The position numbers and the translations under genes are program-made. From NCBI GenBank assembly GCA_019454125.1, contig CP075365.1, forward strand, positions 738,218-802,217: 64,000 bases of DNA, written 5' to 3'. Source of the DNA: Fimbriimonadaceae bacterium. Its GTDB lineage: Bacteria > Armatimonadota > Fimbriimonadia > Fimbriimonadales > Fimbriimonadaceae. Position 1 is the stretch's first letter, and the number at the start of each line of letters is the position of its first letter. The notes under the pieces were generated by a model. That model was not told the origin of the DNA and did not search any database. It worked only from the letters and a program-made list of their open reading frames with translations. Below, piece by piece: positions 1 through 64,000 of this stretch.

Positions 1-2
1 GA

Positions 3-719
3 GCCGACGGCACGCCAGGCTCCATCGAACCGTTCCTCGCCGGCTTCCTCGTGAAGGAAGGCGATTCTTACCACCACTTAGGTCGGCTCGTGGGGTTGGC
101 GGAGATGCCTGACGGCAGCCTCCTCCTTGGCGACGACACCAACAACATCCTCTACCGCCTCGCCTATCAGGAAGAGCTCCAAACCATGCCAGACCAAGCC
201 GAAGTCCTCGCCCAGACCCACGGAGGGGAGACCAAGTTCGCCGTCCGTAGCGGCAGCTTTGCCGATGGGGGAACCATCCCCGAGCTGTACACTGAATATG
301 GAGAGGGCCGCTCGCCTTCGCTCGAATGGGACGCGGTGCCGGAGGGCACCCAATCGATCGTCATCGTATGCGAGGACCCGGACGCCCATAGTCCGAAGCC
401 GTTCGGCCATTGGATGGCCGCGAACCTCCCTCCCACGATGAGGAGCTTGCCCGAAGGCATCAAGGCCGGCGACCGGCCTGCGGAGCTACAAGGCATCCAC
501 GGGGCAGGGCACGCGAGCGTGGTCGGCTACTTTGGCCCGAAGCCGCCGGCAGGCGACCCGCCGCACGCCTACCACTTCCAGGTCTTTGCCCTCGATAAAA
601 GGCTGGACCTTCCGCCCGGGTTTACAAAGGCGGCACTGATGAAAGCGATGGAAGGCAGTGTCCTTGGGAGCGGCAGTGTGATCGGCCGGTTTGGGAGGCT
701 CTCCCGAACCGGTGGTTGA
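3..719 (+). CDS. PQQ-type sugar dehydrogenase C-terminus fused to a PEBP (YbhB-like) domain, 5' truncated
   Basis: The reading frame is open from the first bases, so the gene starts upstream of the window. The first 55 or so residues (PGSIEPFLAGF, LLLGDDTNNILYRL) look like the last beta-propeller blade of a PQQ-dependent sorbosone or glucose dehydrogenase. From about residue 90 the protein becomes a phosphatidylethanolamine-binding (YbhB/YbcL) domain, with SPSLEWDAVPEGTQS, ICEDPDAHSP, FGHWMAANLP and GPKPPAGDPPHAYHFQVFALD. PEBP proteins bind anionic ligands, but their bacterial role is poorly defined. The dehydrogenase would oxidise sugars in the periplasm. The fusion is seen directly; the activity is inferred. 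The next gene overlaps its stop codon. Confidence 0.8.
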   Translation, partial: ADGTPGSIEPFLAGFLVKEGDSYHHLGRLVGLAEMPDGSLLLGDDTNNILYRLAYQEELQTMPDQAEVLAQTHGGETKFAVRSGSFADGGTIPELYTEYGEGRSPSLEWDAVPEGTQSIVIVCEDPDAHSPKPFGHWMAANLPPTMRSLPEGIKAGDRPAELQGIHGAGHASVVGYFGPKPPAGDPPHAYHFQVFALDKRLDLPPGFTKAALMKAMEGSVLGSGSVIGRFGRLSRTGG

Positions 720-1113
720 CCATCTCTCCCTGGCGCAGACGCTCCTTTCGCGCTTTGCCATTTGGGCGGACGAGCGGGCCGACGTCCGCGCCGCCGCCCT
801 CGTCGGCTCGCACGCTCGCGGCGATGCCCGGCCAGACTCCGACGTTGACCTCGTTATCTTGGCGAGGGAACCGGCCGTCCTTCTCCTCGCCCCCGACTGG
901 TGCGAGTTTTTCGGTCCTGTGGTGAGGTTGAGTACCGAGGACTACGGTCGTCTTCTTGTCCTGCGGGCTTGGTATGGTTCCGGGATGGAGGTCGAGTTCG
1001 GGCTCGCCTCCCCCCGTTGGGCGACGAGCCCGGACAAGGGAACCCGTCGGGTCGTCCGTGAGGGCTGCCGCGTGTTGCTGTACAAGGACTCCCTCTTCGC
1101 CGGGCTCCTCTAG
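712..1113 (+). CDS. MNT-type nucleotidyltransferase domain protein
   Basis: A small single-domain nucleotidyltransferase of the polymerase-beta superfamily. The signature [16 protein letters not shown] lies near residue 30 and supplies the Gly-Ser and the Asp-x-Asp metal-binding pair. The GTG at 712 is chosen because it overlaps the stop codon of the preceding fusion gene; a TTG at 691 is also possible. No HEPN partner gene is adjacent, so there is no direct support for a toxin-antitoxin pair. The substrate is unknown. Its TAG stop shares a CTAG with the convergent DUF899 gene. Confidence 0.75.
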
Positions 1114-1829
1114 CCGTAGGTGGGGTGCTGGGGCCAGCCTTCGGGGGAATCCTCGAAGTCTTCCTGGCGCCCATATGGCGTCAGGTCGAGCAAGGCATAT
1201 GCGTCCGTCTTTCCCTCGAGCCCGCGGGCATAGACCGAGTACGTGTGATAGACCTCGCCATCCATCTCGAAGAACACACTGGCGCCGGGCATCTCGCCCT
1301 CCATCTCGTCCCAGCCGTGCTGGCGCAACTCTTCCTCGTTCCGGTAGTTGTACTCGACGGGCGCGCGCTTCGAGTCCAACGTCGCATGGAAGTCGTAATT
1401 GAAGTCCCCGTCCCCGGACGAGAACCACTTGACGTCCCAGCCCATCTCGCCCTTGTACTTCTCCAGCTTATCGAGCGCTGCGCGCGAGACCACGACGAAC
1501 GTGGTGTCGAGCTCGGCCAAGGCGTGGAGGCGGCCCAGGGCGTTTATGAACCCGGTGCAGCCTGAACACCCCTTATCCCAGTCCGGGGCGAACATGAAGT
1601 GGTAAACGATGAGTTGCCGCCGGCCCTCGAAGAGCTCGCGCAGGCTTATCTTCCCGTCCGGGCCGTCGAACGTATAGTCCTTCTCCAGCTTCACCATGGG
1701 CAGGCGTCGGCGCTCCGCGTTGATGACGTCGGCCTCGCGGGTGTGCCGTTTCTCGCGATGGAGAAGCTCCTCGCGTTTGGCGCGCCACTCTTCGCGGGAT
1801 GCGATTGGTGGGTGAGGTAACGATGGCAT
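1110..1829 (-). CDS. DUF899 family thioredoxin-like protein
   Basis: A 239-residue protein matching the DUF899 pattern: a charged N-terminal helix, then [19 protein letters not shown], the block [18 protein letters not shown] with a Cys-x-x-Cys near residue 90, and [16 protein letters not shown]. The fold is thioredoxin-like. DUF899 members are usually annotated as putative dithiol-disulfide oxidoreductases, but no substrate is established. The gene stands alone on the minus strand. Upstream, TAATAG lies about 7 bases before the ATG and could be a weak -10 box. No signal peptide is seen, so it is probably cytoplasmic. Confidence 0.8.
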
Positions 1830-1931
1830 TGGTTTCTATTACGTCGCGATGGCCGACGGCCAGACGGCGGGAGCGGGCCCGCCCAACCTTTCGGGCCCGT
1901 GCCGGGTAGATTCATCTGTCCCCATTAACGA

Positions 1932-2804
1932 ATGACCGATCCGCTCTTCGCGTACCGCTCACTCTTCATATCGGACCTGCACCTGGGTTCGGCCGGTTGC
2001 ATGGTGGATGAGCTACAGGCGTTTTTGGAGTCCGTCGACTGCGAGAACCTCTACATCGTGGGCGACTTGATCGACCTTTACGTGGTGATGAAAGCGGGGA
2101 AGTGGCGCCAGGAGCACACGGAAGTCGTGCGGTCGATCCTGGAGAAATCGAAGGAGGGCACGCGTATCTTCTACACGCCCGGCAACCACGACGCCTTCCT
2201 GCGACGCTTGAACGGGTCCGACTTCGGCAACATCCGCATCGACCACCAAGTGGTGCACGAACTTGCGGACGGGCGGAGGCTGCTTGTGATCCATGGCGAC
2301 CAGTTCGACCGGTCGGTGAAGTTCGTGCCGCTGGCCTGGATCGCGACCTGGGTCTATGAGGGCATGACGGTGCTGACCGGCCTCGTCAACGCCAAGCGCA
2401 AGCAGGCGGGGAAGGAGCCGACGGACTTTAGTGGCGGCATGAAGAAGCGGCTGAAGAAGTACGTCAGCCGCAACAGTGGTGCGGACGAGGCGCTCGTGAA
2501 CCTGGCTCGGTCGATGGGCCTTCAGGGCGTGATTTGCGGCCATACCCACCGCCCCGGCATCACCCTCGACGAGGAAGGGATGCTGTACGTCAACACGGGC
2601 GACTGGGTGGAACACGGGACGGCCGTCGCGGAACATGACGACGGACGGCTCGAGTTGATCGTCTGGAACGACGTGCGCCACCTTTATGCAGGGCCGCCCG
2701 CGACTGTGCTCACCCGGACGCCGGTCAAGCGGCGCCGTTTGTTCCGCGTCCGTCGCGGCAGGATCTTTGGATGGTCGTCCAACTCTACGAGGCGCTCGGC
2801 CTAA
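1932..2804 (+). CDS. LpxH/UDP-2,3-diacylglucosamine hydrolase-like metallophosphatase
   Basis: A calcineurin-like metallophosphoesterase with all expected metal ligands: SDLHLG (residue 15), GDLIDLY (residue 45), TPGNHDAF (residue 85), IHGDQFD and CGHTHRPG (residue 205). The spacing is that of LpxH and LpxH-like enzymes acting on phosphate-bearing lipids or sugar nucleotides. A basic C-terminal tail may associate with the membrane. It is first in an operon, overlapping by 34 bases a membrane protein that in turn overlaps an MGDG-synthase-like glycosyltransferase. This suggests a role in glycolipid or envelope lipid synthesis. No lpxA, lpxB or lpxD is nearby, so the exact substrate is uncertain. 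Confidence 0.75.
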   Translation: MTDPLFAYRSLFISDLHLGSAGCMVDELQAFLESVDCENLYIVGDLIDLYVVMKAGKWRQEHTEVVRSILEKSKEGTRIFYTPGNHDAFLRRLNGSDFGNIRIDHQVVHELADGRRLLVIHGDQFDRSVKFVPLAWIATWVYEGMTVLTGLVNAKRKQAGKEPTDFSGGMKKRLKKYVSRNSGADEALVNLARSMGLQGVICGHTHRPGITLDEEGMLYVNTGDWVEHGTAVAEHDDGRLELIVWNDVRHLYAGPPATVLTRTPVKRRRLFRVRRGRIFGWSSNSTRRSA

Positions 2805-3544
2805 GGGGCTATTACCGGCTGATCTCTCGGATCGCCGGTGAAGAGCCCTTACCGCCCTCGAATCAGATCCAGGCCGGGGTCAGTCGCGAGCGGCTGACCG
2901 AGATCATCGAGGCGTCGCGGTACTTTCAGTCGGCGAACGTGGCGCGGGCGTTCTGCTATCTTCCCCATATCGTCATTTTTTGGTTGAATACGATGGTCTT
3001 TGCCTTGGCCTACACCTGGCTCCTGGTCGGGTTGCACCTGATGACCGTCTTCAACGAGGCTTACAAGAGGCGGCTCGCCAGCATGCACTTGGCGCTGGCC
3101 GAGGACGAGCCCGAGACAAAGAAGCCCGAAGTAGGGCATTATCGCGGTCTTGCCGACCTCTATTTCCGACCTAAGTCGTTTGAGACGGAGCGCTTCTACC
3201 AGATGTTAGGAATGGAGCACTATCGGTCTTTCGTGCAATGGGTGATGAGAACCCTGACCCACGGTTTTTCGGGAAAACGAATGGTTTATATCCCCCAGCC
3301 CACCCGCGCCCACGCCGTCGAGTTCGAGCGGGGGACGCGCGTGTCCGAAGGCGTCCACTTGGTAGGCGTCGGTCTCACCGCGCCGCTGCTTTGGTTCTGT
3401 TACGCGGGCGCCCCCCTCGGGTTGTCCCTCTGGTCGTCGTTTATCACCTTGGGAGACATGGGGCTCGCCGTTTTGCAACGTTACCACCGCACCCGCGTTT
3501 GGCCCGTGGTGGCGCGCGTGCGCAAGAGGAAGGGGGCGGCGTGA
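2771..3544 (+). CDS. Membrane protein, possible CrtO-like acyltransferase
   Basis: A 257-residue protein with a hydrophobic segment near residues 65-90 (HIVIFWLNTMVFALAYTW) and another near 200-230. The middle region FRPKSFETERFYQMLGMEHY resembles the conserved block of the glycosyl-diaponeurosporenoate acyltransferase (CrtO-like) family, but this is a memory-based resemblance only. The start lies inside the metallophosphatase gene, and the stop overlaps the glycosyltransferase GTG by 4 bases, so the three genes are probably translated together. A lipid acyl-transfer or glycolipid-processing role fits the context but is not proven. It could also be a family-specific membrane protein of unknown function. 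Confidence 0.55.
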   Translation: MVVQLYEALGLRGYYRLISRIAGEEPLPPSNQIQAGVSRERLTEIIEASRYFQSANVARAFCYLPHIVIFWLNTMVFALAYTWLLVGLHLMTVFNEAYKRRLASMHLALAEDEPETKKPEVGHYRGLADLYFRPKSFETERFYQMLGMEHYRSFVQWVMRTLTHGFSGKRMVYIPQPTRAHAVEFERGTRVSEGVHLVGVGLTAPLLWFCYAGAPLGLSLWSSFITLGDMGLAVLQRYHRTRVWPVVARVRKRKGAA

Positions 3545-4674
3545 AGGTCGTCATCCTGAGCGCCTCCACCGGCAACGGGCACATGAGCGCGGCTTTCGCG
3601 GTCGAGAAAGAGCTCGAGGCCCGCGGGCACCGCGCCATCACCGTGGACACCCTGGATCACACCGGCCTCGCCTTCAAGACCTGGTACCGGGGTGGATACG
3701 AGATGCTCGTCCGGCGTATTCCCTGGCTTTGGGGCTGGCTCTACGGAGTCTCAGACTCGCCCGGGTTCGAGTTCAAGATCCAGAACTTCCTGGACACCGC
3801 CTTTGTCGAGCGCGTCCGGCCTTTGATCGACCAAGAGCGTCCGGACTGGGTGCTCTGCACGCACTCCCTGCCCCAGCCCGCCCTCGCCCGCTGGCGCCCG
3901 CAGATGGGCTTCAAGATGGGGATCATCGTCACCGACCTCTATCCGCAGTTGATGTGGCTACGGGGCGAGCCGGACCACTTCTTTGTCCCTGTCGAATGGA
4001 CGCGCGAGCGGCTCCTTTCCCGCATGCCCGCATTGAGCGGCAAGGTCACCGTGAGCGGCATGCCGATCGACCGCCGGTTCGGCGAGCGGCCGCTGAAGTC
4101 CGAGGTTCGGCAGAGCCTCGGCCTAGACCCGAGCCGGCCGACGGTGCTCGTCACGAGCGGCGGGATCGGGGGCGGCCCCCTGCGGGAGGCGGCGAGGGCG
4201 CTAGCGGCGGTGGACGGTGGGCTGCAGGGCATCGTGGTCTGCGGCCGCAACGAGGACGCCAGGCGCGGCGTGCTCGAGGCGCTCGAAGGGCGCGAGGCGT
4301 CCTTCAAGGTCCATGGCCATGTCTCCATCGACAAGATGATCGACTTCATGCATGCGGCGGACTTCATCGTGGCGAAGCCGGGCGGGCTCACCACGTTCGA
4401 GGCGATGGCGGCTGGCCTCCCGTTCTTGGTCTATAGGCCGTTCCTCATCCCGGGCCAGGAGGAGGGCAACGGCGACTTCTTGCAGGCCAACGGGATTGGC
4501 GAGTGGGTCGAAGGGTCGCTTTCGTTGACGAGCACGCTCCGCTCGCTCATCGAGGACCGTGGGCGGCTCGAGGCGATGTCAGCGGCGGCCTTGCGCCACG
4601 CCCAGCCGGACGCCACCCGCCTCATCGTGGACTCGCTGGAAACGCTCGGCGCCCCCATGGCCATGGCGCGCTAG
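3541..4674 (+). CDS. MGDG synthase-like (GT28) glycosyltransferase
   Basis: The start is a GTG overlapping the previous stop (GTGA), giving VKVVILSASTGNGHMSAAFA, the N-terminus typical of monogalactosyl/diglucosyl-diacylglycerol synthases. An HSLPQPALARW block and the C-terminal donor-binding FIVAKPGGLTTFEAMAAGLP region with the family Pro-Gly-Gly also fit. The 377-residue length is normal. Family members transfer glucose or galactose from a UDP-sugar to diacylglycerol at the inner membrane face. Together with the two upstream genes it forms a likely glycolipid synthesis operon. The sugar and lipid specificity cannot be read from sequence. It shares its CTAG stop with the convergent transporter gene. 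Confidence 0.8.
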   Translation: MKVVILSASTGNGHMSAAFAVEKELEARGHRAITVDTLDHTGLAFKTWYRGGYEMLVRRIPWLWGWLYGVSDSPGFEFKIQNFLDTAFVERVRPLIDQERPDWVLCTHSLPQPALARWRPQMGFKMGIIVTDLYPQLMWLRGEPDHFFVPVEWTRERLLSRMPALSGKVTVSGMPIDRRFGERPLKSEVRQSLGLDPSRPTVLVTSGGIGGGPLREAARALAAVDGGLQGIVVCGRNEDARRGVLEALEGREASFKVHGHVSIDKMIDFMHAADFIVAKPGGLTTFEAMAAGLPFLVYRPFLIPGQEEGNGDFLQANGIGEWVEGSLSLTSTLRSLIEDRGRLEAMSAAALRHAQPDATRLIVDSLETLGAPMAMAR

Positions 4675-7031
4675 GGGGCGTGGCCTGGAAAGCTTCGCGG
4701 CGGGCTCCCTTGTGTCGCCGCCTTCGCATAGGCGAGCGCCGCCACGAGGAACACGTCTTCGACGGCGACCTCCGCTAACGGGGCGACAGCGCAGTCGGGA
4801 CCCTCGCAGAGGGCCGAGATGGCCTCGGACTCGTTGCCGGCCGAATAGAGTTGGAGGGCTCGGCGCAGTTCCGGGCTCTTCGAACTGGCGCGGCGCAGCT
4901 CGTTCATCAGGACCGAATCGCGCGAGAACCCATCCAGCATGACGAGCCGGTAGACGCTTTCCTCGACCCCATAGAGGCGGGCGAGGGCGAGGAGGCAGCG
5001 CTTGCGCGTGGTGAGGGTTTGAGCGTGGGCCGCGACCCACCCGATGAGGGCGGTGTCTTCCTTCTCGCCGATCGTTCCGAGGGCGTAAGCCAACTCGCTC
5101 GAGGTCGCGGGATCGCCGCTCTGGATCGCTTGGCGCACGTTGGGGGCCAGCTCCTTAAGTCGCAATTCGCTCACGGCTTCGGCGGCCGCGGTGCGGACGC
5201 TCGGGTGGGGGTCGAGCAGCGCGTCTGCGATGGCGGGGGCCGCTTCGACCGCGCCGAGAAGGCGCAAGGCCTGGATTGCGGCACGGCGCAGGTCGGGGTC
5301 GCCCTGCTCCATCGCCGCTGCGGAGAGCGGCTGCACCGCGTCGGCCGAGCCGAGCTTGCCCAGCGTCTTCGCCGCTTGGCGGCGCAGCAGCGATCGCGGG
5401 TCTTGCAAGAACCGGGCGACGGTCGGGAAGGCCGTCGGCACGCGCAGGTCGCCCACCGCTTCCAAGGTCTCTTCCTCGACCAGTTCAGGGTGCTCTTCAA
5501 TGAAGGCAATCAACGCCTGGGTGGTCTCCCGTTCGCGCATTTGGGCGATGGAGATGGCGGCCTGGCGACGGACATGGGGCGAGGGGTCCTCCAGCGCCTT
5601 CACCACCTCTCCACCGGCCAGCGAGAACTTGCTGGTGCCGACGGTGGCGATGGCTTCGGCCCGGCCGGTCGCGTCGCCGAGCGTCGAGAGCCGCCGGAAG
5701 GCGGCCGCTCCGCGCCGACTGAACCGCCCCAATTGGGACAGGGTCTCTCCCAGCGCGCGGGCGCCCTCCTCCCGGATGGGGAAGACAAAGCCGGTCCCGA
5801 TGACGCGGATCACCATGACGGAGACGAACAGGACTTTGTAAGCGACCTCCGCGGGCATGCCCGTGCGGAGTTGGGTCATGGCCAGCGCCCCGATCATGGG
5901 CGCGATACCGCCCGTGAGCGATTGCACCGCGAGCACGAGGCCGAGGTAGTTCGGCCGGTCTACCGGGTCGCTGGTGGCGATCATCAGGTTCAGGTGGCAG
6001 ACTCCGATGCCCGACCAAACGGCCCCGTTGTAGATGTGGCCGAGGGTGAGGAGCATCGTGCTCCGGTTGGGGTCGCCCGGGAAGCAGAGCAGCCACATTC
6101 CGGGCGTGAGGATCGTGCCCGCCATCAGGATCGCCATGACCGGCTTGTTGCCATAGCGGTCCGCGATCGACCCCCAGAAGCGGGCGGTGAGCACGGTGCC
6201 GACGGCGTGCGCCACCTGGGTGATCTGGAGCTGCGTCAGGCTCATCCCGAGCGATTCGAACGCGAAGGAGGCGTAGAGGCCGCCCGCCACCGTCGCCCCG
6301 ATCATGAAGACCACCGTGAACCAGATCACCCGGCGGAAGTTCACGTCCTTGGCGGGGCGGGTCATCAAGAGCAGGCTCTCGCGCAGCCCAAGGCGCACCG
6401 GGTTCGGCCGCACCGTGTCCTTCATCCGCAGGAAGAACACCATGCTGACGATGGCGCAGACAAACCCGAGCCCGAACAGGGCGGAGTAGCCCACTGCCTC
6501 TTGTCCGTTCCGCTTGAAGGCGTCCACGATGAGGCCGCCTAAGAAGGCCATGGCCATGGCGACTGCGGTAGAGATCGCCGTACGGCGGCTGAAGTACCAC
6601 CCACGGCTGTTCGCGGGGACGAGCTCTGCGATCCAGTCGTTGTAGATCGGGCCCACGATCTGGACGGCGAGGGTCGCGAAAAGCAGGCATGCGGCCAACA
6701 CCAACAGGCTCACCTGGCCGGGCCATGGCAAAAGCGGGAGCAAGATCAGGGGGGCGTAGAGCAGCCTCCAGATCCAGCCCCCGGGCGTGATGAAGCGCTG
6801 GTAGTAAGGGAAGCCGCGTCCCCACGCCGCGCCGGGGATCTGGGCCAAGCCCATAAAGCTGGGCAGTGCGACCGTCAACTGCACCCAAAAGTCGTTCCCG
6901 CCTAAGAACCGGACGAAGCCGATGAGAAACGCCCCGCCGACGAGGGTACCGAACGCCGTCGAAAAAGCGACGTCGATGTTCGCGACCTGAAGGTTACGCA
7001 GGTTTTCAAGGCGGGAGGTGGCGTGCGCCAA
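4671..7031 (-). CDS. MFS-type transporter fused to C-terminal HEAT repeats
   Basis: A 786-residue protein. Residues 1-430 hold about twelve hydrophobic segments of a major facilitator-type permease, with a cytoplasmic loop IVGPIYNDWIAELVPANSRG and a second half beginning LRESLLLMTRPAKD. Residues 440-720 are repeated HEAT-like helical units such as DPSPHVRRQAAISIAQM, DPRSLLRRQAAKTLGKLG and DPHPSVRTAAAEAVSEL. The HEAT part should lie in the cytoplasm and bind a partner. The start is TTG, with the -10-like TAGAAT 9 bases upstream. The substrate is unknown. Its nearest relatives by layout would be MFS or nucleotide-translocase-type carriers with HEAT tails. Confidence 0.8.
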   Translation of the reverse strand: MAHATSRLENLRNLQVANIDVAFSTAFGTLVGGAFLIGFVRFLGGNDFWVQLTVALPSFMGLAQIPGAAWGRGFPYYQRFITPGGWIWRLLYAPLILLPLLPWPGQVSLLVLAACLLFATLAVQIVGPIYNDWIAELVPANSRGWYFSRRTAISTAVAMAMAFLGGLIVDAFKRNGQEAVGYSALFGLGFVCAIVSMVFFLRMKDTVRPNPVRLGLRESLLLMTRPAKDVNFRRVIWFTVVFMIGATVAGGLYASFAFESLGMSLTQLQITQVAHAVGTVLTARFWGSIADRYGNKPVMAILMAGTILTPGMWLLCFPGDPNRSTMLLTLGHIYNGAVWSGIGVCHLNLMIATSDPVDRPNYLGLVLAVQSLTGGIAPMIGALAMTQLRTGMPAEVAYKVLFVSVMVIRVIGTGFVFPIREEGARALGETLSQLGRFSRRGAAAFRRLSTLGDATGRAEAIATVGTSKFSLAGGEVVKALEDPSPHVRRQAAISIAQMRERETTQALIAFIEEHPELVEEETLEAVGDLRVPTAFPTVARFLQDPRSLLRRQAAKTLGKLGSADAVQPLSAAAMEQGDPDLRRAAIQALRLLGAVEAAPAIADALLDPHPSVRTAAAEAVSELRLKELAPNVRQAIQSGDPATSSELAYALGTIGEKEDTALIGWVAAHAQTLTTRKRCLLALARLYGVEESVYRLVMLDGFSRDSVLMNELRRASSKSPELRRALQLYSAGNESEAISALCEGPDCAVAPLAEVAVEDVFLVAALAYAKAATQGSPPRSFPGHAP

Positions 7032-7040
7032 CGAAAGTGG

Positions 7041-7046
7041 ATTCTA
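7041..7046 (-). promoter_or_regulatory. -10-like box of the MFS-HEAT gene
   Basis: TAGAAT on the minus strand ends 9 bases before the TTG start, consistent with a leaderless or near-leaderless transcript. Confidence 0.5.
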
Positions 7047-7110
7047 TAGCAGGAGGGTTTCGGCGGGAGGGGCGAGCGGCCTTTAAGGGCCTGACGGCGG
7101 AGACTTCCCT

Positions 7111-7938
7111 CTAGATCGAAACGGCGACGATGTGCCGCAGGGCTTCGTCCAGGGTGGGCTCGCGGACGATGACGGCCTTGACCACGCCGTAGCCGTGGGT
7201 CAAGAGGCGGGCGGCCATCTCCTGTCCCCGCGCTGCCTGGAGCCGCACGCCCCCCGCCACCACAGTGACGTTCACCGCGAAGGGCTCCACCACTGCCCGC
7301 ACGGTGGACGGGTCGTCCGTTTCTACGGTGACTTCCACGTTCCCATGCCGACGGCGCAGCTCTTGGACATGACCGGCAAAGACGGGCTCCTCGCCCTTCA
7401 GCACGATCACATTCTCCGTCCGTTCGGCGACGGGGCTGAGGTTCGTCTGGACGATGGAGGCTCCCCCCTGCAGCACCAGGTCGAGCGTCTCTCGCCGCGT
7501 CCAGGGGTCAAATCGGTCCAACTGTCCGGCGATGAAGACGAGGGGGTCGCGATCGACCAAGGCGCCGACCAGTTCTGCGGCCGCCTGCTTCGACGGCGAG
7601 AGTTGGGCGACCGGACGCCGCCGCTCGTCCCAGAGTCCCAGCGCGCTCAGCACGACGGCGGCGCGTTCGGTGCCTTCGGGCAAGCCCTTTCGCGTGGCGA
7701 GCGCTTGGGCGGTGACCCGGCGGCTCGGGACGGGGACGCGGGGCCACCGGCCCTCGACGCCGGTCACGGCACCGCGGGCGGGGCGCTCGACACCGGCCAT
7801 CGCGCGGAGGAACTTGAGGGCGCCCTCCACGTCGGTCCCCATGAGCGCGTAGTGCTCCCCGGGCAAGACGTCCAGGCTCAAGGTGCGACCCTGTGGGGCG
7901 GTGGCGAAGCCGTCCAGTCGAAGGAGCGGCGCCGTCAA
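7111..7938 (-). CDS. Degenerate ABC transporter ATP-binding domain (pseudo-ATPase)
   Basis: The overall pattern is an ABC ATPase: LPGEHYALMG, RAMAGVERPARGAV, then QLSPSK where LSGGQ should be, and DPLVFIAGQLDRFDPWTRRE where the Walker B and D-loop should be. The nucleotide-binding residues are missing. The P-loop reads GTDVEGAL with no Lys or Ser/Thr, Walker B ends Ala-Gly-Gln instead of Asp-Glu, and the H-loop His is Asn (QTNLSP). The C-terminal third resembles the regulatory tails of some ABC ATPases. It therefore probably cannot hydrolyse ATP and may be a binding or structural subunit. No permease gene adjoins it. It starts with TTG overlapping the stop of the upstream M24 peptidase gene. 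Confidence 0.65.
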   Translation of the reverse strand: MTAPLLRLDGFATAPQGRTLSLDVLPGEHYALMGTDVEGALKFLRAMAGVERPARGAVTGVEGRWPRVPVPSRRVTAQALATRKGLPEGTERAAVVLSALGLWDERRRPVAQLSPSKQAAAELVGALVDRDPLVFIAGQLDRFDPWTRRETLDLVLQGGASIVQTNLSPVAERTENVIVLKGEEPVFAGHVQELRRRHGNVEVTVETDDPSTVRAVVEPFAVNVTVVAGGVRLQAARGQEMAARLLTHGYGVVKAVIVREPTLDEALRHIVAVSI

Positions 7939-9002
7939 CCCACGATCGTCAGCTCTTTCGGATACGATGTCAGCACCTCCGGCCCGTTCGGAGTCACGAG
8001 CACGTCGTCTTCGATGCGCACGCCTCCAAACCCTTCGATGTAGACGCCAGGCTCGACCGTCCAGACCTGCCCCGCTTCGATCTCGTCTTCCGAACGGGGG
8101 CCCAGTTGACCCAGATCGTGGACCGCGCGGCCGAGGCCGTGACCCAGCCCGTGGCCGAAATAGCCGTCGAGCCCCTTCTCCTTCAGCACCTCGCGGGCGA
8201 CGCCGTCCACGTCCTTGGCCTGCCTTCCCGGCAGGAGTGCCTGGGTCGATCTTTCCAAGGCGAGCAGCACCTGGTCATAGACCTCGCGGTGCCGGTCGGA
8301 AGCCTCTCCCACCACGAACGTCCGGGTGATGTCGCTGCAATAGCCCTCCAGCCGACAACCGAGGTCGAGGGTGACGAAGTCCCCTTTCTCGATCTTGCGG
8401 TCGGAGGGATGGGCGTGGGGCCGCGCGCTGTTCGGTCCGCTCGCGACGATGGGCGAGAACCCAACCTCCGCCCCGTTCTTGCGGAAGTAGAACTCGATCT
8501 CCAGACCCAGGTCGAACTCCGTCACGCCCGGCTGGATGGCGCGGCGCACGTGGTTGATGCAGGCTTCCGTAAGGCCGATCGCGCGCCGGATCTTCGCGAC
8601 TTCGTCCTCGGTCTTCACCATGCGGAGCGGCTTGAGCACGTCCTTGGTCGGGACGAGTCGCAACCCCGTCATGGCCTTCGTCCAGTCTTCCCAGGTCGCA
8701 TAGATGCACGAGGTCTCAAAGCCGAGTTCCTGGATGCCCATAGCCTGGGCGTTCTCGGCGATGAATTCGGAGGACTTCTTGGGGCTCGCGAAGGATTCGA
8801 CCCGCATGTTCTTGACCTCTTCGCCAGCCTGGATCGTATAGCGGCTGTCGGTGAGGAAGCGGGCGTCTGTCGGGGTGACGATGACGAATCCCGAAGAGCC
8901 GGAGAAGTCGGAAAGCCACTGGACGTTCGCCAGATCACTGACGAGGAGGGCGGCGACCCCTTGGTCGCGGAGGCGGGCCTGCAGGCGTTCTAGGTTGCTC
9001 AT
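7935..9002 (-). CDS. Xaa-Pro aminopeptidase-like M24 metallopeptidase
   Basis: A 355-residue M24 peptidase (PepP/PepQ group). The N-terminal creatinase-like domain has ALLVSDLANVQWLSDFSGS and FLTDSRYTIQA. The C-terminal pita-bread domain carries the metal ligands in VTLDLGCRLEGYCSDITRTF (two Asp), GHGLGHGLG (His) and VWTVEPGVYI and VRIEDDVLVT (two Glu). It removes N-terminal residues before proline, or cleaves X-Pro dipeptides, using two metal ions in the cytoplasm. The gene follows aroQ by five bases and overlaps the degenerate ABC gene by four, so they are likely one transcript. Confidence 0.9.
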   Translation of the reverse strand: MSNLERLQARLRDQGVAALLVSDLANVQWLSDFSGSSGFVIVTPTDARFLTDSRYTIQAGEEVKNMRVESFASPKKSSEFIAENAQAMGIQELGFETSCIYATWEDWTKAMTGLRLVPTKDVLKPLRMVKTEDEVAKIRRAIGLTEACINHVRRAIQPGVTEFDLGLEIEFYFRKNGAEVGFSPIVASGPNSARPHAHPSDRKIEKGDFVTLDLGCRLEGYCSDITRTFVVGEASDRHREVYDQVLLALERSTQALLPGRQAKDVDGVAREVLKEKGLDGYFGHGLGHGLGRAVHDLGQLGPRSEDEIEAGQVWTVEPGVYIEGFGGVRIEDDVLVTPNGPEVLTSYPKELTIVG

Positions 9003-9007
9003 GGGAA

Positions 9008-9463
9008 TCAGATGGAGCCGGTCTCGGCGGTGGCCAGGGCCCTCAGGGCGAGGATGTACCCGTTGCTGCCGAAGCCGGTGATCGTGCCCAGGCAGATGGG
9101 GGCGACCACGGAATGGCGGCGAAAGTCTTCGCGCGCGTCCACGTTCGTCATGTGTACCTCGATCACGGGCAGGCGGACGCTGACTAGAGCGTCGCGGAGG
9201 GCGATGGAGTAGTGGGTAAGCCCGCCCGGGTTGATCACGATCGCGTTGGCCCAGCGGCGGTGTTCCTGGATCGCGTCGATGAGGACTCCCTCGTGGTTGC
9301 TCTGCAGCGTGCGCACCTCGATGTCCATCTGCGCCGCAGCCTTGAGGATGTCCTCGTCGATCTCCGCCAGCGGCTTCTTGCCGTAGAGCTCGGGCTCACG
9401 GAATCCCGTGAGGTTGATGTTCGGCCCGTGAAGCACGAGCACCTTCTTCTGTTCACCCGCCAT
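9008..9463 (-). CDS. aroQ: Type II 3-dehydroquinate dehydratase
   Basis: A 151-residue type II dehydroquinase, the third step of the shikimate pathway. LVLHGPNINLTGFREPELYG holds the catalytic Tyr near the N-terminus. QSNHEGVLIDAIQE, VINPGGLTHYSIALRDAL (His) and VEVHMTNVDAREDFRRHS complete the family motifs. The ATG at 9463 is chosen because it gives the canonical N-terminus; upstream in-frame sequence is not family-like. It overlaps the end of a Trm112-like gene by 11 bases. Another shikimate gene, the DAHP synthase at 24810, is not linked. Confidence 0.93.
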   Translation of the reverse strand: MAGEQKKVLVLHGPNINLTGFREPELYGKKPLAEIDEDILKAAAQMDIEVRTLQSNHEGVLIDAIQEHRRWANAIVINPGGLTHYSIALRDALVSVRLPVIEVHMTNVDAREDFRRHSVVAPICLGTITGFGSNGYILALRALATAETGSI

Positions 9464-9635
9464 TTGGCCCCTCCGGGGGTTCGGCTTCCTCAGCCAAGAG
9501 GTTTGGGATGCCGTCTTCGATGCGGAAGCGGTAGTGGCAGACCGGGCAGACGAGGCGGTCGCCCTGGAGGGCCAAGGCGGGCCGTTCGTCGCATCGGGGG
9601 CAGGCGAGGATCGCAAGCAAGTCCGGGTCGATCAA
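9453..9635 (-). CDS. Trm112 family zinc-ribbon-like protein
   Basis: A 60-residue protein of the Trm112/YcaR type: MIDPDLLAILACPRCDERPAL, then VCPVCHYRFRIEDGIPNLL. The two Cys-x-x-Cys pairs form a small zinc-ribbon-like site. Bacterial members are often found near lipid A or cell-envelope genes and are thought to help partner enzymes, but direct functions are rarely known. It begins with TTG overlapping the stop of the glycosyltransferase upstream (TTGA) and runs into aroQ. Confidence 0.8.
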   Translation of the reverse strand: MIDPDLLAILACPRCDERPALALQGDRLVCPVCHYRFRIEDGIPNLLAEEAEPPEGPNGG

Positions 9636-10687
9636 CCGGCCACCTCGCGATACGCGTCCGCCGCGACCCGCGCCGAATCTGCCCAGTCGAAATCCTTGAC
9701 CCGGGCCGCCCCCCGCTCTCGCATCGCAGCTAATTTACTCGAATCGGCCAAGAGCCCGGTGACGGCGCGTGCCCAGTCCGCAGGTTCGAAGCTGGGGCAG
9801 ACCTCGGCCGCCCCTCCCGCCACCTCCGGCAACGCCCCACCGCGTGAACAAAGCACGGGGCACTCGCTGGCGAACGCCTCTAGCAGAGGAATTCCAAACC
9901 CTTCATGGCAGGATGGCGCGAGGTAAAGCGTGGCCCGCCGGTAGAGCGCTGCGAGCGTGAGGTCGTCCACATATCCGGTGAAGATCGCCCCGTCCGGCTC
10001 GGGGCTGCCCCAAGCCTTGCCGGTCAGGACAAGGGGGATTTGGGCCACCTTCGCCGCCTCTGCCGCCAGGGCCATGTTCTTCCTTGGCCAACGGGTCCCG
10101 ACGCTCAGCAGGTACTGCTCGGGCAGGCCCAGGGGCCGGAGGATTTCCTCTGCTTCGAGCCGAGTCAGTCGGGGCCAGTCGTCGCGGAGCGCGTTGGGGG
10201 TCACCGCCGTTTTGCCGGCCGCGCCCGGCAGATAGCGCTCGATCTCCCCCCGGCTGGTCTCCGAGACGGTGAAGACCTTGGCCGCTCGCCGCACGGAACC
10301 GGGCAAACCCTTGCGGAGCAGGGCGCCGTCGCGGGCGGAGAACCATGCGGGATCGACGAAGAACGAGACGTCGTGGATGGTCGTCATCCCTGCCCGACCC
10401 GCCATCGGCGAGAGAAAGTACTGGGTGTGCAGCGCCTTCGCCGCCTTGCGGGCGGCCAAGGGGAACCGGACGAGGCTCCACCACCGCTCGCTGCCTCCCG
10501 GCACATGGAGCCAGGCGAAATCTTCCAGGGCGGGAATCCCGACAGGCTTCGGAGCGTTTGAAACGAGCAGGGCCTGCGAAACGAAGCCGATTCGGCGCAA
10601 CCCGCCGATCAAACCGCGCCAATAACTGGTGTCCCCAGTCATGGTGCGGGTGGCCAGGCGGGCGTCTATCGCGACGGTGAAGCGCAT
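9632..10687 (-). CDS. GT4-family glycosyltransferase
   Basis: A 351-residue GT-B glycosyltransferase of the GT4 family. The N-terminal domain starts VAIDARLATRTMTGDTSYW. The C-terminal donor-binding domain has LLSVGTRWPRKNMALAAEAA, FTGYVDDLTLAALYRRATLY and the EX7E-like block PSCHEGFGIPLLEAFASECP. Such enzymes build polysaccharides, glycolipids or protein glycans from nucleotide sugars at the cytoplasmic membrane face. It leads a minus-strand cluster with the Trm112-like, aroQ, M24 and ABC-like genes. The product is unknown. Confidence 0.82.
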   Translation of the reverse strand: MRFTVAIDARLATRTMTGDTSYWRGLIGGLRRIGFVSQALLVSNAPKPVGIPALEDFAWLHVPGGSERWWSLVRFPLAARKAAKALHTQYFLSPMAGRAGMTTIHDVSFFVDPAWFSARDGALLRKGLPGSVRRAAKVFTVSETSRGEIERYLPGAAGKTAVTPNALRDDWPRLTRLEAEEILRPLGLPEQYLLSVGTRWPRKNMALAAEAAKVAQIPLVLTGKAWGSPEPDGAIFTGYVDDLTLAALYRRATLYLAPSCHEGFGIPLLEAFASECPVLCSRGGALPEVAGGAAEVCPSFEPADWARAVTGLLADSSKLAAMRERGAARVKDFDWADSARVAADAYREVAG

Positions 10688-10764
10688 CGTTCGCAGTCCA
10701 TTACTAGGGCGATGGAACGGCGACCGGCCTCCATCCGCCTAAAATCTATACCGGAACAGCCATT

Positions 10765-11151
10765 ATGCAAAGTCAGAAGTCCAGACTGATCCTCCTGGCG
10801 ATCGTCGTGCTCGCCGTCCCGGCGGTCGCGATCTATAACGCGATGAACGCTCCGAAAGCGGGCGGGGAGCACGGGGGCGACGAGCATAAGCTTGAAGCCA
10901 AGAAGACGACCGAGGAGGAAAAGGCGGAGTCGAGCGAGCAACTCCGCGGCGCCTTGAAGAAGGCGCCCGTCGCCGTCATCGACGACACCAAGGGCTCGGA
11001 GGGGTTGGCCAAGAAGCCTACGATCCTCATCGAGAAGATGGTGGCGAACCGCCCAGCGCCCAACGACGCGGGCACCGCGATCCAGTGGTACAACAAAGAC
11101 TCCCGATCGGCCATGAAGTCCGAAGAGAACTCCGCCTCACGCGGGGACTGA
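10765..11151 (+). CDS. Membrane-anchored hypothetical protein
   Basis: A 128-residue protein with one N-terminal membrane anchor (LILLAIVVLAVPAVAIYNAM) and a charged, low-complexity exterior rich in Lys and Glu. No known domain is recognised. It opens a plus-strand run of five exported or membrane genes ending with a nitroreductase. TATACC lies 12 bases before the ATG. Function unknown. Confidence 0.6.
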   Translation: MQSQKSRLILLAIVVLAVPAVAIYNAMNAPKAGGEHGGDEHKLEAKKTTEEEKAESSEQLRGALKKAPVAVIDDTKGSEGLAKKPTILIEKMVANRPAPNDAGTAIQWYNKDSRSAMKSEENSASRGD

Positions 11152-11182
11152 CCGGCCCTGCGCGGCAGGTACGGTAGCGCCA

Positions 11183-11551
11183 ATGCTCTCGGTTCAAGCG
11201 TCGCTCTGCTTCCTCCTTTGGATAGGGTGGGGCCTTTGGCAACGGCGTCGGGCGGAGGCCTGGCACCGGCGTTTCGCGTCGATGTCGCGGGGCAAGCTCG
11301 CCCTGTTGGGCTCGCTCGGCTTCATTTTCGGCGCCGCGCTGCTGTTCGGCGCCCTCTTTGGCATCTCGGCTGCGGGCGGCATCCAGGACGGCAGCCTGAC
11401 GCCCTTGGCGTGGGCGGCGGTCGCGCTGACGGGGCTCGTCTTTGTCGCGAGCCAGACGGCGGCGGCCACGGCCCTTGTCCATCTGACGCAGCGCCCTGAC
11501 ACGGCCGAGCCCCACCGACCGTCCGACAACCAGGAGTCTTCAGTTTCGTGA
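11183..11551 (+). CDS. Small multi-pass membrane protein, unknown
   Basis: A 122-residue protein with about three hydrophobic helices (residues 5-20, 38-65 and 75-100) and a hydrophilic tail. No family is recognised. Its stop codon overlaps the GTG of the next gene (GTGA), which points to co-translation with the secreted protein downstream. Confidence 0.6.
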   Translation: MLSVQASLCFLLWIGWGLWQRRRAEAWHRRFASMSRGKLALLGSLGFIFGAALLFGALFGISAAGGIQDGSLTPLAWAAVALTGLVFVASQTAAATALVHLTQRPDTAEPHRPSDNQESSVS

Positions 11552-12141
11552 AACCACGTCTTTATCTCGCTCTCGCCGTCCTCGCCTTGGCCGGGGGCGC
11601 CTTTGCCCAGCCGAAGGCCGATCCCGCGACCCAGGCGACCCGCATTCTGGAGAAGGTCCGCAAGCTCGACCTTCTCAACCAGATCGTGCCCGTCCTGCTG
11701 AAGCCGGACCAACTGCAGAAGCTCCTGACCCCGATCGAGAAGGCCCGCCAGGCCGATAAGCAGCTCCAGGCCAAGGAACTGGAAGAGATGAAGGCGATGG
11801 AGGCCAGGGTCGACAAGGCGATCGACGAAGCGAACAAGAAAGACCTCGTGCCGAGCCGCGAGCTGCTGGCGGATTTGATCAAGCTCTTCAAGAAGTTCGA
11901 GCTCCGACGGGCGGCGATGGTGCAGGAACAAACGGACAAAGTCTTCGCCTCGGTGAAGGAGGTGCTGGACGAAGGGCAGAGGAAGGCGGCGACCAACTCG
12001 CTCGACCCCAGCATCGGGGCCCAGGGCAAGGATCTGTCGAAGCTCACCGACGACGACAAGCTCCGCGCTTGGGTCCGTGTCGTACTTATGGACCCAATGA
12101 CGTATGACATCCTGAAAGGACTGCTCAAAGAGAAGTCTTGA
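11548..12141 (+). CDS. Secreted helical hypothetical protein
   Basis: A 197-residue protein with a clear signal peptide (LYLALAVLALAGGAFAQ, cleavage after Ala-Gln or nearby) and a mostly helical, charged mature part. Long heptad-like stretches such as KQLQAKELEEMKAMEARVDK suggest a coiled coil. No known family is recognised. It begins with GTG overlapping the upstream stop, and its end abuts the thioredoxin lipoprotein gene, so the two may act together in the periplasm. Confidence 0.65.
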   Translation: MKPRLYLALAVLALAGGAFAQPKADPATQATRILEKVRKLDLLNQIVPVLLKPDQLQKLLTPIEKARQADKQLQAKELEEMKAMEARVDKAIDEANKKDLVPSRELLADLIKLFKKFELRRAAMVQEQTDKVFASVKEVLDEGQRKAATNSLDPSIGAQGKDLSKLTDDDKLRAWVRVVLMDPMTYDILKGLLKEKS

Positions 12142-12164
12142 TCGCGGCCAAAATTCTAGTGACT

Positions 12165-12812
12165 ATGTCCCGTGCCCTCTTCCTCGTCGCCGCCCTGGTG
12201 CTCGCCTTCGGTTGCGCCAGCAACCCGGAGACGAGCGACGCGAAAAGCGCCCAATTGGGCGAGCCCGTGACGTCCACGTTCGGCGAGAAGCCTGAGGCCG
12301 CGCCGGAGGGGACTGTGTCGGGCGGGGCTGCGACCTCCTCAGAAAAGAATGCGGCCGAGGCACAGAAATCGCCGGAAGGGGACAAGCCGGTCGCGAAAGC
12401 CGAGGGGGGCGCGACCAAGACCCAGCCGGCAGGAACGGCCGAGAAAGGCAAGCCGGTCCACGCACTGATCAAGACGGCCCCGACCATGGAGGCCGCTCTC
12501 AAGCAGGTTTCCTCCGACGGCGTGGTGTTGCTCAAGTTCGAGGCGGACTGGTGCGCACCCTGCCAGTTGATGAAGCGCGAGGCGTTCCAGGACCAGGAAG
12601 TCGTAGACCGGTTGAAGAACACCGTCGTCGTCCTCATTGACGCTGACGACGAAAAGAACAACGAGGTGCAGCAGAAGTTCCAGGTTGCGAACCTGCCGAC
12701 CTTGGTCTTCTTGGACAAGTCCGGCCACGAGTTCGCCCGCATGTTAGGCTATAACGACCTTTCCTGGTTCCGTTCCGAGCTCATCAAGGCGATGGCCAAG
12801 AAGGGCGCGTGA
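12165..12812 (+). CDS. Thioredoxin-fold lipoprotein
   Basis: The N-terminus MSRALFLVAALVLAFGC is a lipoprotein-type signal with Cys as the likely lipidated residue. A Ser/Pro/Thr-rich linker follows to about residue 95. A thioredoxin domain then carries the redox motif WCAPC, a downstream cis-Pro (VANLPTLVFLDKSG) and a final helix. It probably reduces or isomerises disulfides, or supports haem or cofactor maturation, outside the cytoplasmic membrane. The ATG at 12165 is preferred; a TTG at 12138 overlapping the previous stop would add nine residues. Its stop overlaps the nitroreductase start (GTGA). Confidence 0.8.
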   Translation: MSRALFLVAALVLAFGCASNPETSDAKSAQLGEPVTSTFGEKPEAAPEGTVSGGAATSSEKNAAEAQKSPEGDKPVAKAEGGATKTQPAGTAEKGKPVHALIKTAPTMEAALKQVSSDGVVLLKFEADWCAPCQLMKREAFQDQEVVDRLKNTVVVLIDADDEKNNEVQQKFQVANLPTLVFLDKSGHEFARMLGYNDLSWFRSELIKAMAKKGA

Positions 12813-13621
12813 AGCCGACTTTCCCGGAGACGGCCGGGGAAGCATGGGTGAAGCGGTATGGCTCTCCGGCCCCGGAAGGGTTGCCGGACCTGGCCCCCTT
12901 CTTGAGCCACCGGTCTGTCCGACGCTTCGCGGCCCGCGAGGTTCCCGAGGTGGTTGTGGCCGCGTTGGTGGCGGCGGCGCAAAGCGCATCCACCAGCAGC
13001 AACCTGCAGCTTTGGTCGGTCGTCTCGATCCAAGACCCTGAACGGCGCGAACGAGTCGCGAAACTATGCGCCGACCAGGTCCAGGTCCGCGAAGCGGGAT
13101 GGTTCTTCGCGTTCCTCGCCGACCACTATCGGATCCGGCGCGCGGCCTCTGCGGTAGGCGAGGCGACCGAAGGGTCGGACTACAACGAGTTCTTCACGAT
13201 GGCGGTGATCGACGCGGCCCTGGCCACGGAGCGGCTGCTCTGCGCGGCCGAATCGATCGGCCTGGCCGGGTGCTACATCGGGGCATTGCGCAACGACCCG
13301 GAGGGCATCGCCGCAGAACTCGGCTTGCCGAGCGGGACGGCGGGTCTTTTCGGGCTCTGCCTGGGATACCCCGCCGAGCCCCTCACTGCTGAGATCAAGC
13401 CGCGCCTCGCCCAAGAGTCGATCTGGTTCCGCGAAACGTACGACCAAGAGGTCGCAGTCGCGGACTATGACGAGAGGATGGGCGCCTTCTACCGCGAGCA
13501 GAACATGAAGGGCGACGTCACCTGGTCCATGCGGAGCGGACGCCGCATGGACGAAGCGCATGTCGGGACGCGCAAGGCGCTGAAGCCGTTCCTCCAGCGC
13601 CAAGGCTTCGACCGGCGCTAA
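12809..13621 (+). CDS. NfsA/NfrA-like flavin nitroreductase
   Basis: A 270-residue oxygen-insensitive nitroreductase or FMN reductase. Family features are LSHRSVRRFAAREVPEVVV near the start, AAQSASTSSNLQLWSVV (FMN-binding Ser cluster), and a central GCYIGALRNDPEGIAAELGL block followed by GLCLGYPAE. These enzymes use NADPH to reduce nitroaromatics, quinones or flavin. The GTG start overlaps the thioredoxin stop, suggesting a shared redox theme. It ends on a CTAA shared with the convergent ftsZ. Confidence 0.85.
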   Translation: MKPTFPETAGEAWVKRYGSPAPEGLPDLAPFLSHRSVRRFAAREVPEVVVAALVAAAQSASTSSNLQLWSVVSIQDPERRERVAKLCADQVQVREAGWFFAFLADHYRIRRAASAVGEATEGSDYNEFFTMAVIDAALATERLLCAAESIGLAGCYIGALRNDPEGIAAELGLPSGTAGLFGLCLGYPAEPLTAEIKPRLAQESIWFRETYDQEVAVADYDERMGAFYREQNMKGDVTWSMRSGRRMDEAHVGTRKALKPFLQRQGFDRR

Positions 13622-14736
13622 CCGCCCGACTTGACCCGACGCAAGAAGCTCGGGATGTTCAGGTCAAGGTCTTCGATCTCGATGGGCGGGGCTTCGCGCC
13701 TCGTCCGCGCCACTTGCTCGTCGCTGTTCGTGCGCTGCGGCGCTTGGTCGAGGAACATCGAGCGGTCTTGCTGCTCGGGGGCGGCTTCTTCGAAGCCTGC
13801 CGCCAGGATCGTGACCTGGACGGTCTCGCCCATGCCCTCGTCCACGACGTGACCAAGGAACACGTTCGCATCCTCGACGTGGGTGAACCGCGCGAGATAG
13901 GCCATCGCGTCGGACACCTCGCCGATCGAGAAGTCCGGCCCGGCCGTGATGCTCACGAGCATGCGCTTGGCCGAGTTGATGCGCGTATCGAGCAGCGGCG
14001 AAGTGGCGGCCGCCTGGGCCGCGACCCGAGCGCGCTCTTCGCCGATGCCCGTGCCGATTCCCATCAAGGCGACGCCGGCGTCCTTCAGCACGGCGCGCAC
14101 GTCGTTGAAGTCTACGTTGATCAAGCCTGGACGGGTGACGATGTCGCTGATGCCCTGGACGCCTTGACGGAGGACGTCGTCCGCCACCTTAAACGCGCTG
14201 CTGAGCGAAGTGGAGCGCTCGACGACTCCCATCAAGTTCTCGTTCGGCACGACGATGAGGGTGTCGCAGGCGGCCCTCATCCTTTCCAGGCCGGTGTGGG
14301 CGACCTTGCTGCGCTTCGGGCCTTCAAAGGCGAAGGGCCGGGTCACAACCCCGACCGTGAGGATGTCCATTCGGCGTGCGAGCTCTGCGATGACGGGGGC
14401 CGCGCCCGTACCTGTCCCGCCGCCCATGCCGGCCGTGACGAACACCAGGTCCGCCCCTTCAAGCATCTCTACCAGGGCGCGCTCCGAGTCCTTGGCTGCC
14501 TGCTCGCCCCGGGTGGGATCGCCGCCTGCGCCGAGTCCGCGCGTCTGGGAGCCACCGATCACCATCAGGGTCTCCGCGGGGTTGCGCTCGAGCACCTGTC
14601 GGTCCGTGTTCACCGCCACAAACGAGACGCCGCCGACGCCCGCCTCGACCATCCGCTCTACCGCGTTGCAGCCGGCACCGCCGACGCCGACGACCTTTAT
14701 GACAGCGCGCGATTCGAAGAGGTTGAGTGGGCTCAT
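13618..14736 (-). CDS. ftsZ: Cell division protein FtsZ
   Basis: The tubulin-like GTPase that polymerises into the division ring. The N-terminal GTPase domain has IKVVGVGGAGCNAVERM, the tubulin signature GGGTGTGAAP near residue 108 and the T7-loop synergy residues NVDFNDVRAVL. A short linker leads to the conserved C-terminal peptide DLNIPSFLRR, which binds FtsA, SepF or ZipA-like anchors. The gene stands alone, with no ftsA or ftsQ and no murein genes beside it. Unlike most genes here it has a recognisable Shine-Dalgarno sequence (AAGGA about 7 bases before ATG). Confidence 0.96.
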   Translation of the reverse strand: MSPLNLFESRAVIKVVGVGGAGCNAVERMVEAGVGGVSFVAVNTDRQVLERNPAETLMVIGGSQTRGLGAGGDPTRGEQAAKDSERALVEMLEGADLVFVTAGMGGGTGTGAAPVIAELARRMDILTVGVVTRPFAFEGPKRSKVAHTGLERMRAACDTLIVVPNENLMGVVERSTSLSSAFKVADDVLRQGVQGISDIVTRPGLINVDFNDVRAVLKDAGVALMGIGTGIGEERARVAAQAAATSPLLDTRINSAKRMLVSITAGPDFSIGEVSDAMAYLARFTHVEDANVFLGHVVDEGMGETVQVTILAAGFEEAAPEQQDRSMFLDQAPQRTNSDEQVARTRREAPPIEIEDLDLNIPSFLRRVKSGG

Positions 14737-14896
14737 GTCAGTTCCTTCATTAAGACCTGGGTTGGTCTAGGGTCAAGACGCATTCCGGGCCGGGCGAGTC
14801 GCAGGATGTTTTCCACAGGGAGCCTTTGGGGTGGTCGGGCGGGGTCCGGGCTTCGGGGGCAAGCTTCGCGAAACCCCGAAAGGGCGCTCTCGCAGC

Positions 14897-14902
14897 CATA
14901 CT
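14897..14902 (+). promoter_or_regulatory. -10-like box of purE
   Basis: CATACT ends 7 bases before the purE ATG. Confidence 0.4.
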
Positions 14903-14909
14903 GTCGCCC

Positions 14910-15395
14910 ATGGCTATCGCCATAGTCGGCATCGTCATGGGTTCCAAGAGCGACCTGGAGACCATGCGGGAGGCAGCGCGCGCTTTGGAGGAGTTCGGCG
15001 TGCCCTACGAAATGGACGTCACCAGCGCGCACCGCACCCCAGAGCGCATGGCGAAGTACGCCCAGACCGCGCGCGAACGGGGGCTTAAGGTCGTGATCGC
15101 AGGGGCGGGCGGGGCCGCGCACCTGCCGGGAATGGTGGCCGCCTACACATCCCTGCCCGTGATTGGCGTGCCCGTGCCATCGAAGGCGCTCTCGGGGCTC
15201 GATTCGTTGCTCTCGATCGTGCAGATGCCGGCTGGAGTGCCCGTCGCCACGGTGGCCATCGGGAACGCCCGGAACGCGGGGCTGCTCGCGGTCGCCATCC
15301 TCGCCGCCCACGATGCCGAGCTCGCGGAGAAGCTGGACGACTTCCGGCGGCGGCAGGCGCAAGCCGTGGTGGATTCGGCGAACGACCTTAGCTAA
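14910..15395 (+). CDS. purE: N5-carboxyaminoimidazole ribonucleotide mutase PurE
   Basis: A 161-residue class I PurE. It converts N5-CAIR to CAIR in purine synthesis. [12 protein letters not shown] forms the phosphate-binding loop, SAHRTPERM carries the catalytic His, and [15 protein letters not shown] and [13 protein letters not shown] are conserved. The ATG at 14910 is chosen because sequence upstream is not PurE-like. It is divergent from ftsZ and followed 48 bases later by folD, which also feeds one-carbon units to purine synthesis. No purK adjoins it. Confidence 0.93.
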
Positions 15396-15429
15396 GGCCC
15401 GCCACCGAATCATGAAGCCGTCCGCCGTG

Positions 15430-15435
15430 CAAAAT
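15430..15435 (+). promoter_or_regulatory. -10-like box of folD
   Basis: CAAAAT ends 8 bases before the folD ATG. Confidence 0.35.
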
Positions 15436-15443
15436 GGGGGCCG

Positions 15444-16295
15444 ATGGCGGCGCAGATCCTGGACGGTAAGGCCCTTTCCCATACAGTGCGACAGGAAGTG
15501 GCCGAGAGGACAGCCGCGCTCCGAGCACAGGGAGTGGTGCCGAGGATCGAGGCGGTGGTGGCGGCCCAAGACCCTGCCAGCCTCGCTTACGTCCGCATGA
15601 AGCGGAACTGGGCTGAGAAGGCAGGCATGGAGAGCGGCTCCTTCGACGTGACCGCAGAGAGCAACACGGACGAAGTCCTGGCTCAGATCGACCGGTTGAA
15701 CCACGACCCCAAAGTCCACGGGGTGCTCATTCAGCACCCGTTGCCGAAGCACATCGACGAGGACCGGTGTCTGGCCGCGCTCGATCCGGACAAGGACGTG
15801 GACGGCATCACCCCGACCTCGTTGGGGCGCTTGCTCGCGGGATTGCCCGGCTTCCGGTGCGCCACCCCCCTGGGCATCACGATCCTCCTGGCCGCGCACG
15901 GGGTCTCCCTGGAAGGCAAGCACGCGGTCGTGGTCGGGCGCAGCGTGATCCTCGGCAAGCCGGCCGCCCTCATGCTGCTCGAAGCGAACGCGACCGTGAC
16001 CGTCGCCCACTCCCGGACCCGCGATTTGCCCGACCTGGTCCGCACGGCGGACGTCTTGGTGGCGGCCGTCGGCCGCGCGGAAATGGTGCGCGGCGACTGG
16101 CTCAAGCCCGGTGCCGTCGTGGTGGACGCGGGATACAACAAGGTGGAGGGCCGCAGCCACGACGTGGGCGACTGCCACTTCGAGGAGTGCGCGGCGGTGG
16201 CCTCCTGGATCACCCCGGTCCCAGGCGGGGTTGGCCCGATGACGGTGGCTTCTCTGCTTCGGAACACGGTCTTGGCGGCCGAACTTTCTCGATAA
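15444..16295 (+). CDS. folD: Bifunctional methylene-THF dehydrogenase/cyclohydrolase FolD
   Basis: A 283-residue FolD. It interconverts methylene-, methenyl- and formyl-tetrahydrofolate with NADP. The catalytic YVRMKRNWAEKAGM block holds the Tyr and Lys pair, GVLIQHPLPKHIDEDRCL and DPDKDVDGIT are family signatures, and VVVGRSVILGKPAALMLL is the dinucleotide-binding loop. The C-terminal ITPVPGGVGPMTVASLLRN is nearly invariant. It is paired with purE, linking folate one-carbon units to purine synthesis. Confidence 0.95.
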   Translation: MAAQILDGKALSHTVRQEVAERTAALRAQGVVPRIEAVVAAQDPASLAYVRMKRNWAEKAGMESGSFDVTAESNTDEVLAQIDRLNHDPKVHGVLIQHPLPKHIDEDRCLAALDPDKDVDGITPTSLGRLLAGLPGFRCATPLGITILLAAHGVSLEGKHAVVVGRSVILGKPAALMLLEANATVTVAHSRTRDLPDLVRTADVLVAAVGRAEMVRGDWLKPGAVVVDAGYNKVEGRSHDVGDCHFEECAAVASWITPVPGGVGPMTVASLLRNTVLAAELSR

Positions 16296-16320
16296 CGAAC
16301 CCTATGGGATTTGCCGGGCG

Positions 16321-16326
16321 TATACT
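16321..16326 (+). promoter_or_regulatory. -10 box of the DUF4397 lipoprotein gene
   Basis: TATACT, a near-consensus -10, ends 9 bases before the ATG. Confidence 0.55.
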
Positions 16327-16335
16327 CCGGACGCT

Positions 16336-17052
16336 ATGCGAGCCCAGAAGCTCTCGTTCCTGACCCTTTTCGTGGTTCTCGTCTCCATGATGCTTTCGGG
16401 CTGCGGAGGCAGCAGTGGGAGCGTCGCCCGCTTTGTCCATGCCGTCGTCGACGGAGGGCGGTTCGACGTCCTCGTCAACGACCGCGTCGTCGCCTCCGAT
16501 GTCCGGTTCCGCACGGCCACCCAGTACCTCGGCATCGATAGCGGCGCCGTTACGGTCAAACTCCGACAGACCGGCACCAGCACGATCGTCCTGACCCGCA
16601 ACCTGACGGTCAACGCGGGAGACGAGTTCACAATCGTCTTCAGCGGGTTCGTGAACCCCGTCGGTGGGGAACCGTCCCTGCAAGCGAGGACCTTCAGCGA
16701 CGACCGCTCCGAGCCGGACGAGAACAAGTACGAGGTTCGCGTGATCCACTCCGCGGGCTCGACGGACCTCTCCCCCGCCGACCTCTACATCAACCGCACC
16801 AACCAGAACCAGAACGGCACCAACCCCGTCTTCACGAACCTGGACTTCGGGGACGTGACGGGGTACCGCCAGTTCGACACGGGAACCCGTCGCATCATCG
16901 TCACGCAGTCGGGAAGCAAGGCGAACGTCTTCTATGACAGCCAGGGCGACGACGTCACCTTTGGCAACAAGTCGAAGCGGACCCTGGTACTCGTCGACGG
17001 GCCCGACGTCAATGAAATGGCGCGGCCCATCATCCTGGCCGACCGAAACTAG
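16336..17052 (+). CDS. DUF4397-like surface lipoprotein
   Basis: A 238-residue protein with a lipoprotein signal (LVSMMLSGCGGSSG) and two successive beta-rich repeats. ARFVHAVVDGGRFDVLVNDR begins the first and VRVIHSAGSTDLSPADLYIN the second. This is the DUF4397 pattern of extracytoplasmic immunoglobulin-like modules. The likely role is a cell-surface or periplasmic binding or structural protein, with no known ligand. It is preceded by a strong -10 box and followed by a hairpin before glnA. Confidence 0.8.
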   Translation: MRAQKLSFLTLFVVLVSMMLSGCGGSSGSVARFVHAVVDGGRFDVLVNDRVVASDVRFRTATQYLGIDSGAVTVKLRQTGTSTIVLTRNLTVNAGDEFTIVFSGFVNPVGGEPSLQARTFSDDRSEPDENKYEVRVIHSAGSTDLSPADLYINRTNQNQNGTNPVFTNLDFGDVTGYRQFDTGTRRIIVTQSGSKANVFYDSQGDDVTFGNKSKRTLVLVDGPDVNEMARPIILADRN

Positions 17053-17083
17053 TTGAGCCCCCTGATCAGGTAATTGATCGATA

Positions 17084-17117
17084 AATTAGCCCTGGCATTG
17101 CGATGTCAGGGCTAATT
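17084..17117 (+). promoter_or_regulatory. Hairpin between the DUF4397 gene and glnA
   Basis: A 14-base stem (AATTAGCCCTGGCA against TGTCAGGGCTAATT, one G-U pair) with a 6-base loop. It ends 17 bases before the glnA start. No U tract follows, so it may be an operator or 3'-end structure as well as a terminator. Confidence 0.6.
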
Positions 17118-17122
17118 CTGTG

Positions 17123-17128
17123 CATAAT
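17123..17128 (+). promoter_or_regulatory. -10-like box of glnA
   Basis: CATAAT ends 6 bases before the first ATG of glnA, just after the hairpin. Confidence 0.45.
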
Positions 17129-17134
17129 TAAGTT

Positions 17135-18631
17135 ATGCAGATGCTTGATCCGTCAGGCGGCGCGGCACATGAAGTCGCGAAGCAGCTCTTGACCAGCCCT
17201 CGTGAACTGAAGACCTTCCTTGAGATCCCGTACGAAGAACTCGAGGAGCGCAACCTAGAGGCCAAGGCTCTGCAATTGGCCCGGACCCCGGACACGGAGC
17301 TCCAAGAGCGGTACCTGAAGTACCTCGCCGACGAGCGCCGGATCAAGGCGGTCACCGTCTTTTTCACGGACCTGGAAGGCCGGTTCCACTCGCTGGACTA
17401 CGACAAGAAGTTCCTGCTGAAGGCGTGGGACAACCTCACCTTCGACGGGTCCAGCGTCCGCGGCTTCAGCGTCGTGAGCGAGTCGGACCTGCGCCTGGCG
17501 ATCGACTGGGGCAGTTTCCGCTGGCTGCCGAGCGACGTCTTCGGCCCCGGCAAGGTCATCACTTTCGGCCTGATCCAGGACCGCGACGGGATGCCTTACC
17601 CGAGCGACATGCGCAGCCGGTTAAAGGCGCTGAGCGACGAGCTTGCCGTCCAGAACCGGGTCGCCAACGCCGCCGTCGAGTGCGAGGGCTTCCTCTTCGA
17701 GGGCCGCAACGCGGAGCAGAACTTCGACGTCGCCCAGGGCTTCTCGACCGTCCACACGGGCGGCTATTTCCACAGCCTCCCCTCGGACCCGCTCCGGGTC
17801 TTCATCGACCGCTTGGCCGAGGCGCAGCGCGCCCTCGGATTCGAGAATGAGAAGGACCATCCGGAGGTCGCGCCGAGCCAGTTCGAGCTGAACTACTCCT
17901 ACACCGAGGCGCTGGTGGCTGCGGACCAGATCCAGCTTTACAAGCTCACCGCGCGACAGGTGGCCGCCTTGATGGGCCTCACCGCGAGCTTCCTGCCCAA
18001 GCCGGTGGCCGGCATCAACGGCAGCGGCATGCACACGAACCTCTCCATCAGCGAGAACGGCAAGAACCTGATGTTCGACGCGAAGGGCGAGGACCAGCTT
18101 TCGAAGTTCGGCTGGGGGTTCATCGACCGACTGCTGAACAGCGCGAACGACCTCTGCCTTGTGTTGAACCCCTCGGTCAACGCCTATCGCCGGCTCGACC
18201 CGAACTACGAGGCCCCGAACCAGATCAAGTCGTCCGCGGTCGACCGCACGTCAATGGTTCGGATCCCGCTGGGCAACGAGAAGTCAGCGCGGGTCGAGGT
18301 CCGCACCGTCGCGCCCGATGCGAACCCTTACTTGGCGCTCTACTGCCTCATCAAGACGGGGCTTGAAGGGCCGATGACCGAGAAGATCACGGCCGAAGCG
18401 CGCCGCACGCGCACCCGGTTCCTGCCGGACAACATTTACGACGCAATCCGCCACTTCAAGTCGAGCGACTACGTCACCAGGCTCCTGGGCGAAGGGGTGA
18501 AGTCGAAGTACGTCGAGCGGAAAGAGGCGGTCGCCCACCGTTGCCCGCGCGAGCTGGGCACGTTGATCAAGGAGCCGGAGATCCACTTCCACCACGAGGT
18601 GACGAACCAGTTCCTCTGGTCGAACTTCTAA
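17135..18631 (+). CDS. glnA: Glutamine synthetase
   Basis: A 498-residue glutamine synthetase, making glutamine from glutamate, ammonia and ATP. It has the beta-grasp segment (VFFTDLEGRFHSLDYD), the DGSSVRGF metal-site region, FELNYSYTEALVAAD, NGSGMHTNLSI and NEKSARVEVRT. The Tyr of the adenylylation loop appears in LPDNIYDAIR. The N-terminal extension of about 60 residues (REFKTF-like helical region) makes it longer than the usual 440-470. The start at 17135 gives MQM; a second ATG two codons on is possible. Regulation by nitrogen is likely but no known regulator is adjacent. Confidence 0.93.
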   Translation: MQMLDPSGGAAHEVAKQLLTSPRELKTFLEIPYEELEERNLEAKALQLARTPDTELQERYLKYLADERRIKAVTVFFTDLEGRFHSLDYDKKFLLKAWDNLTFDGSSVRGFSVVSESDLRLAIDWGSFRWLPSDVFGPGKVITFGLIQDRDGMPYPSDMRSRLKALSDELAVQNRVANAAVECEGFLFEGRNAEQNFDVAQGFSTVHTGGYFHSLPSDPLRVFIDRLAEAQRALGFENEKDHPEVAPSQFELNYSYTEALVAADQIQLYKLTARQVAALMGLTASFLPKPVAGINGSGMHTNLSISENGKNLMFDAKGEDQLSKFGWGFIDRLLNSANDLCLVLNPSVNAYRRLDPNYEAPNQIKSSAVDRTSMVRIPLGNEKSARVEVRTVAPDANPYLALYCLIKTGLEGPMTEKITAEARRTRTRFLPDNIYDAIRHFKSSDYVTRLLGEGVKSKYVERKEAVAHRCPRELGTLIKEPEIHFHHEVTNQFLWSNF

Positions 18632-18671
18632 GCGCCTTGACTAGTAGGCTTGGTAGTCGAAAGAGCAAGGT

Positions 18672-18703
18672 TTGCCTCCCGCGACATAGACTGCGGGAGG
18701 CAA
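18672..18703 (+). terminator. glnA terminator hairpin
   Basis: An 11-base perfect stem (TTGCCTCCCGC / GCGGGAGGCAA) with a 10-base loop follows glnA by 40 bases. A short pyrimidine run (TCGCTTTTCCC) follows. It may also serve the convergent HAF-type gene. Confidence 0.75.
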
Positions 18704-18720
18704 TCGCTTTTCCCTTAGGA

Positions 18721-20382
18721 TTACTTGATGTACGCCCTTGACTGGTCTACATCCCAGTCCCAATTGGAGGGCCAGACACCCGGAGTGGTTGAGATTTGAA
18801 CCTCAACTCTAAAGAACACGTTGTAGAGCTCGGTTTCCGGATCTGGGCTGCTCACGCCTATCATGTAGTCCCTCGCCGACGCTCCCTCGACCACCGCTTC
18901 AAGAGTCCGGAAGGTACGGCTGATAGTGCCATCTTCCGGGGTGACGCGTACCCACTCGAATTCAAGAGGGGCGACCTCCTTCAAGAGGTAAAGGATCTCC
19001 GTGCGGTTGCTCGGCAATGTGCTTCGAGAGGTCAATTTGAGAGCTAGGCCCGTAGCACTCGACTTCGCGCTGGATTCGACCCCGAACTTTCCGATGAAGA
19101 CGAGGTAGGAGTTATCACTGACCTCTCCCGTCGGCACAGGGCCTCCATCGAACCGCACGAATTCCGCATCAGGAAACTTGGGCGACCCTTCGTCGTTCTC
19201 GGACGCGTTCGTGCCTAATGAAGGAGTTAATGTGGAAATGTTCACTCCCGTAACGACCTCGCCCGACGATCCTCGCAGGGGCAAGCGGGTGGTCCAGGTA
19301 CTAGCGGCGGTGGTGGCGAAGGCCTTAGTGTTGTCCGTCTTGTTCCCGCCGAAAACGGGGTTGGTGCTCGTGTCATCGATGCCGGTCAGCGTGTGGGCGA
19401 TGGTTGTCCCAAAGTCGGTGAACGCCTTGAGGTCGAGGACGGCGCCGTTCCACGGTGAGGCCGAAGGCAGCCAGACCCAGGGGTGCGGCCCGTTGCCGAC
19501 GATCTTGCCGTCCGCGTTCGCCTGGGCCGGCATCCCGGTGAGGCCGGGCTCGCCGATGAACTCGAGCGTTGCGGTCGAGACCGTGTAGCGGAACGGTTGG
19601 GCGAGTTGAAAGGAGAAGACCCCCGGGTCCATGTAGCCGACGAGCACGCCGTTGTCGCCCACGTCGATCACGGTGCCGCTGCGGCCGCTCGGCCAGCCCG
19701 TGAGCTGGGTCGGGGCGTTGTAGTCAGAGATTCCAGAGTTGTATGTCCAGTAGCAGGGCACGCGATCTGATGCGTTGCTATTGCTGAAGACCTCGCCCCC
19801 GATGACGTTCGACGAGTTGATGCCGTTCGCCTTGCCGTAGGTGTAGCCGGCGGTATTGAGGGCGGTCACGCCCCCGCCAGACTCGTTGCGCCAATAGGGC
19901 ACAGGCTGGGGGGAAGAGCTCCCTTGGGCGTGGAAGACCAGGCGTCCGGACTGGTTGATGTCGTTAGCCCAGCCAATCGTGCGCGAGTTTGGAAAAAGGG
20001 TAGTGTAGACGGTCGATGAGTCCGGCCAGTAGGCGGCCGAGACATCCCCCCCGGTGCTGGTGTTCCCTCTCCCGCTGAACGCGGTGCCGTTGGTCGAGAG
20101 GGCGGCGGCGTAGTCCGCCCCGGTGATCCGAGGGAGGAGCGTGACGGTCGTCCCGCTGAGGAACGCGCCTTTACTGTCTTGGCCGCCGGTCGATTTGTAG
20201 ACGCGGAGGGCAAGCTTGCCGCCGGACGGGGCGAGCCGACCGGCCTCGGCGCGGTCGTAGCTCTCGCCGATGGTGGAGTTTTCAGTGAGCGAATAAAGGG
20301 CCGCGCTTTGCGCTTGGACGCCCCCCCCCAGTAAGAATACTGAGAAGGACGCACAGAGTCTTCGTTTTGTGCATGGGGTCAT
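18721..20382 (-). CDS. Secreted HAF-repeat-like protein
   Basis: From the ATG at 20382 the protein begins MTPCTKRRLCASFSVFLLGG and has a signal peptide ending near VQAQS. The mature part of about 530 residues has repeated beta-strand units with Gly, Asn and Trp: TIGWANDINQSGRLVFHA, KANGINSSNVIGGEVF, VIDVGDNGVLVGYMD and QANADGKIVGNG. These match the HAF or YCF48-like extracellular repeat pattern, where (A/G)(I/V)NxxGxVVG recurs. The function is unknown; a surface beta-propeller is likely. A longer start at 20451 has little room after the upstream stop. Confidence 0.7.
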   Translation of the reverse strand: MTPCTKRRLCASFSVFLLGGGVQAQSAALYSLTENSTIGESYDRAEAGRLAPSGGKLALRVYKSTGGQDSKGAFLSGTTVTLLPRITGADYAAALSTNGTAFSGRGNTSTGGDVSAAYWPDSSTVYTTLFPNSRTIGWANDINQSGRLVFHAQGSSSPQPVPYWRNESGGGVTALNTAGYTYGKANGINSSNVIGGEVFSNSNASDRVPCYWTYNSGISDYNAPTQLTGWPSGRSGTVIDVGDNGVLVGYMDPGVFSFQLAQPFRYTVSTATLEFIGEPGLTGMPAQANADGKIVGNGPHPWVWLPSASPWNGAVLDLKAFTDFGTTIAHTLTGIDDTSTNPVFGGNKTDNTKAFATTAASTWTTRLPLRGSSGEVVTGVNISTLTPSLGTNASENDEGSPKFPDAEFVRFDGGPVPTGEVSDNSYLVFIGKFGVESSAKSSATGLALKLTSRSTLPSNRTEILYLLKEVAPLEFEWVRVTPEDGTISRTFRTLEAVVEGASARDYMIGVSSPDPETELYNVFFRVEVQISTTPGVWPSNWDWDVDQSRAYIK

Positions 20383-20457
20383 CCTGCAAGCCGATTGCGA
20401 CTTGCGCCTGGACGCTGCCCGGGCTTTTACCGGGGAGTCAAGCGTTTCCATAAATTC

Positions 20458-21525
20458 TTACGGGAGGAACTGGCCGGCCGAGCGTTTCGGAAGCGGCACG
20501 AGCAGTGCCGAGCGGGCGGTGTCCGAGCCCGCGGGGAGCCAGGTCACGCCGAGTGCCCCGCGTCGGTTGATGAACGCTAGCTCCATGAGGTGGCCCTCGT
20601 CCCAGCCCACGACCTTGTCGGGAATGCGGACCATTCCCGTTTGGTGAGACCACAAGAACGTCGCTGTGTGAGAAGGACGGTCGTTGTACTTCCCGCTCAT
20701 CACGTTGCGCTCGTCCAACGCCAGTCCAAGGCTGTCGTAGCGAATGGGAGTCCAGAGCCCTCCGTAGTCTCTGTAATAAGCCCAGATCGACAGCCCCAGC
20801 CCCATCGCACCCGCAGAGTTTCCAGCCGAGTTGATGGCGTTGGGGTAAGGCTGGCGGAACGCCCCGGGCGGCTTGGTGAGTTGCATCCCCTTGCCGGGCT
20901 CGTAGAAGAACGCCCAGTCCTCCCACTGCCCGTCCACGAGCTCGCCGACGGCCTGGCCATTGTCGTTGATGGCGGTGCCGCGGGAATAGGGAAGGCCGGG
21001 GTAGCCGCCGAGGTCGACGATGGTGCCGTCCGCCTTCCAGACGACGGCCTGGTTCTCGGTGAGGCTGAAGGAGTAGCCGACGACGTCGCCGTGCCGGTTG
21101 ATCCCCGCCGCTCGAGAGTTCAAGTGGCCAGGTAAGGGCGGGAGCTTCTCGAACCCGTTAGCCTTGCTCCAGCGATAGGCGTAAATGTACGACTCCGTGT
21201 TCTGGTAGTAGCCGCAGACCCTGCCCTCCTGGACCCCGTAGCCAAAGCAATCCCAATACGGCTCGTTCGGCTCGACGATCTTGTACCCGTCCTCCGGGCT
21301 CCAGAGGAACGTCTTCCGCCCGACCCCGACGAGGTTCGCCTCCCCGACGATCCGGTTCTGGTCGTCGATGCCGTAGACCCGCTGCGGCCCCCACCGCCCG
21401 CCCGGAAGGTCGCCGCAGTCCACCATCCGGTACCAGTACTCAGGCGGAGGAGAGACGAGGCTCGCCAGATAAAAGGGCAAAAAGAGGCCGACCATCAGCC
21501 GTTTGTACTCCCAGACCGGGCCCAT
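20458..21525 (-). CDS. Secreted HAF-repeat protein
   Basis: A protein of 355 residues from the ATG at 21525, with an N-terminal hydrophobic anchor (LMVGLFLPFYLASLVS). Repeats AAGINRHGDVVGYSFS, GTAINDNGQAVGEL and PNAINSAGNSAG are typical HAF units. It is directly upstream of a second HAF-type gene on the same strand, 75 bases apart using the preferred start, so the two probably arose by duplication and are co-expressed. Extracytoplasmic location is likely; function unknown. Confidence 0.7.
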   Translation of the reverse strand: MGPVWEYKRLMVGLFLPFYLASLVSPPPEYWYRMVDCGDLPGGRWGPQRVYGIDDQNRIVGEANLVGVGRKTFLWSPEDGYKIVEPNEPYWDCFGYGVQEGRVCGYYQNTESYIYAYRWSKANGFEKLPPLPGHLNSRAAGINRHGDVVGYSFSLTENQAVVWKADGTIVDLGGYPGLPYSRGTAINDNGQAVGELVDGQWEDWAFFYEPGKGMQLTKPPGAFRQPYPNAINSAGNSAGAMGLGLSIWAYYRDYGGLWTPIRYDSLGLALDERNVMSGKYNDRPSHTATFLWSHQTGMVRIPDKVVGWDEGHLMELAFINRRGALGVTWLPAGSDTARSALLVPLPKRSAGQFLP

Positions 21526-21594
21526 TCGTGCGGGCAAAGTCACCTGAAAGCCCTTCGAGCGAAACCGGGAGACATTTCGGGGGGCCGGTCCCGT

Positions 21595-21600
21595 TAATAT
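21595..21600 (+). promoter_or_regulatory. -10-like box of the M28 peptidase gene
   Basis: TAATAT ends 7 bases before the ATG. Confidence 0.45.
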
Positions 21601-21607
21601 AACAACG

Positions 21608-23131
21608 ATGCCGCGCCCGCTCAACCTCGCCTTCCTTGCCCTGGCCAGCCTCGCCCTCGCCCAGGCGCCCCCAAGAGTCTCGCAGGAGCGCTTGCGCGAC
21701 CACCTGGAGTTCGTGGCAAGCGATCTGATGGAGGGGCGCGACACGCCCTCCCGCGGCCTTGACGTGACCGCGCTCTACTTGGCGACCCAGTGCAAGCTCA
21801 TGGGTTTGAGGTCGGTCTTGCCGGGCGGCTCCTACTGGCAGACGATCCCGCTTTCCCAGCCACGGGTCGAGGCCGACTCCTTGGTCTTCGAGGTGAACGG
21901 GAAGGCGCTACAGGCCGGCACCGACTATGCCCCGCGTCCGACCCAGGGGGCAGCGCAAGGCGAGATGGTCTATTTGGGGAACGGGTGGGTCGTGCCCGCG
22001 CAGCGACTCGACCCCTACCAAGGGGTGGATATAAAGGGGAAGATCGCTGTCGTCAACGGCCAGACGCCGGACGGCGTCTCCCTTCGCCGAGGGTCGCAAA
22101 CCGACGCGGTCGCCCCGGCCCAGGCGGCGCTCCAGCGCGGGGCCGTGGCGATCGTGCAGATCAACCGGCTGCCCGGAGCCGCAAGCATTGAGTCCAGCTA
22201 TCGCCAGGCCACGCAGTCTCGCCGCGCGAGTCCGCCGGGCGAACCCGGAGGGGCGACGATTCCGACCGTCACGATGACCCAGGCGGCGGCTGACGCGGCC
22301 TTTGGGCAGGGCGCCGCAAACGGCGAGATGAAGCCCGGCACCAAACTGGGCAACGGCCGGCTTGAGATCAAAGTGACGGGCACGGACGTCCGGACGCAGA
22401 ACGTGGTGGCGGTGATCGAGGGGCGCGATCCTCAGCTCAAGGGCGAATACATCGCCATCGGCGCGCACTACGACCACTTGGGCCTGGCGAACCAGGGCGA
22501 GGACCGAGTCTTCAACGGGGCCGACGACGATGGTTCCGGCACGGTGTCGCTCCTCGAGATCGCGAGGGTCTTGAGCTTGCCCGAGAACCGTCCCAAACGC
22601 TCGGTCGTCTTCGTTTGGCACACGGGCGAGGAGAGAGGGCTTTGGGGCTCGGACTTCTTCACGAAGAACCCGCCTTTCCCGCGGGAGAACATCGTCGCCC
22701 AGCTGAACATCGACATGATCGGCCGGTCCCGCACGAGCCCCGACCCAGACCCGAAGTTTCCGCGCCTCACGGCGCGGAACGAAGTGCACGTGGTGGGTGC
22801 GCGCCGCCTGAGCACCGAGCTCGGCGACGTGATCTGGGCCGTTAACAAAAAGACGTTCAACCTTTCCTTGAACACGGCCTACGACGCGCCGGACGATCCT
22901 GAGCGGATCTACTTCCGCAGCGACCACTACAACTATGCGCGGTATGGCATCCCCGTCGCGTTCTTCTTCAGCGGCATCCACGAGGACTACCACCGGGTCT
23001 CGGACGAGGTCGAGAAGATCGACTTCGTAAAGATGGCGGACGTGGCGCAGACGGTGGCGATGGTTGCCAAAGAGCTTGGCAACCGCAAAGACCGGCCGAA
23101 GGTCGATAAACCGATCGAGGGTGGCCGGTAG
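21608..23131 (+). CDS. Secreted M28 family zinc aminopeptidase
   Basis: A 507-residue exported peptidase. The signal peptide is NLAFLALASLALAQA. A protease-associated domain is inserted near residues 130-200 (AALQRGAVAIVQINRLPG). The M28 catalytic core has AIGAHYDHLG (His), FNGADDDGSG (bridging Asp), WHTGEERGLWGS (catalytic and metal Glu), LNIDMIGR (Asp) and RSDHYNYARYGIPV (His). It should cleave N-terminal residues from peptides outside the cytoplasm, using two zinc ions. It is divergent from the HAF genes. Confidence 0.88.
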   Translation: MPRPLNLAFLALASLALAQAPPRVSQERLRDHLEFVASDLMEGRDTPSRGLDVTALYLATQCKLMGLRSVLPGGSYWQTIPLSQPRVEADSLVFEVNGKALQAGTDYAPRPTQGAAQGEMVYLGNGWVVPAQRLDPYQGVDIKGKIAVVNGQTPDGVSLRRGSQTDAVAPAQAALQRGAVAIVQINRLPGAASIESSYRQATQSRRASPPGEPGGATIPTVTMTQAAADAAFGQGAANGEMKPGTKLGNGRLEIKVTGTDVRTQNVVAVIEGRDPQLKGEYIAIGAHYDHLGLANQGEDRVFNGADDDGSGTVSLLEIARVLSLPENRPKRSVVFVWHTGEERGLWGSDFFTKNPPFPRENIVAQLNIDMIGRSRTSPDPDPKFPRLTARNEVHVVGARRLSTELGDVIWAVNKKTFNLSLNTAYDAPDDPERIYFRSDHYNYARYGIPVAFFFSGIHEDYHRVSDEVEKIDFVKMADVAQTVAMVAKELGNRKDRPKVDKPIEGGR

Positions 23132-23209
23132 GAAAAGCCCTCTCTCCACCCGGCCACGGGACCATAGGTGTGTCGTACACCCCCCCACACCCCGAAAATG
23201 ACAAGCTTT

Positions 23210-23235
23210 CGCGTGTAGGTGCGGTCGATCGGCAT
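23210..23235 (+). repeat. Direct repeat, copy 1, of a DAHP synthase segment
   Basis: These 26 bases match 25099-25124 inside the DAHP synthase gene at 25 of 26 positions, in the same orientation. On the minus strand they would encode MPIDRTYTR, as in that enzyme. Flanking bases do not match. The rest of 23132-23295 has only a weak hairpin (GCCCAC/GTGGGC near 23260). Confidence 0.75.
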
Positions 23236-23295
23236 CCCGCGGCGCTGTAGGCCGTTAGGCCCACGTCCGGTGGGCGATTCGCGTTAACACGCTAT

Positions 23296-23730
23296 GTGTT
23301 TATAGAACTCCTAGCTCTTACAATGGCGTGGTCACACCACCACACCTCCTATGCAAGAAACAGTGATGTTCAGATAGTCTTCCAAATCTTTTATAACGAC
23401 ACAGGTGCCACGGTCGTTGTCGCCGCACATACCGCAACCAACACTCAAGCGTACATTAAGGAGGGCTCAGTAACGGAGAATCCGCCGGTTTGGCCCGATT
23501 GGCTTAAGCCGCTTGTATCGAATCAAGTCCAGGCTTCCAGAGAGTTCAACAGCATTAATGTGTTACCGTATTGGACGCTTAAGACCTGGGCCCTTTGGGA
23601 TCACGAGTTTGGACACGAGATTTGGAAGTGGGTCGCTAGCGGGGACGACGAAGTGTCCATACGGCGGTACGCTTCGCTCTACACAAATGGACGGATCGAC
23701 CGATCGCTGACCAGCGCAATACCGGACTGA
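23296..23730 (+). CDS. Hypothetical protein of a low-GC island
   Basis: A 144-residue protein with no recognised domain. The N-terminus is uncertain: GTG at 23296 gives a hydrophobic start (MFIELLALTMAW), while ATG at 23323 would drop nine residues. Trp and His are frequent. Codon use and base composition are more AT-rich than the neighbours. The second gene of the island follows after three bases. A cytoplasmic or exported location cannot be decided. Confidence 0.5.
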   Translation: MFIELLALTMAWSHHHTSYARNSDVQIVFQIFYNDTGATVVVAAHTATNTQAYIKEGSVTENPPVWPDWLKPLVSNQVQASREFNSINVLPYWTLKTWALWDHEFGHEIWKWVASGDDEVSIRRYASLYTNGRIDRSLTSAIPD

Positions 23731-23733
23731 GTT

Positions 23734-24696
23734 ATGCATTGCCTCACGCTTCTCCTGCTGAACGGACTCCTATCCACACCACCAGATATCCTGCTTGTGT
23801 CGGCGTCGCCCATACCGGTCGACTTCAGCAAAAGCGTGTTCGCCAGGCTAGCGGCTGGCCGGCAGAATTCAGAGCCCTTGAACGACTGCCTCGTCGTGCA
23901 GGAATCTGGATCATTGCTCGTCGCTGCGCCTGACCTCGTCCTTCAGAAGGACCGCGCACAGTTGCTGGACGACTTGCGGTCTTTTCGCGTTGCTAAGCCG
24001 GAGAACGCTGTCCTGAGCCGGTCAGCCCTGCCTAAGAGTCTGCAAGATGTCGCAGATTTCTTGGTCGGCAGCCACCACCGACCAGGCCATCACTATGATG
24101 GGAGCAAGATGAGCGTTGCTGTCCTCCCCGCGTCAATAATGAAGTTTAAAAGGGGAGAGCGGGAGGTACGGTTGACTCTGACAAATCGTCCGACGAATGA
24201 CGACCGCCAACGATTAGCCCAACAAGCCGCTAAGCTTGAACCTGGCGAGCGTCAAACAACACTGCCAGCTTGGCTGCAACTTCGAGACGGTAATCAGCTA
24301 CAAGCTCTCTACTTCGCTTCCAATAGAGCTATGGTTCGCGAGAAGAGGTTGGCCTTGACGGCGGCCTTGTTGGAGAAGTTGGCGGCAATCTCGTCAGAGT
24401 GGACCAAGGATTACGAACGCGCTAAGGCAGACTGTGTGGCTGAGTTGTCCGCTGCCCGTGGCTGGTCTTCGCCCGGGGGCCAGCCCCAAGATCCGTTTGG
24501 CTCGCTCCCTTCGCAAACCCAAGAACTTTTACTGGCTGAAGCGCAGGGGAACTTTAAGGAGTGGGGGTTTGCAACGGAGACTGAGGCGTTCGAGTTTTTA
24601 CAGAGTTCGGTCATTGTCAGAAACGAACTTGCACTGCAAATCTTTGTGGCCTTCGAGGGCCAGGCGCCCGGGGTGACCAGCATCGTGTTGCCTTAA
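23734..24696 (+). CDS. Hypothetical protein of a low-GC island
   Basis: A 320-residue protein with a short hydrophobic N-terminus (LTLLLLNGLLSTPPDILLVS) that may be a signal sequence. The middle has a charged, helix-rich region (REVRLTLTNRPTNDDRQRL) and the C-terminus is mixed. No family is recognised. It is likely co-transcribed with the 144-residue gene upstream. The pair looks foreign relative to its GC-rich neighbours and lies between the two copies of a DAHP synthase repeat. Positions 24697-24809 contain no clear feature. Confidence 0.55.
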   Translation: MHCLTLLLLNGLLSTPPDILLVSASPIPVDFSKSVFARLAAGRQNSEPLNDCLVVQESGSLLVAAPDLVLQKDRAQLLDDLRSFRVAKPENAVLSRSALPKSLQDVADFLVGSHHRPGHHYDGSKMSVAVLPASIMKFKRGEREVRLTLTNRPTNDDRQRLAQQAAKLEPGERQTTLPAWLQLRDGNQLQALYFASNRAMVREKRLALTAALLEKLAAISSEWTKDYERAKADCVAELSAARGWSSPGGQPQDPFGSLPSQTQELLLAEAQGNFKEWGFATETEAFEFLQSSVIVRNELALQIFVAFEGQAPGVTSIVLP

Positions 24697-24809
24697 AACG
24701 GAGGGTTGTTGTCGCTGAGCGAAGAATCGCTTGGCCAGCTATCGCGATTCCGCTCGAGCCAATCGCCCGGTTCTGAAGCGTTGCAGGGCGGCAAAAGACA
24801 GGCGGCGCG

Positions 24810-25853
24810 TCAGGGCACAACGTTCGGCATCGCCAGACCCATGAACGCCGCGATCCGCCCCAAGTCTGCCATCAGCGCCCGGTACTGGGAGGGGTCGAGG
24901 GCTTGGGAGCCGTCGCTGAGGGCGACCTTGGGGTTCGGGTGCATCTCCACCATCACGCCGTCCGCCCCTGCGGCGACCGCGGCGCGCGACATCGGGGCGA
25001 CGTAGCGGGCGACGCCGGTGCCGTGGGAGGGGTCGACCACGACGGGAAGGTGGCTGTGCTCCTTGAGGACGGGCACCGAGGAGAGGTCGAGCGTGTTGCG
25101 CGTGTAGGTGCGGTCGATGGGCATCACCCCCCGCTCGCAGAGGATGACCTGGTCGTTGCCCTGGTTCAGGACGTACTCGGCCGCGAGGAGGAACTCGTCG
25201 ATCGTGGCGCTGGGGCCGCGCTTGAGGAAGACCGGCTTCTTGCTCCGCCCCGCTTCGATGAGAAGCGGGAAGTTCTGCATGGACCGCGCCCCGATCTGCA
25301 GCATGTCGACGTACGAGGCGACGGTCTCCACCATGTCCGCACTCATCACCTCGCTGACGGTCGCCAGACCCGTTTCGTCCGCCACCTGCTTGATGATCTT
25401 CAGCCCCTCTTCGTGCAAGCCCTGGAAGGAGTAAGGCGAGGTGCGGGGTTTGAAGGCGCCGCCGCGCAGCACTTGGCCGCCGGTCTCCTTCACCAGGTCC
25501 GCCGCCGCGCGGAACTGCTCATAGCTCTCCACCGAGCAGGGGCCGCCGAAGACCACGAAGTGGCCGGGGCCGACCGCCACGTCCTTCGCCCTCACGGTCG
25601 TCGGTTTTGGCGTGAACTCCCGCGAGGCGAGCTTGTAGGGACTGGTCGTCTGGGTGACCTTGCTGACCCCCTCCAGGGTCGCCAGCGCCGCCTCCATGCC
25701 GATCCGCTCGTCGGGGGTGAGCGCCGCCGGAATGCCGACCGCCACCCGGTCTTCACCCGGGAGCGGCAGGGGGTCGAACCCCCGCTCCTTGATCACCGAA
25801 CAGACCGCCTCGACCTGGTCTTGGGTCGCGCCGAACTTCATGACGATGATCAT
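24810..25853 (-). CDS. aroF: 3-deoxy-7-phosphoheptulonate synthase with N-terminal ferredoxin-like domain
   Basis: A 347-residue DAHP synthase, the first step of aromatic amino acid synthesis, of the Thermotoga-type class. Residues 1-65 form a ferredoxin-like or ACT-like regulatory domain ([18 protein letters not shown]). The barrel has [38 protein letters not shown] and [14 protein letters not shown] with the metal-binding residues. The start at 25853 is chosen for this N-terminus. TATCCT lies 9 bases upstream as a -10-like box. Feedback inhibition through the N-terminal domain is known in the family. Confidence 0.9.
25099..25124 (+). repeat. Direct repeat, copy 2, within aroF
   Basis: This is the functional copy of the 26-base sequence at 23210-23235, and encodes part of the MPIDRTYTR segment of DAHP synthase. 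Confidence 0.75.
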
Positions 25854-25862
25854 TCGAGCGCA

Positions 25863-25868
25863 AGGATA
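25863..25868 (-). promoter_or_regulatory. -10-like box of aroF
   Basis: TATCCT on the minus strand ends 9 bases before the ATG. Confidence 0.4.
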
Positions 25869-25936
25869 CCGAGCCGGTGCCGCCTCCCCGGGCCTGGCGG
25901 CGCGCCCGCCCCGCGACCGTACCAGGGTCGGCGTCG

Positions 25937-25942
25937 TATAAG
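25937..25942 (+). promoter_or_regulatory. -10-like box of the dienelactone hydrolase gene
   Basis: TATAAG ends 5 bases before the ATG; it is close to the divergent aroF start. Confidence 0.4.
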
Positions 25943-25947
25943 GATCC

Positions 25948-26778
25948 ATGAGCCGCTTGCTTGCGATTTCGTTGACCAGCGCTTTCTTCTTGGGGACCGG
26001 GTGCCAGCCCCAGCAAAATCAAGGAATGGAGCAGTTCGCGAACGATAAAGACTTCCACGCCGCCCATACCTTGCGCGAGACCCCTTCCGGGCCGCACAAG
26101 GGCGAGATGGTGGAGATCGCCGTGCCGGGCGGAGAGAAGTCGGTGGCCTATTGGGTGACGCCGGGTGAGGACCCCGACAAGGCGATCGTCATGGTCCACG
26201 AGTGGTGGGGCCTGAACGATTACATCAAAGAATCGGCCGACGCCTTCGCAGACGAGGGCTACGCGGTCTTGGCCGTCGACCTCTACGAGGGGCGCGTCGC
26301 CAAGAACCGCGATGACGCGGGCAAGTACATGGGTGAGGTGAAGGAGGATCGAGCGACGGCCGTGGTCCGCGCCGCCCTGGACGCCCTGACGGACGGGAAG
26401 CTTGCCAAGGACGCCAGCATCGGCACGATCGGCTTCTGCTTCGGCGGCGGCTGGTCGCACCGGGCCGCGATCCTGGGCGGCGACCGGGTCGACGCCTGCG
26501 TCATCTATTATGGGGCGCCGGTCATGGACCAAGGCGAGCTCGCCAAGCTCAAAGCGCCGGTGCTCTTCGTCTGGCCGAACAAAGATAAGTGGATCAACGC
26601 GGAGATGAAGGACGGCTTCGTGGCGGCGATGCGGCAGGCGGGCAAGGAGCTGACCGTGGCCGAGTACACCGCGGACCACGCGTTCGCCAACCCGAGTTCA
26701 GACAGCCACGACGACGAGGCGGCGAAGGACGCCCGGGCGAAGACGCTCGCCTTCTTCAAAGAACACTTGAGGGGCTAG
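25948..26778 (+). CDS. Dienelactone hydrolase family lipoprotein
   Basis: A 276-residue alpha/beta hydrolase. The N-terminus is a lipoprotein signal (FFLGTGCQ). The DLH core has MVHEWWGLNDYIKESADAFA, the nucleophile elbow GFCFGGGW with Cys as in dienelactone hydrolase, an Asp after WPNKDKW, and His in TADHAFAN. It may hydrolyse esters or lactones outside the cytoplasm. Its stop shares a CTAG with the convergent GYF protein gene. Substrate unknown. Confidence 0.83.
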   Translation: MSRLLAISLTSAFFLGTGCQPQQNQGMEQFANDKDFHAAHTLRETPSGPHKGEMVEIAVPGGEKSVAYWVTPGEDPDKAIVMVHEWWGLNDYIKESADAFADEGYAVLAVDLYEGRVAKNRDDAGKYMGEVKEDRATAVVRAALDALTDGKLAKDASIGTIGFCFGGGWSHRAAILGGDRVDACVIYYGAPVMDQGELAKLKAPVLFVWPNKDKWINAEMKDGFVAAMRQAGKELTVAEYTADHAFANPSSDSHDDEAAKDARAKTLAFFKEHLRG

Positions 26779-27509
26779 TCGCTTGTCGCCGGTTCGCCGG
26801 GGGCTGGCAGGTCGCCCGGCGCGAACATGCGGCTCTTCTTAGAGAGGGCTCCCTTCACGGCGGTGTCCGCCACTTTGCGAACGGAACCGTCTGCCAGCGT
26901 GACGCAGCGGAGCTTGTTCGGCCACGGCATGGAGTCGTAGAACTTCATGGTGAGCTGGGGCGCCGAAATCTGGGCAATGGCGAGGCTGTCCAGCTCAGGG
27001 TTTCCGAGGATATCGCCGCCGTCCGGGTTCTTGGTCTTCGGCGGCTCCTTCATGCCTTGGACATAGGACTTGACATAGGGGAACGTTGCGGAGACCGACT
27101 CCATCCGCGGGGGGTAGCGGTCGTCGAAGTCCGCCACATAGACTGAAAGGCCGCGCTCCAACTGGAAAAGTTCGGTGAGCTCCTGGGTTTGGGCGGCCGC
27201 GATCCGGGCCGCGGCGAATACGGGGAAGAGGACCGCCCCCAAGAGCACCGTCGCCACCACGACGACGCCACCGACCACGGCGACCAGGGCGACACTTTGG
27301 CTGGCGGGTTTGGCCGCAGGCTTCGCGGCCGCTTGAAAGGCATAGGGGCCGATCGCGTCCCGCAAGTCCATTTGGAGGCCGTCGTCGGCGTCTTCGACGC
27401 GGTCGTCCTCCTTCGCCTGGCCGGCTTCGACCTCGGCCTTCAATTCTTCGACCGTGAACGGCCCCCGGCGGGGTCCGGCCGGGTCGAGCACGTAAAACTT
27501 ACGGTCCAC
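26775..27509 (-). CDS. GYF-domain/pseudopilin-like membrane protein
   Basis: A 244-residue chimeric protein starting GTG. Residues 1-45 are a GYF_2-type domain (KFYVLDPAGPRRGPFTVEEL). A membrane helix follows at about 75-105 (VALVAVVGGVVVVATVLLGA), leading directly into LFPVFAAARIAAAQTQEL and DFDDRYPPRMES. That pattern is normally found after the leader of armatimonadotal pseudopilins (the DUF1559-type group), but here the prepilin leader is missing. The topology is probably cytoplasmic GYF domain, helix, exterior pilin-like domain. Function unknown. Confidence 0.65.
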   Translation of the reverse strand: MDRKFYVLDPAGPRRGPFTVEELKAEVEAGQAKEDDRVEDADDGLQMDLRDAIGPYAFQAAAKPAAKPASQSVALVAVVGGVVVVATVLLGAVLFPVFAAARIAAAQTQELTELFQLERGLSVYVADFDDRYPPRMESVSATFPYVKSYVQGMKEPPKTKNPDGGDILGNPELDSLAIAQISAPQLTMKFYDSMPWPNKLRCVTLADGSVRKVADTAVKGALSKKSRMFAPGDLPAPGEPATSD

Positions 27510-27544
27510 AAAGAAGATTATGGGCGTTTTCTCCGCCCGCCCTC

Positions 27545-29752
27545 CTACCGGGCTCCAGGGGACTGGGCGCGGAGCCAGGCGATGGCTCCCGCCTTGTCCA
27601 ACAGTTGGTTTCCGGACTCGCAGCGGGGGCTGAGCACGCAGGCGGGGCAGCCCTCCTCGCAGGGGCAGGTGGAAAGCAGCCGGTTCGCGGCTTCGAGCCA
27701 GGTGTCCCGAACTTCATAGAGCTTCTCGCACAGCCCGGTGCCGCCCGGGGTCGAGTCGAAGACGTAGACGGCGGGGGCCATGGTGTCCGGGGATACGACG
27801 TACCAGGCGCTACCGAGGTCGCCCCGGTCGCACCCCGCGATGAGGGGGGCTACGGCCGTCAGGGCATGCTCGACGGCGTGGATGGTGCCGAAGTGCTCCT
27901 CACCGACGAGGGAGGCGAGGTCGAAGCGAATCCCGATCGAATCGTAAGTCTCCGGGGGCAGGTCCAGAGTGTGCTCGTTGAGAACGGCTTCGCCGTCCAA
28001 GGCGCGGATCAGGTAGCCGACGACAGCGGTCGTGACGGTGATGCCAAGGAGCAGGACGCCGGGGGCGGTCTGCAACTCGACCCGGGGCTCGACGACGGTC
28101 TGCACATTGGGGGTCGTGAAGTACTCGGGCTTATCCGCCACGAGCTCGGCGATGCGGGCGTGGAGGTCCAAAGAGACCACGCGGTAGGTCTCGCCCCGGT
28201 GGAGGTAGACCGCCCCCTCGTGGGCCTGTTGCTTGGCCCGCCACCGCTCCATCTGGCCGAGTTCTCCGCCGGCCGTCCGTAAACGGACGGTGTCGCCATC
28301 GATGCCGCGAATGTTCACCTTTGGCGCGGGCGGGTCGTGGAAGGGGTAGTAAAGGGCGCCGGCGGATTCCACAAGGTCGCCCGCCTCCTGCATCGCCTCG
28401 GCCACCGCTGGCGCGTTGGGACCGAACATGGCGAGGTCCCCGGGGCTGAGCGCGCGCTCATGGGCGGCGCATCTCAGCTGGGCTTCCAGCACATAGGGGT
28501 TGCCGGGGTTGACCACCGCATTCTCGACCGGCCGGTCGAAGACGAGGCCCGGCTCTCGCACCAAGAACTGCTCGAGCGGCTCGGGATGGGCGAGCATCAC
28601 GGCCAGGCCGGCCCTGCCGCCGCGGCCCGCGCGGCCAGTCTGCTGCCAGAAGCTGCTGAGGCTGCCCGGGTAACCGTTCATGAGCACCGCGTCCAGGCCG
28701 CCGACGTCCACGCCAAGCTCCATCGCGTTCGTGGAGACGAGCCCTGTCAGTCTCCCGGAAAAAAGCGCGCCTTCGATCTGCCGCCGTTCGGCGGGCGTAT
28801 AGCCGCCCCGGTAGCTATCGATCTGGGCGGGGTCTGCGTGCTGACGCTCGAGCTCCGAGCGGGCGCGCCGCAGGACGAGCTCGGTCGTGACCCTGGCCCG
28901 GCAGAAGACCATTGTTCGAACGCGGTGGGCCGCGAACTCGGCGAGCAGGTTCGCAGTGTCGCGGTTCGGGCTGGAGGGTTCGTCCTCGGCGGGGGCGTCG
29001 ACCAGCAGGACGGTGCGGGCTCCGCGTGGCGCCCCGTCCCGGTCCACCACGGTCGGGGTCTTGCCCGTCAGGGCCTCAAAGAGCTCGGCTGGGTTGGCGA
29101 TGGTCGCGCTGCAGGCGATGATCGTGGGGTCTGCGTTGTGCCAGGCACAGAGCCGCCGCAAGCGCCGCAGGACCCCGCCCACGTGCGCCCCGAAGACGCC
29201 GCGATAGGCGTGCATCTCGTCCACGACGATGTAGCGCAGGGCTTGGAGAAACTTGCGCCAGTAGCCGTATTGCGGCAGGATGCCGACGTGCAGCATGTCG
29301 GGGTTGGTGAGGAGTAAGTGCGCGTTGCGACGGATGGCCGACCGGGATCCATAGGGCGTGTCGCCGTCGTACGTGGCCACTCGGATCGAAGGGGGAGCGA
29401 GGGCCTCCAGCTTCTGGGCTTGGTCTTGGGCAAGGGCCTTGGTGGGGAACAGGTAAAGCGCCCGTGCGGCGGGCTCGGTGAGGCAGGCTTGGAGGATCGG
29501 GAGGTTGTAGCAGAGCGACTTGCCGCTCGCGGTCGAGGTGACGACGGCCACGTCCCGGTTCTGGGAGGCGACTTCGAACGCCTGCGTCTGGTGGGAATAG
29601 AGGCGCTCCACGCCGAATCTGGAGAGGGCCTTCTGGAGCTCCGGGTGCAACTGCTCCGGGAGGTCTGTGAACTCGCCGCGGACCGCGGGGAACTCGCGGA
29701 GCTCGACTTGGCGGTGTCCGAAAAGCCGCCTGACGACGGGCGCGCCGTCCAT
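27545..29752 (-). CDS. MrfA/YprA-like DEAD-box helicase with DUF1998 domain
   Basis: A 735-residue superfamily 2 helicase. Helicase motifs include STASGKSLCYNLP (Walker A), VVDEMHAYRG (DE-box variant), CSATIANPAELFEALTG and QQTGRAGRGGR. The C-terminal region is the DUF1998 metal-binding module, ending CPCEEGCPACVLSPRCESG with its four-Cys cluster. This layout is that of MrfA/YprA and Hrq1, helicases linked to mitomycin-type DNA crosslink repair. The partner exonuclease MrfB is not adjacent. The gene follows tatC by two bases on the same strand. Confidence 0.85.
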   Translation of the reverse strand: MDGAPVVRRLFGHRQVELREFPAVRGEFTDLPEQLHPELQKALSRFGVERLYSHQTQAFEVASQNRDVAVVTSTASGKSLCYNLPILQACLTEPAARALYLFPTKALAQDQAQKLEALAPPSIRVATYDGDTPYGSRSAIRRNAHLLLTNPDMLHVGILPQYGYWRKFLQALRYIVVDEMHAYRGVFGAHVGGVLRRLRRLCAWHNADPTIIACSATIANPAELFEALTGKTPTVVDRDGAPRGARTVLLVDAPAEDEPSSPNRDTANLLAEFAAHRVRTMVFCRARVTTELVLRRARSELERQHADPAQIDSYRGGYTPAERRQIEGALFSGRLTGLVSTNAMELGVDVGGLDAVLMNGYPGSLSSFWQQTGRAGRGGRAGLAVMLAHPEPLEQFLVREPGLVFDRPVENAVVNPGNPYVLEAQLRCAAHERALSPGDLAMFGPNAPAVAEAMQEAGDLVESAGALYYPFHDPPAPKVNIRGIDGDTVRLRTAGGELGQMERWRAKQQAHEGAVYLHRGETYRVVSLDLHARIAELVADKPEYFTTPNVQTVVEPRVELQTAPGVLLLGITVTTAVVGYLIRALDGEAVLNEHTLDLPPETYDSIGIRFDLASLVGEEHFGTIHAVEHALTAVAPLIAGCDRGDLGSAWYVVSPDTMAPAVYVFDSTPGGTGLCEKLYEVRDTWLEAANRLLSTCPCEEGCPACVLSPRCESGNQLLDKAGAIAWLRAQSPGAR

Positions 29753-29754
29753 CG

Positions 29755-30561
29755 TCAGTCCAGGCTGTCGAGCGCGGGGTCGCGCAGCTCTTGCTTGGTC
29801 GTCAGCTTCACGACCATCAACGACCCGAAGAAGAGGATGGTGAGGGGCAGGGCCATGATCAGCATTGTGAAGGGGTCCCCCGTCGGCGTGATGGCGGCTG
29901 CGAGGAAGAAGATCGTCACCACCGCCTGACGCCAGTATTGGGCGATCATGTTCGGCGTGATGAGGCCCAGCTTGGCGAGAAGGAACGTCACGACCGGGAG
30001 CTGGAAGCCGATGCCGAACGAGAGGACGATCTTCACGACGAGGAAGACCAGCGAGCCGGGCTCCTGATAGAGCGAGGTACCGGGGAAGGATTCAAAGAAC
30101 CCCGCGAACCAGCCAAAGGCGGCAGGGATCGAGAGCCATCCGAGATAGCACCCGACGAAGAAGAGGCTCGCGCTGAAGGGCGCCAAGAACTTGACGGGCC
30201 GTCTCTCGCTGGGCTTGAGCCCGGGGCTGACGAACCCCCAGAGTTCATAGACCGCGTAGGGCAAGGACATGGCGAGTCCGATGTAAGCGGCAAGCTTCAG
30301 CTGGAGCAGGAAGGGCTGCGTGATCGTGTTAAACGGTTCTTTGTAATCGAGGGTGGACGGCAGCCCGGCGCGCGCCGTCTCGTTCAGCAGCTTATAGAGC
30401 GGCATCTCGATGAACCACCCGATGGTGGCCGCCACGACAAACACGCCAAGAACCCGGAGGACCCGGGTTCTAAACTCTTCCAGGTGTTCGCCGAGAGTCG
30501 CACGGAACTCCTCCGGGTCTTCGACCCTTCGGCGAAACCCGGAGAAGATGTATGGCCACAT
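29755..30561 (-). CDS. tatC: Sec-independent protein translocase TatC
   Basis: A 268-residue TatC, the twin-arginine signal receptor in the inner membrane. The conserved N-terminal cytoplasmic LGEHLEEFRTRVLRVL, the first cytoplasmic loop with PFNTITQPFLLQLKLAAYIG, and FVSPGLKPSERRPVK identify it. About six hydrophobic helices are seen. No tatA or tatB lies nearby. It precedes the MrfA-like helicase gene by two bases and follows a secreted protein gene. Confidence 0.93.
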   Translation of the reverse strand: MWPYIFSGFRRRVEDPEEFRATLGEHLEEFRTRVLRVLGVFVVAATIGWFIEMPLYKLLNETARAGLPSTLDYKEPFNTITQPFLLQLKLAAYIGLAMSLPYAVYELWGFVSPGLKPSERRPVKFLAPFSASLFFVGCYLGWLSIPAAFGWFAGFFESFPGTSLYQEPGSLVFLVVKIVLSFGIGFQLPVVTFLLAKLGLITPNMIAQYWRQAVVTIFFLAAAITPTGDPFTMLIMALPLTILFFGSLMVVKLTTKQELRDPALDSLD

Positions 30562-30572
30562 CGGCCGTGTGT

Positions 30573-32132
30573 TTACCGCTCGAGTTCAGCGACCCACTGG
30601 GCCGTGATGCGAAGGATCATTTTCTGACCACCGCCCCCACCGCCGAAGCCGGGGTTCTGGCCGAACTGGCCGCGCGGGCCGGGGTTGTCGCCTTGGTCAT
30701 CGCTGTCCGGATCCTGGAAGCCGGCCGCGCCGCCTCGGCGTCGCTGCTGGTTCAGGGTCTCTTCGTCGCCCGGGGCGAACGAGCCGCCGCGGATGCCGGG
30801 CGCTCCGAACGGCGAGGCCCAGTTCGCCGAAGCGCTGGTGCCGGCGGCACCGCCCTGCTTGCGCCGGAACGTGGCTTCACCGCCACCGGCCGGGTTGCCT
30901 AGGCCTCCTCCGCCTCCTCCTCCCACGCCGCTTGTGCTCGACTGGGCGAGCGGCGCGGCGGTTTCGACAAGGGCTTCCTGGACCAGCTTGGACTCGATGC
31001 GGACGACCGCACCCCGGTCGAGCGCGAAATACGTTGTTTCCGTCAGCTCAATCTTGGTGGCCTTGCCCTCGACCTGGCGCAGGTTCTGAACGTTGACCAG
31101 GTCCGATTCGCCGAGGGCGACGGTCGTGACCAGCTTGGCGCAGGGCAGGCCTTGGTACCACACTACTTCCTGGAAGGTTCCGCGGGCCGGAACGTTCCGC
31201 GTGATCTTCTCCTTCATGTGGATGTCCTGCGAGCGCAGGTCTTCGGCGGTGAAGAGGTAGGTGCCCTGCCAGACGTCGCCGGGCTTGACGGGCTTCGAGG
31301 GAAGGACCGGGAGCGGGGCGATCATGGTGTACTCCATGCCGCCGACGCTTGCCGACTGGCCCTCGATCCCAAAGTAGGCCGGGATCGAGCTGAAGACTTC
31401 GCGGCCGGTGTTCGTGATGCGCATGTAGACCGGCGTCAAGCGATAGTCAGGCAGCTTCGTGGCGCTCTGCTGGCCAGGAAGGATGACGGTCGCGTAGTCC
31501 TTTCCTTTGTCGGCAAGGCCCTGGATGCGGACAAGGCCCTCGGTACCGCTAAGGTAGGACTGGTCGATCCCGTAGTTGATACGAAACTCCTGTTGTTGCT
31601 CGATGGTGCCGGCCGCACGGCTGCCGAGGCGGGCCTGCGCCTGCGAGACCATCGCGGTGGACTGGGTCACCGTGAACTTGTAAGTCCGGTTCGTGCCCGG
31701 GGCAAATTTGTAGCGGAGGGTGAGGCCCTGGGCGGGGACCTTGATGCTCTTGTGGTTGTCCACGACCACGTCCACACTAGACCGGTCGATCACCTGCGGC
31801 TTGCCGTTGGCGTCGCGGAAGAGCACGAGCTCGATGCGCCAAGGGCCGTCGGTCAAGCCGCGGGCCTGGGAATCGAGGTCGTAGACGTAGTCGCCGCCGT
31901 CGAGGGCCGGCATCGCCGCCTCAAGGAACTTGGACTCGCGCTTGCCGTCGGAAAGGTCGTCGACGTAGACGCCGATATAGCCGCCCTCAGGAATGCCCGT
32001 CTTCGGGACGCGGATCTTTATGACCTCGCGGACGGTGGAATTCTCGAGGGGCCGCCGGATTGTGAACGTCCCCTGGGCAAGGGAGCCGGCTGCGGCGGCT
32101 AGGAGGATGCTCAAGGCTAGAGTTCTTCTCAT
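30573..32132 (-). CDS. Large secreted protein, unknown, Gly-rich C-terminus
   Basis: A 519-residue exported protein with a clean signal peptide (TLALSILLAAAAGSLAQ). The N-terminal 120 residues look immunoglobulin-like (FTIRRPLENSTVREVIKIRV, then GGYIGVYVDDLSDGKRES). A middle beta-rich region has polymer-like VKPGDVWQGTYLFTA segments, and the C-terminal 120 residues are rich in Gly, Ala, Arg and Gln. No catalytic motif is seen. It sits 12 bases upstream of tatC on the same strand. Possible envelope structural protein; function unknown. Confidence 0.6.
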   Translation of the reverse strand: MRRTLALSILLAAAAGSLAQGTFTIRRPLENSTVREVIKIRVPKTGIPEGGYIGVYVDDLSDGKRESKFLEAAMPALDGGDYVYDLDSQARGLTDGPWRIELVLFRDANGKPQVIDRSSVDVVVDNHKSIKVPAQGLTLRYKFAPGTNRTYKFTVTQSTAMVSQAQARLGSRAAGTIEQQQEFRINYGIDQSYLSGTEGLVRIQGLADKGKDYATVILPGQQSATKLPDYRLTPVYMRITNTGREVFSSIPAYFGIEGQSASVGGMEYTMIAPLPVLPSKPVKPGDVWQGTYLFTAEDLRSQDIHMKEKITRNVPARGTFQEVVWYQGLPCAKLVTTVALGESDLVNVQNLRQVEGKATKIELTETTYFALDRGAVVRIESKLVQEALVETAAPLAQSSTSGVGGGGGGGLGNPAGGGEATFRRKQGGAAGTSASANWASPFGAPGIRGGSFAPGDEETLNQQRRRGGAAGFQDPDSDDQGDNPGPRGQFGQNPGFGGGGGGQKMILRITAQWVAELER

Positions 32133-32184
32133 TGCGTGCTGACCCACTGGTTTATTTAAATACGTCGGCGTGACGACCGTTGCA

Positions 32185-32214
32185 CCCGACCCTACTTATG
32201 AGTAGACGGTCGGG
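32185..32214 (-). promoter_or_regulatory. Hairpin in the leader of the large secreted protein gene
   Basis: A two-part stem (CCCGACC-CTACT / AGTAG-AC-GGTCGGG) with loop TATG, 53 bases before the start codon at 32132. TATTTAAAT lies between it and the gene as a candidate -10 region. A 5' regulatory structure or upstream terminator is possible. Confidence 0.45.
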
Positions 32215-32265
32215 AGGACGACCATGTTACTCTAATTCAAACTTCCTTGCACCACCCGGCGAGAG

Positions 32266-32293
32266 GCGGCCCCAGGGGCATCCCCGGGGCCGC
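32266..32293 (-). terminator. Hairpin after the prepilin-leader gene
   Basis: A strong GC-rich stem (GCGGCCCC with GGGGCCGC, inner GGGG/CCCC, one bulged A) directly downstream of the minus-strand stop at 32302. There is no U tract. Confidence 0.55.
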
Positions 32294-32301
32294 GGGCGGT
32301 T

Positions 32302-32889
32302 TCAGTCGCGCTGCGGGGGCCGCAACGTGACCTTGAGCGGCGGGTCGCCCGACCGGTAGACGATGTAGCTGACGCCGGGCATGGCCGGGTCGCCGTTAAG
32401 CACCCGCCAGGCACCGAACGAGACCTTCATAGGTGTGCCCTCGGCTCTTTGCGGAAGGTCAAAGGTGCCGTCGTCGCGTACTGTGCAGAACAGCTCGCCG
32501 TCGACCCAAACCGGCACGTTACGGGCGTTCCGCCGGATTGCGAGCGAATCAAGCTCGCTGGCATGGTGCCTTTTAGGTGCCGGCTTAATACCGAAGTAGG
32601 CGCCGGTTGCGAGGACGATCGCGACAACCCCGGCCAAGATCGTTTTACCTACGCCCGATTTGACCTCGCCGGCGACCGCCGACTTAAGCCACCTCCCCCA
32701 GGCCCTGACCCGGAAGAAGGCTTTCCTTTTGGGGCCGCCGGGGTTGCTCGTACCTACGACGAGAAACACAGGGGCGGCCGCCGCTGTGGCCGACTTCGCC
32801 TGGGCGAAGACCGGGAAGAGGATCGCGGCCAAGATCGCAATGATTGCGATGACGACGAGGAGTTCAATGAGGGTGAAAGCGCGTTTCAT
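32302..32889 (-). CDS. Prepilin-leader protein with extra transmembrane helix
   Basis: From the ATG at 32889 the protein starts MKRAFTLIELLVVIAIIAIL, a perfect type IV prepilin leader, followed by AAILFPVFAQAK. This is the armatimonadotal pseudopilin signature and the best taxonomic clue in the window. After about 35 residues the usual pilin body is absent. Instead there is a basic stretch (PKRKAFFRVRAWGRW), a second hydrophobic helix (TILAGVVAIVLATGAYFG) and a C-terminal beta domain with FDLPQRAEGTPMKVSF. It may be a hybrid or pilin-derived membrane protein. The start at 32889 is chosen over an upstream in-frame ATG because of the leader. Confidence 0.7.
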   Translation of the reverse strand: MKRAFTLIELLVVIAIIAILAAILFPVFAQAKSATAAAAPVFLVVGTSNPGGPKRKAFFRVRAWGRWLKSAVAGEVKSGVGKTILAGVVAIVLATGAYFGIKPAPKRHHASELDSLAIRRNARNVPVWVDGELFCTVRDDGTFDLPQRAEGTPMKVSFGAWRVLNGDPAMPGVSYIVYRSGDPPLKVTLRPPQRD

Positions 32890-33002
32890 GGTCCTATCAA
32901 CGCTCGGGGAAGTCATAGCCCGCGAATGTTAAGAACACGTTAAAAAGGAGAGGCGATCTCAAAAGGGAGCCGCAGAACGTGCGCATTTGAAATAAATATC
33001 AT

Positions 33003-33017
33003 ACGCAAGTCGTGCGT
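33003..33017 (+). promoter_or_regulatory. Palindromic operator candidate upstream of the XRE gene
   Basis: ACGCA-AGTCG-TGCGT, a 5-base inverted repeat with a 5-base spacer, lies 33 bases before the XRE ATG. It sits in the divergent region between the prepilin-leader gene and the regulator. Confidence 0.4.
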
Positions 33018-33037
33018 AACACAGAGTGTGGGCGGGG

Positions 33038-33043
33038 TATGAT
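33038..33043 (+). promoter_or_regulatory. -10-like box of the XRE regulator gene
   Basis: TATGAT ends 6 bases before the ATG at 33050. Confidence 0.5.
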
Positions 33044-33049
33044 CCGCCT

Positions 33050-33874
33050 ATGCGAATCTCCGGGGACGAGGCCCGTTCCCTTCGCCACCGTCTCGGCTTG
33101 ACCCAGGTCCAGCTCGCCGAGCGGCTGAGCTGTAGCCTTCGCGGCGTGCAGGCCCTGGAGCAGCGGGGCGGCAACGGCACGTTAGCCCGGGAGCTCCAGC
33201 GCCTCGCAGCCAGCGGGGCCCTTGGCAGTTCGGCAGACCACCTGATGATTAGGACGTTTTCTCGCGAGCAAGCGTTCGCGGAGATCTTCCGTCCGGACTG
33301 CCGCGCGGTCGGGATTTGCGCCTCGGTCAGTCTTCTTGAAGCGGGAAGCGACTCGGTCGGCCGCATCGTTGACCTGCTTGCCGAGCGCCCGGTCGCCCTT
33401 TGCTACGTCTATCCAAGCCCGTCGCCGGCCATGGACTCGCTCGTGGCGTTCGTCCGCTCGGCGCGGATGCAGCATCCTCGTCGCATCCTCCTCGGCCGTG
33501 TCTACTTCCTCCCCTTCGATAAAGAAACGTGCAGCTGGCAACTGGACTCAATGACCTCGCAGCTCTCCACTTACATGCTCTTGGAACGGCATACGGAGTC
33601 GGGCGTGGTGCGGAGCTTTTCGGCGCTCGCCCGGCACATGGTGGCCCAGCAGCCCCTAACCGGGGACGGGCAGGAAACGACGGTGGAAGCTTTCATTCCG
33701 CTGGACCGCCTCGCGGCAAAGGAGTTTTGGGAGGCCCATCACCGCTTCATCCCAGACCCGAACATCGCTCCCGAGCCCGCTCCCATCGAGGAAGTGCTCG
33801 ATGAATACTATGTGCAGTTCGGCTGGACCCCTTCACTGGCAAGCGACAAGGACGAAATGGAGTTCGTTGGCTAG
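33050..33874 (+). CDS. XRE-family transcriptional regulator with C-terminal domain
   Basis: A 274-residue protein. Residues 1-55 are a helix-turn-helix of the XRE class (RISGDEARSLRHRLGLTQVQ, LAERLSCSLRGVQALEQ). The remainder, about 210 residues, has no family I recognise and may bind a ligand. The ATG at 33050 is chosen because the HTH begins there; an upstream ATG at 33026 is unlikely. It stands alone and is divergent from the prepilin-leader gene, possibly regulating itself through the palindrome at 33003. Confidence 0.75.
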   Translation: MRISGDEARSLRHRLGLTQVQLAERLSCSLRGVQALEQRGGNGTLARELQRLAASGALGSSADHLMIRTFSREQAFAEIFRPDCRAVGICASVSLLEAGSDSVGRIVDLLAERPVALCYVYPSPSPAMDSLVAFVRSARMQHPRRILLGRVYFLPFDKETCSWQLDSMTSQLSTYMLLERHTESGVVRSFSALARHMVAQQPLTGDGQETTVEAFIPLDRLAAKEFWEAHHRFIPDPNIAPEPAPIEEVLDEYYVQFGWTPSLASDKDEMEFVG

Positions 33875-34004
33875 CCCGGTCCGCGGCCGAGGCGAGCTTA
33901 AGTCGTCCCGATCACTCGAAATTGGCGTGCTTTCGCAACTAACCTGGAGCCAGCTTTGCTACTGACCGCCTGACTGGGGCGGGCTCCACTTCACCGACGG
34001 GCGG

Positions 34005-34010
34005 TAAATT
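34005..34010 (+). promoter_or_regulatory. -10-like box of serS
   Basis: TAAATT ends 8 bases before the serS ATG. No T-box leader is seen in 33875-34018. Confidence 0.45.
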
Positions 34011-34018
34011 GAGCCCGC

Positions 34019-35302
34019 ATGCTCGACCGCAACTTCGTCCGCCAGAACCTCGACCTCGTCAAGGCAGGCGCCAAGCGCAAGGGCGTTGACGCCCCGGTCG
34101 ACGAGTTCTTGCGAATCGACGCCGAGTTCCGCTCGGTGAAGCACGAGGCCGACGAGGCAAAGGCCGAGATGAACCGGATCAGCAAGTCGATCGGCATGCT
34201 CATGGGCCAAGGGAAGAAGGACGAGGCCGAGGCGGCCAAGGCCCAAACCGGCGAGCTCAAGGGCCGGATCGGTGAACTGGACGCGCGTGAGCGCGACTTG
34301 GAGCACCGCCTCCACGAGGTCGAACTAAAGTTCCCGAATTTGCCCCACGAAAGCGTTCCGGACGGGGTCGGCGCGGACGACAACGTTCCGGTGCGGCTTT
34401 GGGGCGACCCCCCCACCTTCGCGGAGCCGCCCAAGCCCCACTGGGAGATCGCCGAAGAGCACGGCCTCATCGACTTCGAACGGGCCTCGAAGATCAGCGG
34501 CAGCGGGTTCGCGGTCTACACAGGCGCGGGAGCGAAGCTCCACCGCGCGCTGATCCAGTTCATGCTGGACCACCAGACCCTGAACCGAGGGTACACGGAG
34601 GTCTATCCCCCTGCCCTGGTCACGGGCGAGTCGCTGGTCGGAACCGGCAACTTGCCGAAGTTCGAGGACGACCTTTACCGATGCGGGACAGACGATCTCT
34701 ACTTGATCCCAACGGCCGAAGTCCCCGTCACCAACCTGCTTCGGGACGAGATCCTCGACCGTGAGCACTTGCCCGTCAAGTACGCCGCCTTTACTCCGTG
34801 CTTCCGGCGCGAGGCAGGGGCGGCCGGGCGCGAGACTCGCGGCATCCTGCGCACCCACCAGTTCGAGAAGGTCGAGCTGGTCCAGTTCGTCGAACCGGAG
34901 GAGAGCTACCTGGCGCTGGAAGACCTGACCGCGGACGCCGAAAGCGTCCTCCAGGCCCTCGGGCTCTATTACCGGGTCTTGCTCCTGTGCGCGGGCGACA
35001 TGGGCGAGAAGGGCTGCAAGACGTACGATTTGGAGGTCTGGTCGCCGGGCACGGGGCAATGGCTGGAGGTCTCCAGCTGCACGAACTTCGAGGCTTTCCA
35101 GAGCCGAAGGGCGAACGTCAGGTATCGGCCCGCACCCGGGGACAAGCCCGAGTTCGTCCACATCCTGAACGGCAGCGGCCTGGCCGTCCCCCGACTCTAT
35201 GCCGCGATCCTGGAGACCTTCCACCTGAGCGACAGCGGCGACATCGTGATCCCAGGGGCGCTGGCGCCATACATGGGCGCGGACGTCCTGGTTCGACCGT
35301 AA
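34019..35302 (+). CDS. serS: Serine--tRNA ligase
   Basis: A 427-residue class II seryl-tRNA synthetase. Residues 1-110 form the antiparallel coiled-coil arm that recognises the tRNA-Ser long arm. Motif 2 is CFRREAGAAGRETRGILRTH and motif 3 lies near the C-terminus (LNGSGLAVPRLYAAILE). YLIPTAEVPVTNLLRDEIL carries the TAE serine-site motif. It charges tRNA-Ser, and also the selenocysteine tRNA where present. It starts with ATG and a -10-like box 8 bases upstream. Confidence 0.95.
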   Translation: MLDRNFVRQNLDLVKAGAKRKGVDAPVDEFLRIDAEFRSVKHEADEAKAEMNRISKSIGMLMGQGKKDEAEAAKAQTGELKGRIGELDARERDLEHRLHEVELKFPNLPHESVPDGVGADDNVPVRLWGDPPTFAEPPKPHWEIAEEHGLIDFERASKISGSGFAVYTGAGAKLHRALIQFMLDHQTLNRGYTEVYPPALVTGESLVGTGNLPKFEDDLYRCGTDDLYLIPTAEVPVTNLLRDEILDREHLPVKYAAFTPCFRREAGAAGRETRGILRTHQFEKVELVQFVEPEESYLALEDLTADAESVLQALGLYYRVLLLCAGDMGEKGCKTYDLEVWSPGTGQWLEVSSCTNFEAFQSRRANVRYRPAPGDKPEFVHILNGSGLAVPRLYAAILETFHLSDSGDIVIPGALAPYMGADVLVRP

Positions 35303-35350
35303 CCAGGCGGTGGCGCGCCCGACGAGCCCTGTGCCATCGTTGTGGCGGCT

Positions 35351-35812
35351 ATGGACGAACCCGCCTTGGTGAAAGAACTGGCCGTCGCCTGGGAGTACAC
35401 GCACGCCCACGACGAGTGGGTCGAGCCCCTCGAACGCCTGCTGTCCGGGGTCACGGCGGAGCAAGCGGCGGAGCGGCAGAGGCCGGACGAGCCCGGCATT
35501 TGGGAGATCGTCCTGCACCTGGCCACGCACAACGAGGACATGGTGGAGCGGGTGCGCACCGGCCGGCCTACGGTCAAGCCGCAGGGGGATTGGCCGCCCT
35601 TGCCCAGCGTCAAGGGAGAAGCCGAGTGGGGGGAGGCAAAGGCCAGACTGGTCGAATCGGTCAGGGCGCTCGGCGAGATGATTGAACGGACGCCGCTAGC
35701 CCAGATCCAGGCCAGCCCGTACGGACTCGCCGACCTGCTCTGCCGCTATACGCATATGGGTTACCACCTTGGGCAAATCACCAAGATGCGGGTGTGGCCG
35801 GACGGCTGGTGA
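35351..35812 (+). CDS. DinB family protein
   Basis: A 153-residue four-helix DinB-superfamily protein. ERLLSGVTAEQAAERQRPDE and IWEIVLHLATHNEDMVERV fit, with a His in the second helix and the C-terminal HMGYHLGQITKMR supplying the others for a metal site. DinB proteins are metal-dependent and often act as thiol transferases; the substrate is unknown. The ATG at 35351 is preferred to GTG at 35342. It follows serS by 48 bases and may share its transcript. Confidence 0.8.
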   Translation: MDEPALVKELAVAWEYTHAHDEWVEPLERLLSGVTAEQAAERQRPDEPGIWEIVLHLATHNEDMVERVRTGRPTVKPQGDWPPLPSVKGEAEWGEAKARLVESVRALGEMIERTPLAQIQASPYGLADLLCRYTHMGYHLGQITKMRVWPDGW

Positions 35813-35894
35813 GAGGTGCGACGATTCGGACGAAAGAGGGCCCCATGGCTCCCGCATGGGCCGACAGCCTGCGCCTACGGGTGCCTGAGAATCC

Positions 35895-35900
35895 CATAAT
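35895..35900 (+). promoter_or_regulatory. -10-like box of the esterase gene
   Basis: CATAAT ends 7 bases before the ATG at 35908. Confidence 0.45.
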
Positions 35901-35907
35901 CCCCCCA

Positions 35908-36636
35908 ATGGCCCTCGTTCAAGTCGCTTACTGGTCGGACGCGCTGCGGAAGGACCATGCCTGCCACGTGCTGCTGCCGAACGAGAGCGAAGGGCCTTTC
36001 GACGTGCTCTTCTTGCTCCACGGCCTGAGCGACGATTCGTCCGCGTGGACGCGCAAGTCCCTCGTGGAGCGGCACGTTCAGGGGAGGCAGCTCGTCGTCG
36101 TGATGCCGGACGGGGGCAGGGGGTTCTACACCGACGCCAAGGTTGCCGGGGCAAAGTGGGAGACGGCGCTGGCGGTGGAACTGCCCAAGTTGGTGCGGCG
36201 CTGGTTCCACGTCGCCCGCGGCCCCTGGGCCGTGGCGGGGCTCTCGATGGGCGGCTACGGGGCCCTGAAGTTCGCCCTCAAGCACCCTGAGACGTTCGAC
36301 CGCGGCGTCTCGATGTCGGGAGCGTTGCTCTTCGGCTCGGGCGAGGACTGGCGGGACGACGACTTCGCCAGAGAGTTCCAGCCCGTGCTCGGAGACTCGC
36401 CGAAGGGCGGCCCGGACGACCTTCTCGCGATCGCCAAAGGGCTCGACCCGGCCAAGGCCCCGCGCCTGCGCATCGACTGTGGCACCGAGGACTTCCTGCT
36501 CGGCCAGAACCGCTCCTTCCACGAAGGGGCCCCCCTCGAACACGAGTACGAGGAGCTGGGCGGAGGGCACACCTGGGATTACTGGGACCGCCAAGTGCAG
36601 GTCGCGCTCGAGTTCATCGCCGGCCCGAAACGGTAA
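35908..36636 (+). CDS. Esterase D-like alpha/beta hydrolase
   Basis: A 242-residue serine hydrolase of the esterase D or tributyrin-esterase group. The fold shows FDVLFLLHGLSDDSSAWTRK, the nucleophile elbow GLSMGGYGALKFAL (Ser), an Asp in CGTEDFLLGQNRSF and a His in LGGGHTWDYWD. It should hydrolyse short-chain carboxylic esters in the cytoplasm, or act as an S-formylglutathione hydrolase; a signal peptide is not evident. The ATG at 35908 is chosen for the box upstream and family-like N-terminus. Confidence 0.83.
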   Translation: MALVQVAYWSDALRKDHACHVLLPNESEGPFDVLFLLHGLSDDSSAWTRKSLVERHVQGRQLVVVMPDGGRGFYTDAKVAGAKWETALAVELPKLVRRWFHVARGPWAVAGLSMGGYGALKFALKHPETFDRGVSMSGALLFGSGEDWRDDDFAREFQPVLGDSPKGGPDDLLAIAKGLDPAKAPRLRIDCGTEDFLLGQNRSFHEGAPLEHEYEELGGGHTWDYWDRQVQVALEFIAGPKR

Positions 36637-36755
36637 GGGGGGCCCGGCGAGGGACCGGCAGCGTGGCTTGGCTCGACACACGTTGCTTCCCAATTTGCGC
36701 CACCGCCGCCCCGCCATAGATAGAATGGGGGACGAAGTTCCGTCCTCCGGTCGCG

Positions 36756-36810
36756 ACCGGTGGTCGACCCGTGGTGCACCGGTCGTCCACCCGTGGTCGA
36801 CCTCTCGTCC
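36756..36810. repeat. 11-bp tandem repeat, about five copies
   Basis: Units ACCGGTGGTCG, ACCCGTGGTGC, ACCGGTCGTCC, ACCCGTGGTCG and ACCTCTCGTCC follow each other with a period of 11 bases, close to one helical turn. It lies in the 279-base gap before the DprE1-like gene. Imperfect GGTCGACC palindromes are embedded. Nothing else is seen in this gap except the -10-like box near its end. Confidence 0.7.
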
Positions 36811-36901
36811 CAAAGTGCAAAGACTGAGATGCGAAGGGTCCCGACCCGTTCGCACGCGTCCGGATCGTTCGCGTGGGACACGGCGGCCAAGCCCGGTGCC
36901 T

Positions 36902-36907
36902 CATAAT
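36902..36907 (+). promoter_or_regulatory. -10-like box of the DprE1-like gene
   Basis: CATAAT ends 8 bases before the ATG at 36916. Confidence 0.45.
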
Positions 36908-36915
36908 CGAGGGAC

Positions 36916-38283
36916 ATGGCTCCTGAGACCGTGGGGGGACTCCCAGCGAAGGCGCTTCCGGAACTCGGCGGCTGGGGCCGCTACCCCGTGAGCGACAACG
37001 TCGCGGTCCGGCCCGAGAAGGCACGGCAGCTGGGGCCTGTGGGCGAGAAGACGCTGGCGCGGGGCCTGGGCCGGAGCTATGGCGACGCGGCCCTGAACTC
37101 AGCGGGGACGCTGGTCCTCACCGAGAGGCTGAACCGCTTCCTTGAGTTCGACGCCGAAACCGGTGTGCTCCGGGCGGAGGCAGGAGCCAGCCTCGCCGAG
37201 GTCGTGGAGGCGATGGTGCCCCAGGGATGGTTCCTGCCGGTCACGCCCGGCACGAAGTTCTGCACGCTCGGAGGCTGCCTCGCCAGTGACGTCCACGGGA
37301 AGAACCACCACCGGGACGGCAGCTTCAGCGCCCATGTGACGCGGGCTTCCCTCGTTCTGGCGGACGGAGAACGGCTGGAGATCGGGCCGGACTCGAACCC
37401 CGAGCTCTTCTGGGCGACGGCCGGCGGCATGGGCCTCACCGGCATCGTCGCGGACCTCAGCCTCCGGCTGCTCCCGGTGAAGACGGCCTACATGCGGGTG
37501 CGGCACACCCGGACGCGCGACCTGGACGAGACGGTGGCGATGCTGGCAGACCCCGCCCACGACGCGCGCTACTCGGTGGCGTGGGTGGACTGCCTCGCCC
37601 GGGGGAGGTCGCTCGGACGCGGGATCTACATGGCGGGCGAGCACGCCTTGCCGGAAGAACTCCCCTTGCGGATCGAGCACCCGCTCCGAGTCAAGCCGAA
37701 ACGGCAGAAGCCGTTCCCCATCGACCTTCCCGCTTGGGCGCTGAATCCCACCTCGATGCGCATGTTCAACCGCTTGCTGGACTGGGTCCAGGGCGGCAAG
37801 AAGGATTTCGTTTGCCCGTACGAGCCGTACTTCTATCCGCTGGACTCGGTCCACAACTGGAACCGGATGTATGGGAAACGGGGGTTCGTGCAGTACCAGT
37901 ACGTCGTCCCGACCCATTCGGCCTTGGAAGCGACCCGCAAGGCGCTGGACCTCCTCTCCACGGCGGGGAAGGCTTCGTTCCTTGCCGTGCTGAAGCGGAT
38001 GGGGCCGGAGGGGCAGGGGATGCTCTCCTTCCCGAAGGAGGGGCTGACCTTGGCCCTCGACATCCCCTGGTCGGACGGCCTGGAAGACTTGTTGGAGAGG
38101 CTGGACGCCGTGGTGCTGGAAGCGGGCGGGCGGCTCTATCTGGCCAAAGACTCGCGGATGCCGCGGGCTATGTTCGAAGCGGGCTATCCTCGCCGCGAGG
38201 AGTTTTGCGCGGCCAAGCGCGCGGTCGACCCAGGGGGGCGCTTTACGAGCGACCAAGCGCGGAGGCTCGGGCTCTGTCCATAA
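36916..38283 (+). CDS. DprE1-like FAD-linked oxidoreductase
   Basis: A 455-residue flavoprotein of the FAD-binding type 4 family. The FAD domain has ARGLGRSYGDAALNSAG and PGTKFCTLGGCLASDVHGKN followed by HHRDGSFS, the pattern of decaprenylphosphoryl-beta-D-ribose oxidase (DprE1). The substrate domain continues from residue 190. DprE1 oxidises the 2' carbon of a polyprenyl-phosphate ribose and DprE2 reduces it, giving arabinose. A short-chain reductase follows directly, supporting that pairing. The lipid-sugar substrate here is inferred only. Confidence 0.8.
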   Translation: MAPETVGGLPAKALPELGGWGRYPVSDNVAVRPEKARQLGPVGEKTLARGLGRSYGDAALNSAGTLVLTERLNRFLEFDAETGVLRAEAGASLAEVVEAMVPQGWFLPVTPGTKFCTLGGCLASDVHGKNHHRDGSFSAHVTRASLVLADGERLEIGPDSNPELFWATAGGMGLTGIVADLSLRLLPVKTAYMRVRHTRTRDLDETVAMLADPAHDARYSVAWVDCLARGRSLGRGIYMAGEHALPEELPLRIEHPLRVKPKRQKPFPIDLPAWALNPTSMRMFNRLLDWVQGGKKDFVCPYEPYFYPLDSVHNWNRMYGKRGFVQYQYVVPTHSALEATRKALDLLSTAGKASFLAVLKRMGPEGQGMLSFPKEGLTLALDIPWSDGLEDLLERLDAVVLEAGGRLYLAKDSRMPRAMFEAGYPRREEFCAAKRAVDPGGRFTSDQARRLGLCP

Positions 38284-38294
38284 CCCGTGAGCCC

Positions 38295-39023
38295 GTGCTG
38301 GTCCTCGGCGCCACGAGCGGGATCGCCCGAGAGATCGCGCTGGAGCTTGCTCGGCGGGGGCACCCGCTCTGCCTGGCGGGCCGCGACCGGGAGGAACTGG
38401 AGAGGATCGGGGCGGACATCCGGATCCGCACGGGAGTCTCGACCTGGGCCCTGCCCTTCGACGCGGACGACTGCGACTCGCACCAGGAGGCCTTCGACGC
38501 GGCGGTTTCGGTCGCGGGGGCGTTCGAGGGCGTGGTCCTGGCGTTCGGCTACTTGGGTGACCAGGAGCGCGCCGAGAAGTATTGGAGCGAGACCCGGGCG
38601 ATCCTTTCGCGAAACTTCCTGGCCGCGGCCTCGGTGCTGCACGTCGTGGCGCGGTACATGGAAGGACGTAAGTCCGGATGGATTGTCGCTCTCAGCTCGG
38701 TCGCGGGCGACCGGGGGCGGATGAGCAACTACGTCTACGGTTCGGCCAAGGGGGGCTTGACCGTCTTCCTCCAGGGCCTGCGGTCACGGTTGCAGAAGTC
38801 CGACGTCCACGTCTTGACCGTCAAGCCGGGGCCGGTGGACACGGCGATGACCTTCGGCATGCCGAAACTGCCGCTGCTCGCCCAGCCGGGCCCGGTCGCC
38901 AAAGCGATCGTGCGGGCCCTGGAGCGGCGCAAGGACGTCCTCTACGTCCCCGGGCCCTGGGCGCTGGTGATGGCGGTGCTGAAGGCGGTGCCGGAAGGCA
39001 TCTTCAAGAAGACGAAGCTCTAG
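38295..39023 (+). CDS. DprE2-like short-chain dehydrogenase/reductase
   Basis: A Rossmann-fold SDR of about 242 residues. VLVLGATSGIAREIALELA is the NAD(P) loop, LSSVAGDRGRMSNYVYGSAKG contains the Ser-Tyr-Lys catalytic set, and VLTVKPGPVDTAMT follows. It is paired with the DprE1-like gene and probably reduces the keto-sugar intermediate at the inner membrane. The start is uncertain. GTG at 38295 is the standard choice. A CTG at 38274 is spaced 8 bases from GGAGG and would add SITREP-type residues. The 3' end overlaps the convergent DapA-family gene by 20 bases. Confidence 0.78.
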   Translation: MLVLGATSGIAREIALELARRGHPLCLAGRDREELERIGADIRIRTGVSTWALPFDADDCDSHQEAFDAAVSVAGAFEGVVLAFGYLGDQERAEKYWSETRAILSRNFLAAASVLHVVARYMEGRKSGWIVALSSVAGDRGRMSNYVYGSAKGGLTVFLQGLRSRLQKSDVHVLTVKPGPVDTAMTFGMPKLPLLAQPGPVAKAIVRALERRKDVLYVPGPWALVMAVLKAVPEGIFKKTKL

Positions 39024-39870
39024 GCAGGCCGATCTGGGCTTCCAGGGCCTGGAGGGCTTCGTCTGGGCTGCCCGTCACAAGCGGCAGCCGGGGCGTGGGT
39101 CGTTCGATCACCCCGAGCGCGTGGAGCACGGCCTTATGAGTCTCGGGTTGGGGCAGGGCACGCAGGCGGGCCGCCAGCTCTTGCACGATGCGGAGCTTGG
39201 GCTCGCTTCGCTCGCGGACGGCTTGCACGAGGAACGCGGGGGCGACGTTGCCCACCCCGCTGATCGTGCCTGTCCAGCCCTCCCGCAGGGCCTCGCCGAG
39301 CAGGGTTTCGTCCCCAACAAAGAGCAGCTTGTCCGGCAGGGCCTCGCGGAAGGCGGGCAAGTTCTGCGCGACCCCTGAGCTGTCCTTGAGCCCGAGGAAT
39401 TGACTATGGCCCGCGAGCTGGGTGACAAACTCGGGCGAGAGTTCGATCCCCGTCATCTTGGGATAGTTGTAGACGAGGATCGGGACGGGGCTGTCCTCGA
39501 GCACTTCTCGGAACCACTGGAGCAAACCCGCCTCGGTGGCGCGGCGGAAGTAGCTGGGGGGCATCACCAGTCCGGCGTCGACCCCTGCCTTCCCGGCCTG
39601 GGAGAGCAGCCACTTCGCCTCGTCCAGGCTCGGGGTGGCGACCCCTGTCACGATCCGCAACGAGCCGCGGAGCCGGCACGCGACCCGCGCCAAGTCCCTC
39701 TTTTCCACCGCGGAGAGGGAAGGCCCCTCACCGTTGGTGCCGGCCACCACCACGCCCTGGCACCCCGCCGCTTCGAACCAAGCGAGGAGGCGCGCCAGCG
39801 AGGCTTCATCGACGCGGCCGTCCACCCCGAAAGGGGTGATGGCCGCAGGGTAGACGCCGGGTGAGAGCAC
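39004..39870 (-). CDS. DapA/HOGA-family class I aldolase or lyase
   Basis: A 288-residue TIM-barrel of the dihydrodipicolinate synthase/N-acetylneuraminate lyase family. The catalytic Tyr is in YNYPKMTGIEL and the Schiff-base Lys is in FLGLKDSSG. The active-site loop is GTNGEGPSLS, whereas true DapA usually has GTTGE. The Asn version is commoner in hydroxy-oxoglutarate aldolase-like members, so the product may not be lysine-related. dapB lies 9 kb away. The start is GTG with a perfect TATAAT 7 bases upstream. Confidence 0.8.
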   Translation of the reverse strand: MLSPGVYPAAITPFGVDGRVDEASLARLLAWFEAAGCQGVVVAGTNGEGPSLSAVEKRDLARVACRLRGSLRIVTGVATPSLDEAKWLLSQAGKAGVDAGLVMPPSYFRRATEAGLLQWFREVLEDSPVPILVYNYPKMTGIELSPEFVTQLAGHSQFLGLKDSSGVAQNLPAFREALPDKLLFVGDETLLGEALREGWTGTISGVGNVAPAFLVQAVRERSEPKLRIVQELAARLRALPQPETHKAVLHALGVIERPTPRLPLVTGSPDEALQALEAQIGLPRASSS

Positions 39871-39877
39871 CTTAGGA

Positions 39878-39883
39878 ATTATA
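39878..39883 (-). promoter_or_regulatory. -10 box (TATAAT) of the DapA-family gene
   Basis: A perfect TATAAT on the minus strand ends 7 bases before the GTG start at 39870, the clearest leaderless-type promoter in the window. Confidence 0.65.
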
Positions 39884-39954
39884 ATAGGGCGTGCCGATGG
39901 GTGACGACTGTGTCCGGGCCACCGCTGACGACCCTCTAGAGCCTCGCATGTCCT

Positions 39955-41247
39955 ATGACGCCTGAGGCGACCACCATCTTGGTGAGCGTCTTGTTGCTCA
40001 TCGCCAACGGGTTTTTCGTCCTTGCCGAATACGGCCTCGTCGGTGCGCGCCGTAGCCGCCTCGAGTCCCTGGCCAAGCAGGGCAACCGTTCGGCGAAGCT
40101 CTTCCTGCAGGCGGACAAGGAGCTTGCCAAACACATCGCGGGGGTCCAGGTGAGCATCACGATCATGGGCATCTCGATCGGCGCGATCACCGAACCGTTC
40201 TTCACGGGCCTTATCGAGAAGCCCCTCTCGTTCTTGCCGGAGAGCCTGGTCCGCATGATCGCGATCGTCGCCGTCGCCTACCCGCTCGTGGTCTTCGGAG
40301 AGCTGGTCCCGAAGTATTGGGCGCTGCAGCAGCCGGAGCGCGCCGCAATGGTGACGATCGGGCCGCTCCGGTTCTTCAACGCGTTGCTGGCGCCGCTCGT
40401 GGCCTTAACTCGGTGGACCGGCGAGTTCTTTTTGAAACGACTGGGGATCGACGTGAGCCGGGTCGAGCACGGGGTCACTCGGGAAGAACTGGCTCTGCTT
40501 GTGCGGTCGAGTATCGACGAGGGGCAGTTCGAGGCTGAGCAGGCGAAGATGATCAACCGGGCGCTACGGCTGGACAAGCTCGACGCCGCCGACGTCATGA
40601 TCCACCGCCTCGACATCAAGTGGCTGCCCGCCGGGCTCAACCGCGAGGAACTCGGCGAGGCGCTCAAGGCGTTCCCGCACTCGCGGATCCCGGTCTGCCA
40701 GGATGACATTGACGAAGTCCTCGGGATCGTCTATTTGCAGGACATCGTGAAGCACTGGGGCGACCCAGGCTTCTCACTCGCGAGCGTCACGCGGCCGGCA
40801 GAGTTCGTACCGGAGAGTCTGACTTTGGACCGGGTCGTGCAGCGCATGCGAGAGGCACGCACCCAGATCCTCATCGTCCGGGACGAGTACGGCGGCACTT
40901 CCGGATTGATGACCTTGGAGGACGTCGTCGAGGAGATTTTTGGCGAGCTGGAGGACAGCCTTGAAAGCGAACGGCCGCCCATCGAGCGGACTTCCCGGGC
41001 GCGCGTCACCGCCCGAGCGGACGTGCGGTATGACGAGTTGCTCGACTTCTTGGGCCTCGATGAGGAAGGGGGGGCGTTGACGACGGAGACCCTCGCTGAG
41101 ATCGTCGTCAACAGCCTCAGCCGCCTGCCAAAGACCGGCGACCGGGTGGAGATCCCCGTTGGCACCTTGATCGTCGAGAACATGTCGCGAAGGCGCATCA
41201 CGCGGATCGCGCTCATCGAACCGACCCGGCCCGTCGAGGAAGTTTAG
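39955..41247 (+). CDS. CNNM/CBS-domain (hemolysin C/CorC family) membrane protein
   Basis: A 430-residue protein. Residues 1-190 are the DUF21/CNNM membrane region with about four helices (TTILVSVLLLIANGFFVLAE, SITIMGISIGAITEPFF). A paired CBS domain region follows (VMIHRLDIKWLPAG, RIPVCQDDIDEVLGIVYLQD), then a CorC_HlyC tail (RADVRYDELLDFLGLDEEGG). These proteins move or sense magnesium or other divalent cations. It is divergent from the DapA-family gene and shares a TTAG stop with the convergent hutH. Confidence 0.88.
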   Translation: MTPEATTILVSVLLLIANGFFVLAEYGLVGARRSRLESLAKQGNRSAKLFLQADKELAKHIAGVQVSITIMGISIGAITEPFFTGLIEKPLSFLPESLVRMIAIVAVAYPLVVFGELVPKYWALQQPERAAMVTIGPLRFFNALLAPLVALTRWTGEFFLKRLGIDVSRVEHGVTREELALLVRSSIDEGQFEAEQAKMINRALRLDKLDAADVMIHRLDIKWLPAGLNREELGEALKAFPHSRIPVCQDDIDEVLGIVYLQDIVKHWGDPGFSLASVTRPAEFVPESLTLDRVVQRMREARTQILIVRDEYGGTSGLMTLEDVVEEIFGELEDSLESERPPIERTSRARVTARADVRYDELLDFLGLDEEGGALTTETLAEIVVNSLSRLPKTGDRVEIPVGTLIVENMSRRRITRIALIEPTRPVEEV

Positions 41248-42749
41248 AGACCCTCGAACCCACCGCGCCGGACCAGGGCCGCAAGCCCTTCGATGTCCGC
41301 CGTCGTCGACCGGTCGGCTTCCAGCGGGGGGACGATCGCACGCACGCGCTCAAAGGCTTGGTCTGCCCCGATCCCGGGTTTAAGCGGTCTGCGGTGGTCG
41401 AGGCCGACCGCGGCGCACATCAGTTCGATCGCGACCATCAGTTCGCAGAGCTCCACGATCCGCTTCAGCTTGAGGGCGGCGCCCATGCCCATGCTGACGT
41501 GGTCCTCCTTTCCGGCGGAGGTCGGGAGGTTGTCGATGCTGGCGGGGTGGGCAAGGGTCTTGGCCTCGTTCAAGAGGGCCACCATCACGACCTGCGGGAT
41601 CATCATGCCGCTCGAGGTGCCCGCGTCCTTGCTGAGGAAGGGGGGCAGGCCCTCGCTCAGGTCTGGGTTCACCAGGCGCTCGACCCGCCGCTCGGTGATG
41701 CTGGCGAGGTCGGTGATGGCAATGGCGGCAAAGTCGAAGGCGTGGGCAAGCGGGGCGCCGTGGAAGTTGCCGCCGCTCACGACTTCGGGATTGTCGTCTG
41801 TGAAGACGAGGGGGTTGTCCGTCGCGGCGGCCGTCTCCCGTTCGACCACGGTCGTGGCGAAGCGGAGCGCGTCGCGGCACGCACCGTGGACCTGGGGGGC
41901 ACAACGCAAGGAATAGGCGTCCTGGACCCGGGGATCGCCGGTCCGGTGCGACTCGCGGATCTCGCTCTCGCGCAAGAGGTGTCGAAGGTGGGCAGCGACC
42001 TCGATCTGTCCCGGGGCCCGACGCCCTTCGTGTATGCGGGGGTCGAAGGCGGCGGGCGTTCCTAGGAGCGCCTCCAGGGTCATCGAACACGCGACGTCGG
42101 CCGCGCGGGCGACGCGCCAAGCCCGGTGCAGGGCCAGACCCCCAACGGCCCCCATCGCCTGGGTGCCGTTGAGAAGCGCGAGCCCCTCTTTCGCCTCAAG
42201 CTCAAGGGGCGTGAGGCCGGCCGCGGCGAGGGCCTCTGGAGCGGGCATCCGACTGCCCCGGAGGCAGCACTCGCCCTCTCCGATCAGACCCAGGGCGAGA
42301 TGGGCGAGGGGGGCGAGGTCACCGGAAGCCCCGACCGATCCGCGCGAGGGCACGACGGGCAAGACATCGGCGCGGAGGAGGGCCAAGAGCTTTTCGGCCA
42401 CAAGGGGACGCGCGCCGCTAAAGCCGAGCGCGAGCACGTTGGCCCGGAGGAGAATCATGGCGCGGGTCTCCTCTGGGCTGAGCGGTTCGCCGACCCCGCA
42501 CGCGTGAGACCGGACCAGATTCACCTGGAGCTGTTTGAGCTGGTCGTCCGGGACGCGCACGTCGCTCAACTTGCCAAAGCCGGTGTTCACCCCGTAGCAC
42601 GGGTCGCCCTTGCCGACAATGCCCTCGACCAGGGCACGGGAGCGCTGCATCCGCTCGTGTGCGGAGGGGTCGAGAACCGGGCCCACGCCGCCCTCGGCGA
42701 CGCGGGCCAGTTCGTCTAATGTGACCTCTCGGCCCGTGACCTCGTTCAC
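41244..42749 (-). CDS. hutH: Histidine ammonia-lyase
   Basis: A 501-residue MIO-type ammonia-lyase that deaminates histidine to urocanate. The Ala-Ser-Gly triad that forms the MIO cofactor is in VGASGDLAPLA near residue 142, with YGVNTGFGKL for substrate binding. Full-length family features continue to the C-terminus. The start is GTG with the -10-like TAGAAT 7 bases upstream. No hutU, hutI or hutG adjoins it, so the rest of the pathway, if present, is elsewhere. Confidence 0.93.
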   Translation of the reverse strand: MNEVTGREVTLDELARVAEGGVGPVLDPSAHERMQRSRALVEGIVGKGDPCYGVNTGFGKLSDVRVPDDQLKQLQVNLVRSHACGVGEPLSPEETRAMILLRANVLALGFSGARPLVAEKLLALLRADVLPVVPSRGSVGASGDLAPLAHLALGLIGEGECCLRGSRMPAPEALAAAGLTPLELEAKEGLALLNGTQAMGAVGGLALHRAWRVARAADVACSMTLEALLGTPAAFDPRIHEGRRAPGQIEVAAHLRHLLRESEIRESHRTGDPRVQDAYSLRCAPQVHGACRDALRFATTVVERETAAATDNPLVFTDDNPEVVSGGNFHGAPLAHAFDFAAIAITDLASITERRVERLVNPDLSEGLPPFLSKDAGTSSGMMIPQVVMVALLNEAKTLAHPASIDNLPTSAGKEDHVSMGMGAALKLKRIVELCELMVAIELMCAAVGLDHRRPLKPGIGADQAFERVRAIVPPLEADRSTTADIEGLAALVRRGGFEGL

Positions 42750-42756
42750 GGGGACG

Positions 42757-42762
42757 ATTCTA
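42757..42762 (-). promoter_or_regulatory. -10-like box of hutH
   Basis: TAGAAT on the minus strand ends 7 bases before the GTG start. Confidence 0.45.
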
Positions 42763-42765
42763 CGG

Positions 42766-43830
42766 CTATTTGGCCACGGCTTGCGGCACGAAGATGTTCA
42801 TGGACCGGGCGGCTTTGGCCGGTTGCGTCTGGGCGCTGGCCGGTTTCGTGTAGGGCACCAACTCGACGCGTCCCGACGAATAGACCACGAGCGCGACGAA
42901 CCCTTCGAACGGCTCAGGGCGGGGGCTCCAACCCTCGTCGAGCTTGCCGCCCGAGTTTCCGACGACGATCTGGAAGAACCGGGTGCCTTCCCGCAGGGAG
43001 GTCAGCGAGTACTGGCCCGGTCGGCCGCAGATGTAGCCCGCGAACTTGGGATTGGTCAAGAGGAGGTTGCGCACGGCGGCCGCCTCGGGGGAGGCGACCC
43101 ACTCAAGGTCCGCGTCCGTCAGGCCATCGTCGATGTTCGGCTTGGCGATCGGGTCGCTGCCGAAGACGATGATGGAGTCGACGTTCTGGTCGAGGAGGGT
43201 CGGCTTCAGCCGGTCTTGGAGCCAGATGAGGTCGACGCGGCCCTTCTTGCCGAAACTTTGGGGCGTGACGGTATCCAAGAAAACCATCATGGTGCGGCCC
43301 ACCATGGTCGTATAGTTGGCGGGGCCGGTGGTCTCGGTCTTCGGGAAGACGCCGTTCTCGGCCGCCCAGGCGCGCCACGTCTTGAGGGACTCGGTGTCGA
43401 CGCCGGCGGCGGAGCCGACTTCGGGCCCCACGGTCGGCGCGATCTTTGTCTGCAGGCCGGATTGCTTGGCGAGTTCGGAGAACGCCTTGAGGCGTTCGGC
43501 CAGGCCCTGGCCCCCCGGGGCGACTCCGCCCACTGGGATCAGCATCGCGGGCGGGGAGACGAGCCCGTTCATGTCCTTGAAGGACTGCTGCAAGAGGTCT
43601 GTGGCGAGGGTGCCGTCGGGCCGGACAAGGTTTCCGACGACGGCGAAGACGGCGCTGATCGCTTCTTCGGAGGCGACCGATGCGGGGGCGGTCGTCCCCT
43701 CAAACTTTTTGACCCGTTGCGGGACCTGGTTCGAGGTCTGGGCGACGGCGGGAAGGGTTAGTAAGGCGATTGCGGTGAGGGCAAGGAACCGCAGCCTCGT
43801 GGAGTGGGCGATCCTCTCGAGGTTAAGCAT
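42766..43830 (-). CDS. Secreted hypothetical protein
   Basis: A 354-residue exported protein with signal peptide LRFLALTAIALLTLPAVAQ. The mature part has no recognised domain. It shows mixed regions (FEGTTAPASVASEEAISAVF, DGLTDADLEWVASPEAAAV) and several Trp and Arg clusters. The ATG at 43830 is chosen because the signal peptide starts there. It is divergent from coaD, and its stop lies 16 bases before the hutH start. Function unknown. Confidence 0.6.
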   Translation of the reverse strand: MLNLERIAHSTRLRFLALTAIALLTLPAVAQTSNQVPQRVKKFEGTTAPASVASEEAISAVFAVVGNLVRPDGTLATDLLQQSFKDMNGLVSPPAMLIPVGGVAPGGQGLAERLKAFSELAKQSGLQTKIAPTVGPEVGSAAGVDTESLKTWRAWAAENGVFPKTETTGPANYTTMVGRTMMVFLDTVTPQSFGKKGRVDLIWLQDRLKPTLLDQNVDSIIVFGSDPIAKPNIDDGLTDADLEWVASPEAAAVRNLLLTNPKFAGYICGRPGQYSLTSLREGTRFFQIVVGNSGGKLDEGWSPRPEPFEGFVALVVYSSGRVELVPYTKPASAQTQPAKAARSMNIFVPQAVAK

Positions 43831-43893
43831 GCTTCTAGTGTGACGCCTCAAACTGCGGGCCGTCACTGACCGCTCCGGGACCTTGGTCTCGGT

Positions 43894-43899
43894 TAAAAT
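43894..43899 (+). promoter_or_regulatory. -10-like box of coaD
   Basis: TAAAAT ends 10 bases before the ATG at 43910. Confidence 0.4.
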
Positions 43900-43909
43900 A
43901 GCGAGAGCC

Positions 43910-44392
43910 ATGCCGGGGCGAGCGATTTATCCGGGTTCCTTCGACCCTCCCACCCTTGGACACCTCGACATCGTCGAGCGGGCCGCCACGATCTTCGACG
44001 AATTGGTGGTGGCGGTCGGGGTCAACTCGGAGAAGGGGCGTTTCCTCTCCTCGGAGGAGCGCGTGGAGAGCCTTCGGGAGTGCACCGGCCATCTGGCCAA
44101 TGTGCGGGTCAGGGCGTTCGACGGCCTGCTCGTCGAGTTCGCCCGGGCTGAACGGGCGAAAATCTTGGTCCGCGGACTGCGCGCCGTGAGCGACTATGAG
44201 TACGAGTTTCGGGTGGGCATGGCGAACCGCCGACTTGCCCCCGAGATCGAGACCCTGTTCCTGATCGCGCGGGACGAGTATTCGTTCCTTGCGAGCTCGG
44301 TCGTGCGGGAGGTCGCCCGCCTGGGCGGGGACTATGCTGGGTTCGTACCGGAACCCGTCGCCAGGCGTATTAAGGACAGGTTGGGAGCCTAA
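43910..44392 (+). CDS. coaD: Phosphopantetheine adenylyltransferase
   Basis: A 160-residue CoaD, which joins phosphopantetheine to AMP from ATP in coenzyme A synthesis. The nucleotidyltransferase signature is in YPGSFDPPTLGHLDIVERA, with the T/HxGH motif TLGH. LVRGLRAVSDYEYEF and YSFLASSVVREVARLGG are the conserved substrate and hexamer blocks. The start at 43910 is chosen because the protein then begins MPGRAIYPGSF; the upstream ATG adds nine non-family residues. A coiled-coil protein gene follows. Confidence 0.95.
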   Translation: MPGRAIYPGSFDPPTLGHLDIVERAATIFDELVVAVGVNSEKGRFLSSEERVESLRECTGHLANVRVRAFDGLLVEFARAERAKILVRGLRAVSDYEYEFRVGMANRRLAPEIETLFLIARDEYSFLASSVVREVARLGGDYAGFVPEPVARRIKDRLGA

Positions 44393-44492
44393 GGGCGCTG
44401 TGGGACGTCCTTTTTCGGTAGAAACCTTAGTGCCGTGCGGCGAGTACCGGAGCCAAGCCGTGATAAACTCCAAGTCCTTCCCGGAAGTTGCA

Positions 44493-45065
44493 ATGTTGTC
44501 GAAGAAAGACTCCACCATAGAGACGCTGCGCCTGCTTGACAATCTCCGCAAGCAAGCGGAAAAGCCCCGGACCTACTTTGGCGTCGCCTTCGGCTACAAC
44601 AAAGAAGACTACGTGATGCAGATCGAGAAGATCAAAGCGACTCTGCCTCGCGACGTGCGCGACGCGGCCAGCATGGCCAAGGAGAGCGAGCGGATCCTGG
44701 AATCGGCCCGCGAAGAGGCGGAGACGCTCGTGGACCAAGCCCAGGCACAAGCCGAACGCGTCGTCCAGGAGGCGCGCCAAGAATCCGAGCGGATGCTTGA
44801 GCAGGCCCGTCTGCGCCAGGAGCAGATGGTGAGCGAGGGCGAGATCCTCAAGATCGCGAAGGCGCAGGCTGAAGAAGTCCGGAACACGGCCGAGCGGGAG
44901 AGCAACCAGATGCGGCGTGGAGCCGACCGGTATGCCCACGACGTCTTGGAGAACCTGGAGCGCGTCGTCGGTCGTGTGCTAAGCCAGGTCGAGTCGGGGC
45001 GGCAAGAGCTTGAAAAGGCGGACAACGGGCCCTTGCCCGCGACACGCGAGAAAGTCAAAGCCTAA
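44493..45065 (+). CDS. DivIVA-like/coiled-coil protein
   Basis: A 190-residue, largely helical protein. The N-terminal TIETLRLLDNLRKQAEKPRT is followed by a long heptad-rich coiled coil (MAKESERILESAREEAETLV, VVQEARQESERMLEQARLRQ). It resembles DivIVA or ATPase-type coiled-coil proteins that act in cell shape or division, but no catalytic motif is present. It follows coaD by 100 bases. A GGAAG 7-11 bases before the ATG may act as a ribosome-binding site. Confidence 0.65.
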   Translation: MLSKKDSTIETLRLLDNLRKQAEKPRTYFGVAFGYNKEDYVMQIEKIKATLPRDVRDAASMAKESERILESAREEAETLVDQAQAQAERVVQEARQESERMLEQARLRQEQMVSEGEILKIAKAQAEEVRNTAERESNQMRRGADRYAHDVLENLERVVGRVLSQVESGRQELEKADNGPLPATREKVKA

Positions 45066-45171
45066 GGCCGCTCTCGCCTCGCCGTCCATAGGAAAGGTCT
45101 AACTTCTTTCGGGCCGCCGTTCCGTAAAGTGACCGTAAGAGTACCGGGTTGCGCAAGCCATTAAGAAAAGC

Positions 45172-45193
45172 GGCCCCCGGGGAAATGGGGGCC
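45172..45193 (+). terminator. Terminator hairpin after the coiled-coil gene
   Basis: GGCCCCC / GGGGGCC, a 7-base stem with an 8-base loop. The following bases include GGGGTTTT. Confidence 0.6.
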
Positions 45194-45208
45194 TTGCTGT
45201 GGGGTTTT

Positions 45209-45226
45209 AGTAGCGCAAGCGCCACT
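45209..45226. terminator. Second hairpin, possibly bidirectional
   Basis: AGTAGCGC / GCGCCACT with one G-U pair, flanked by TTTT on one side and CTATTTT on the other. The rest of 45066-45438 is AT-richer and holds no gene I can support. Confidence 0.45.
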
Positions 45227-45425
45227 AGTTCTATTTTCCGTCTATTTTGGTATCGCACGTCAAGGAGTAGGACCACTTTCTTTCAAAATACATCTCATAT
45301 TGTCCTCCTTTCCAGATAATTTTCGTGGAATATCACTCCATCCGGCATTTCGCTAGAAACTGTCTAGTATTTGTTCGGCTTCCTTACGGGCCCTCCACGC
45401 CGTGCCAGGGATCCTGAACAGCGGG

Positions 45426-45431
45426 GATAAT
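45426..45431 (+). promoter_or_regulatory. -10-like box of the flavoprotein operon
   Basis: GATAAT ends 7 bases before the GTG at 45439. Confidence 0.45.
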
Positions 45432-45438
45432 CCGGGGC

Positions 45439-46695
45439 GTGGACGAGTCCGTCATCGTCGTCGGCGCCGGCCTTTCCGGATTGGTCTGCGCGCGCGCCCT
45501 CACCCGTGCGAACAAGCGCGTGACCGTCATCGACCGGCTGGGCCACGTCGGAGGGCGGGTCTGGACGAACGAGGTCGACGGGTTTCGCATCGACCAGGGC
45601 TTCCAAGTCCTCTTCAACGCTTACCCGAACGCCCGGCGCGAGCTGGATTTTGCCAAGCTCGGCTTCCGCAAGTTCACCCCTGGGGCGCTGGTCCACTGGA
45701 ACGGCCGCTTGGAAGCGGTGATGCGCGACGACTATATCCATATGGCATTCACAGGCTTTCTCGGGTTACGCGACAAGATGCGGATCGCCCAGTTTTCGAG
45801 TGAATCGGTCGGCCGCAAGTTCGAACAGTGTTGGGAATTGGAGGACGTCTCGGCCCTCGTCTTCTTGCGTCGGTATGGGTTTGGCGAGAGCTTCATGGAG
45901 CGATTTGCCCGGCCCTTCTTCGGCGGGGTGTTCCTGGACCGCGAACTTTCTGTCTCCGCGCGAAACCTTGCCTTTATCTGGAAGGCGCTTTCCCTTGGGG
46001 ATACGGGTGTGCCGGAGAGGGGGATGGCGGCCGTCGCCACACAGATAGCGGACGATATTCCAAGCGACCGGCTTTGGCTGGGCACGGAAGTCGCCAAGCT
46101 CGACATGGAGGGCGGCACTTGCCGGGGGGTCGTCCTTGCCAACGGTGACCGCGTGGCGGCCACGAAGGTGGTCGTCGCCACCGACCCGGCCGAGGAGGCG
46201 CGACTCACCGCGCAACCCGTGGACACGGCTGGAAGGGGCTGCACCACAGTCGCCTTCGACGCGACGATGCCGCCGACCGAAGATCCGATCTTGATCGTGA
46301 ACGGCAACTTTCCGGGCCGGGTCCAGCACGTCGCACCTATGACCAACGTCGCGAGGTCGCTGGCTCCGCCGGGACGGCACTTGGTGACGGCGACGATCCT
46401 GGGCACGCCGCCTATGAGCGACGCCCGCCTCGCGGGGGACGTGCAGTACGAGCTCCAAGAGTGGTTCCCGGATGCGGACGTCAGTTCCTGGCGGCCCTTG
46501 CGGGTGGACCGCATCCCGTTCGCCCAGGCCGCCGACCATCCGGGCGCACGGAAATCGGAGCCGGGCCCGACGTCCACCCCGGGGCTCTATCTCGCGGGAG
46601 AGGCCACGACGTACTCGGGAATTGACGGCGCGATCCTCTCCGGCCGCAAGTGCGCCCAGGCGCTGCTTCAGTCCGGGGATATGGCCGGCGCATGA
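45439..46695 (+). CDS. Amine oxidase/protoporphyrinogen oxidase-like flavoprotein
   Basis: A 418-residue FAD-dependent oxidoreductase. The dinucleotide motif VVGAGLSGLVCARALTRANK lies at the N-terminus, followed by GGRVWTNEVDGFRIDQGFQV, the family RRE-like block. The C-terminal AGEATTYSGIDGAILSGRKC holds the second FAD contact. Related proteins include phytoene desaturases and protoporphyrinogen oxidases, so carotenoid or polyprenoid oxidation is possible. It begins with GTG and overlaps the next flavoprotein by 4 bases (ATGA). Confidence 0.8.
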   Translation: MDESVIVVGAGLSGLVCARALTRANKRVTVIDRLGHVGGRVWTNEVDGFRIDQGFQVLFNAYPNARRELDFAKLGFRKFTPGALVHWNGRLEAVMRDDYIHMAFTGFLGLRDKMRIAQFSSESVGRKFEQCWELEDVSALVFLRRYGFGESFMERFARPFFGGVFLDRELSVSARNLAFIWKALSLGDTGVPERGMAAVATQIADDIPSDRLWLGTEVAKLDMEGGTCRGVVLANGDRVAATKVVVATDPAEEARLTAQPVDTAGRGCTTVAFDATMPPTEDPILIVNGNFPGRVQHVAPMTNVARSLAPPGRHLVTATILGTPPMSDARLAGDVQYELQEWFPDADVSSWRPLRVDRIPFAQAADHPGARKSEPGPTSTPGLYLAGEATTYSGIDGAILSGRKCAQALLQSGDMAGA

Positions 46696-47678
46696 GGGTC
46701 GGCATCGTCGGGGCGGGGATCTCTGGACTGGGCGCGGCGCGTGAGCTTGCAAGGAACGGGCACGAGGTGGTCGTCTTCGAGAAGTCGAAGGGGGTCGGTG
46801 GCCGGTGTGCCACCCGGCGCGTGAACGGCTACGTCTTCGACACCGGCGCAACGTCCATCGCCCCGCGCAGCCAAGCTCTGAACGACGCCATCCTAAACCA
46901 GCTCGACCGGACGGACCTTGTCATCATCGACAAGCCGATCTACACCCACGACGGCTCGCGCATCCTGCGGGGCTCCATGGGGAAGGGACTGGCCGAGCGT
47001 TACTGCTATGCCCCGGGAATCTCGAAGCTGGGCAAGCTGCTCGCGGAGGGGCTGGACGTCCGGCTGGAAGCCGAGGTGACCGCGATCGAGCGGCCCGGGG
47101 ACGGTGGCTTCTGCCTGGCGGGAGAGGTTTTCGACGTGGTCGTGCTGACCGCGCCCGCCCCCCAGGCGGAAGCACTCTTGCGCAATGCGCGCGACACCAG
47201 GAAGCTCGCGAACGCCAAGTACCGGCCGTGCCTCAGCGTCCTCCTCGGCTATGAGACACCGCTCGAGACGCCCTACCACGCGCTGATCGAACCGGACCAG
47301 CGACTTCCCCTGACCTGGCTGAGCGTGGAGACTATGAAGGTGCCGGGCCACCGGGCGCCTGGGCTCGGGACCGCGTTGGTCGCCCAGATGAGCCCTTCTT
47401 ACAGTCGGTTGCGCTTTGAAGCGACTGCAGACCGCATCATCGACGAGACCTTGATCGATGTCGTGCGGTTGCTAGGCCAGCCCTTCCAGACGCCGGACGT
47501 CTCGGACGTGAAGCGTTGGCGGTACAGCCAGCCCGAAACGACCGCTTCGTTCGAATCGGCAAATCCGCCCGGGACACGGCTGGTCGTCGCGGGGGACGGC
47601 CTGCTCGGGGGCCGGATCGAACTCGCCTATGAGACGGGCCTCCGTGCCGCCCGTCATATCCAAGGATTGAACTCATGA
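46692..47678 (+). CDS. Renalase-like NAD(P)/FAD amine oxidase
   Basis: A 328-residue FAD protein: MRVGIVGAGISGLGAARELA, then GGRCATRRVNGYVFDTGATS, the renalase-like pattern. The C-terminal GDGLLGGRIELAYETGLRAA is the second FAD motif. It overlaps the neighbouring flavoprotein at its start and the next gene at its end by ATGA. It probably oxidises a reduced nicotinamide-type or similar substrate; the exact reaction is unknown. Confidence 0.78.
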   Translation: MRVGIVGAGISGLGAARELARNGHEVVVFEKSKGVGGRCATRRVNGYVFDTGATSIAPRSQALNDAILNQLDRTDLVIIDKPIYTHDGSRILRGSMGKGLAERYCYAPGISKLGKLLAEGLDVRLEAEVTAIERPGDGGFCLAGEVFDVVVLTAPAPQAEALLRNARDTRKLANAKYRPCLSVLLGYETPLETPYHALIEPDQRLPLTWLSVETMKVPGHRAPGLGTALVAQMSPSYSRLRFEATADRIIDETLIDVVRLLGQPFQTPDVSDVKRWRYSQPETTASFESANPPGTRLVVAGDGLLGGRIELAYETGLRAARHIQGLNS

Positions 47679-48310
47679 CCGCGCCCCTCGCCCTTCTCGC
47701 CTCTTTACTCTCCGCGCCGCTCTCCGAGACCATGATGAGCGTCGTGGGCGCCGACGGCATGTCAGGAAGCGCCACCGTCATTAACCAGCTCCTGCCCGAT
47801 GGCGGCAAGTATGTGCGGCTGAGCCTCGTGATGACTTATGAGAACGGGGCGCGGGCGGACGTGGTCCAGGAATCCACCTACGACCCCAAGGGGCGGCCCG
47901 TGCGCTTCCTGCAGACCGTCACCGGGCTCGGCAAGCGGAACACCATGGTCACCGAGTTCGACGAGGCCGGCGCGCACGTCACGATCGACCCGGCAAAGCC
48001 CCCCGCGAACGTGAAGTGGCCCGAAGGGCCGCTCGACGACCCCAGCCAGTTCTGGTTCGTGAAAACTCGGCCGAAGGTCGGTCAAACGGTGAAGTTTCTC
48101 CGCTTCCGTCCGGCGAAGCTCGACTGGGTCGAGTCCGCCGTGACCTATATAGGGACGCGCGAGGCGGTGATCCTCGGAAAGCTCGTGACGGGCAACGTCG
48201 TGCGGGTCGACGGAGCGGACGCCTTGCTCGACGACTCGGGCGACCCCCTCCGCTTGGAGGTCAGCGGCGTGACCTTCGAGCGGTCGGCAGGTGTAGACTC
48301 CGACAAATGA
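47675..48310 (+). CDS. Exported hypothetical protein
   Basis: A 211-residue protein with a possible signal sequence (APLALLASLLSAPLS) and a beta-rich body. No known family is recognised. It overlaps the flavoprotein gene before it (ATGA) and dapB after it (ATGA), forming a four-gene chain. Function unknown. Confidence 0.55.
   Translation: MTAPLALLASLLSAPLSETMMSVVGADGMSGSATVINQLLPDGGKYVRLSLVMTYENGARADVVQESTYDPKGRPVRFLQTVTGLGKRNTMVTEFDEAGAHVTIDPAKPPANVKWPEGPLDDPSQFWFVKTRPKVGQTVKFLRFRPAKLDWVESAVTYIGTREAVILGKLVTGNVVRVDGADALLDDSGDPLRLEVSGVTFERSAGVDSDK
48294..48299 (+). promoter_or_regulatory. -10-like box inside the preceding gene, before dapB
   Basis: TAGACT ends 7 bases before the dapB ATG, so dapB may also be transcribed separately. 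Confidence 0.35.
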
Positions 48311-49113
48311 GTGACACTCCCATTCGCGTCTGCTTAGTCGGGGCCGCGGGGAAGATGGGCCGCCATGTCCTGCGCGCCTTGGGGACGGACCGTCGGTTCC
48401 AGGTCGTCTCGGCCATCGACCGCCAATCCATCGGCCAGTCCTGCCGGGAGATCGCGGGGCCCGAATCGCCGGACTTGGTGATCGGCGACGCAGTGGGCGC
48501 GGCCTTGGAGGCCACCCCTACCGACGTCCTCGTCGACTTCACCCACCCCAGCGCGGCCGCAGCCCACGCCCAATCTGCCCTGAAGCGGCGCGTCCCCCCG
48601 GTCATTGGCACGAGCGGACTGAGCAACGAGGACGTCGCCTGCGTCCGCGACGCCTGCAACGAGTTCCAGACCCCGGCGATGATCGTCCCCAACTTCGCGA
48701 TCGGCGCCCTGCTCATGATGCGCTTTGCCGAGATGGCGGCCGCTTGGATGCCGTTCGTCGAGGTCATCGAGTATCACAACCCGGCCAAGGCCGACGCTCC
48801 CAGCGGCACCGCCATCCACACGGCCGAACTGATCAAGGCGGCGCGGCAGAAGGCGGTCGGCCATGGGAGCTCCGTGGAGAAGTTTCCCGGTGCCAGGGGC
48901 GCGGACGTGAAGGGCGTGCGGGTCCACTCCGTCCGGCTGCCCGGGCTGGTCGCCCACCAGGAGATCCTCTTTGGCGGGGATGGGGAGCAGCTCACGTTGC
49001 GCCACGACTCGCTCGACCGGGTGTCGTTCATGGAAGGGGTGAAGCTGGCCTGCCTGGAGGTCCGCTCCTTCACGGGACTCGTCACCGGGCTCGACAAGGT
49101 CATGTTCCGCTGA
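48307..49113 (+). CDS. dapB: 4-hydroxy-tetrahydrodipicolinate reductase
   Basis: A 268-residue DapB of the lysine/diaminopimelate pathway, reducing the DapA product with NAD(P)H. The N-terminal VCLVGAAGKMGRHVLRAL is the nucleotide-binding loop. VDFTHPSAAAAH is a family marker, and EYHNPAKADAPSGTA is the catalytic His/Lys block; the second His of the usual HH pair is Asn here. RLPGLVAHQEILFGGDGEQL is conserved. It overlaps the preceding gene by 4 bases and ends just before ssrA. Confidence 0.9.
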   Translation: MSDTPIRVCLVGAAGKMGRHVLRALGTDRRFQVVSAIDRQSIGQSCREIAGPESPDLVIGDAVGAALEATPTDVLVDFTHPSAAAAHAQSALKRRVPPVIGTSGLSNEDVACVRDACNEFQTPAMIVPNFAIGALLMMRFAEMAAAWMPFVEVIEYHNPAKADAPSGTAIHTAELIKAARQKAVGHGSSVEKFPGARGADVKGVRVHSVRLPGLVAHQEILFGGDGEQLTLRHDSLDRVSFMEGVKLACLEVRSFTGLVTGLDKVMFR

Positions 49114-49164
49114 GCCGACCGCAACGGTCTAGGCTAGAGGAACCCCTTGGGCCAGCCAACGTTA

Positions 49165-49170
49165 TATACT
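49165..49170 (+). promoter_or_regulatory. -10 box of ssrA
   Basis: TATACT is followed by 10 bases before the first base of the tmRNA. Confidence 0.6.
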
Positions 49171-49180
49171 AAGGAAGACT

Positions 49181-49531
49181 GGGGGCGAAAGGGTTCGACA
49201 GGGTCGGATCGAGCACCGGTTGCGAGCCGAGGAGCCGCTGGCCTCGTAAAAAGCGGCAAAAAAGTAAACGCGAACAACAACTTCGCTTACGCTGCTTAAT
49301 TAGCAGTGCGCTGACCGGAACCTTGCTGACGGGGTCCGCCACCAGTGTCGCAAAAGTCGGCTCGAAGGAAGGGCTTCGGTCCGTAGCCTGACCTTCTAAA
49401 CTAAACCGGACTAGGCGGAAGCCTTGTGGGCCTCTAGGTAGGGCCCCGCCGAATTCTTCTAGAGGAGACGCTCGTGGTGACCTATGCGGCGACGATTTTG
49501 GAACGGGGTTCAATTCCCCGCGCCTCCACCA
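49181..49531 (+). ncRNA. ssrA: Transfer-messenger RNA (tmRNA)
   Basis: The 5' GGGGGCG pairs with the 3' CGCCTCC of the acceptor stem (one G-U), and CCA is encoded at 49529-49531. The T-arm GGGGTTCAATTCCCC precedes the acceptor. The resume region near 49255 reads (Gly)-KKVNANNNFAYAA with stop TAA at 49297-49299. tmRNA rescues stalled ribosomes and tags their products for proteolysis. The length of about 351 bases is normal. Its promoter TATACT is well placed. The 3' end is the probable prophage attachment site. Confidence 0.92.
49505..49531 (+). mobile_element. Probable prophage attachment site (attL) in the tmRNA 3' end
   Basis: The prophage starts immediately downstream of the complete tmRNA 3' end, and an integrase gene lies 0.8 kb away. 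Such 3' ends are frequent att sites. The matching attR copy is not in the window, so the limits of the core are unknown. Confidence 0.6.
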
Positions 49532-49540
49532 GCTTTTGAA

Positions 49541-49593
49541 CCTAGCCTTGGGCTAGGGGTGACAGTCAAACCCCGTTGAGCTGTCACCCCTAG
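49541..49593 (+). terminator. Hairpins after ssrA
   Basis: CCTAGCC-TTG-GGCTAGG (49541-49557) overlaps a 13-base perfect stem CTAGGGGTGACAG / CTGTCACCCCTAG (49553-49565 / 49581-49593, 15-base loop). They share bases, so only one can form at a time. The larger one may terminate ssrA. Confidence 0.6.
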
Positions 49594-49680
49594 ACAAAGC
49601 TTTGCTTGTCGTTCATGTGAAATCCTATGCAATGCTATAGGTCGATCAGAACCCTCCAGAGGGCAATGATCGTAAACCGA

Positions 49681-49686
49681 TATAAG
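49681..49686 (+). promoter_or_regulatory. -10-like box of the first prophage gene
   Basis: TATAAG ends 5 bases before the ATG at 49692. Confidence 0.4.
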
Positions 49687-49691
49687 GACAA

Positions 49692-49979
49692 ATGCCAGAC
49701 ACGGATCGGATTTTAGAGATTCTGCGGCTGACGAAGGTTGGCAGGAAGGAAGAGCGAGAACGTGCGCGTCGCGTGGTTGCTCTGGTCAGCCGGTTGTCCA
49801 TGGCTGGGCTGATCGATGCGCATGCGGCCGAAAAACTCACATCTCGCGCAGTCGCGAGGATGATGGCTTCAACGTTCACCCTAAGTCCCCAACGGCGCAA
49901 GACACTGAAGGCGGTCTACTCAAGGAGCTTCCGCGAGTTCTCTTATGTCAAACAAGCCACTGTCGGCCGAAACAAGTAA
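49692..49979 (+). CDS. Hypothetical small prophage protein
   Basis: A 95-residue, very basic helical protein (LTKVGRKEERERARRVVALV). No family is recognised. It lies between the attachment site and the integrase, on the opposite strand from it, so it may be expressed during lysogeny. A membrane protein gene overlaps its 3' end by 35 bases. Confidence 0.5.
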   Translation: MPDTDRILEILRLTKVGRKEERERARRVVALVSRLSMAGLIDAHAAEKLTSRAVARMMASTFTLSPQRRKTLKAVYSRSFREFSYVKQATVGRNK

Positions 49980-50349
49980 GAATTCAGGTGAAAGTCCGGA
50001 CGAGCAGGCCGTTACTCGCGCCGAACTAAAGGAGTTTGCGGCCAGCTTTCTTGCCGAAAGCCTAAGTTTGGAGTCTCCTTACGAGCCGCCAATTGAACGC
50101 ACCTGGTCGGGAGATCACACCGAGAAGTGGCTTGAGAGCATGTCTGCGGATTTGAAGCGAGTACGCGACAACGAGCAGGAAAAGTACCGATTGGCGTTTG
50201 CCGGTTTCCTTGTCGTGCTTGGCGTTGCGACGGCGCTAGTTCTAATGGGTCATAAGGATATAGTTTCGAACTCCTTTCCTTTCATTTGTGGAGGAGGCGG
50301 ACTCGCGTGGGGATCCTATTGGTTCGGAAGACAAAAGGGCCAGTCCTAA
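49945..50349 (+). CDS. Prophage membrane protein, unknown
   Basis: A 134-residue protein with a charged N-terminal half and two hydrophobic helices near residues 83-101 and 108-124 (LAFAGFLVVLGVATALVLMG; FPFICGGGGLAWGSYWF). It overlaps the 95-residue gene and shares the YTAR stop with the convergent integrase. A lysogenic-conversion or exclusion role is possible but unsupported by any motif. Confidence 0.55.
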   Translation: MSNKPLSAETSKNSGESPDEQAVTRAELKEFAASFLAESLSLESPYEPPIERTWSGDHTEKWLESMSADLKRVRDNEQEKYRLAFAGFLVVLGVATALVLMGHKDIVSNSFPFICGGGGLAWGSYWFGRQKGQS

Positions 50350-51395
50350 CCGCCGAGCCTGCGGAAATAACCCAGCATCTCATCTCCTCGATCCTCGAGG
50401 TACAGCATCGTCGTCTTTATGCTGGAGTGCCCCAGCACGGCCCGCTGAATGAAGGTCTCGGGTACACCGGCGGCCCGGAGGTTCGTAGCCGCGGAGTGCC
50501 TCAGGTCGTGGAAGCGGACTCGAGGGACGCCGGCCTCTTTGCAGAGCTCTGGCATCTGTTCTGAGACCCATTCGGGATGGACGGGCTTGCCCTTGTGGCA
50601 GAAGAGATAGACAGCGCCTTCGGGTGCAAATGCGAGGAGCCGCTCACCCCATGGCCTGGGGACGACCAAGACTCTCGCTTGGCCACGCTTCTTGCCCTTG
50701 AGCCGCTCTTCCTCACCGTGCGGCTGCCGGTTGAAGCGGACGGAAACGACGGCCCGATCCTCGAGCAGCTCGACGTTCGGGATCTTTAGCCCGCACACCT
50801 CGTCCCGTCGAAGAGCGAGGGTGCCGGCCGCAAAGACCGGGCCTTCCATGTCGCTGCCGGCTGCCGCATCGAGGAGCTGCCGATACTGGGCCGGATCCAG
50901 CGTAGTGGCCACGAAGGCTTCCGTCTCAGGCAGGGCGACCAGGCGGTGGTCGCGGTGAGATATCCGGCCCGTCTTGTGGGCGAGCTCCATCGCCGAGGCT
51001 AAGACGCCGAAGACGTTATGGACAGACTTGGCCGAGCCGAGCTGCTCCGTAAGAGACGCCACCCAGGGCTGAAGTACTTCGAGGCGCAGGTCGACCAGCT
51101 TCAATGGCTGAAGCGGCGCGATCCACTTGTCGAGAGCTCGTTTGTAGCCCTTCCGCGTGGCCAAGGTCGTGCGGCCAGGCGTTTTGAGGACTGGCCACCA
51201 AACGGTCTGGACGAACTCGGCGAGCGATCCCGGCGGCAGGTCGGGCGGGCCCTCGATGTACTCGGCCATCTTTCGCTCGACGATAGCGCAGCCTTCTTCG
51301 CCCTCGACCTTGCTACGGAACCACTTTCGCGACTTGCCCGAGCCCACGCTGGCTTCCCAACGCCGATTGGCTTCGTCCCACCTCGGCTTCATCAT
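50346..51395 (-). CDS. Tyrosine recombinase (phage integrase)
   Basis: A 349-residue integrase. The SAM-like core-binding region lies at residues 50-145 and the catalytic domain follows. Catalytic residues read: Arg196 in LALRRDEV, Lys in the LKGKKRG turn near 235, His296-x-x-Arg299 in RFHDLRHSAA, His323 in VLGHSS and the nucleophile Tyr332 in TTMLYLED. The enzyme recombines attP with the tmRNA attB. It is last in the left operon; its start lies inside the excisionase-like gene. The 3' end shares CTAA with the convergent membrane gene. Confidence 0.93.
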   Translation of the reverse strand: MMKPRWDEANRRWEASVGSGKSRKWFRSKVEGEEGCAIVERKMAEYIEGPPDLPPGSLAEFVQTVWWPVLKTPGRTTLATRKGYKRALDKWIAPLQPLKLVDLRLEVLQPWVASLTEQLGSAKSVHNVFGVLASAMELAHKTGRISHRDHRLVALPETEAFVATTLDPAQYRQLLDAAAGSDMEGPVFAAGTLALRRDEVCGLKIPNVELLEDRAVVSVRFNRQPHGEEERLKGKKRGQARVLVVPRPWGERLLAFAPEGAVYLFCHKGKPVHPEWVSEQMPELCKEAGVPRVRFHDLRHSAATNLRAAGVPETFIQRAVLGHSSIKTTMLYLEDRGDEMLGYFRRLGG

Positions 51396-51573
51396 CGGCG
51401 ATTATCCTCCTAACGATCTCGTCTGCGAGCCGCTCGACCTCGCTTCTGGCAAAAAGGCCGGTCTCCTTGTCCCGGTGCAGCCGCCCCTCGACCAGGTAGC
51501 GCGTGAAGCGCCTGCGGGTCGCCCGCAGGTACTCCATGGCTTCCGATTGGGTCATTAGAGGCGATGAGACCAT
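51313..51573 (-). CDS. Excisionase-like small HTH protein
   Basis: An 86-residue protein. LMTQSEAMEYLRATRRRFTR resembles an AlpA/excisionase-type helix-turn-helix, followed by YLVEGRLHRDKETGLFARSE with the wing-like turn, typical of Xis or MerR-like folds. It overlaps the integrase start by 83 bases, as excisionase genes often do. The N-terminal SPLMTQ segment recurs in the protein at 52997. ATG at 51573 abuts the upstream stop; a second ATG at codon 7 is possible. Confidence 0.65.
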   Translation of the reverse strand: MVSSPLMTQSEAMEYLRATRRRFTRYLVEGRLHRDKETGLFARSEVERLADEIVRRIIADDEAEVGRSQSALGSQRGLGQVAKVVP

Positions 51574-51876
51574 TCAGAACGCCACCTTCCGAATGTGCTT
51601 GAGGTAGCCCCGGCAAAGCCGGTGCGGACGGACGCTCTCTCCCAGCAGCTCACAGTTCTTGGCGTTGCAGGCAGCGAGCGCCTCCATAAGCTGTACGCAA
51701 CGATGGACCAGCGCGAGGTGCGCGTCGTCGAGCGGCAGCTTGGCCCAGGAGCCGCCCGGAAGCTGCTCCTCGATCTGGTACAGGCCCGAGACGACGACGA
51801 GCCGCCTGGCCCTCTTGCTGGCGCTCTCCGGCAGCCCGCAAAGGACGTCGGTGGAGTCGGTGAGCGCTTGGTTCAC
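51574..51876 (-). CDS. Hypothetical prophage protein
   Basis: A 100-residue protein starting GTG. It has helical, Leu-rich segments (HLALVHRCVQLMEALAACNA) and a Cys-rich C-terminal third (NCELLGESVRPHRLCRGY). The stop codon abuts the excisionase-like ATG. Unknown function. Confidence 0.5.
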   Translation of the reverse strand: MNQALTDSTDVLCGLPESASKRARRLVVVSGLYQIEEQLPGGSWAKLPLDDAHLALVHRCVQLMEALAACNAKNCELLGESVRPHRLCRGYLKHIRKVAF

Positions 51877-52214
51877 TAATCATCCCCTTCTGCGTCTTCC
51901 GTGGCTTCCGGAACGATCCCGATCATCCGGTCGGTCTTGGCCCTTGGCGCGTGGCAAAGGGTGCGACTCGGGTTAAGCGATAAGACGGCGAAACCTTCGG
52001 CAAGCCCTAATTCGGGGTTGTCCTGCAAGACATAGCCGACGGTGACGTCGATATAACGCCCCGTTGTGGCGCCTAAGCTGGTGACCTCGACCAAAATAAG
52101 GCGGTCGCCCTTCTTGAAGTTTCGGTCGTTCCTCCTGATCTCGAAGTGCTTATTGCCGGCCTTGACCGATTTGAAGTAGGGCCGCGAGGTTTTAAGGACG
52201 TGGACTTTAGCCAT
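51876..52214 (-). CDS. DUF3850/ASCH-like protein
   Basis: A 112-residue protein with VHVLKTSRPYFKSVKAGNKH, FEIRRNDRNFKKGDRLILVE and TTGRYIDVTVGYV, the DUF3850 layout related to ASCH RNA-binding domains. It probably binds RNA or a modified nucleotide; no specific function is known. Its start is the repeated GGCGGCAATGGCT cassette. Confidence 0.8.
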   Translation of the reverse strand: MAKVHVLKTSRPYFKSVKAGNKHFEIRRNDRNFKKGDRLILVEVTSLGATTGRYIDVTVGYVLQDNPELGLAEGFAVLSLNPSRTLCHAPRAKTDRMIGIVPEATEDAEGDD

Positions 52215-52395
52215 TGCCGCCCCCGCTCATGATCTCTGCCAGGATAAGGGCTAAGAACCCGAGGACGGAAAGGCGGAAACAGACACCCTCTTTGGCTTCG
52301 CCGCACAGGACGACCGATAGCCATAGGGACGCGCCACCGTAAATGACCAAGAAGATGCCGAAGACACACCGGGCGATAGACGCGACGTCAGCCAT
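52207..52395 (-). CDS. Small two-helix membrane protein
   Basis: A 62-residue protein from the ATG at 52395, with two hydrophobic helices (FGIFLVIYGGASLWLSVVL; SVLGFLALILAEIM). The last residues GGGNG and the start overlap both neighbouring genes, and the start is the GGAGGGCGGCAATGGCT cassette. Unknown; possibly a holin-like or exclusion protein. Confidence 0.55.
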   Translation of the reverse strand: MADVASIARCVFGIFLVIYGGASLWLSVVLCGEAKEGVCFRLSVLGFLALILAEIMSGGGNG

Positions 52396-52984
52396 TGCCG
52401 CCCTCCACTTGCCGGAACGTGAGTACCCCGACTTTGGGGTTATCAGCGAAAAGGCGCTTTTTGCCGTTGATGGAGTCCCACAGGTCTCGAAAAGCAATAA
52501 TCGCGCCGTGGTCCTCTGTGTACCCCCGGTCGGTTAACCAATTCTTTATGCAGATGTCATGGTCTAAGTAACGAGCGGCGTCTAACGACGTGTAGCCACA
52601 AAGTGGGCAAGTAATTCCCTCGCATAGCGCATCCCGGATGCTGATGTCCTGCAACCGCTCTTCATAGGCGTCCTCGGTCGCCTCCAGCGTGATCCGGGAG
52701 AAGCGGCGGGGCATAAAGATTGACGGTCGCCATTGGTAGTTTCGCCCAAGCCTGATGTATTCGCGCCTGGTCTCTTCCCCTTCAAGGCTCGTGGACGCCT
52801 TATACGCGCATTTGTCATCAATAACGTGGTCAATATCAAATGACATCCACGTTTCCTTAACCCATAGAAGGTCGCCTTTCTTGACCTTCAGCCACTTCTT
52901 GTCCAGACGCCTTGTCTGCGTCTTCTTGCCGTCCAGGATCGCCCGCACCATAGGGCCGCTGAAGATGATCGGGTACTCAGCCAT
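52388..52984 (-). CDS. ASCH-domain prophage protein
   Basis: A 198-residue protein with the ASCH-type start PIIFSGPMVRAILDGKKTQT and LLWVKETW. A CPLCG knuckle in the C-terminal part suggests a metal site. ASCH proteins bind RNA or process nucleotide derivatives; this version is often found in phages near methyltransferases. The end (EGGNG, TGA) contains the ribosome-binding site and start of the membrane protein. Confidence 0.8.
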   Translation of the reverse strand: MAEYPIIFSGPMVRAILDGKKTQTRRLDKKWLKVKKGDLLWVKETWMSFDIDHVIDDKCAYKASTSLEGEETRREYIRLGRNYQWRPSIFMPRRFSRITLEATEDAYEERLQDISIRDALCEGITCPLCGYTSLDAARYLDHDICIKNWLTDRGYTEDHGAIIAFRDLWDSINGKKRLFADNPKVGVLTFRQVEGGNG

Positions 52985-52996
52985 TGCCGCCCTCCT

Positions 52997-53323
52997 TCAC
53001 CTAAGCCCCTCCGGGAAAAGGAGCGGCGTGGCGACGACGTCGGGGCCGATATAACGAAGGAGCCCGAGCCCGCTTAGCTTGCTTAGGTTGTTCCGATAGC
53101 TCGAAGACGTCGCGCTCTGGCCCGTTGCCGTCGCCAGGGCCGAACGGTGGATCCCGTCCGGGTAATGATCGATAAGTCGGGTGAGCATCCGCCCTTGCGG
53201 GCCGCTCAGCTTCGATTTCCATGCCCGGTGAAGGTCGGCGAGGCTCGCGGGCGATTCCACCTCGCCGGCCGCTTCCCGCCCTGCCTTGGTTACCGCTTGG
53301 GTCATGAGGGGCGATTGGATCAC
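52997..53323 (-). CDS. Winged-helix-like prophage protein
   Basis: A 108-residue protein. The C-terminal half looks like a winged helix: SGPQGRMLTRLIDHYPDGIH, then RSALATATGQSATSSSYRNN and LSKLSGLGLLRYI. It may bind DNA. The N-terminus (GTG at 53323) shares SPLMTQ with the excisionase-like protein; ATG at 53305 is an alternative. It lies 4 bases downstream of the methyltransferase gene. Confidence 0.6.
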   Translation of the reverse strand: MIQSPLMTQAVTKAGREAAGEVESPASLADLHRAWKSKLSGPQGRMLTRLIDHYPDGIHRSALATATGQSATSSSYRNNLSKLSGLGLLRYIGPDVVATPLLFPEGLR

Positions 53324-53326
53324 GGC

Positions 53327-55354
53327 TCAGCCGGTCCTCCGGTAGTCGCGGACGATCAGGCTCTGAGCGTTCGCCCTGACGAGTGCTTCCGCCACGGGCG
53401 GGCTGACCGAGTTGCCGACCATCCTGACTTGCGCGGTCTTTGTGAGCGGCTTGCCGTCTGCGCCCCGATCGATGATGTAACCGGGACGGAAGCCTTGGGC
53501 CAGGTAGAGCTCGCGCGGCTGGAGCATCCGCATGGCGATGTCGTCGACCACGAAGGTCTGTTCGTCGATATCGACCGTGACCAAGCCGAATCGGTCGCAA
53601 GTCGAGACGGTGTGAACTGGCTCGTCAACGGGGGCCCCGGTAGCGGTGCCGTGGTACTTGGCAAGGAAACTAGCGACTAGCGCCGCCTTTCCTTGCCCGC
53701 CCCCGGTAACCGTGCCAATCGGATCGCCGGCATGAGAGCCGACGCTCTGGCCGAAGTCGCGCTGGATGTGTGCCGCGACCAGGTTGTGCCTGGCTCCATC
53801 GCTCACCACCGTATGGCACGGCTGGTCAGCGCCGTACGAAGGGCTCCTCGAATTGTTGTTCGTGACGAAATGAGCGGCAATCACAGCGTGGTGACCACCC
53901 GTCGCGATAGTAGGGGCTGGGGCGTCCGCGGCTCCTCCGCTATGACCGGTGGTGTTCGTCGCAAGATGAGCGGCAACCAAGCCATGGTGCCTTCCGCCTG
54001 CAGAGATAGTCTGCAGTGGCCGGTCGATCTCGGCAGCGTCGGCCGTGCCGTGCTGTTCGATCAGGGTCGCAGCGCACAGGCTCTGGAACGATCCGTCGGC
54101 GCAGACCGCTCCGTTTGGCTCGTCAAGCGGCCGACCGGCCCCGTTCCTTGAATCGTAGAAACCGCCGTTGTGCTGGGCGAGGAATCCCGCCACCAGCGCG
54201 TGGCGGTTCTGTGTGTCGATGGTATGGATCGGATCGTCGACCTCGCATCCGCGAACATCGTCCGGCCCTTTCTCGGAGTGGTAACTACTAAGGCTCGCGG
54301 CGACAAGTCCGGCCCCGTTGCCAGAGGGGACGACCACCGGCGACGGCTCTTCGATGGACCGACTTCTAGGTGCTTGGCCCTTCCTCTCGCCGTAGCGGGG
54401 CACGAGCAACGGAGAGACCAGGCCGTGCGCGTCCCTTGCGCTGGTGACCGTGCGCATCGGTTCGGAGATGTCCCATGGCCGTTGCCAGTCGCCCCCGTGG
54501 TTAAGGGTGACGAGGAAGGGCTTCGGATTGTCGAGTACAAACCGCTTCACCCCTCGTGCGATGCGGCGCATCGTCTTCTCGGCAAGCGGGCGGATCGGCG
54601 ATGGCCTGCCGAGCTCCTTGCCCCACGCCTTAGCCTCTTCGCGCGTGGCGAAGATCGACAGCAACGGTTCCGACCAGTCGATGCACTCCGCAGCGGCACG
54701 GTACGGCTTGGCCCTGCCCGGGCCATGGGTCGGCTCGGGCCAGACGATCGGCCGGCCGTCGCAGCGGGCGATCAAGTAGAGCCGCTTTCGGATGGTCGGC
54801 GCCCCATAGTCGCAAGCCCTGAGCTCCCGCCACTCGACCTCGTACCCGTGCTCCTCCAGCGACTTGACCCAGCGGCGGAACGACCTTCCGCGCCTGCGCT
54901 TGCACGGTCGCAGCGCATCGGGAGGGCCGACGAGCGGCCCCCAGTCGGCGAACTCCTCGACGTTCTCGAGCATGATCACGCGCGGCCTGACCGTTCCTGC
55001 CCATCGAGTGACGACCCAGGCGAGCGCGCGGCGCTTGCTGTTGGCGTGGCGGATCGGCTTGCCGCCCCTTGCCTTGCTGTGGTAGGTGCAGTCCGGACTC
55101 GCCCAGAGGAATCCGACCGGCCTCCCCCTTGTAACCTCTCGGGGATCGACCTCGAAGACGTCGCTTACAAGGTGCAACGTCTGGGGATGGTTGGCTTGGT
55201 GAAGGGCGACCGCCTCGCGATCGTGGTTGATGGCGATATCGACCATCCGCCCGGTCGCCTGCTCAATCCCGGCCGAAGCGCCGCCACCGCCAGCGAAGAG
55301 GTCGACGATTAGCTCTTCATGGACGTCTAGCAGATGCTGCAGGAAGAGGCTCAC
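53327..55354 (-). CDS. C5-cytosine DNA methyltransferase with a repeated central region
   Basis: A 675-residue enzyme from the GTG at 55354, which overlaps the upstream stop (GTGA). Motif I is VDLFAGGGGASAGIEQ near residue 18, the catalytic Cys is in WASPDCTYHS (motif IV), motif VI is MLENVEEF, motif VIII is RKRLYLIAR and motif X is MVGNSVSPPVAEAL. Between motifs VIII and X are roughly nine degenerate units of about 30-45 residues with the pattern DxPxxTIxxGGRHxLVAAH. It methylates cytosine in DNA, probably to protect phage DNA from restriction; the target site is unknown. Confidence 0.9.
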   Translation of the reverse strand: MSLFLQHLLDVHEELIVDLFAGGGGASAGIEQATGRMVDIAINHDREAVALHQANHPQTLHLVSDVFEVDPREVTRGRPVGFLWASPDCTYHSKARGGKPIRHANSKRRALAWVVTRWAGTVRPRVIMLENVEEFADWGPLVGPPDALRPCKRRRGRSFRRWVKSLEEHGYEVEWRELRACDYGAPTIRKRLYLIARCDGRPIVWPEPTHGPGRAKPYRAAAECIDWSEPLLSIFATREEAKAWGKELGRPSPIRPLAEKTMRRIARGVKRFVLDNPKPFLVTLNHGGDWQRPWDISEPMRTVTSARDAHGLVSPLLVPRYGERKGQAPRSRSIEEPSPVVVPSGNGAGLVAASLSSYHSEKGPDDVRGCEVDDPIHTIDTQNRHALVAGFLAQHNGGFYDSRNGAGRPLDEPNGAVCADGSFQSLCAATLIEQHGTADAAEIDRPLQTISAGGRHHGLVAAHLATNTTGHSGGAADAPAPTIATGGHHAVIAAHFVTNNNSRSPSYGADQPCHTVVSDGARHNLVAAHIQRDFGQSVGSHAGDPIGTVTGGGQGKAALVASFLAKYHGTATGAPVDEPVHTVSTCDRFGLVTVDIDEQTFVVDDIAMRMLQPRELYLAQGFRPGYIIDRGADGKPLTKTAQVRMVGNSVSPPVAEALVRANAQSLIVRDYRRTG

Positions 55355-55665
55355 GCCTGAGCCTCCAAAGCCTCCCGTAGGCGCTTCGCTCTTGTCTGGA
55401 TACTGTGCGCGGCTGCTTTGTCGTACCTGGCGATGAGCTCCGCTTCTCTTTCCAGTGTGAACGCCAACCTGCTCGACGCTTCCGCGATCCGCTGGGCAGA
55501 CCTCAGCGCCTGGACCGCTTGCCGTATCATTGCAATCTCCTCGTCTGCCTTCTGCCGAGTCATTCGAGATGTGGCTATGAGTCGAGGGTAGACCCGCTCT
55601 CTCATCGCTAGCTCGCGCTGCAAGCACTTGACAAGCTCGTCATTGGAGAAGGTGCGCTCAGCCAT
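55351..55665 (-). CDS. Hypothetical coiled-coil prophage protein
   Basis: A 104-residue helical protein from the ATG at 55665 (FSNDELVKCLQRELAMRERV; ADEEIAMIRQAVQALRSAQR). No domain is recognised. Its stop overlaps the methyltransferase GTG, implying coupled translation, and its start overlaps the previous gene by 8 bases. Confidence 0.6.
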   Translation of the reverse strand: MAERTFSNDELVKCLQRELAMRERVYPRLIATSRMTRQKADEEIAMIRQAVQALRSAQRIAEASSRLAFTLEREAELIARYDKAAAHSIQTRAKRLREALEAQA

Positions 55666-56092
55666 CCATCTCCCGGCTGTCCACTGCCGCCTCCGAAAGT
55701 GACGCCGGTACCGTGACTTGGACACGCACGCCATGGGCGCGTGCTCGATCGAGCGCGCTGAGCGCAAGCGCCTTCAGACTTTGATCGTTAGTGTTAAGGC
55801 ACCGGTCCAGTAGTTCGCCTGCAATTTGCGCGACCGTAGCGGCTGCTGGGTCGGGTTGCCATTCGGGCACGATCTCTGGATCGATAGCGACCGAGCCCGA
55901 GCCCGCAATGTTCGGCGGCGTAACGCTCACTTCGGCCGTGAAGCGTGGCTCTGGGGCCCAGAGCGTATCGTCGGCGATGACCGTAAGCTCTACGACCTTC
56001 TCCCCTGTATGCAACTGGCCAGCTGGAGGCCGCTTCTTGTACATTCTATTGACGTCGCGCCGGTTGAACACCAAGAAGACGGTGTCTTTCAC
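55658..56092 (-). CDS. Hypothetical prophage protein
   Basis: A 144-residue protein from the GTG at 56092 (overlapping the upstream stop by GTGA). The N-terminus (VKDTVFLVFNRRDVNRMYKK) is basic, and the C-terminal half is helical (ALDRARAHGVRVQVTV). No known family is recognised. It belongs to the chained left operon. Confidence 0.5.
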   Translation of the reverse strand: MKDTVFLVFNRRDVNRMYKKRPPAGQLHTGEKVVELTVIADDTLWAPEPRFTAEVSVTPPNIAGSGSVAIDPEIVPEWQPDPAAATVAQIAGELLDRCLNTNDQSLKALALSALDRARAHGVRVQVTVPASLSEAAVDSREMDG

Positions 56093-56517
56093 CGTGCCAC
56101 CTCCACCGAGACTTTTCGGAGTCCGGGCCTTGCACCGTTCGTCAGCCTCCGCCATACCTCGTGGCTAGCGTCGACCCTTGAGCGGGCGCCAAGCCGCGAG
56201 GCTGAGAGGCTCTTGCTCATCCGGTCGTTCACCCGCACGGTGAGGGAGCGGCCGCCCAGGGAGAGCACCAGCTTCGTGCCGAGCGGCCACTCGTTACTGG
56301 CGACCGTGACGCCGCATTTGTCGTATCGATCGCCGCTTGCCGTCTTACGGCCTTCGTAGCGGTCGCTGTAGACCGACATCGTCCGGATCAGTGGAGGCGC
56401 GGGTTTTTCCAAGGCCGCGGCATGAGGCGGAGCCCCTTGCTTGCCTGCAGGAAAACGGGCGATCCCGACCAATATGGCCGCGAGCACCGTCGCGAGCACG
56501 ACGCCTTTCTCGCTCAC
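56089..56517 (-). CDS. RlpA-like double-psi beta-barrel protein, exported
   Basis: A 142-residue protein starting GTG. An N-terminal helix (VVLATVLAAILVGIARF) anchors or exports it. The mature part YSDRYEGRKTASGDRYDKCG, then ASNEWPLGTKLVLSLGGRSL and VRVNDRMS is the RlpA/double-psi barrel pattern, found in peptidoglycan-binding or lytic proteins. A role in cell-wall passage or superinfection control is possible. Confidence 0.75.
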   Translation of the reverse strand: MSEKGVVLATVLAAILVGIARFPAGKQGAPPHAAALEKPAPPLIRTMSVYSDRYEGRKTASGDRYDKCGVTVASNEWPLGTKLVLSLGGRSLTVRVNDRMSKSLSASRLGARSRVDASHEVWRRLTNGARPGLRKVSVEVAR

Positions 56518-56738
56518 GATTCCACCTGCAAGGTCGGGATGACCGATGTGGGATAGGCGCCCCGGATATTGGCGTGGAAATAGGCGCCAGGGGCGTCGGC
56601 CATGGCTAGGCGGACAAACTCGACAGGAGGGCAGTCCGAGTATCCGTAGACCGCGCCCGAGTGCATCCTCACGTGCATCACCTGGCCGTCAAGGTCGTAA
56701 CCGACCGACTCGATCGGCACAGACTTCAAGGGCAGCAT
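56514..56738 (-). CDS. KTSC domain protein
   Basis: A 74-residue protein matching the KTSC domain: VPIESVGYDLDGQVMHVRMH, then SGAVYGYSDCPPVEFVRLAM. The domain is found on phage and host proteins and may bind nucleic acid; function is unsettled. The ATG at 56738 is chosen for the domain boundary, and the stop overlaps the RlpA-like start. Confidence 0.75.
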   Translation of the reverse strand: MLPLKSVPIESVGYDLDGQVMHVRMHSGAVYGYSDCPPVEFVRLAMADAPGAYFHANIRGAYPTSVIPTLQVES

Positions 56739-56740
56739 TC

Positions 56741-56980
56741 TCACTGCGGGTCCCCTCCGAACACGAGCCGGTAAACGTGGATGTATGGGTCGGGAAGGTG
56801 CACGACGCGGGTGTCGCCCCTCGCCATGACGATCGTCTGCCCGTCCTTCGTCTCCTGGAGACGGTCGATCGCGAGCATTTTCAGGCTGACCTGGTTGCCC
56901 TTGACGTCCGCGCCCTGCAGGTACCTCACGCCCTCGACGTTTTTCACGCATGCGGTCACGAGGCCCTTATTCGCGCTCAC
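56741..56980 (-). CDS. Hypothetical small prophage protein
   Basis: A 79-residue protein from the GTG at 56980, which overlaps the upstream stop (GTGA). KTSC follows two bases later. It has short beta-rich segments (VSLKMLAIDRLQETKDGQTI). No family is recognised. Confidence 0.5.
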   Translation of the reverse strand: MSANKGLVTACVKNVEGVRYLQGADVKGNQVSLKMLAIDRLQETKDGQTIVMARGDTRVVHLPDPYIHVYRLVFGGDPQ

Positions 56981-57636
56981 TGGGACACCTCCGGGAATTT
57001 GATCTCCACTGTCTCGCTCGGCGGCACGTACTCGATTCCGTCCGGGTCGTCGAACGCCAGGGCGTCCTTGATCTTCGCCAGCTCGCTCTTCGCGACGGCC
57101 TTCTTGACCGCCTGGGCCTGGCCGTTCTTTTCGAGCCACTCGCAAGCGGCTGGCTCGTCAGTGACCAGCCAGCGTTCGGGCTGTGTCCGGAAGGAGACCC
57201 GTCCGGTCAGGTAGTCGAAGCTCCGAGCCTTCCCTTTCAGCCTCTGCCGCGCGTCGGCAGCGACCATCGGCAGATAAGCAGCAGTCAGCCAGTCGTTGGC
57301 CTTGGCGGCCTTCTCCGCGACGCGCTGCGCCTGGGCGGCCAGTGCGGCCGCCTCCAAGTACTCAGGGCTTTGGCGCGCCTCGTCCATCGCGCGCTGGAGG
57401 ATGTCGTCGCATTGGGCGGCCGCACCCTCTCTGGCTACCGCCGCGGTGCGGAGCCGGGTGCGGACGCGCAGGATCCGTCGAAGCGCGGCCTCTACGCCTT
57501 GCTCGTCGAGCTCGGCCGGGGTGCCGTCGGCCTCTCCGACGACCTCCCCGGTCTCCGGGTCGATCCAGAGGCCGTCGTCGGTGAGCACCGGGTCCACGGG
57601 CAGCGCAGACTGGAGGTCGCTCAAGGCCTCAGCCAA
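56977..57636 (-). CDS. Gam-like/Gp157-like host-nuclease inhibitor
   Basis: A 219-residue protein from the TTG at 57636. The N-terminal half is a coiled coil (VEAALRRILRVRTRLRTAAV). The C-terminal half, DYLTGRVSFRTQPERWLVTD and CEWLEKNGQAQAVKKAVAKS, ends IEYVPPSETVEIKF, as in Mu Gam or phage Gp157-type proteins that bind DNA ends and block host exonucleases. It overlaps the RecA-like ATPase gene by 8 bases, fitting a recombination module. Confidence 0.7.
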   Translation of the reverse strand: MAEALSDLQSALPVDPVLTDDGLWIDPETGEVVGEADGTPAELDEQGVEAALRRILRVRTRLRTAAVAREGAAAQCDDILQRAMDEARQSPEYLEAAALAAQAQRVAEKAAKANDWLTAAYLPMVAADARQRLKGKARSFDYLTGRVSFRTQPERWLVTDEPAACEWLEKNGQAQAVKKAVAKSELAKIKDALAFDDPDGIEYVPPSETVEIKFPEVSQ

Positions 57637-59125
57637 CGAGCACCCCCTGTCCGTTGTGTTCTGCGACGGCTGCCTTGGCGCGGCCGAGCGCTTGCGCGGC
57701 GACGTCGGCAACGGTCAGGGCGGCCAAGACTTTGTCAGCCTGGCCAGCGTCCATCTCTGGAAACTCGGCCGGGACAGGCACGACCTCGTCGTGGGACAGT
57801 TCCCATACGATCAGATTCAGGTCTTCTCCGGTAAAGCCGAAACCTTCGCAGGTCGCTTTGATCCTTGCCACCTGGGATTCGCTGGCCGGCGATGGTTCGT
57901 GCCCCTCTTCCCTTAGCGTCCCTTCGAACGAGCGTCCGACGCTGTCGAGCAACAAGTCGAGGTCGATTGGTGTGGCGACGTGGCGCGCAAGGCGCGCGGC
58001 CTCCTCCTTCCAATTCAGGCCCTTTGCCTTGCAGGCCTCCTTGAACTTCGCCAGGTCGGCGGGTTTAAGCTTAAGCGCGTCCCTTAGCCAGGTCGCGCCG
58101 GGATGGTCAGTCGTGTTTCGGCCCGAAGGCGTCGAAGGCGGCGGCGCACTCGTCGCAGTCGCAGTCGTAGTCGTGACTGGCGAGCTTTGCGAGCCATTCG
58201 CCGACGGTTCTTGGTGGTCGCGGGGCTTTCCCGAGAGGTCTTCCAGCGCCTCGATGTAGGCGGCCAGCCCAGCCTGACCGCGATGCCCCGAGTTCCAGGC
58301 GGCGACCACCGTCTCGTTGAACTTATGCCCCTTGGCACGGCACAGCTCGCTGAGCCGTTGCACCGACGCCTGCTCTACGTTGAAGGCCTTCAGCGCCAGC
58401 AGCGGGTCGGACAGGTTCTCGTCCGGCTCTCCTCCGGCTTCGGCCCAGCCCCTCAGCTTTGCCGCGAGGTCAGCGCCAGGTCGCTTCTCCACGAACCCGG
58501 TGAACGCCTTTGCCCGAGTCTTGTCCATCACGAAGTTGTTCTCCTGGTCCATCGAGGCGGTGAAGTCGAACTCGTATTCGATTCCGTCCTTCTGCCTGGG
58601 CTGAAGGCCGACCTTGCGGGGCACCTTCTTGCCGTTCACGTCCTCCATGACCCACTCGGTCTTCACGCGCATGGTCACGATCACATGGCCGGGGAACTTG
58701 AGGATCTCGTCGACCATCTTGTTGTGCATGGGTGTGACCTCTTTCCAGGCGGCGAAGGAATTGCCGCTCTTAGAGCGCTGCGCAGCCTTGTCGACCTCCT
58801 CAAGGGCACCCTCCCAGGCGTGGCTCAGGGAGTCGATGACCACGCACTTGAACCCCATCGTCGCCGCCTGCTGAAGCGCGGCGGTGTACGTCTCGGGGCT
58901 GAAGTTGGGCAGGTCGTCAATGACGTGGATCCGGCCGTCGTAGTTGAGCTCCTCTGCGTACAGGCCAGCCGTTTTGCGCTCAGTATCGATGACGAGGATG
59001 TCTTCGTCGACCAAGCCGCGCGCGAGGGCAAGGCTGGTGTAAGTCTTGCCGCAGCCGGTCGGGCCAAAGATGGCCATTCTGATCTTCTTCCGGCTTTTGC
59101 TCAGCTTTTTGATTTGGAACGCCAT
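57629..59125 (-). CDS. RecA-like AAA ATPase (Sak4-type) of the recombination module
   Basis: A 498-residue protein. Residues 1-230 are a RecA-fold ATPase with Walker A GPTGCGKT (21-28) and Walker B KCVVIDSLSH (93-102). It resembles Sak4-type phage recombinases, single-strand annealing or repair ATPases. The C-terminal 250 residues have long low-complexity and helical tracts (TTTTATATSAPPPSTPSG) with two repeated winged or helical domains. It probably helps phage DNA recombination with the adjacent Gam-like protein. Confidence 0.82.
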   Translation of the reverse strand: MAFQIKKLSKSRKKIRMAIFGPTGCGKTYTSLALARGLVDEDILVIDTERKTAGLYAEELNYDGRIHVIDDLPNFSPETYTAALQQAATMGFKCVVIDSLSHAWEGALEEVDKAAQRSKSGNSFAAWKEVTPMHNKMVDEILKFPGHVIVTMRVKTEWVMEDVNGKKVPRKVGLQPRQKDGIEYEFDFTASMDQENNFVMDKTRAKAFTGFVEKRPGADLAAKLRGWAEAGGEPDENLSDPLLALKAFNVEQASVQRLSELCRAKGHKFNETVVAAWNSGHRGQAGLAAYIEALEDLSGKPRDHQEPSANGSQSSPVTTTTATATSAPPPSTPSGRNTTDHPGATWLRDALKLKPADLAKFKEACKAKGLNWKEEAARLARHVATPIDLDLLLDSVGRSFEGTLREEGHEPSPASESQVARIKATCEGFGFTGEDLNLIVWELSHDEVVPVPAEFPEMDAGQADKVLAALTVADVAAQALGRAKAAVAEHNGQGVLVG

Positions 59126-59346
59126 TACGCTGCGCCCCCTTCGTTGAGCCGGTAATAGGCGACTCCGTCCACCGTGCGCACTTGGACAATCTTCCCGTCC
59201 CTCCGCAACCTTGCGAGTGAGCGGCCGGCGAGCGGGGGCCCGATCCCCAAGAGCGCGGCGATGTCCCTGGCCGTGAAAACCGCCGAGGCCGTTTCCGCTC
59301 GCTCGACGACGGCGGCGTCTAGGGCTTTCCAGTAGAGGCGGCTCAA
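59125..59346 (-). CDS. Winged-helix DNA-binding protein
   Basis: A 73-residue winged-helix protein starting TTG at 59346, overlapping the upstream stop (TTGA), with a GGAGGG ribosome-binding site. FTARDIAALLGIGPPLAGRS and LARLRRDGKIVQVRTVDGVA form the helix-turn-helix and wing. It immediately precedes the ATPase gene, so it may regulate or assist replication/recombination. Confidence 0.65.
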   Translation of the reverse strand: MSRLYWKALDAAVVERAETASAVFTARDIAALLGIGPPLAGRSLARLRRDGKIVQVRTVDGVAYYRLNEGGAA

Positions 59347-59678
59347 GAGACCCTCCAAGAGACCGTCAGGAAGTCGCGGTCGCACGACGTCGAAACGTCG
59401 CTGCCAGCGACGGCGACATAACGGGCGATACTCTGCTGAGCCAGGCTCAGGGCCTCGGCCGCGGCCTCAGGGCCCCACCCCGGGGCAAGCCGCACGCTTA
59501 CACGCCGTTCCGTCGAGGCGCCGTCTTTGGCGGGGACGCTGGCCGCTTCGACCGTGTAGCCCTGGGGCGAACGGGAGGCAGACGCGCCGTGTGGCGCCAA
59601 CGAGGTCACGCAGAAAGTGAGGCAGTCGTGCAGGTCACGGAGGAGCTCGGCGACGACCGCGTGGACGACGACCGGCAT
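59343..59678 (-). CDS. Hypothetical prophage protein
   Basis: A 111-residue protein. A Leu/Val-rich N-terminal helix (VVVHAVVAELLRDLHDCLTF) precedes a mixed C-terminus (SVRLAPGWGPEAAAEALSLA). No family is recognised. Its ATG overlaps the upstream stop by one base. Confidence 0.5.
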   Translation of the reverse strand: MPVVVHAVVAELLRDLHDCLTFCVTSLAPHGASASRSPQGYTVEAASVPAKDGASTERRVSVRLAPGWGPEAAAEALSLAQQSIARYVAVAGSDVSTSCDRDFLTVSWRVS

Positions 59679-59917
59679 TACCGGCCCCCCTCCGGGCCGG
59701 CGAGCCGCAGCACGGCGATCCCAGCCTGTCGCATCGAGGGGTAAGCCTTGCCGTCAGGCTTGCCGTCCTTCACTTCGGTAACGACCCAGCGATGGCTCCC
59801 CGTCCATGTGACCATGCCGATCACCCTCCGGCGAAGGATGACGATCCAGTCCACTTCGGTGCGCTTGGCCATCGTGAACGCCGGACCTGCGTAAAAGCTC
59901 TTCTTTAGGGCGCTCAC
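59678..59917 (-). CDS. Hypothetical small prophage protein
   Basis: A 79-residue basic protein starting GTG (overlaps the 55-residue gene, GTGA). It contains EVDWIVILRRRVIGMVTWTG, suggesting a small beta-rich fold. Unknown function. Confidence 0.5.
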   Translation of the reverse strand: MSALKKSFYAGPAFTMAKRTEVDWIVILRRRVIGMVTWTGSHRWVVTEVKDGKPDGKAYPSMRQAGIAVLRLAGPEGGR

Positions 59918-60081
59918 GCGGCCCTCCCGTACTTGTCCGACCGGGCGGAGTGGAGGCGGAGCGTCCGTTCTTTGGCACTGGCAGAGCGGCTTCGGTCTCG
60001 GGCGCCGGGGGCGCCGGGGAAAGGAGGCCGTCCGCCGTTTACGACGACGACCAGGACGGGCCTGTCGGTGTTGTCTTTCAT
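59914..60081 (-). CDS. First small ORF of the left operon
   Basis: A 55-residue protein with a short Val/Pro-rich N-terminus and a basic tail (RSRSASAKERTLRLHSARSD). No family is recognised. It is supported by the GTGA overlap with the next gene and by position, directly after the operator region. Confidence 0.45.
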   Translation of the reverse strand: MKDNTDRPVLVVVVNGGRPPFPGAPGARDRSRSASAKERTLRLHSARSDKYGRAA

Positions 60082-60126
60082 TTTTCAGTCCTGTGCCACT
60101 CGCTTTAGCGGCGGCACACGGACATT

Positions 60127-60144
60127 ATTGTCACAAATGACAAT
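60127..60144. promoter_or_regulatory. Palindromic operator candidate (left control region)
   Basis: ATTGTCA-CAAA-TGACAAT, a 7-base inverted repeat, followed at 60149 by TTGACAAT and at 60159 by TGACAAC. It lies between the divergent starts at 60081 and 60225 and is a likely repressor binding site for the left operon. Confidence 0.6.
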
Positions 60145-60224
60145 GCGTTTGACAATGCTGACAACTAAACCAGCGATAATACTGGGGCGCTTGTCCTTAA
60201 AGCCCTGCTACAAGACTGGCCCTT

Positions 60225-60428
60225 ATGAGGGCTTTTCGGCTAGTCGTCCTATCGTTGCTCTGCGCGACGGTCGGTGCCGCACCGCTTGCGGAGACGGTCT
60301 ACATCACGCGGACCGGGGACTGTTACCACCGTTCAGGCTGTTCGTTCCTTAAGAAAAGCAAGATCGCGATCGAGCGCTCGGAAGCGGTCAAGAGCGGGTA
60401 TAGGGCCTGTAAGAGATGCGCCCCTTAG
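60225..60428 (+). CDS. Small exported Cys-rich protein
   Basis: A 67-residue protein with signal peptide RLVVLSLLCATVGAA. The mature 45 residues are VYITRTGDCYHRSGCSFLKK and SGYRACKRCAP, with a C-x(5)-C and CKRC arrangement seen in small domains attached to some secreted nucleases or hydrolases; it probably binds zinc or forms disulfides. It lies in the switch region and is transcribed away from the repressor-controlled left operon, so it may be expressed from the prophage. Confidence 0.7.
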   Translation: MRAFRLVVLSLLCATVGAAPLAETVYITRTGDCYHRSGCSFLKKSKIAIERSEAVKSGYRACKRCAP

Positions 60429-60775
60429 GTCTCAGCCTCCTACTCCTTTGCGTTTGTGGTTGTTCAGGGCCGGACGTCGATGCCCGCTACGGCTCGGAGC
60501 CGGCCCGCACGGAGCCGTCCAAGACCGAAGAGGCGGCGAAACGGGGTCGCATAGCGGTGTTAGCCGCCCTCAATGCTAAAGGCGTCCAATTCGTCGGTCA
60601 CGAGCGCATCGACGTGGTCGAAGGGCGATGGGAAGTTAGGGGGAACCTTGAGCTCGCAGGGCGGTCAAGTCCTTGGCGGGTCTTGTTGGACAGCGACGGC
60701 AGCGGTCGCCCGAACAACCCTACCCATGTCTCGGTGCCAGAGTTCGACGTCAGCGTAACGGTCGGCAAGCGTTAA
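60416..60775 (+). CDS. Prophage lipoprotein
   Basis: A 119-residue lipoprotein (LSLLLLCVCGCSG) whose start lies inside the Cys-rich gene. The body has no recognised domain. Together with the upstream gene it could alter the host surface during lysogeny. It ends on TTAA shared with the convergent repressor gene. Confidence 0.65.
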   Translation: MRPLGLSLLLLCVCGCSGPDVDARYGSEPARTEPSKTEEAAKRGRIAVLAALNAKGVQFVGHERIDVVEGRWEVRGNLELAGRSSPWRVLLDSDGSGRPNNPTHVSVPEFDVSVTVGKR

Positions 60776-61482
60776 TAAAAGTGCTCCGGACGCAGGCCCT
60801 CTGCTAGGAGCCATGTCTTCTCCAGGCCTTCCACCCGCCTCACTACAGCCACGAGGCGTGCTATGACTCCCCATCCCTCGCCGTCGGCCGGTGAATCATA
60901 GCTTGGGTTGATCGGCTTAAGGACAGGACGGTTGCTCTGCGCGTCCCAGACGAGCTGTTTTACGGTCGGCCCGTGGTCGGCGCGCCTTTGGGCGAGGACG
61001 ATCTTGTTGTAGCTAGGGTTAAGGTCGGCGTGCCAAATCGCGAGGTCATTGGGCAAAAGCGCCGGGGCGCAGCTGTCCCCGACAATCCTCGTGACGAACC
61101 GTTTCGGATGCTCATAGCGGACGTCTAGCTCGATGAAGTCGACAGCCTCGAGCGGGTCGCCCCACTCGCCTGAGGCTGGCACATCGCCAGCATACGGCAT
61201 GCGGACAAGTGGAAACCCGACCGGGATCATTGGCGGCCCTACCTCTGAGCGCTCGAGCCTGACCTGTTCAGACCCCGATTGGAGCAGGCGCCTTTCCAGT
61301 CCGTCTGGCACAGGCGCATAGCCCGTCTCATAGTTGGCATAGGCCGACCTGGTCACGCCAGCGATGGCGGCGGCTTCCGCCTGGGTCAGCCGGAGCCGCT
61401 TGCGCACAACCCTCAGTCTTTCACCGTCCTCTCGGGCCACAGCGAAAAACTTATCCCAGGCCGGGGCCAATGTTATTGACAT
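60772..61482 (-). CDS. LexA/CI-type repressor (XRE + S24 peptidase)
   Basis: A 236-residue repressor from the ATG at 61482. Residues 20-60 are an XRE helix-turn-helix (RLRVVRKRLRLTQAEAAAIA). The autocleavage site Ala98-Gly99 is in RMPYAGDVPASGEW, Ser137 lies in VGDSCAP and Lys175 in PTVKQL, the S24 self-cleavage pair. It should keep the prophage silent and be cleaved after DNA damage. The start codon is covered by the -35 element of the divergent promoter, permitting simple autoregulation. Confidence 0.9.
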   Translation of the reverse strand: MSITLAPAWDKFFAVAREDGERLRVVRKRLRLTQAEAAAIAGVTRSAYANYETGYAPVPDGLERRLLQSGSEQVRLERSEVGPPMIPVGFPLVRMPYAGDVPASGEWGDPLEAVDFIELDVRYEHPKRFVTRIVGDSCAPALLPNDLAIWHADLNPSYNKIVLAQRRADHGPTVKQLVWDAQSNRPVLKPINPSYDSPADGEGWGVIARLVAVVRRVEGLEKTWLLAEGLRPEHFY

Positions 61483-61522
61483 ATTTGGCAATCTCGGGTA
61501 ATTTACTTGACAGCTATGTCAA
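61476..61522 (+). promoter_or_regulatory. Rightward promoter and operators of the lysogeny switch
   Basis: TTGACA (61476-61481), 17 bases, TAATTT (61499-61504) form a strong promoter for the HTH gene. TTGACA-GCTA-TGTCAA (61507-61522) is a perfect 6-base inverted repeat covering its start codon. The -35 lies over the repressor start codon. Confidence 0.7.
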
Positions 61523-61728
61523 ACGATGCGAGCGGCCCATACAGTCGTGAGGAGAGACGACGGCAAGCCCAGGAGTTAAGCAGCCTCGGGGTGCCGAAGA
61601 CCAAGATCGCCAAGCGGCTTGGAGTGTCGCGTGAGACGATCCGCCAAGACCTACGGCAAGTCCACACCGACCTGGGTGACGTCGACGATCGCGAGGCCGA
61701 CCGGATCTCGCGGGAAGGGGCGGCGTGA
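61516..61728 (+). CDS. Cro-like/HTH small protein
   Basis: A 70-residue protein from the ATG at 61516. RRRQAQELSSLGVPKTKIAK and RLGVSRETIRQDLRQV form a resolvase-like helix-turn-helix. It is the first gene to the right of the switch, so it is the probable Cro-equivalent, though it is not in the usual Cro family. Its stop overlaps the metallopeptidase GTG. Confidence 0.7.
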   Translation: MSNDASGPYSREERRRQAQELSSLGVPKTKIAKRLGVSRETIRQDLRQVHTDLGDVDDREADRISREGAA

Positions 61729-62327
61729 AGAAGAAGGTGGCGGCAGCGCCCGCTTGGGCCGCTTCCGCGGAAGTCGCGCGAGTGGCCAGGCCGCTCATCT
61801 TGTCGCACCACCAAGACTTGGCGCACGCCCGGATCCTCTACGCACTGTGCGACAGGCAAGAAACGGTGAGGGGCGCTACCGCTTGGGCGACCGCCTCCAA
61901 ACTATCTGGATTCCAAGCCTGGCTTGCATGCCGTGCGTTCTTTAGTGTCGGCCTCGTGCCACCGGAAATGTCTGAATCGCCCGGCGACGTCTTCGTGATG
62001 CGAGTGTTCCGCGACTTTTGGAACCAGGCGGACGAGAGGCTGCGTGAGGCGGTCGTCGACCACGAACTTTGCCACTTCGAACTAACGGTCGATGACGAAG
62101 GTGAGGAAAGGTACTGGATCAAGCCTCACGACGTCGAGGAGTTTGCGGCTGTGCTGGGTCGCCACGGCGACTATCGCGGAGAAGCGTCGCTGCTCATGTC
62201 GTATGTCTCGTCCTACGAGAGGCGAACCGGCCAGACCAAGATCGATATCGAAGAGCAGGCCGTCGCGCCCGGGCAACTGCCCCCCCCCGAATACTTCAGG
62301 CCCATGGGTGGTGGGGTGCACCGATGA
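61725..62327 (+). CDS. Putative phage metallopeptidase
   Basis: A 200-residue protein starting GTG. The zinc motif is VDHELCHFEL (HExxH variant HELCH), with a third ligand likely in HDVEEFAAVLGRHGDY. This is the putative phage metallopeptidase family, often near the replication or regulatory genes; the target protein is unknown. It may cleave a regulator or host protein. Confidence 0.75.
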   Translation: MKKKVAAAPAWAASAEVARVARPLILSHHQDLAHARILYALCDRQETVRGATAWATASKLSGFQAWLACRAFFSVGLVPPEMSESPGDVFVMRVFRDFWNQADERLREAVVDHELCHFELTVDDEGEERYWIKPHDVEEFAAVLGRHGDYRGEASLLMSYVSSYERRTGQTKIDIEEQAVAPGQLPPPEYFRPMGGGVHR

Positions 62328-62440
62328 GACCTTGTACCCAGCTTTTGGAGCTTTCCACAGCTTTTGTCAGCTTCATAAGGTTCGAAGGTGTAGAAAACTC
62401 TTGGGCGCCGTCCAACGGCGTCCGAGTAGAACGGCAGAGC

Positions 62441-62508
62441 GCCCCCGGGGAGACTCGAACTCCCAGTCCCCTGGCTTCGAATCCCGGGCCCGATCCATCG
62501 GCGGGGGC
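62441..62508 (-). tRNA. tRNA-like element, degenerate
   Basis: On the minus strand, GCCCCCG and CGGGGGC form a perfect 7-base acceptor stem, and GGGAG-TTCGAGT-CTCCC is a canonical T-arm next to it. The D-arm and anticodon arm do not fold cleanly and the total is only about 69 bases; no CCA is encoded. It could be a decayed phage tRNA, an att-like relic or a terminator. I cannot assign an anticodon. Confidence 0.35.
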
Positions 62509-62617
62509 GTTCTGCCTGACAAACCTTGAAGGGCTGGGGCGAGCATCGAACCAGGGTTGTGGCGCGTCTGCTCACGTGAGCCCCGCTCCACCGACGACCC
62601 GTCTAAAGTCGGTGCCT

Positions 62618-62640
62618 ACCGTCGCCCTACGACGGTTTTT
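62618..62640 (+). terminator. Intrinsic terminator in the rightward operon
   Basis: CCGTCG-CCCTA-CGACGG with an extra A-U pair, followed by TTTTT. It ends the region after the metallopeptidase gene. Confidence 0.8.
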
Positions 62641-62641
62641 C

Positions 62642-62674
62642 GAGCCCCACGCGTTTCGCCTCGCGTCGGGGCTC
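62642..62674 (+). terminator. Second strong hairpin
   Basis: GAGCCCC-ACGCG / CGCGT-C-GGGGCTC with one bulge and an 8-base loop. It directly follows the terminator. Confidence 0.6.
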
Positions 62675-62744
62675 TTTGCTACCGGACGGGTCCGAAGGCT
62701 GTATGGTCGCAAGTGTTTTAGCACTCGCGCATTGAGATTGCCAA

Positions 62745-62774
62745 CCGTTTTCCACAAGCTGTTGTGGAAAACGG
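62745..62774. other. Palindrome with inverted DnaA-box-like sequences (origin candidate)
   Basis: A perfect 13-base inverted repeat (CCGTTTTCCACAA / TTGTGGAAAACGG) with a 4-base centre. Each arm contains TTTTCCACA, matching the relaxed DnaA box. Another box-like CTTTCCACA lies at 62351. It precedes the replication-type genes. Confidence 0.5.
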
Positions 62775-62790
62775 CGGGTCAGGGGGCTAA

Positions 62791-62931
62791 ATGTCGTTAG
62801 CCACGCCGGCCGAGTACTTTCCGGCCATCGCCGCCGTCGCCCTTCTCCTAGTCTTCTGGGGTGTAGACCGGCTCTCACACTACCGCCCGTCGCCGAGGGA
62901 AGAGGCCGAGCACCGGTCGAAGGAACGATGA
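62791..62931 (+). CDS. Small membrane protein
   Basis: A 46-residue protein with one hydrophobic helix (IAAVALLLVFWGVDRL) and a basic tail. It starts the overlapping chain to the helicase gene; its TGA overlaps the next ATG. Function unknown. Confidence 0.5.
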   Translation: MSLATPAEYFPAIAAVALLLVFWGVDRLSHYRPSPREEAEHRSKER

Positions 62932-62999
62932 AGAGCCTGATTCAAGCCGCCATGCCTCCGCGAGTCGTCCCAGCCACAGGCAGGGGGGCCGCGCTTTGA
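62928..62999 (+). CDS. 23-residue micro-ORF in the overlapping chain
   Basis: MKSLIQAAMPPRVVPATGRG is the start of a 23-residue frame. It is linked to the previous gene by ATGA and to the next by TTGA, just as the larger neighbours are linked to each other. This chain is the only support for it being real. Confidence 0.35.
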   Translation: MKSLIQAAMPPRVVPATGRGAAL

Positions 63000-63190
63000 C
63001 CAATGCCGAGAGGGTCCTCGTGTCCGTTCACGCCGGAAAGACCCTTTTCGACGCGATCCTTGCCTTGCCCCCCGACTCCAGGGAGCCCGTGAAGAGGGAG
63101 CTAGCCCGCCGCAGGCTGGCAGTGGGCTACAGGCTGACCAGGCTCGGCAAGGAAGAGGCCGGTCGACTGGCAGGAGCCCGTGACCGATGA
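62996..63190 (+). CDS. Small helical prophage protein
   Basis: A 64-residue basic protein starting TTG (TTGA overlap). VKRELARRRLAVGYRLTRLG and GKEEAGRL are helical. Unknown function. Confidence 0.45.
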   Translation: MTNAERVLVSVHAGKTLFDAILALPPDSREPVKRELARRRLAVGYRLTRLGKEEAGRLAGARDR

Positions 63191-63558
63191 TGCGCCTCGT
63201 CAGAGACATGCCGACTAGGGGGCAGAAGAGCCTTCCACCGGCAGTCCGCTATACAAAGAAGCTTGGCCTGGTGTTCAACACTGCTGCCTTGCGGCTCCTC
63301 GGGTCTACGCCGGGCCAGGGCGTGGCCGTCACGGTCTATGCCGACCCGGAGACGCGCCAGATAGGTTTGCTCGCGGGGAAGGAAGGGCAGAGCGTGGTCA
63401 GCAAGAACGGGATGTCAAAAGGGATCACGCGGCTGGCTCTGGCGCTTTGCCCTGAGTTGCCGGATAAAACGCTCATCACGGTGTCGGTCGACTGCCCGGC
63501 GACCGAGGACGGTCGGAAGCTTACGTGCGTGTTGAACCTGCCGCGGAGGAAGCAGTGA
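63187..63558 (+). CDS. Hypothetical prophage protein
   Basis: A 123-residue protein with VFNTAALRLLGSTPGQGVAV and SKGITRLALALCPELPDKTL. No family is recognised. It begins with ATG overlapping the previous TGA and ends overlapping a membrane protein (GTGA). Confidence 0.5.
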   Translation: MMRLVRDMPTRGQKSLPPAVRYTKKLGLVFNTAALRLLGSTPGQGVAVTVYADPETRQIGLLAGKEGQSVVSKNGMSKGITRLALALCPELPDKTLITVSVDCPATEDGRKLTCVLNLPRRKQ

Positions 63559-63749
63559 ACCAGTGCGCTTTCTATGTACTCGGGTATGTCGCCGTAGCGT
63601 TCAACCTCTTCGCCTGGGTCTGCACCGTCCTCGGTGTGCTCGAAGCGGATTGTCCGCTGGATACCCCCTCAAGGGTCGTCTTCCCGATTTTCGTGACGTG
63701 CTCGCTAGTTTGGGCCGTGATGGTCGTCGCGGCGGTGCGCTTTGACTGA
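63555..63749 (+). CDS. Small two-helix membrane protein
   Basis: A 64-residue protein from the GTG at 63555, with two hydrophobic helices (YVLGYVAVAFNLFAWVCTVL; FPIFVTCSLVWAVMVVAAV). The helicase gene overlaps its end. Unknown. Confidence 0.5.
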   Translation: MNQCAFYVLGYVAVAFNLFAWVCTVLGVLEADCPLDTPSRVVFPIFVTCSLVWAVMVVAAVRFD

Positions 63750-64000
63750 CCTCTTTGCGCCCGTAGGGGAGCGGCAGGCGGTCACCCTCCGCCCTTACCA
63801 GGACGCGACGGTAGAGGCGGTGGAACGCTTTCGTGACGGTGGTGGACAAAGGGCTTTGGCAGTCCTTGCGACCGGGTTGGGCAAGACGACGGTCTTTTCG
63901 GAGCTCGCCCGCAGGGAAGAGGGCCTGGGCGGCAAGACGCTCGTGCTGGCCCACCGCGAGGAACTGATCGGCCAGGCGGTCGAGCGCCTTCGGAGCCAGG
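63742..64000 (+). CDS. SF2 (DEAD/DEAH-type) helicase, 3' truncated by window
   Basis: The frame from a TTG at 63742 begins TDLFAPVGERQAVTLRPYQD and has a helicase Walker A LATGLGKTT near residue 43, then TLVLAHREELIGQAVERL. It is a typical phage or type III restriction-like superfamily 2 helicase, likely for phage replication. The window ends after about 86 residues, so the rest is unseen. Confidence 0.8.
   Translation, partial: MTDLFAPVGERQAVTLRPYQDATVEAVERFRDGGGQRALAVLATGLGKTTVFSELARREEGLGGKTLVLAHREELIGQAVERLRSQ

Follow-up and report, generated by a model that had tools for sequence, protein, structure and literature searches.

A stand-alone ABC-type protein of Armatimonadota with lost catalytic motifs, predicted to be a pseudo-ATPase

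Transporters with degenerate ABC sites are well known. An active ABC ATPase needs the Lys-Ser/Thr of Walker A, the Asp-Glu of Walker B, the LSGGQ signature, the H-loop His and the Q-loop Gln, and it is the Q-loop that couples the ABC core to the permease. The ABC fold is also used outside membrane transport with working ATP sites, as in PhnK and PhnL of C-P lyase, SufC, UvrA and Rad50. NosF of the NosDFY system (PDB 7o0y) and the DrrA-type ABC-2 ATPases carry a C-terminal R-type domain behind the ABC core. Among the known degenerate sites, the nearest parallel to the protein described here is NBD1 of Pdr5, in which the Lys is replaced by Cys, the Glu by Asn and the His by Tyr (PMC7756269). No description of a permease-free ABC family of the kind described here was found in the literature searched, which covers few subscription journals.

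The stretch of DNA that was analysed, hereafter the window, comprises 64,000 nucleotides of a Fimbriimonadaceae genome, and the genes around the ABC-type gene are arranged as follows.

Positions 4671-7031, minus strand: MFS protein with HEAT repeats, downstream of the ABC gene and past a gap
Positions 7111..7938, minus strand: predicted ABC-type pseudo-ATPase, 275 aa, TTG start (ORF listing, Pfam, AlphaFold model)
Within 7111..7938, minus strand: ABC core of the predicted pseudo-ATPase, about residues 1-190
Within 7111..7938, minus strand: C-terminal DrrA/NosF R-like domain of the predicted pseudo-ATPase, about residues 191-275
Positions 7935..9002, minus strand: M24 metallopeptidase (Creatinase_N + Peptidase_M24; Pfam M24, 229 bits)
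Positions 9008..9463, minus strand: aroQ, type II dehydroquinase (ORF to 9616; likely start the ATG at 9463)
Positions 9632..10687, minus strand: family 4 glycosyltransferase (GT4), first gene of a conserved GT4-aroQ-M24 block

The ABC gene is a genuine coding sequence. Its G+C content at the three codon positions (0.77/0.48/0.86) is similar to that of the adjoining genes and its reading frame is conserved in relatives, in agreement with the initial annotation, which had held that an intact frame overlapping the peptidase stop is not a simple pseudogene. The overlap between the M24 stop and the TTG start is 4 nt, which makes coupled translation likely. A promoter and terminator scan of the locus was uninformative. 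Pfam analysis of the neighbours confirmed that no ABC permease adjoins the gene in the window, the MFS-HEAT gene lying downstream and the M24, aroQ and glycosyltransferase genes upstream. The joining of an MFS domain to a C-terminal HEAT-repeat array is an unusual architecture in itself, and no such gene was found beside the ABC gene in the relatives examined.

The window protein scores 21.0 bits against Pfam ABC_tran (PF00005), under the gathering cut-off of 25 and so outside that Pfam family, and 22.1 bits against DrrA1-3_C, under the cut-off of 27.4; its best NCBIfam match, drrA, is far under its cut-off. Relatives from outside the window's own family pass the ABC_tran cut-off (62, 85 and 87 bits at loci L036, L153 and L147). 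The AlphaFold model of the window protein (mean pLDDT 90.0, pTM 0.85) has an ABC core followed by a C-terminal R-type domain, and its top full-length structure matches are NosF and ABCA4; NosF chain 7o0y_B aligns with a Z of 21.1 and an rmsd of 4.2 over 271 residues (VIA alignment). PhnK structures are also among the matches. In the model the ABC fold survives the loss of its motifs, and over its whole length, R-domain included, the protein resembles NosF and the DrrA-type ATPases.

The motif remnants are placed on the window below, with coordinates derived by hand from residue numbers; the canonical motif residues and positions are general background for ABC proteins, and the letters themselves come from the sequence.

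Positions 7816..7839, minus strand: Walker A remnant GTDVEGAL, residues 34-41, with Ala for Lys and Leu for Ser/Thr
Positions 7588..7602, minus strand: signature remnant LSPSK, residues 113-117
Positions 7525..7542, minus strand: Walker B remnant LVFIAG, residues 133-138, with Ala-Gly for Asp-Glu
Positions 7501..7518, minus strand: D-loop region DRFDPW, residues 141-146, conserved
Positions 7186..7227, minus strand: C-terminal block GQEMAARLLTHGYG at residues 238-251, where conservation within the family is highest

The H-loop reads QTN, with Asn in place of His, and the Q-loop segment is absent, a loss that the initial annotation had overlooked. Of seven scored motif residues a single one, the signature Ser, is left, and the window protein lacks what an active ABC ATPase needs. 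The claim that an ABC-type domain had lost its catalytic motifs while the framework and D-loop remained is borne out, DRFDPW being kept and the fold being intact in the model. To judge from these residues, the protein is very probably not an ATPase, and there is a good probability that the window copy binds no nucleotide at all.

The losses are not confined to the window. In our numbering of genome families f1 is that of the window, f1 to f5 lie within its class, and f15, f19, f26 and f33-f35 lie outside the class in the same phylum. A first search over 61 genomes, the window's own and relatives, found 55 with a match, in many cases to an ordinary ABC protein. With profile A1, built from 46 rows and searched over 113 class genomes, members stand apart at E <= 1e-53, ordinary ABC proteins reaching about 1e-32 at best. 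The profile finds orthologues in 72 of the 85 f1 genomes, 14 of the 18 f2 genomes and the one f4 genome, and none in the eight f5 genomes or the one f3 genome; a further f2 genome, G110, carries a fragment where a contig ends, and some class genomes without a member are incomplete. A phylum-wide profile search matched 136 of 291 genomes at 1e-30, 49 of them outside the class, the weakest of which may be ordinary ABC proteins; the outside-class counts given below cover 24 of these 49, taken mostly from the top of the list. No member was found in 15 genomes of other phyla, a small sample. The three best matches there are ordinary DrrA-type ATPases with motifs intact, as read from their sequences, and all three loci also hold a full-length ABC-2-like permease frame recognised by eye. 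A plasmid search returned generic ABC matches only. Within the limits of that small sample beyond the phylum, the family was found only in Armatimonadota.

The motif table covers 112 genomes (72 f1, 14 f2, 1 f4, 1 f3 and 24 outside the class); the f3 row, an ordinary ABC protein that has both Glu and His, serves as a contrast and is left out of the 111 members. The Walker A Lys is kept in 55/72 f1, 14/14 f2, 1/1 f4 and 24/24 examined outside-class members, and Lys together with Ser/Thr in 51/72, 14/14, 1/1 and 24/24. The Walker B Glu is present in 4/72 f1, 1/14 f2, 0/1 f4 and 1/24 outside-class members; its position is held by Gly in 45/72 f1, by Asp in 12/14 f2 and by Ser or Asn in 17/24 outside the class. 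The H-loop His remains in 14/72 f1, 0/14 f2, 0/1 f4 and 2/24 outside-class members, and is Arg throughout f2 (14/14). No member out of the 111 combines Glu with His. The finding that the initial annotation had named as a refutation, close homologues with intact Walker motifs, was made by half: 51 f1 members keep Lys-Ser/Thr, but none has Glu and His together. From the same counts it follows that catalysis disappeared well before the P-loop did. Five of the 72 f1 members, the window among them, are without all four of Lys, Asp, Glu and His, which makes the window copy an extreme case.

In a quick tree computed without the motif columns, f1 forms one clade (SH-aLRT 99) and f2 another (84); the deeper forks are weak and the outside-class rows do not form one clade (4 changes). 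The Lys state requires at least 11 changes on this tree, and every row without Lys belongs to f1. A single origin of the whole family set is likely, and the pattern indicates that the catalytic loss is old and the loss of the P-loop later and repeated.

The widespread retention of the Walker A Lys where Glu and His are mostly gone would suit a family of ATP sensors, which bind ATP without hydrolysing it and so switch a partner, the window copy being a ligand-less form locked in one state. We regard this as possible but on the doubtful side. In 16 f1 copies, that of the window included, the Lys is replaced, and one more, G070, has a gap at this position, its N-terminal part being without a profile match; ATP binding therefore cannot be the common function in f1.

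The link to a membrane partner has also been lost within the class. The median number of residues from Walker A to the signature is 74 in f1, 74 in f2, 85 in f4 (one row) and 88 outside the class, compared with 96 in ordinary ABC proteins (27 rows), and the Q-loop segment is deleted or shortened in f1, f2 and f4. Among the 87 f1, f2 and f4 rows there is not a single Gln in the Q-loop column, against 7 in the 24 outside-class rows. A small ABC-2-like membrane protein lies directly behind the gene at 15 of the 24 outside-class loci, and at none of the 88 class rows, a few of which have short flanks. Within the class, then, the Q-loop segment and the permease are lost jointly. Twelve of the 15 membrane proteins come from f33-f35 and have a conserved part of about 115-120 aa; the other three are frames of 240 and 225 aa (f15 and f26) and of 135 aa (f19). 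A profile of the twelve matches 13 genomes at E 1e-21 or better, all in f33-f35, and gives two weak partial matches in the 113 class genomes.

The small membrane proteins (L153 5965-6315, L155 4656-5006, L147 4687-5034 and others) stand behind Walker B-defective ABC proteins in f33-f35, and for the one at L153 no Pfam or NCBIfam family was found. The AlphaFold model (pLDDT 90.5) has an N-terminal helix followed by helices at residues 19-38, 43-74 (long), 76-81 (short) and 87-116, a predicted layout suggestive of the N-terminal half of an ABC-2 permease. The top Foldseek matches are NosY and CcmB, at weak E values of 0.7-1.4, and hhalign of the profile with three full permeases gives a weak probability of 41%. 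The f33-f35 membrane protein and its ABC protein are possibly a minimal ABC-2 system. A different neighbour was seen by eye in f4, where a Walker B-defective ABC protein lies directly behind an RND efflux pump gene (L031 2-3835).

These observations bear on whether the window protein might belong, as the degenerate half, to an asymmetric ABC transporter of the Pdr5 or TM287/288 kind, with the active ATPase and the permease encoded elsewhere. Pdr5 NBD1 and the degenerate sites of heterodimeric exporters have lost the same residues, Walker A Lys, Walker B Glu and H-loop His, but belong to proteins with membrane domains and an active partner site (PMC7756269); the window protein has no membrane domain. 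The small membrane protein that adjoins the gene outside the class also speaks for such a half. Against it, the Q-loop segment is deleted across the class, relatives of the small membrane protein are limited there to the two weak partial matches, and a search of the window's own genome for ABC2_membrane_3 gave two matches that already sit beside an ABC ATPase of their own. The genome context offers no candidate for the partner NBD of a heterodimeric transporter. The signature is degraded too, unlike that of Pdr5 NBD1 and the heterodimeric exporters, and by the geometry of an ABC heterodimer a degraded signature would spoil both sites. We consider a transporter half unlikely.

Compared with NosF and DrrA, the window protein is without catalytic residues, P-loop, Q-loop segment and the adjacent ABC-2 permease of such transporters. 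With PhnK and PhnL, SufC, UvrA and Rad50 it would share the use of an ABC fold outside membrane transport, and it differs from them in that its ATP sites are gone. We think it probable that the protein works outside transport.

As a control we used an ordinary ABC-2 paralogue in 11 f1 genomes, 20 loci having been fetched and 9 from other ortholog groups excluded. Walker A, the Walker B Glu and the H-loop His are intact in all 11, so the loss of motifs is specific to the pseudo-ATPase family. In these genomes, identity in the control paralogue is 72% in the core and 43% in the C-terminal domain; in the pseudo-ATPase it is 28% and 36%, respectively (30% and 37% over all 72 f1 proteins). The alignments indicate that in the pseudo-ATPase constraint has shifted away from the nucleotide core and onto the C-terminal domain. 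Among the best conserved f1 columns are those of the D-loop region and of the block GQ..AA.LL..GYG. The intact paralogue also bears on a sequencing or assembly error in an otherwise ordinary ABC ATPase, for which nothing was found beyond the intact P-loop of many relatives: the lost residues are scattered over an unbroken frame, and losses of the same kinds recur in genomes of many other genera. The chance of such an error is negligible. Nor is the loss in the window copy a matter of local decay, given orthologues in 72 of the 85 f1 genomes, 68 of them directly behind M24.

Selection was estimated by the NG86 method in 19 pairs. Ten pairs with dS <= 1.3, the window excluded, have dN/dS of 0.01-0.23, with 0.08 for one of them, G085/G086, whose copies have no P-loop; four pairs with dS 1.8-2.8 give 0.08-0.27, and two further pairs are saturated. 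Three pairs that include the window (about 40% identity, dS 1.3-2.0) give unreliable values of 0.34-0.49. The closest relative of the window protein is 43% identical, and the selection on the window gene itself is therefore not measurable from relatives. By these estimates, close relatives within the family evolve under purifying selection. The initial annotation had suggested a pseudo-ATPase that could regulate a partner. The first half of this is supported by an orthologous family without Glu and His together, an intact ABC fold and purifying selection between close relatives; the regulatory role is putative. The fold is kept and the catalytic residues are lost in conserved, selected orthologues, as expected of a pseudoenzyme, its inactivity being predicted.

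One may still ask whether the gene is a slowly decaying relic without function, kept in its operon by chance. It evolves fast, with a mean identity over 65 genomes of 33%, compared with 54% for M24 and 73% for aroQ; its motifs were lost many times independently; and it is missing from 13 of the 85 f1 genomes, some of them incomplete, and is thus dispensable. A relic is nevertheless improbable, and a selected function well favoured in our judgement: frames in f1 are open across the family profile, apart from the missing N-terminal match in G070, dN/dS is far under 1 in close pairs, the pair without a P-loop included, the C-terminal motif is almost invariant and synteny is kept.

In 68 of the 72 f1 members the ABC gene comes directly after M24, in the same orientation; this is the co-occurrence that the initial annotation had proposed to look for. 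The four exceptions are G036, G108 and G035, on other or broken contigs, and G003, 1.5 kb away. Genomes of f3 and f5 have the GT4-aroQ-M24 block but no ABC gene, and the nine f1 loci read that lack the gene still have M24, with no remnant of the ABC gene behind it. We infer that the gene entered the block at the root of f1 and later disappeared from some lines. In partial correlations of pairwise distances over 65 genomes, ABC-M24 reaches 0.46 given aroQ, a value reached in 0 of 999 permutations, and ABC-aroQ reaches 0.36 given M24; the two values are similar, so that M24 is not singled out. The link with M24 may be passive operon membership, and that the pseudo-ATPase acts on or with M24 seems to us rather unlikely. 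At several f1 loci, L049-L056 among them, the next gene downstream, on the opposite strand, resembles selB by eye, and an isoaspartyl-peptidase-like gene, also recognised by eye, is near.

In f2 the ABC gene sits behind exosortase and EpsI genes instead of M24. An exosortase gene lies on the same contig, about 0.8-1.1 kb off, in 13 of the 14 f2 members, and on another contig in G111; neither M24 nor exosortase is a universal neighbour of the family. The f2 loci L033 and L035-L046 have exosortase, EpsI, UbiA-like and GtrA genes upstream of the ABC gene. An exosortase link as a general function was considered and rejected. Exosortase is found in 99 of the 113 class genomes anyway, six f1 genomes (G062, G073, G075, G076, G078 and G097) have the ABC protein and no detected exosortase, and the exosortase operon of the window's genome lies elsewhere and holds no such ABC protein. 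That operon, outside the window at L243 8522-10987, contains exosortase, EpsI and a UbiA-type gene in an exopolysaccharide-like arrangement, the names being given partly by eye.

The reading that we favour, with reasonable though far from full confidence, is that the window protein is a stand-alone ABC pseudo-ATPase, derived from a NosF/DrrA-type transport ATPase and now a nucleotide-independent scaffold or regulator. The ABC core would serve as a fixed scaffold, possibly still pairing through its conserved D-loop, and the conserved C-terminal domain (GQ..AA.LL..GYG) would bind a putative partner. Translational coupling would keep the pseudo-ATPase in step with M24, the leading candidate for that partner. 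A stepwise history has a slightly better than even chance of being right: in this clade of Armatimonadota, a soluble ABC protein would have lost catalysis, then the permease together with the Q-loop segment, and then, in several lineages, ATP binding, with the C-terminal domain left as the working part.

Genes of this kind should not be annotated as transporter ATPases. What would set the family apart from the degenerate sites inside transporters is that it is permease-free and that its losses came stepwise. If our interpretation is correct, a nucleotide-independent scaffold or regulator evolved by degrees from a transporter motor, with the intermediates still alive in relatives; thanks to their survival the route from motor to pseudoenzyme could be tested directly, and the family would give the pseudoenzyme field an ABC example.
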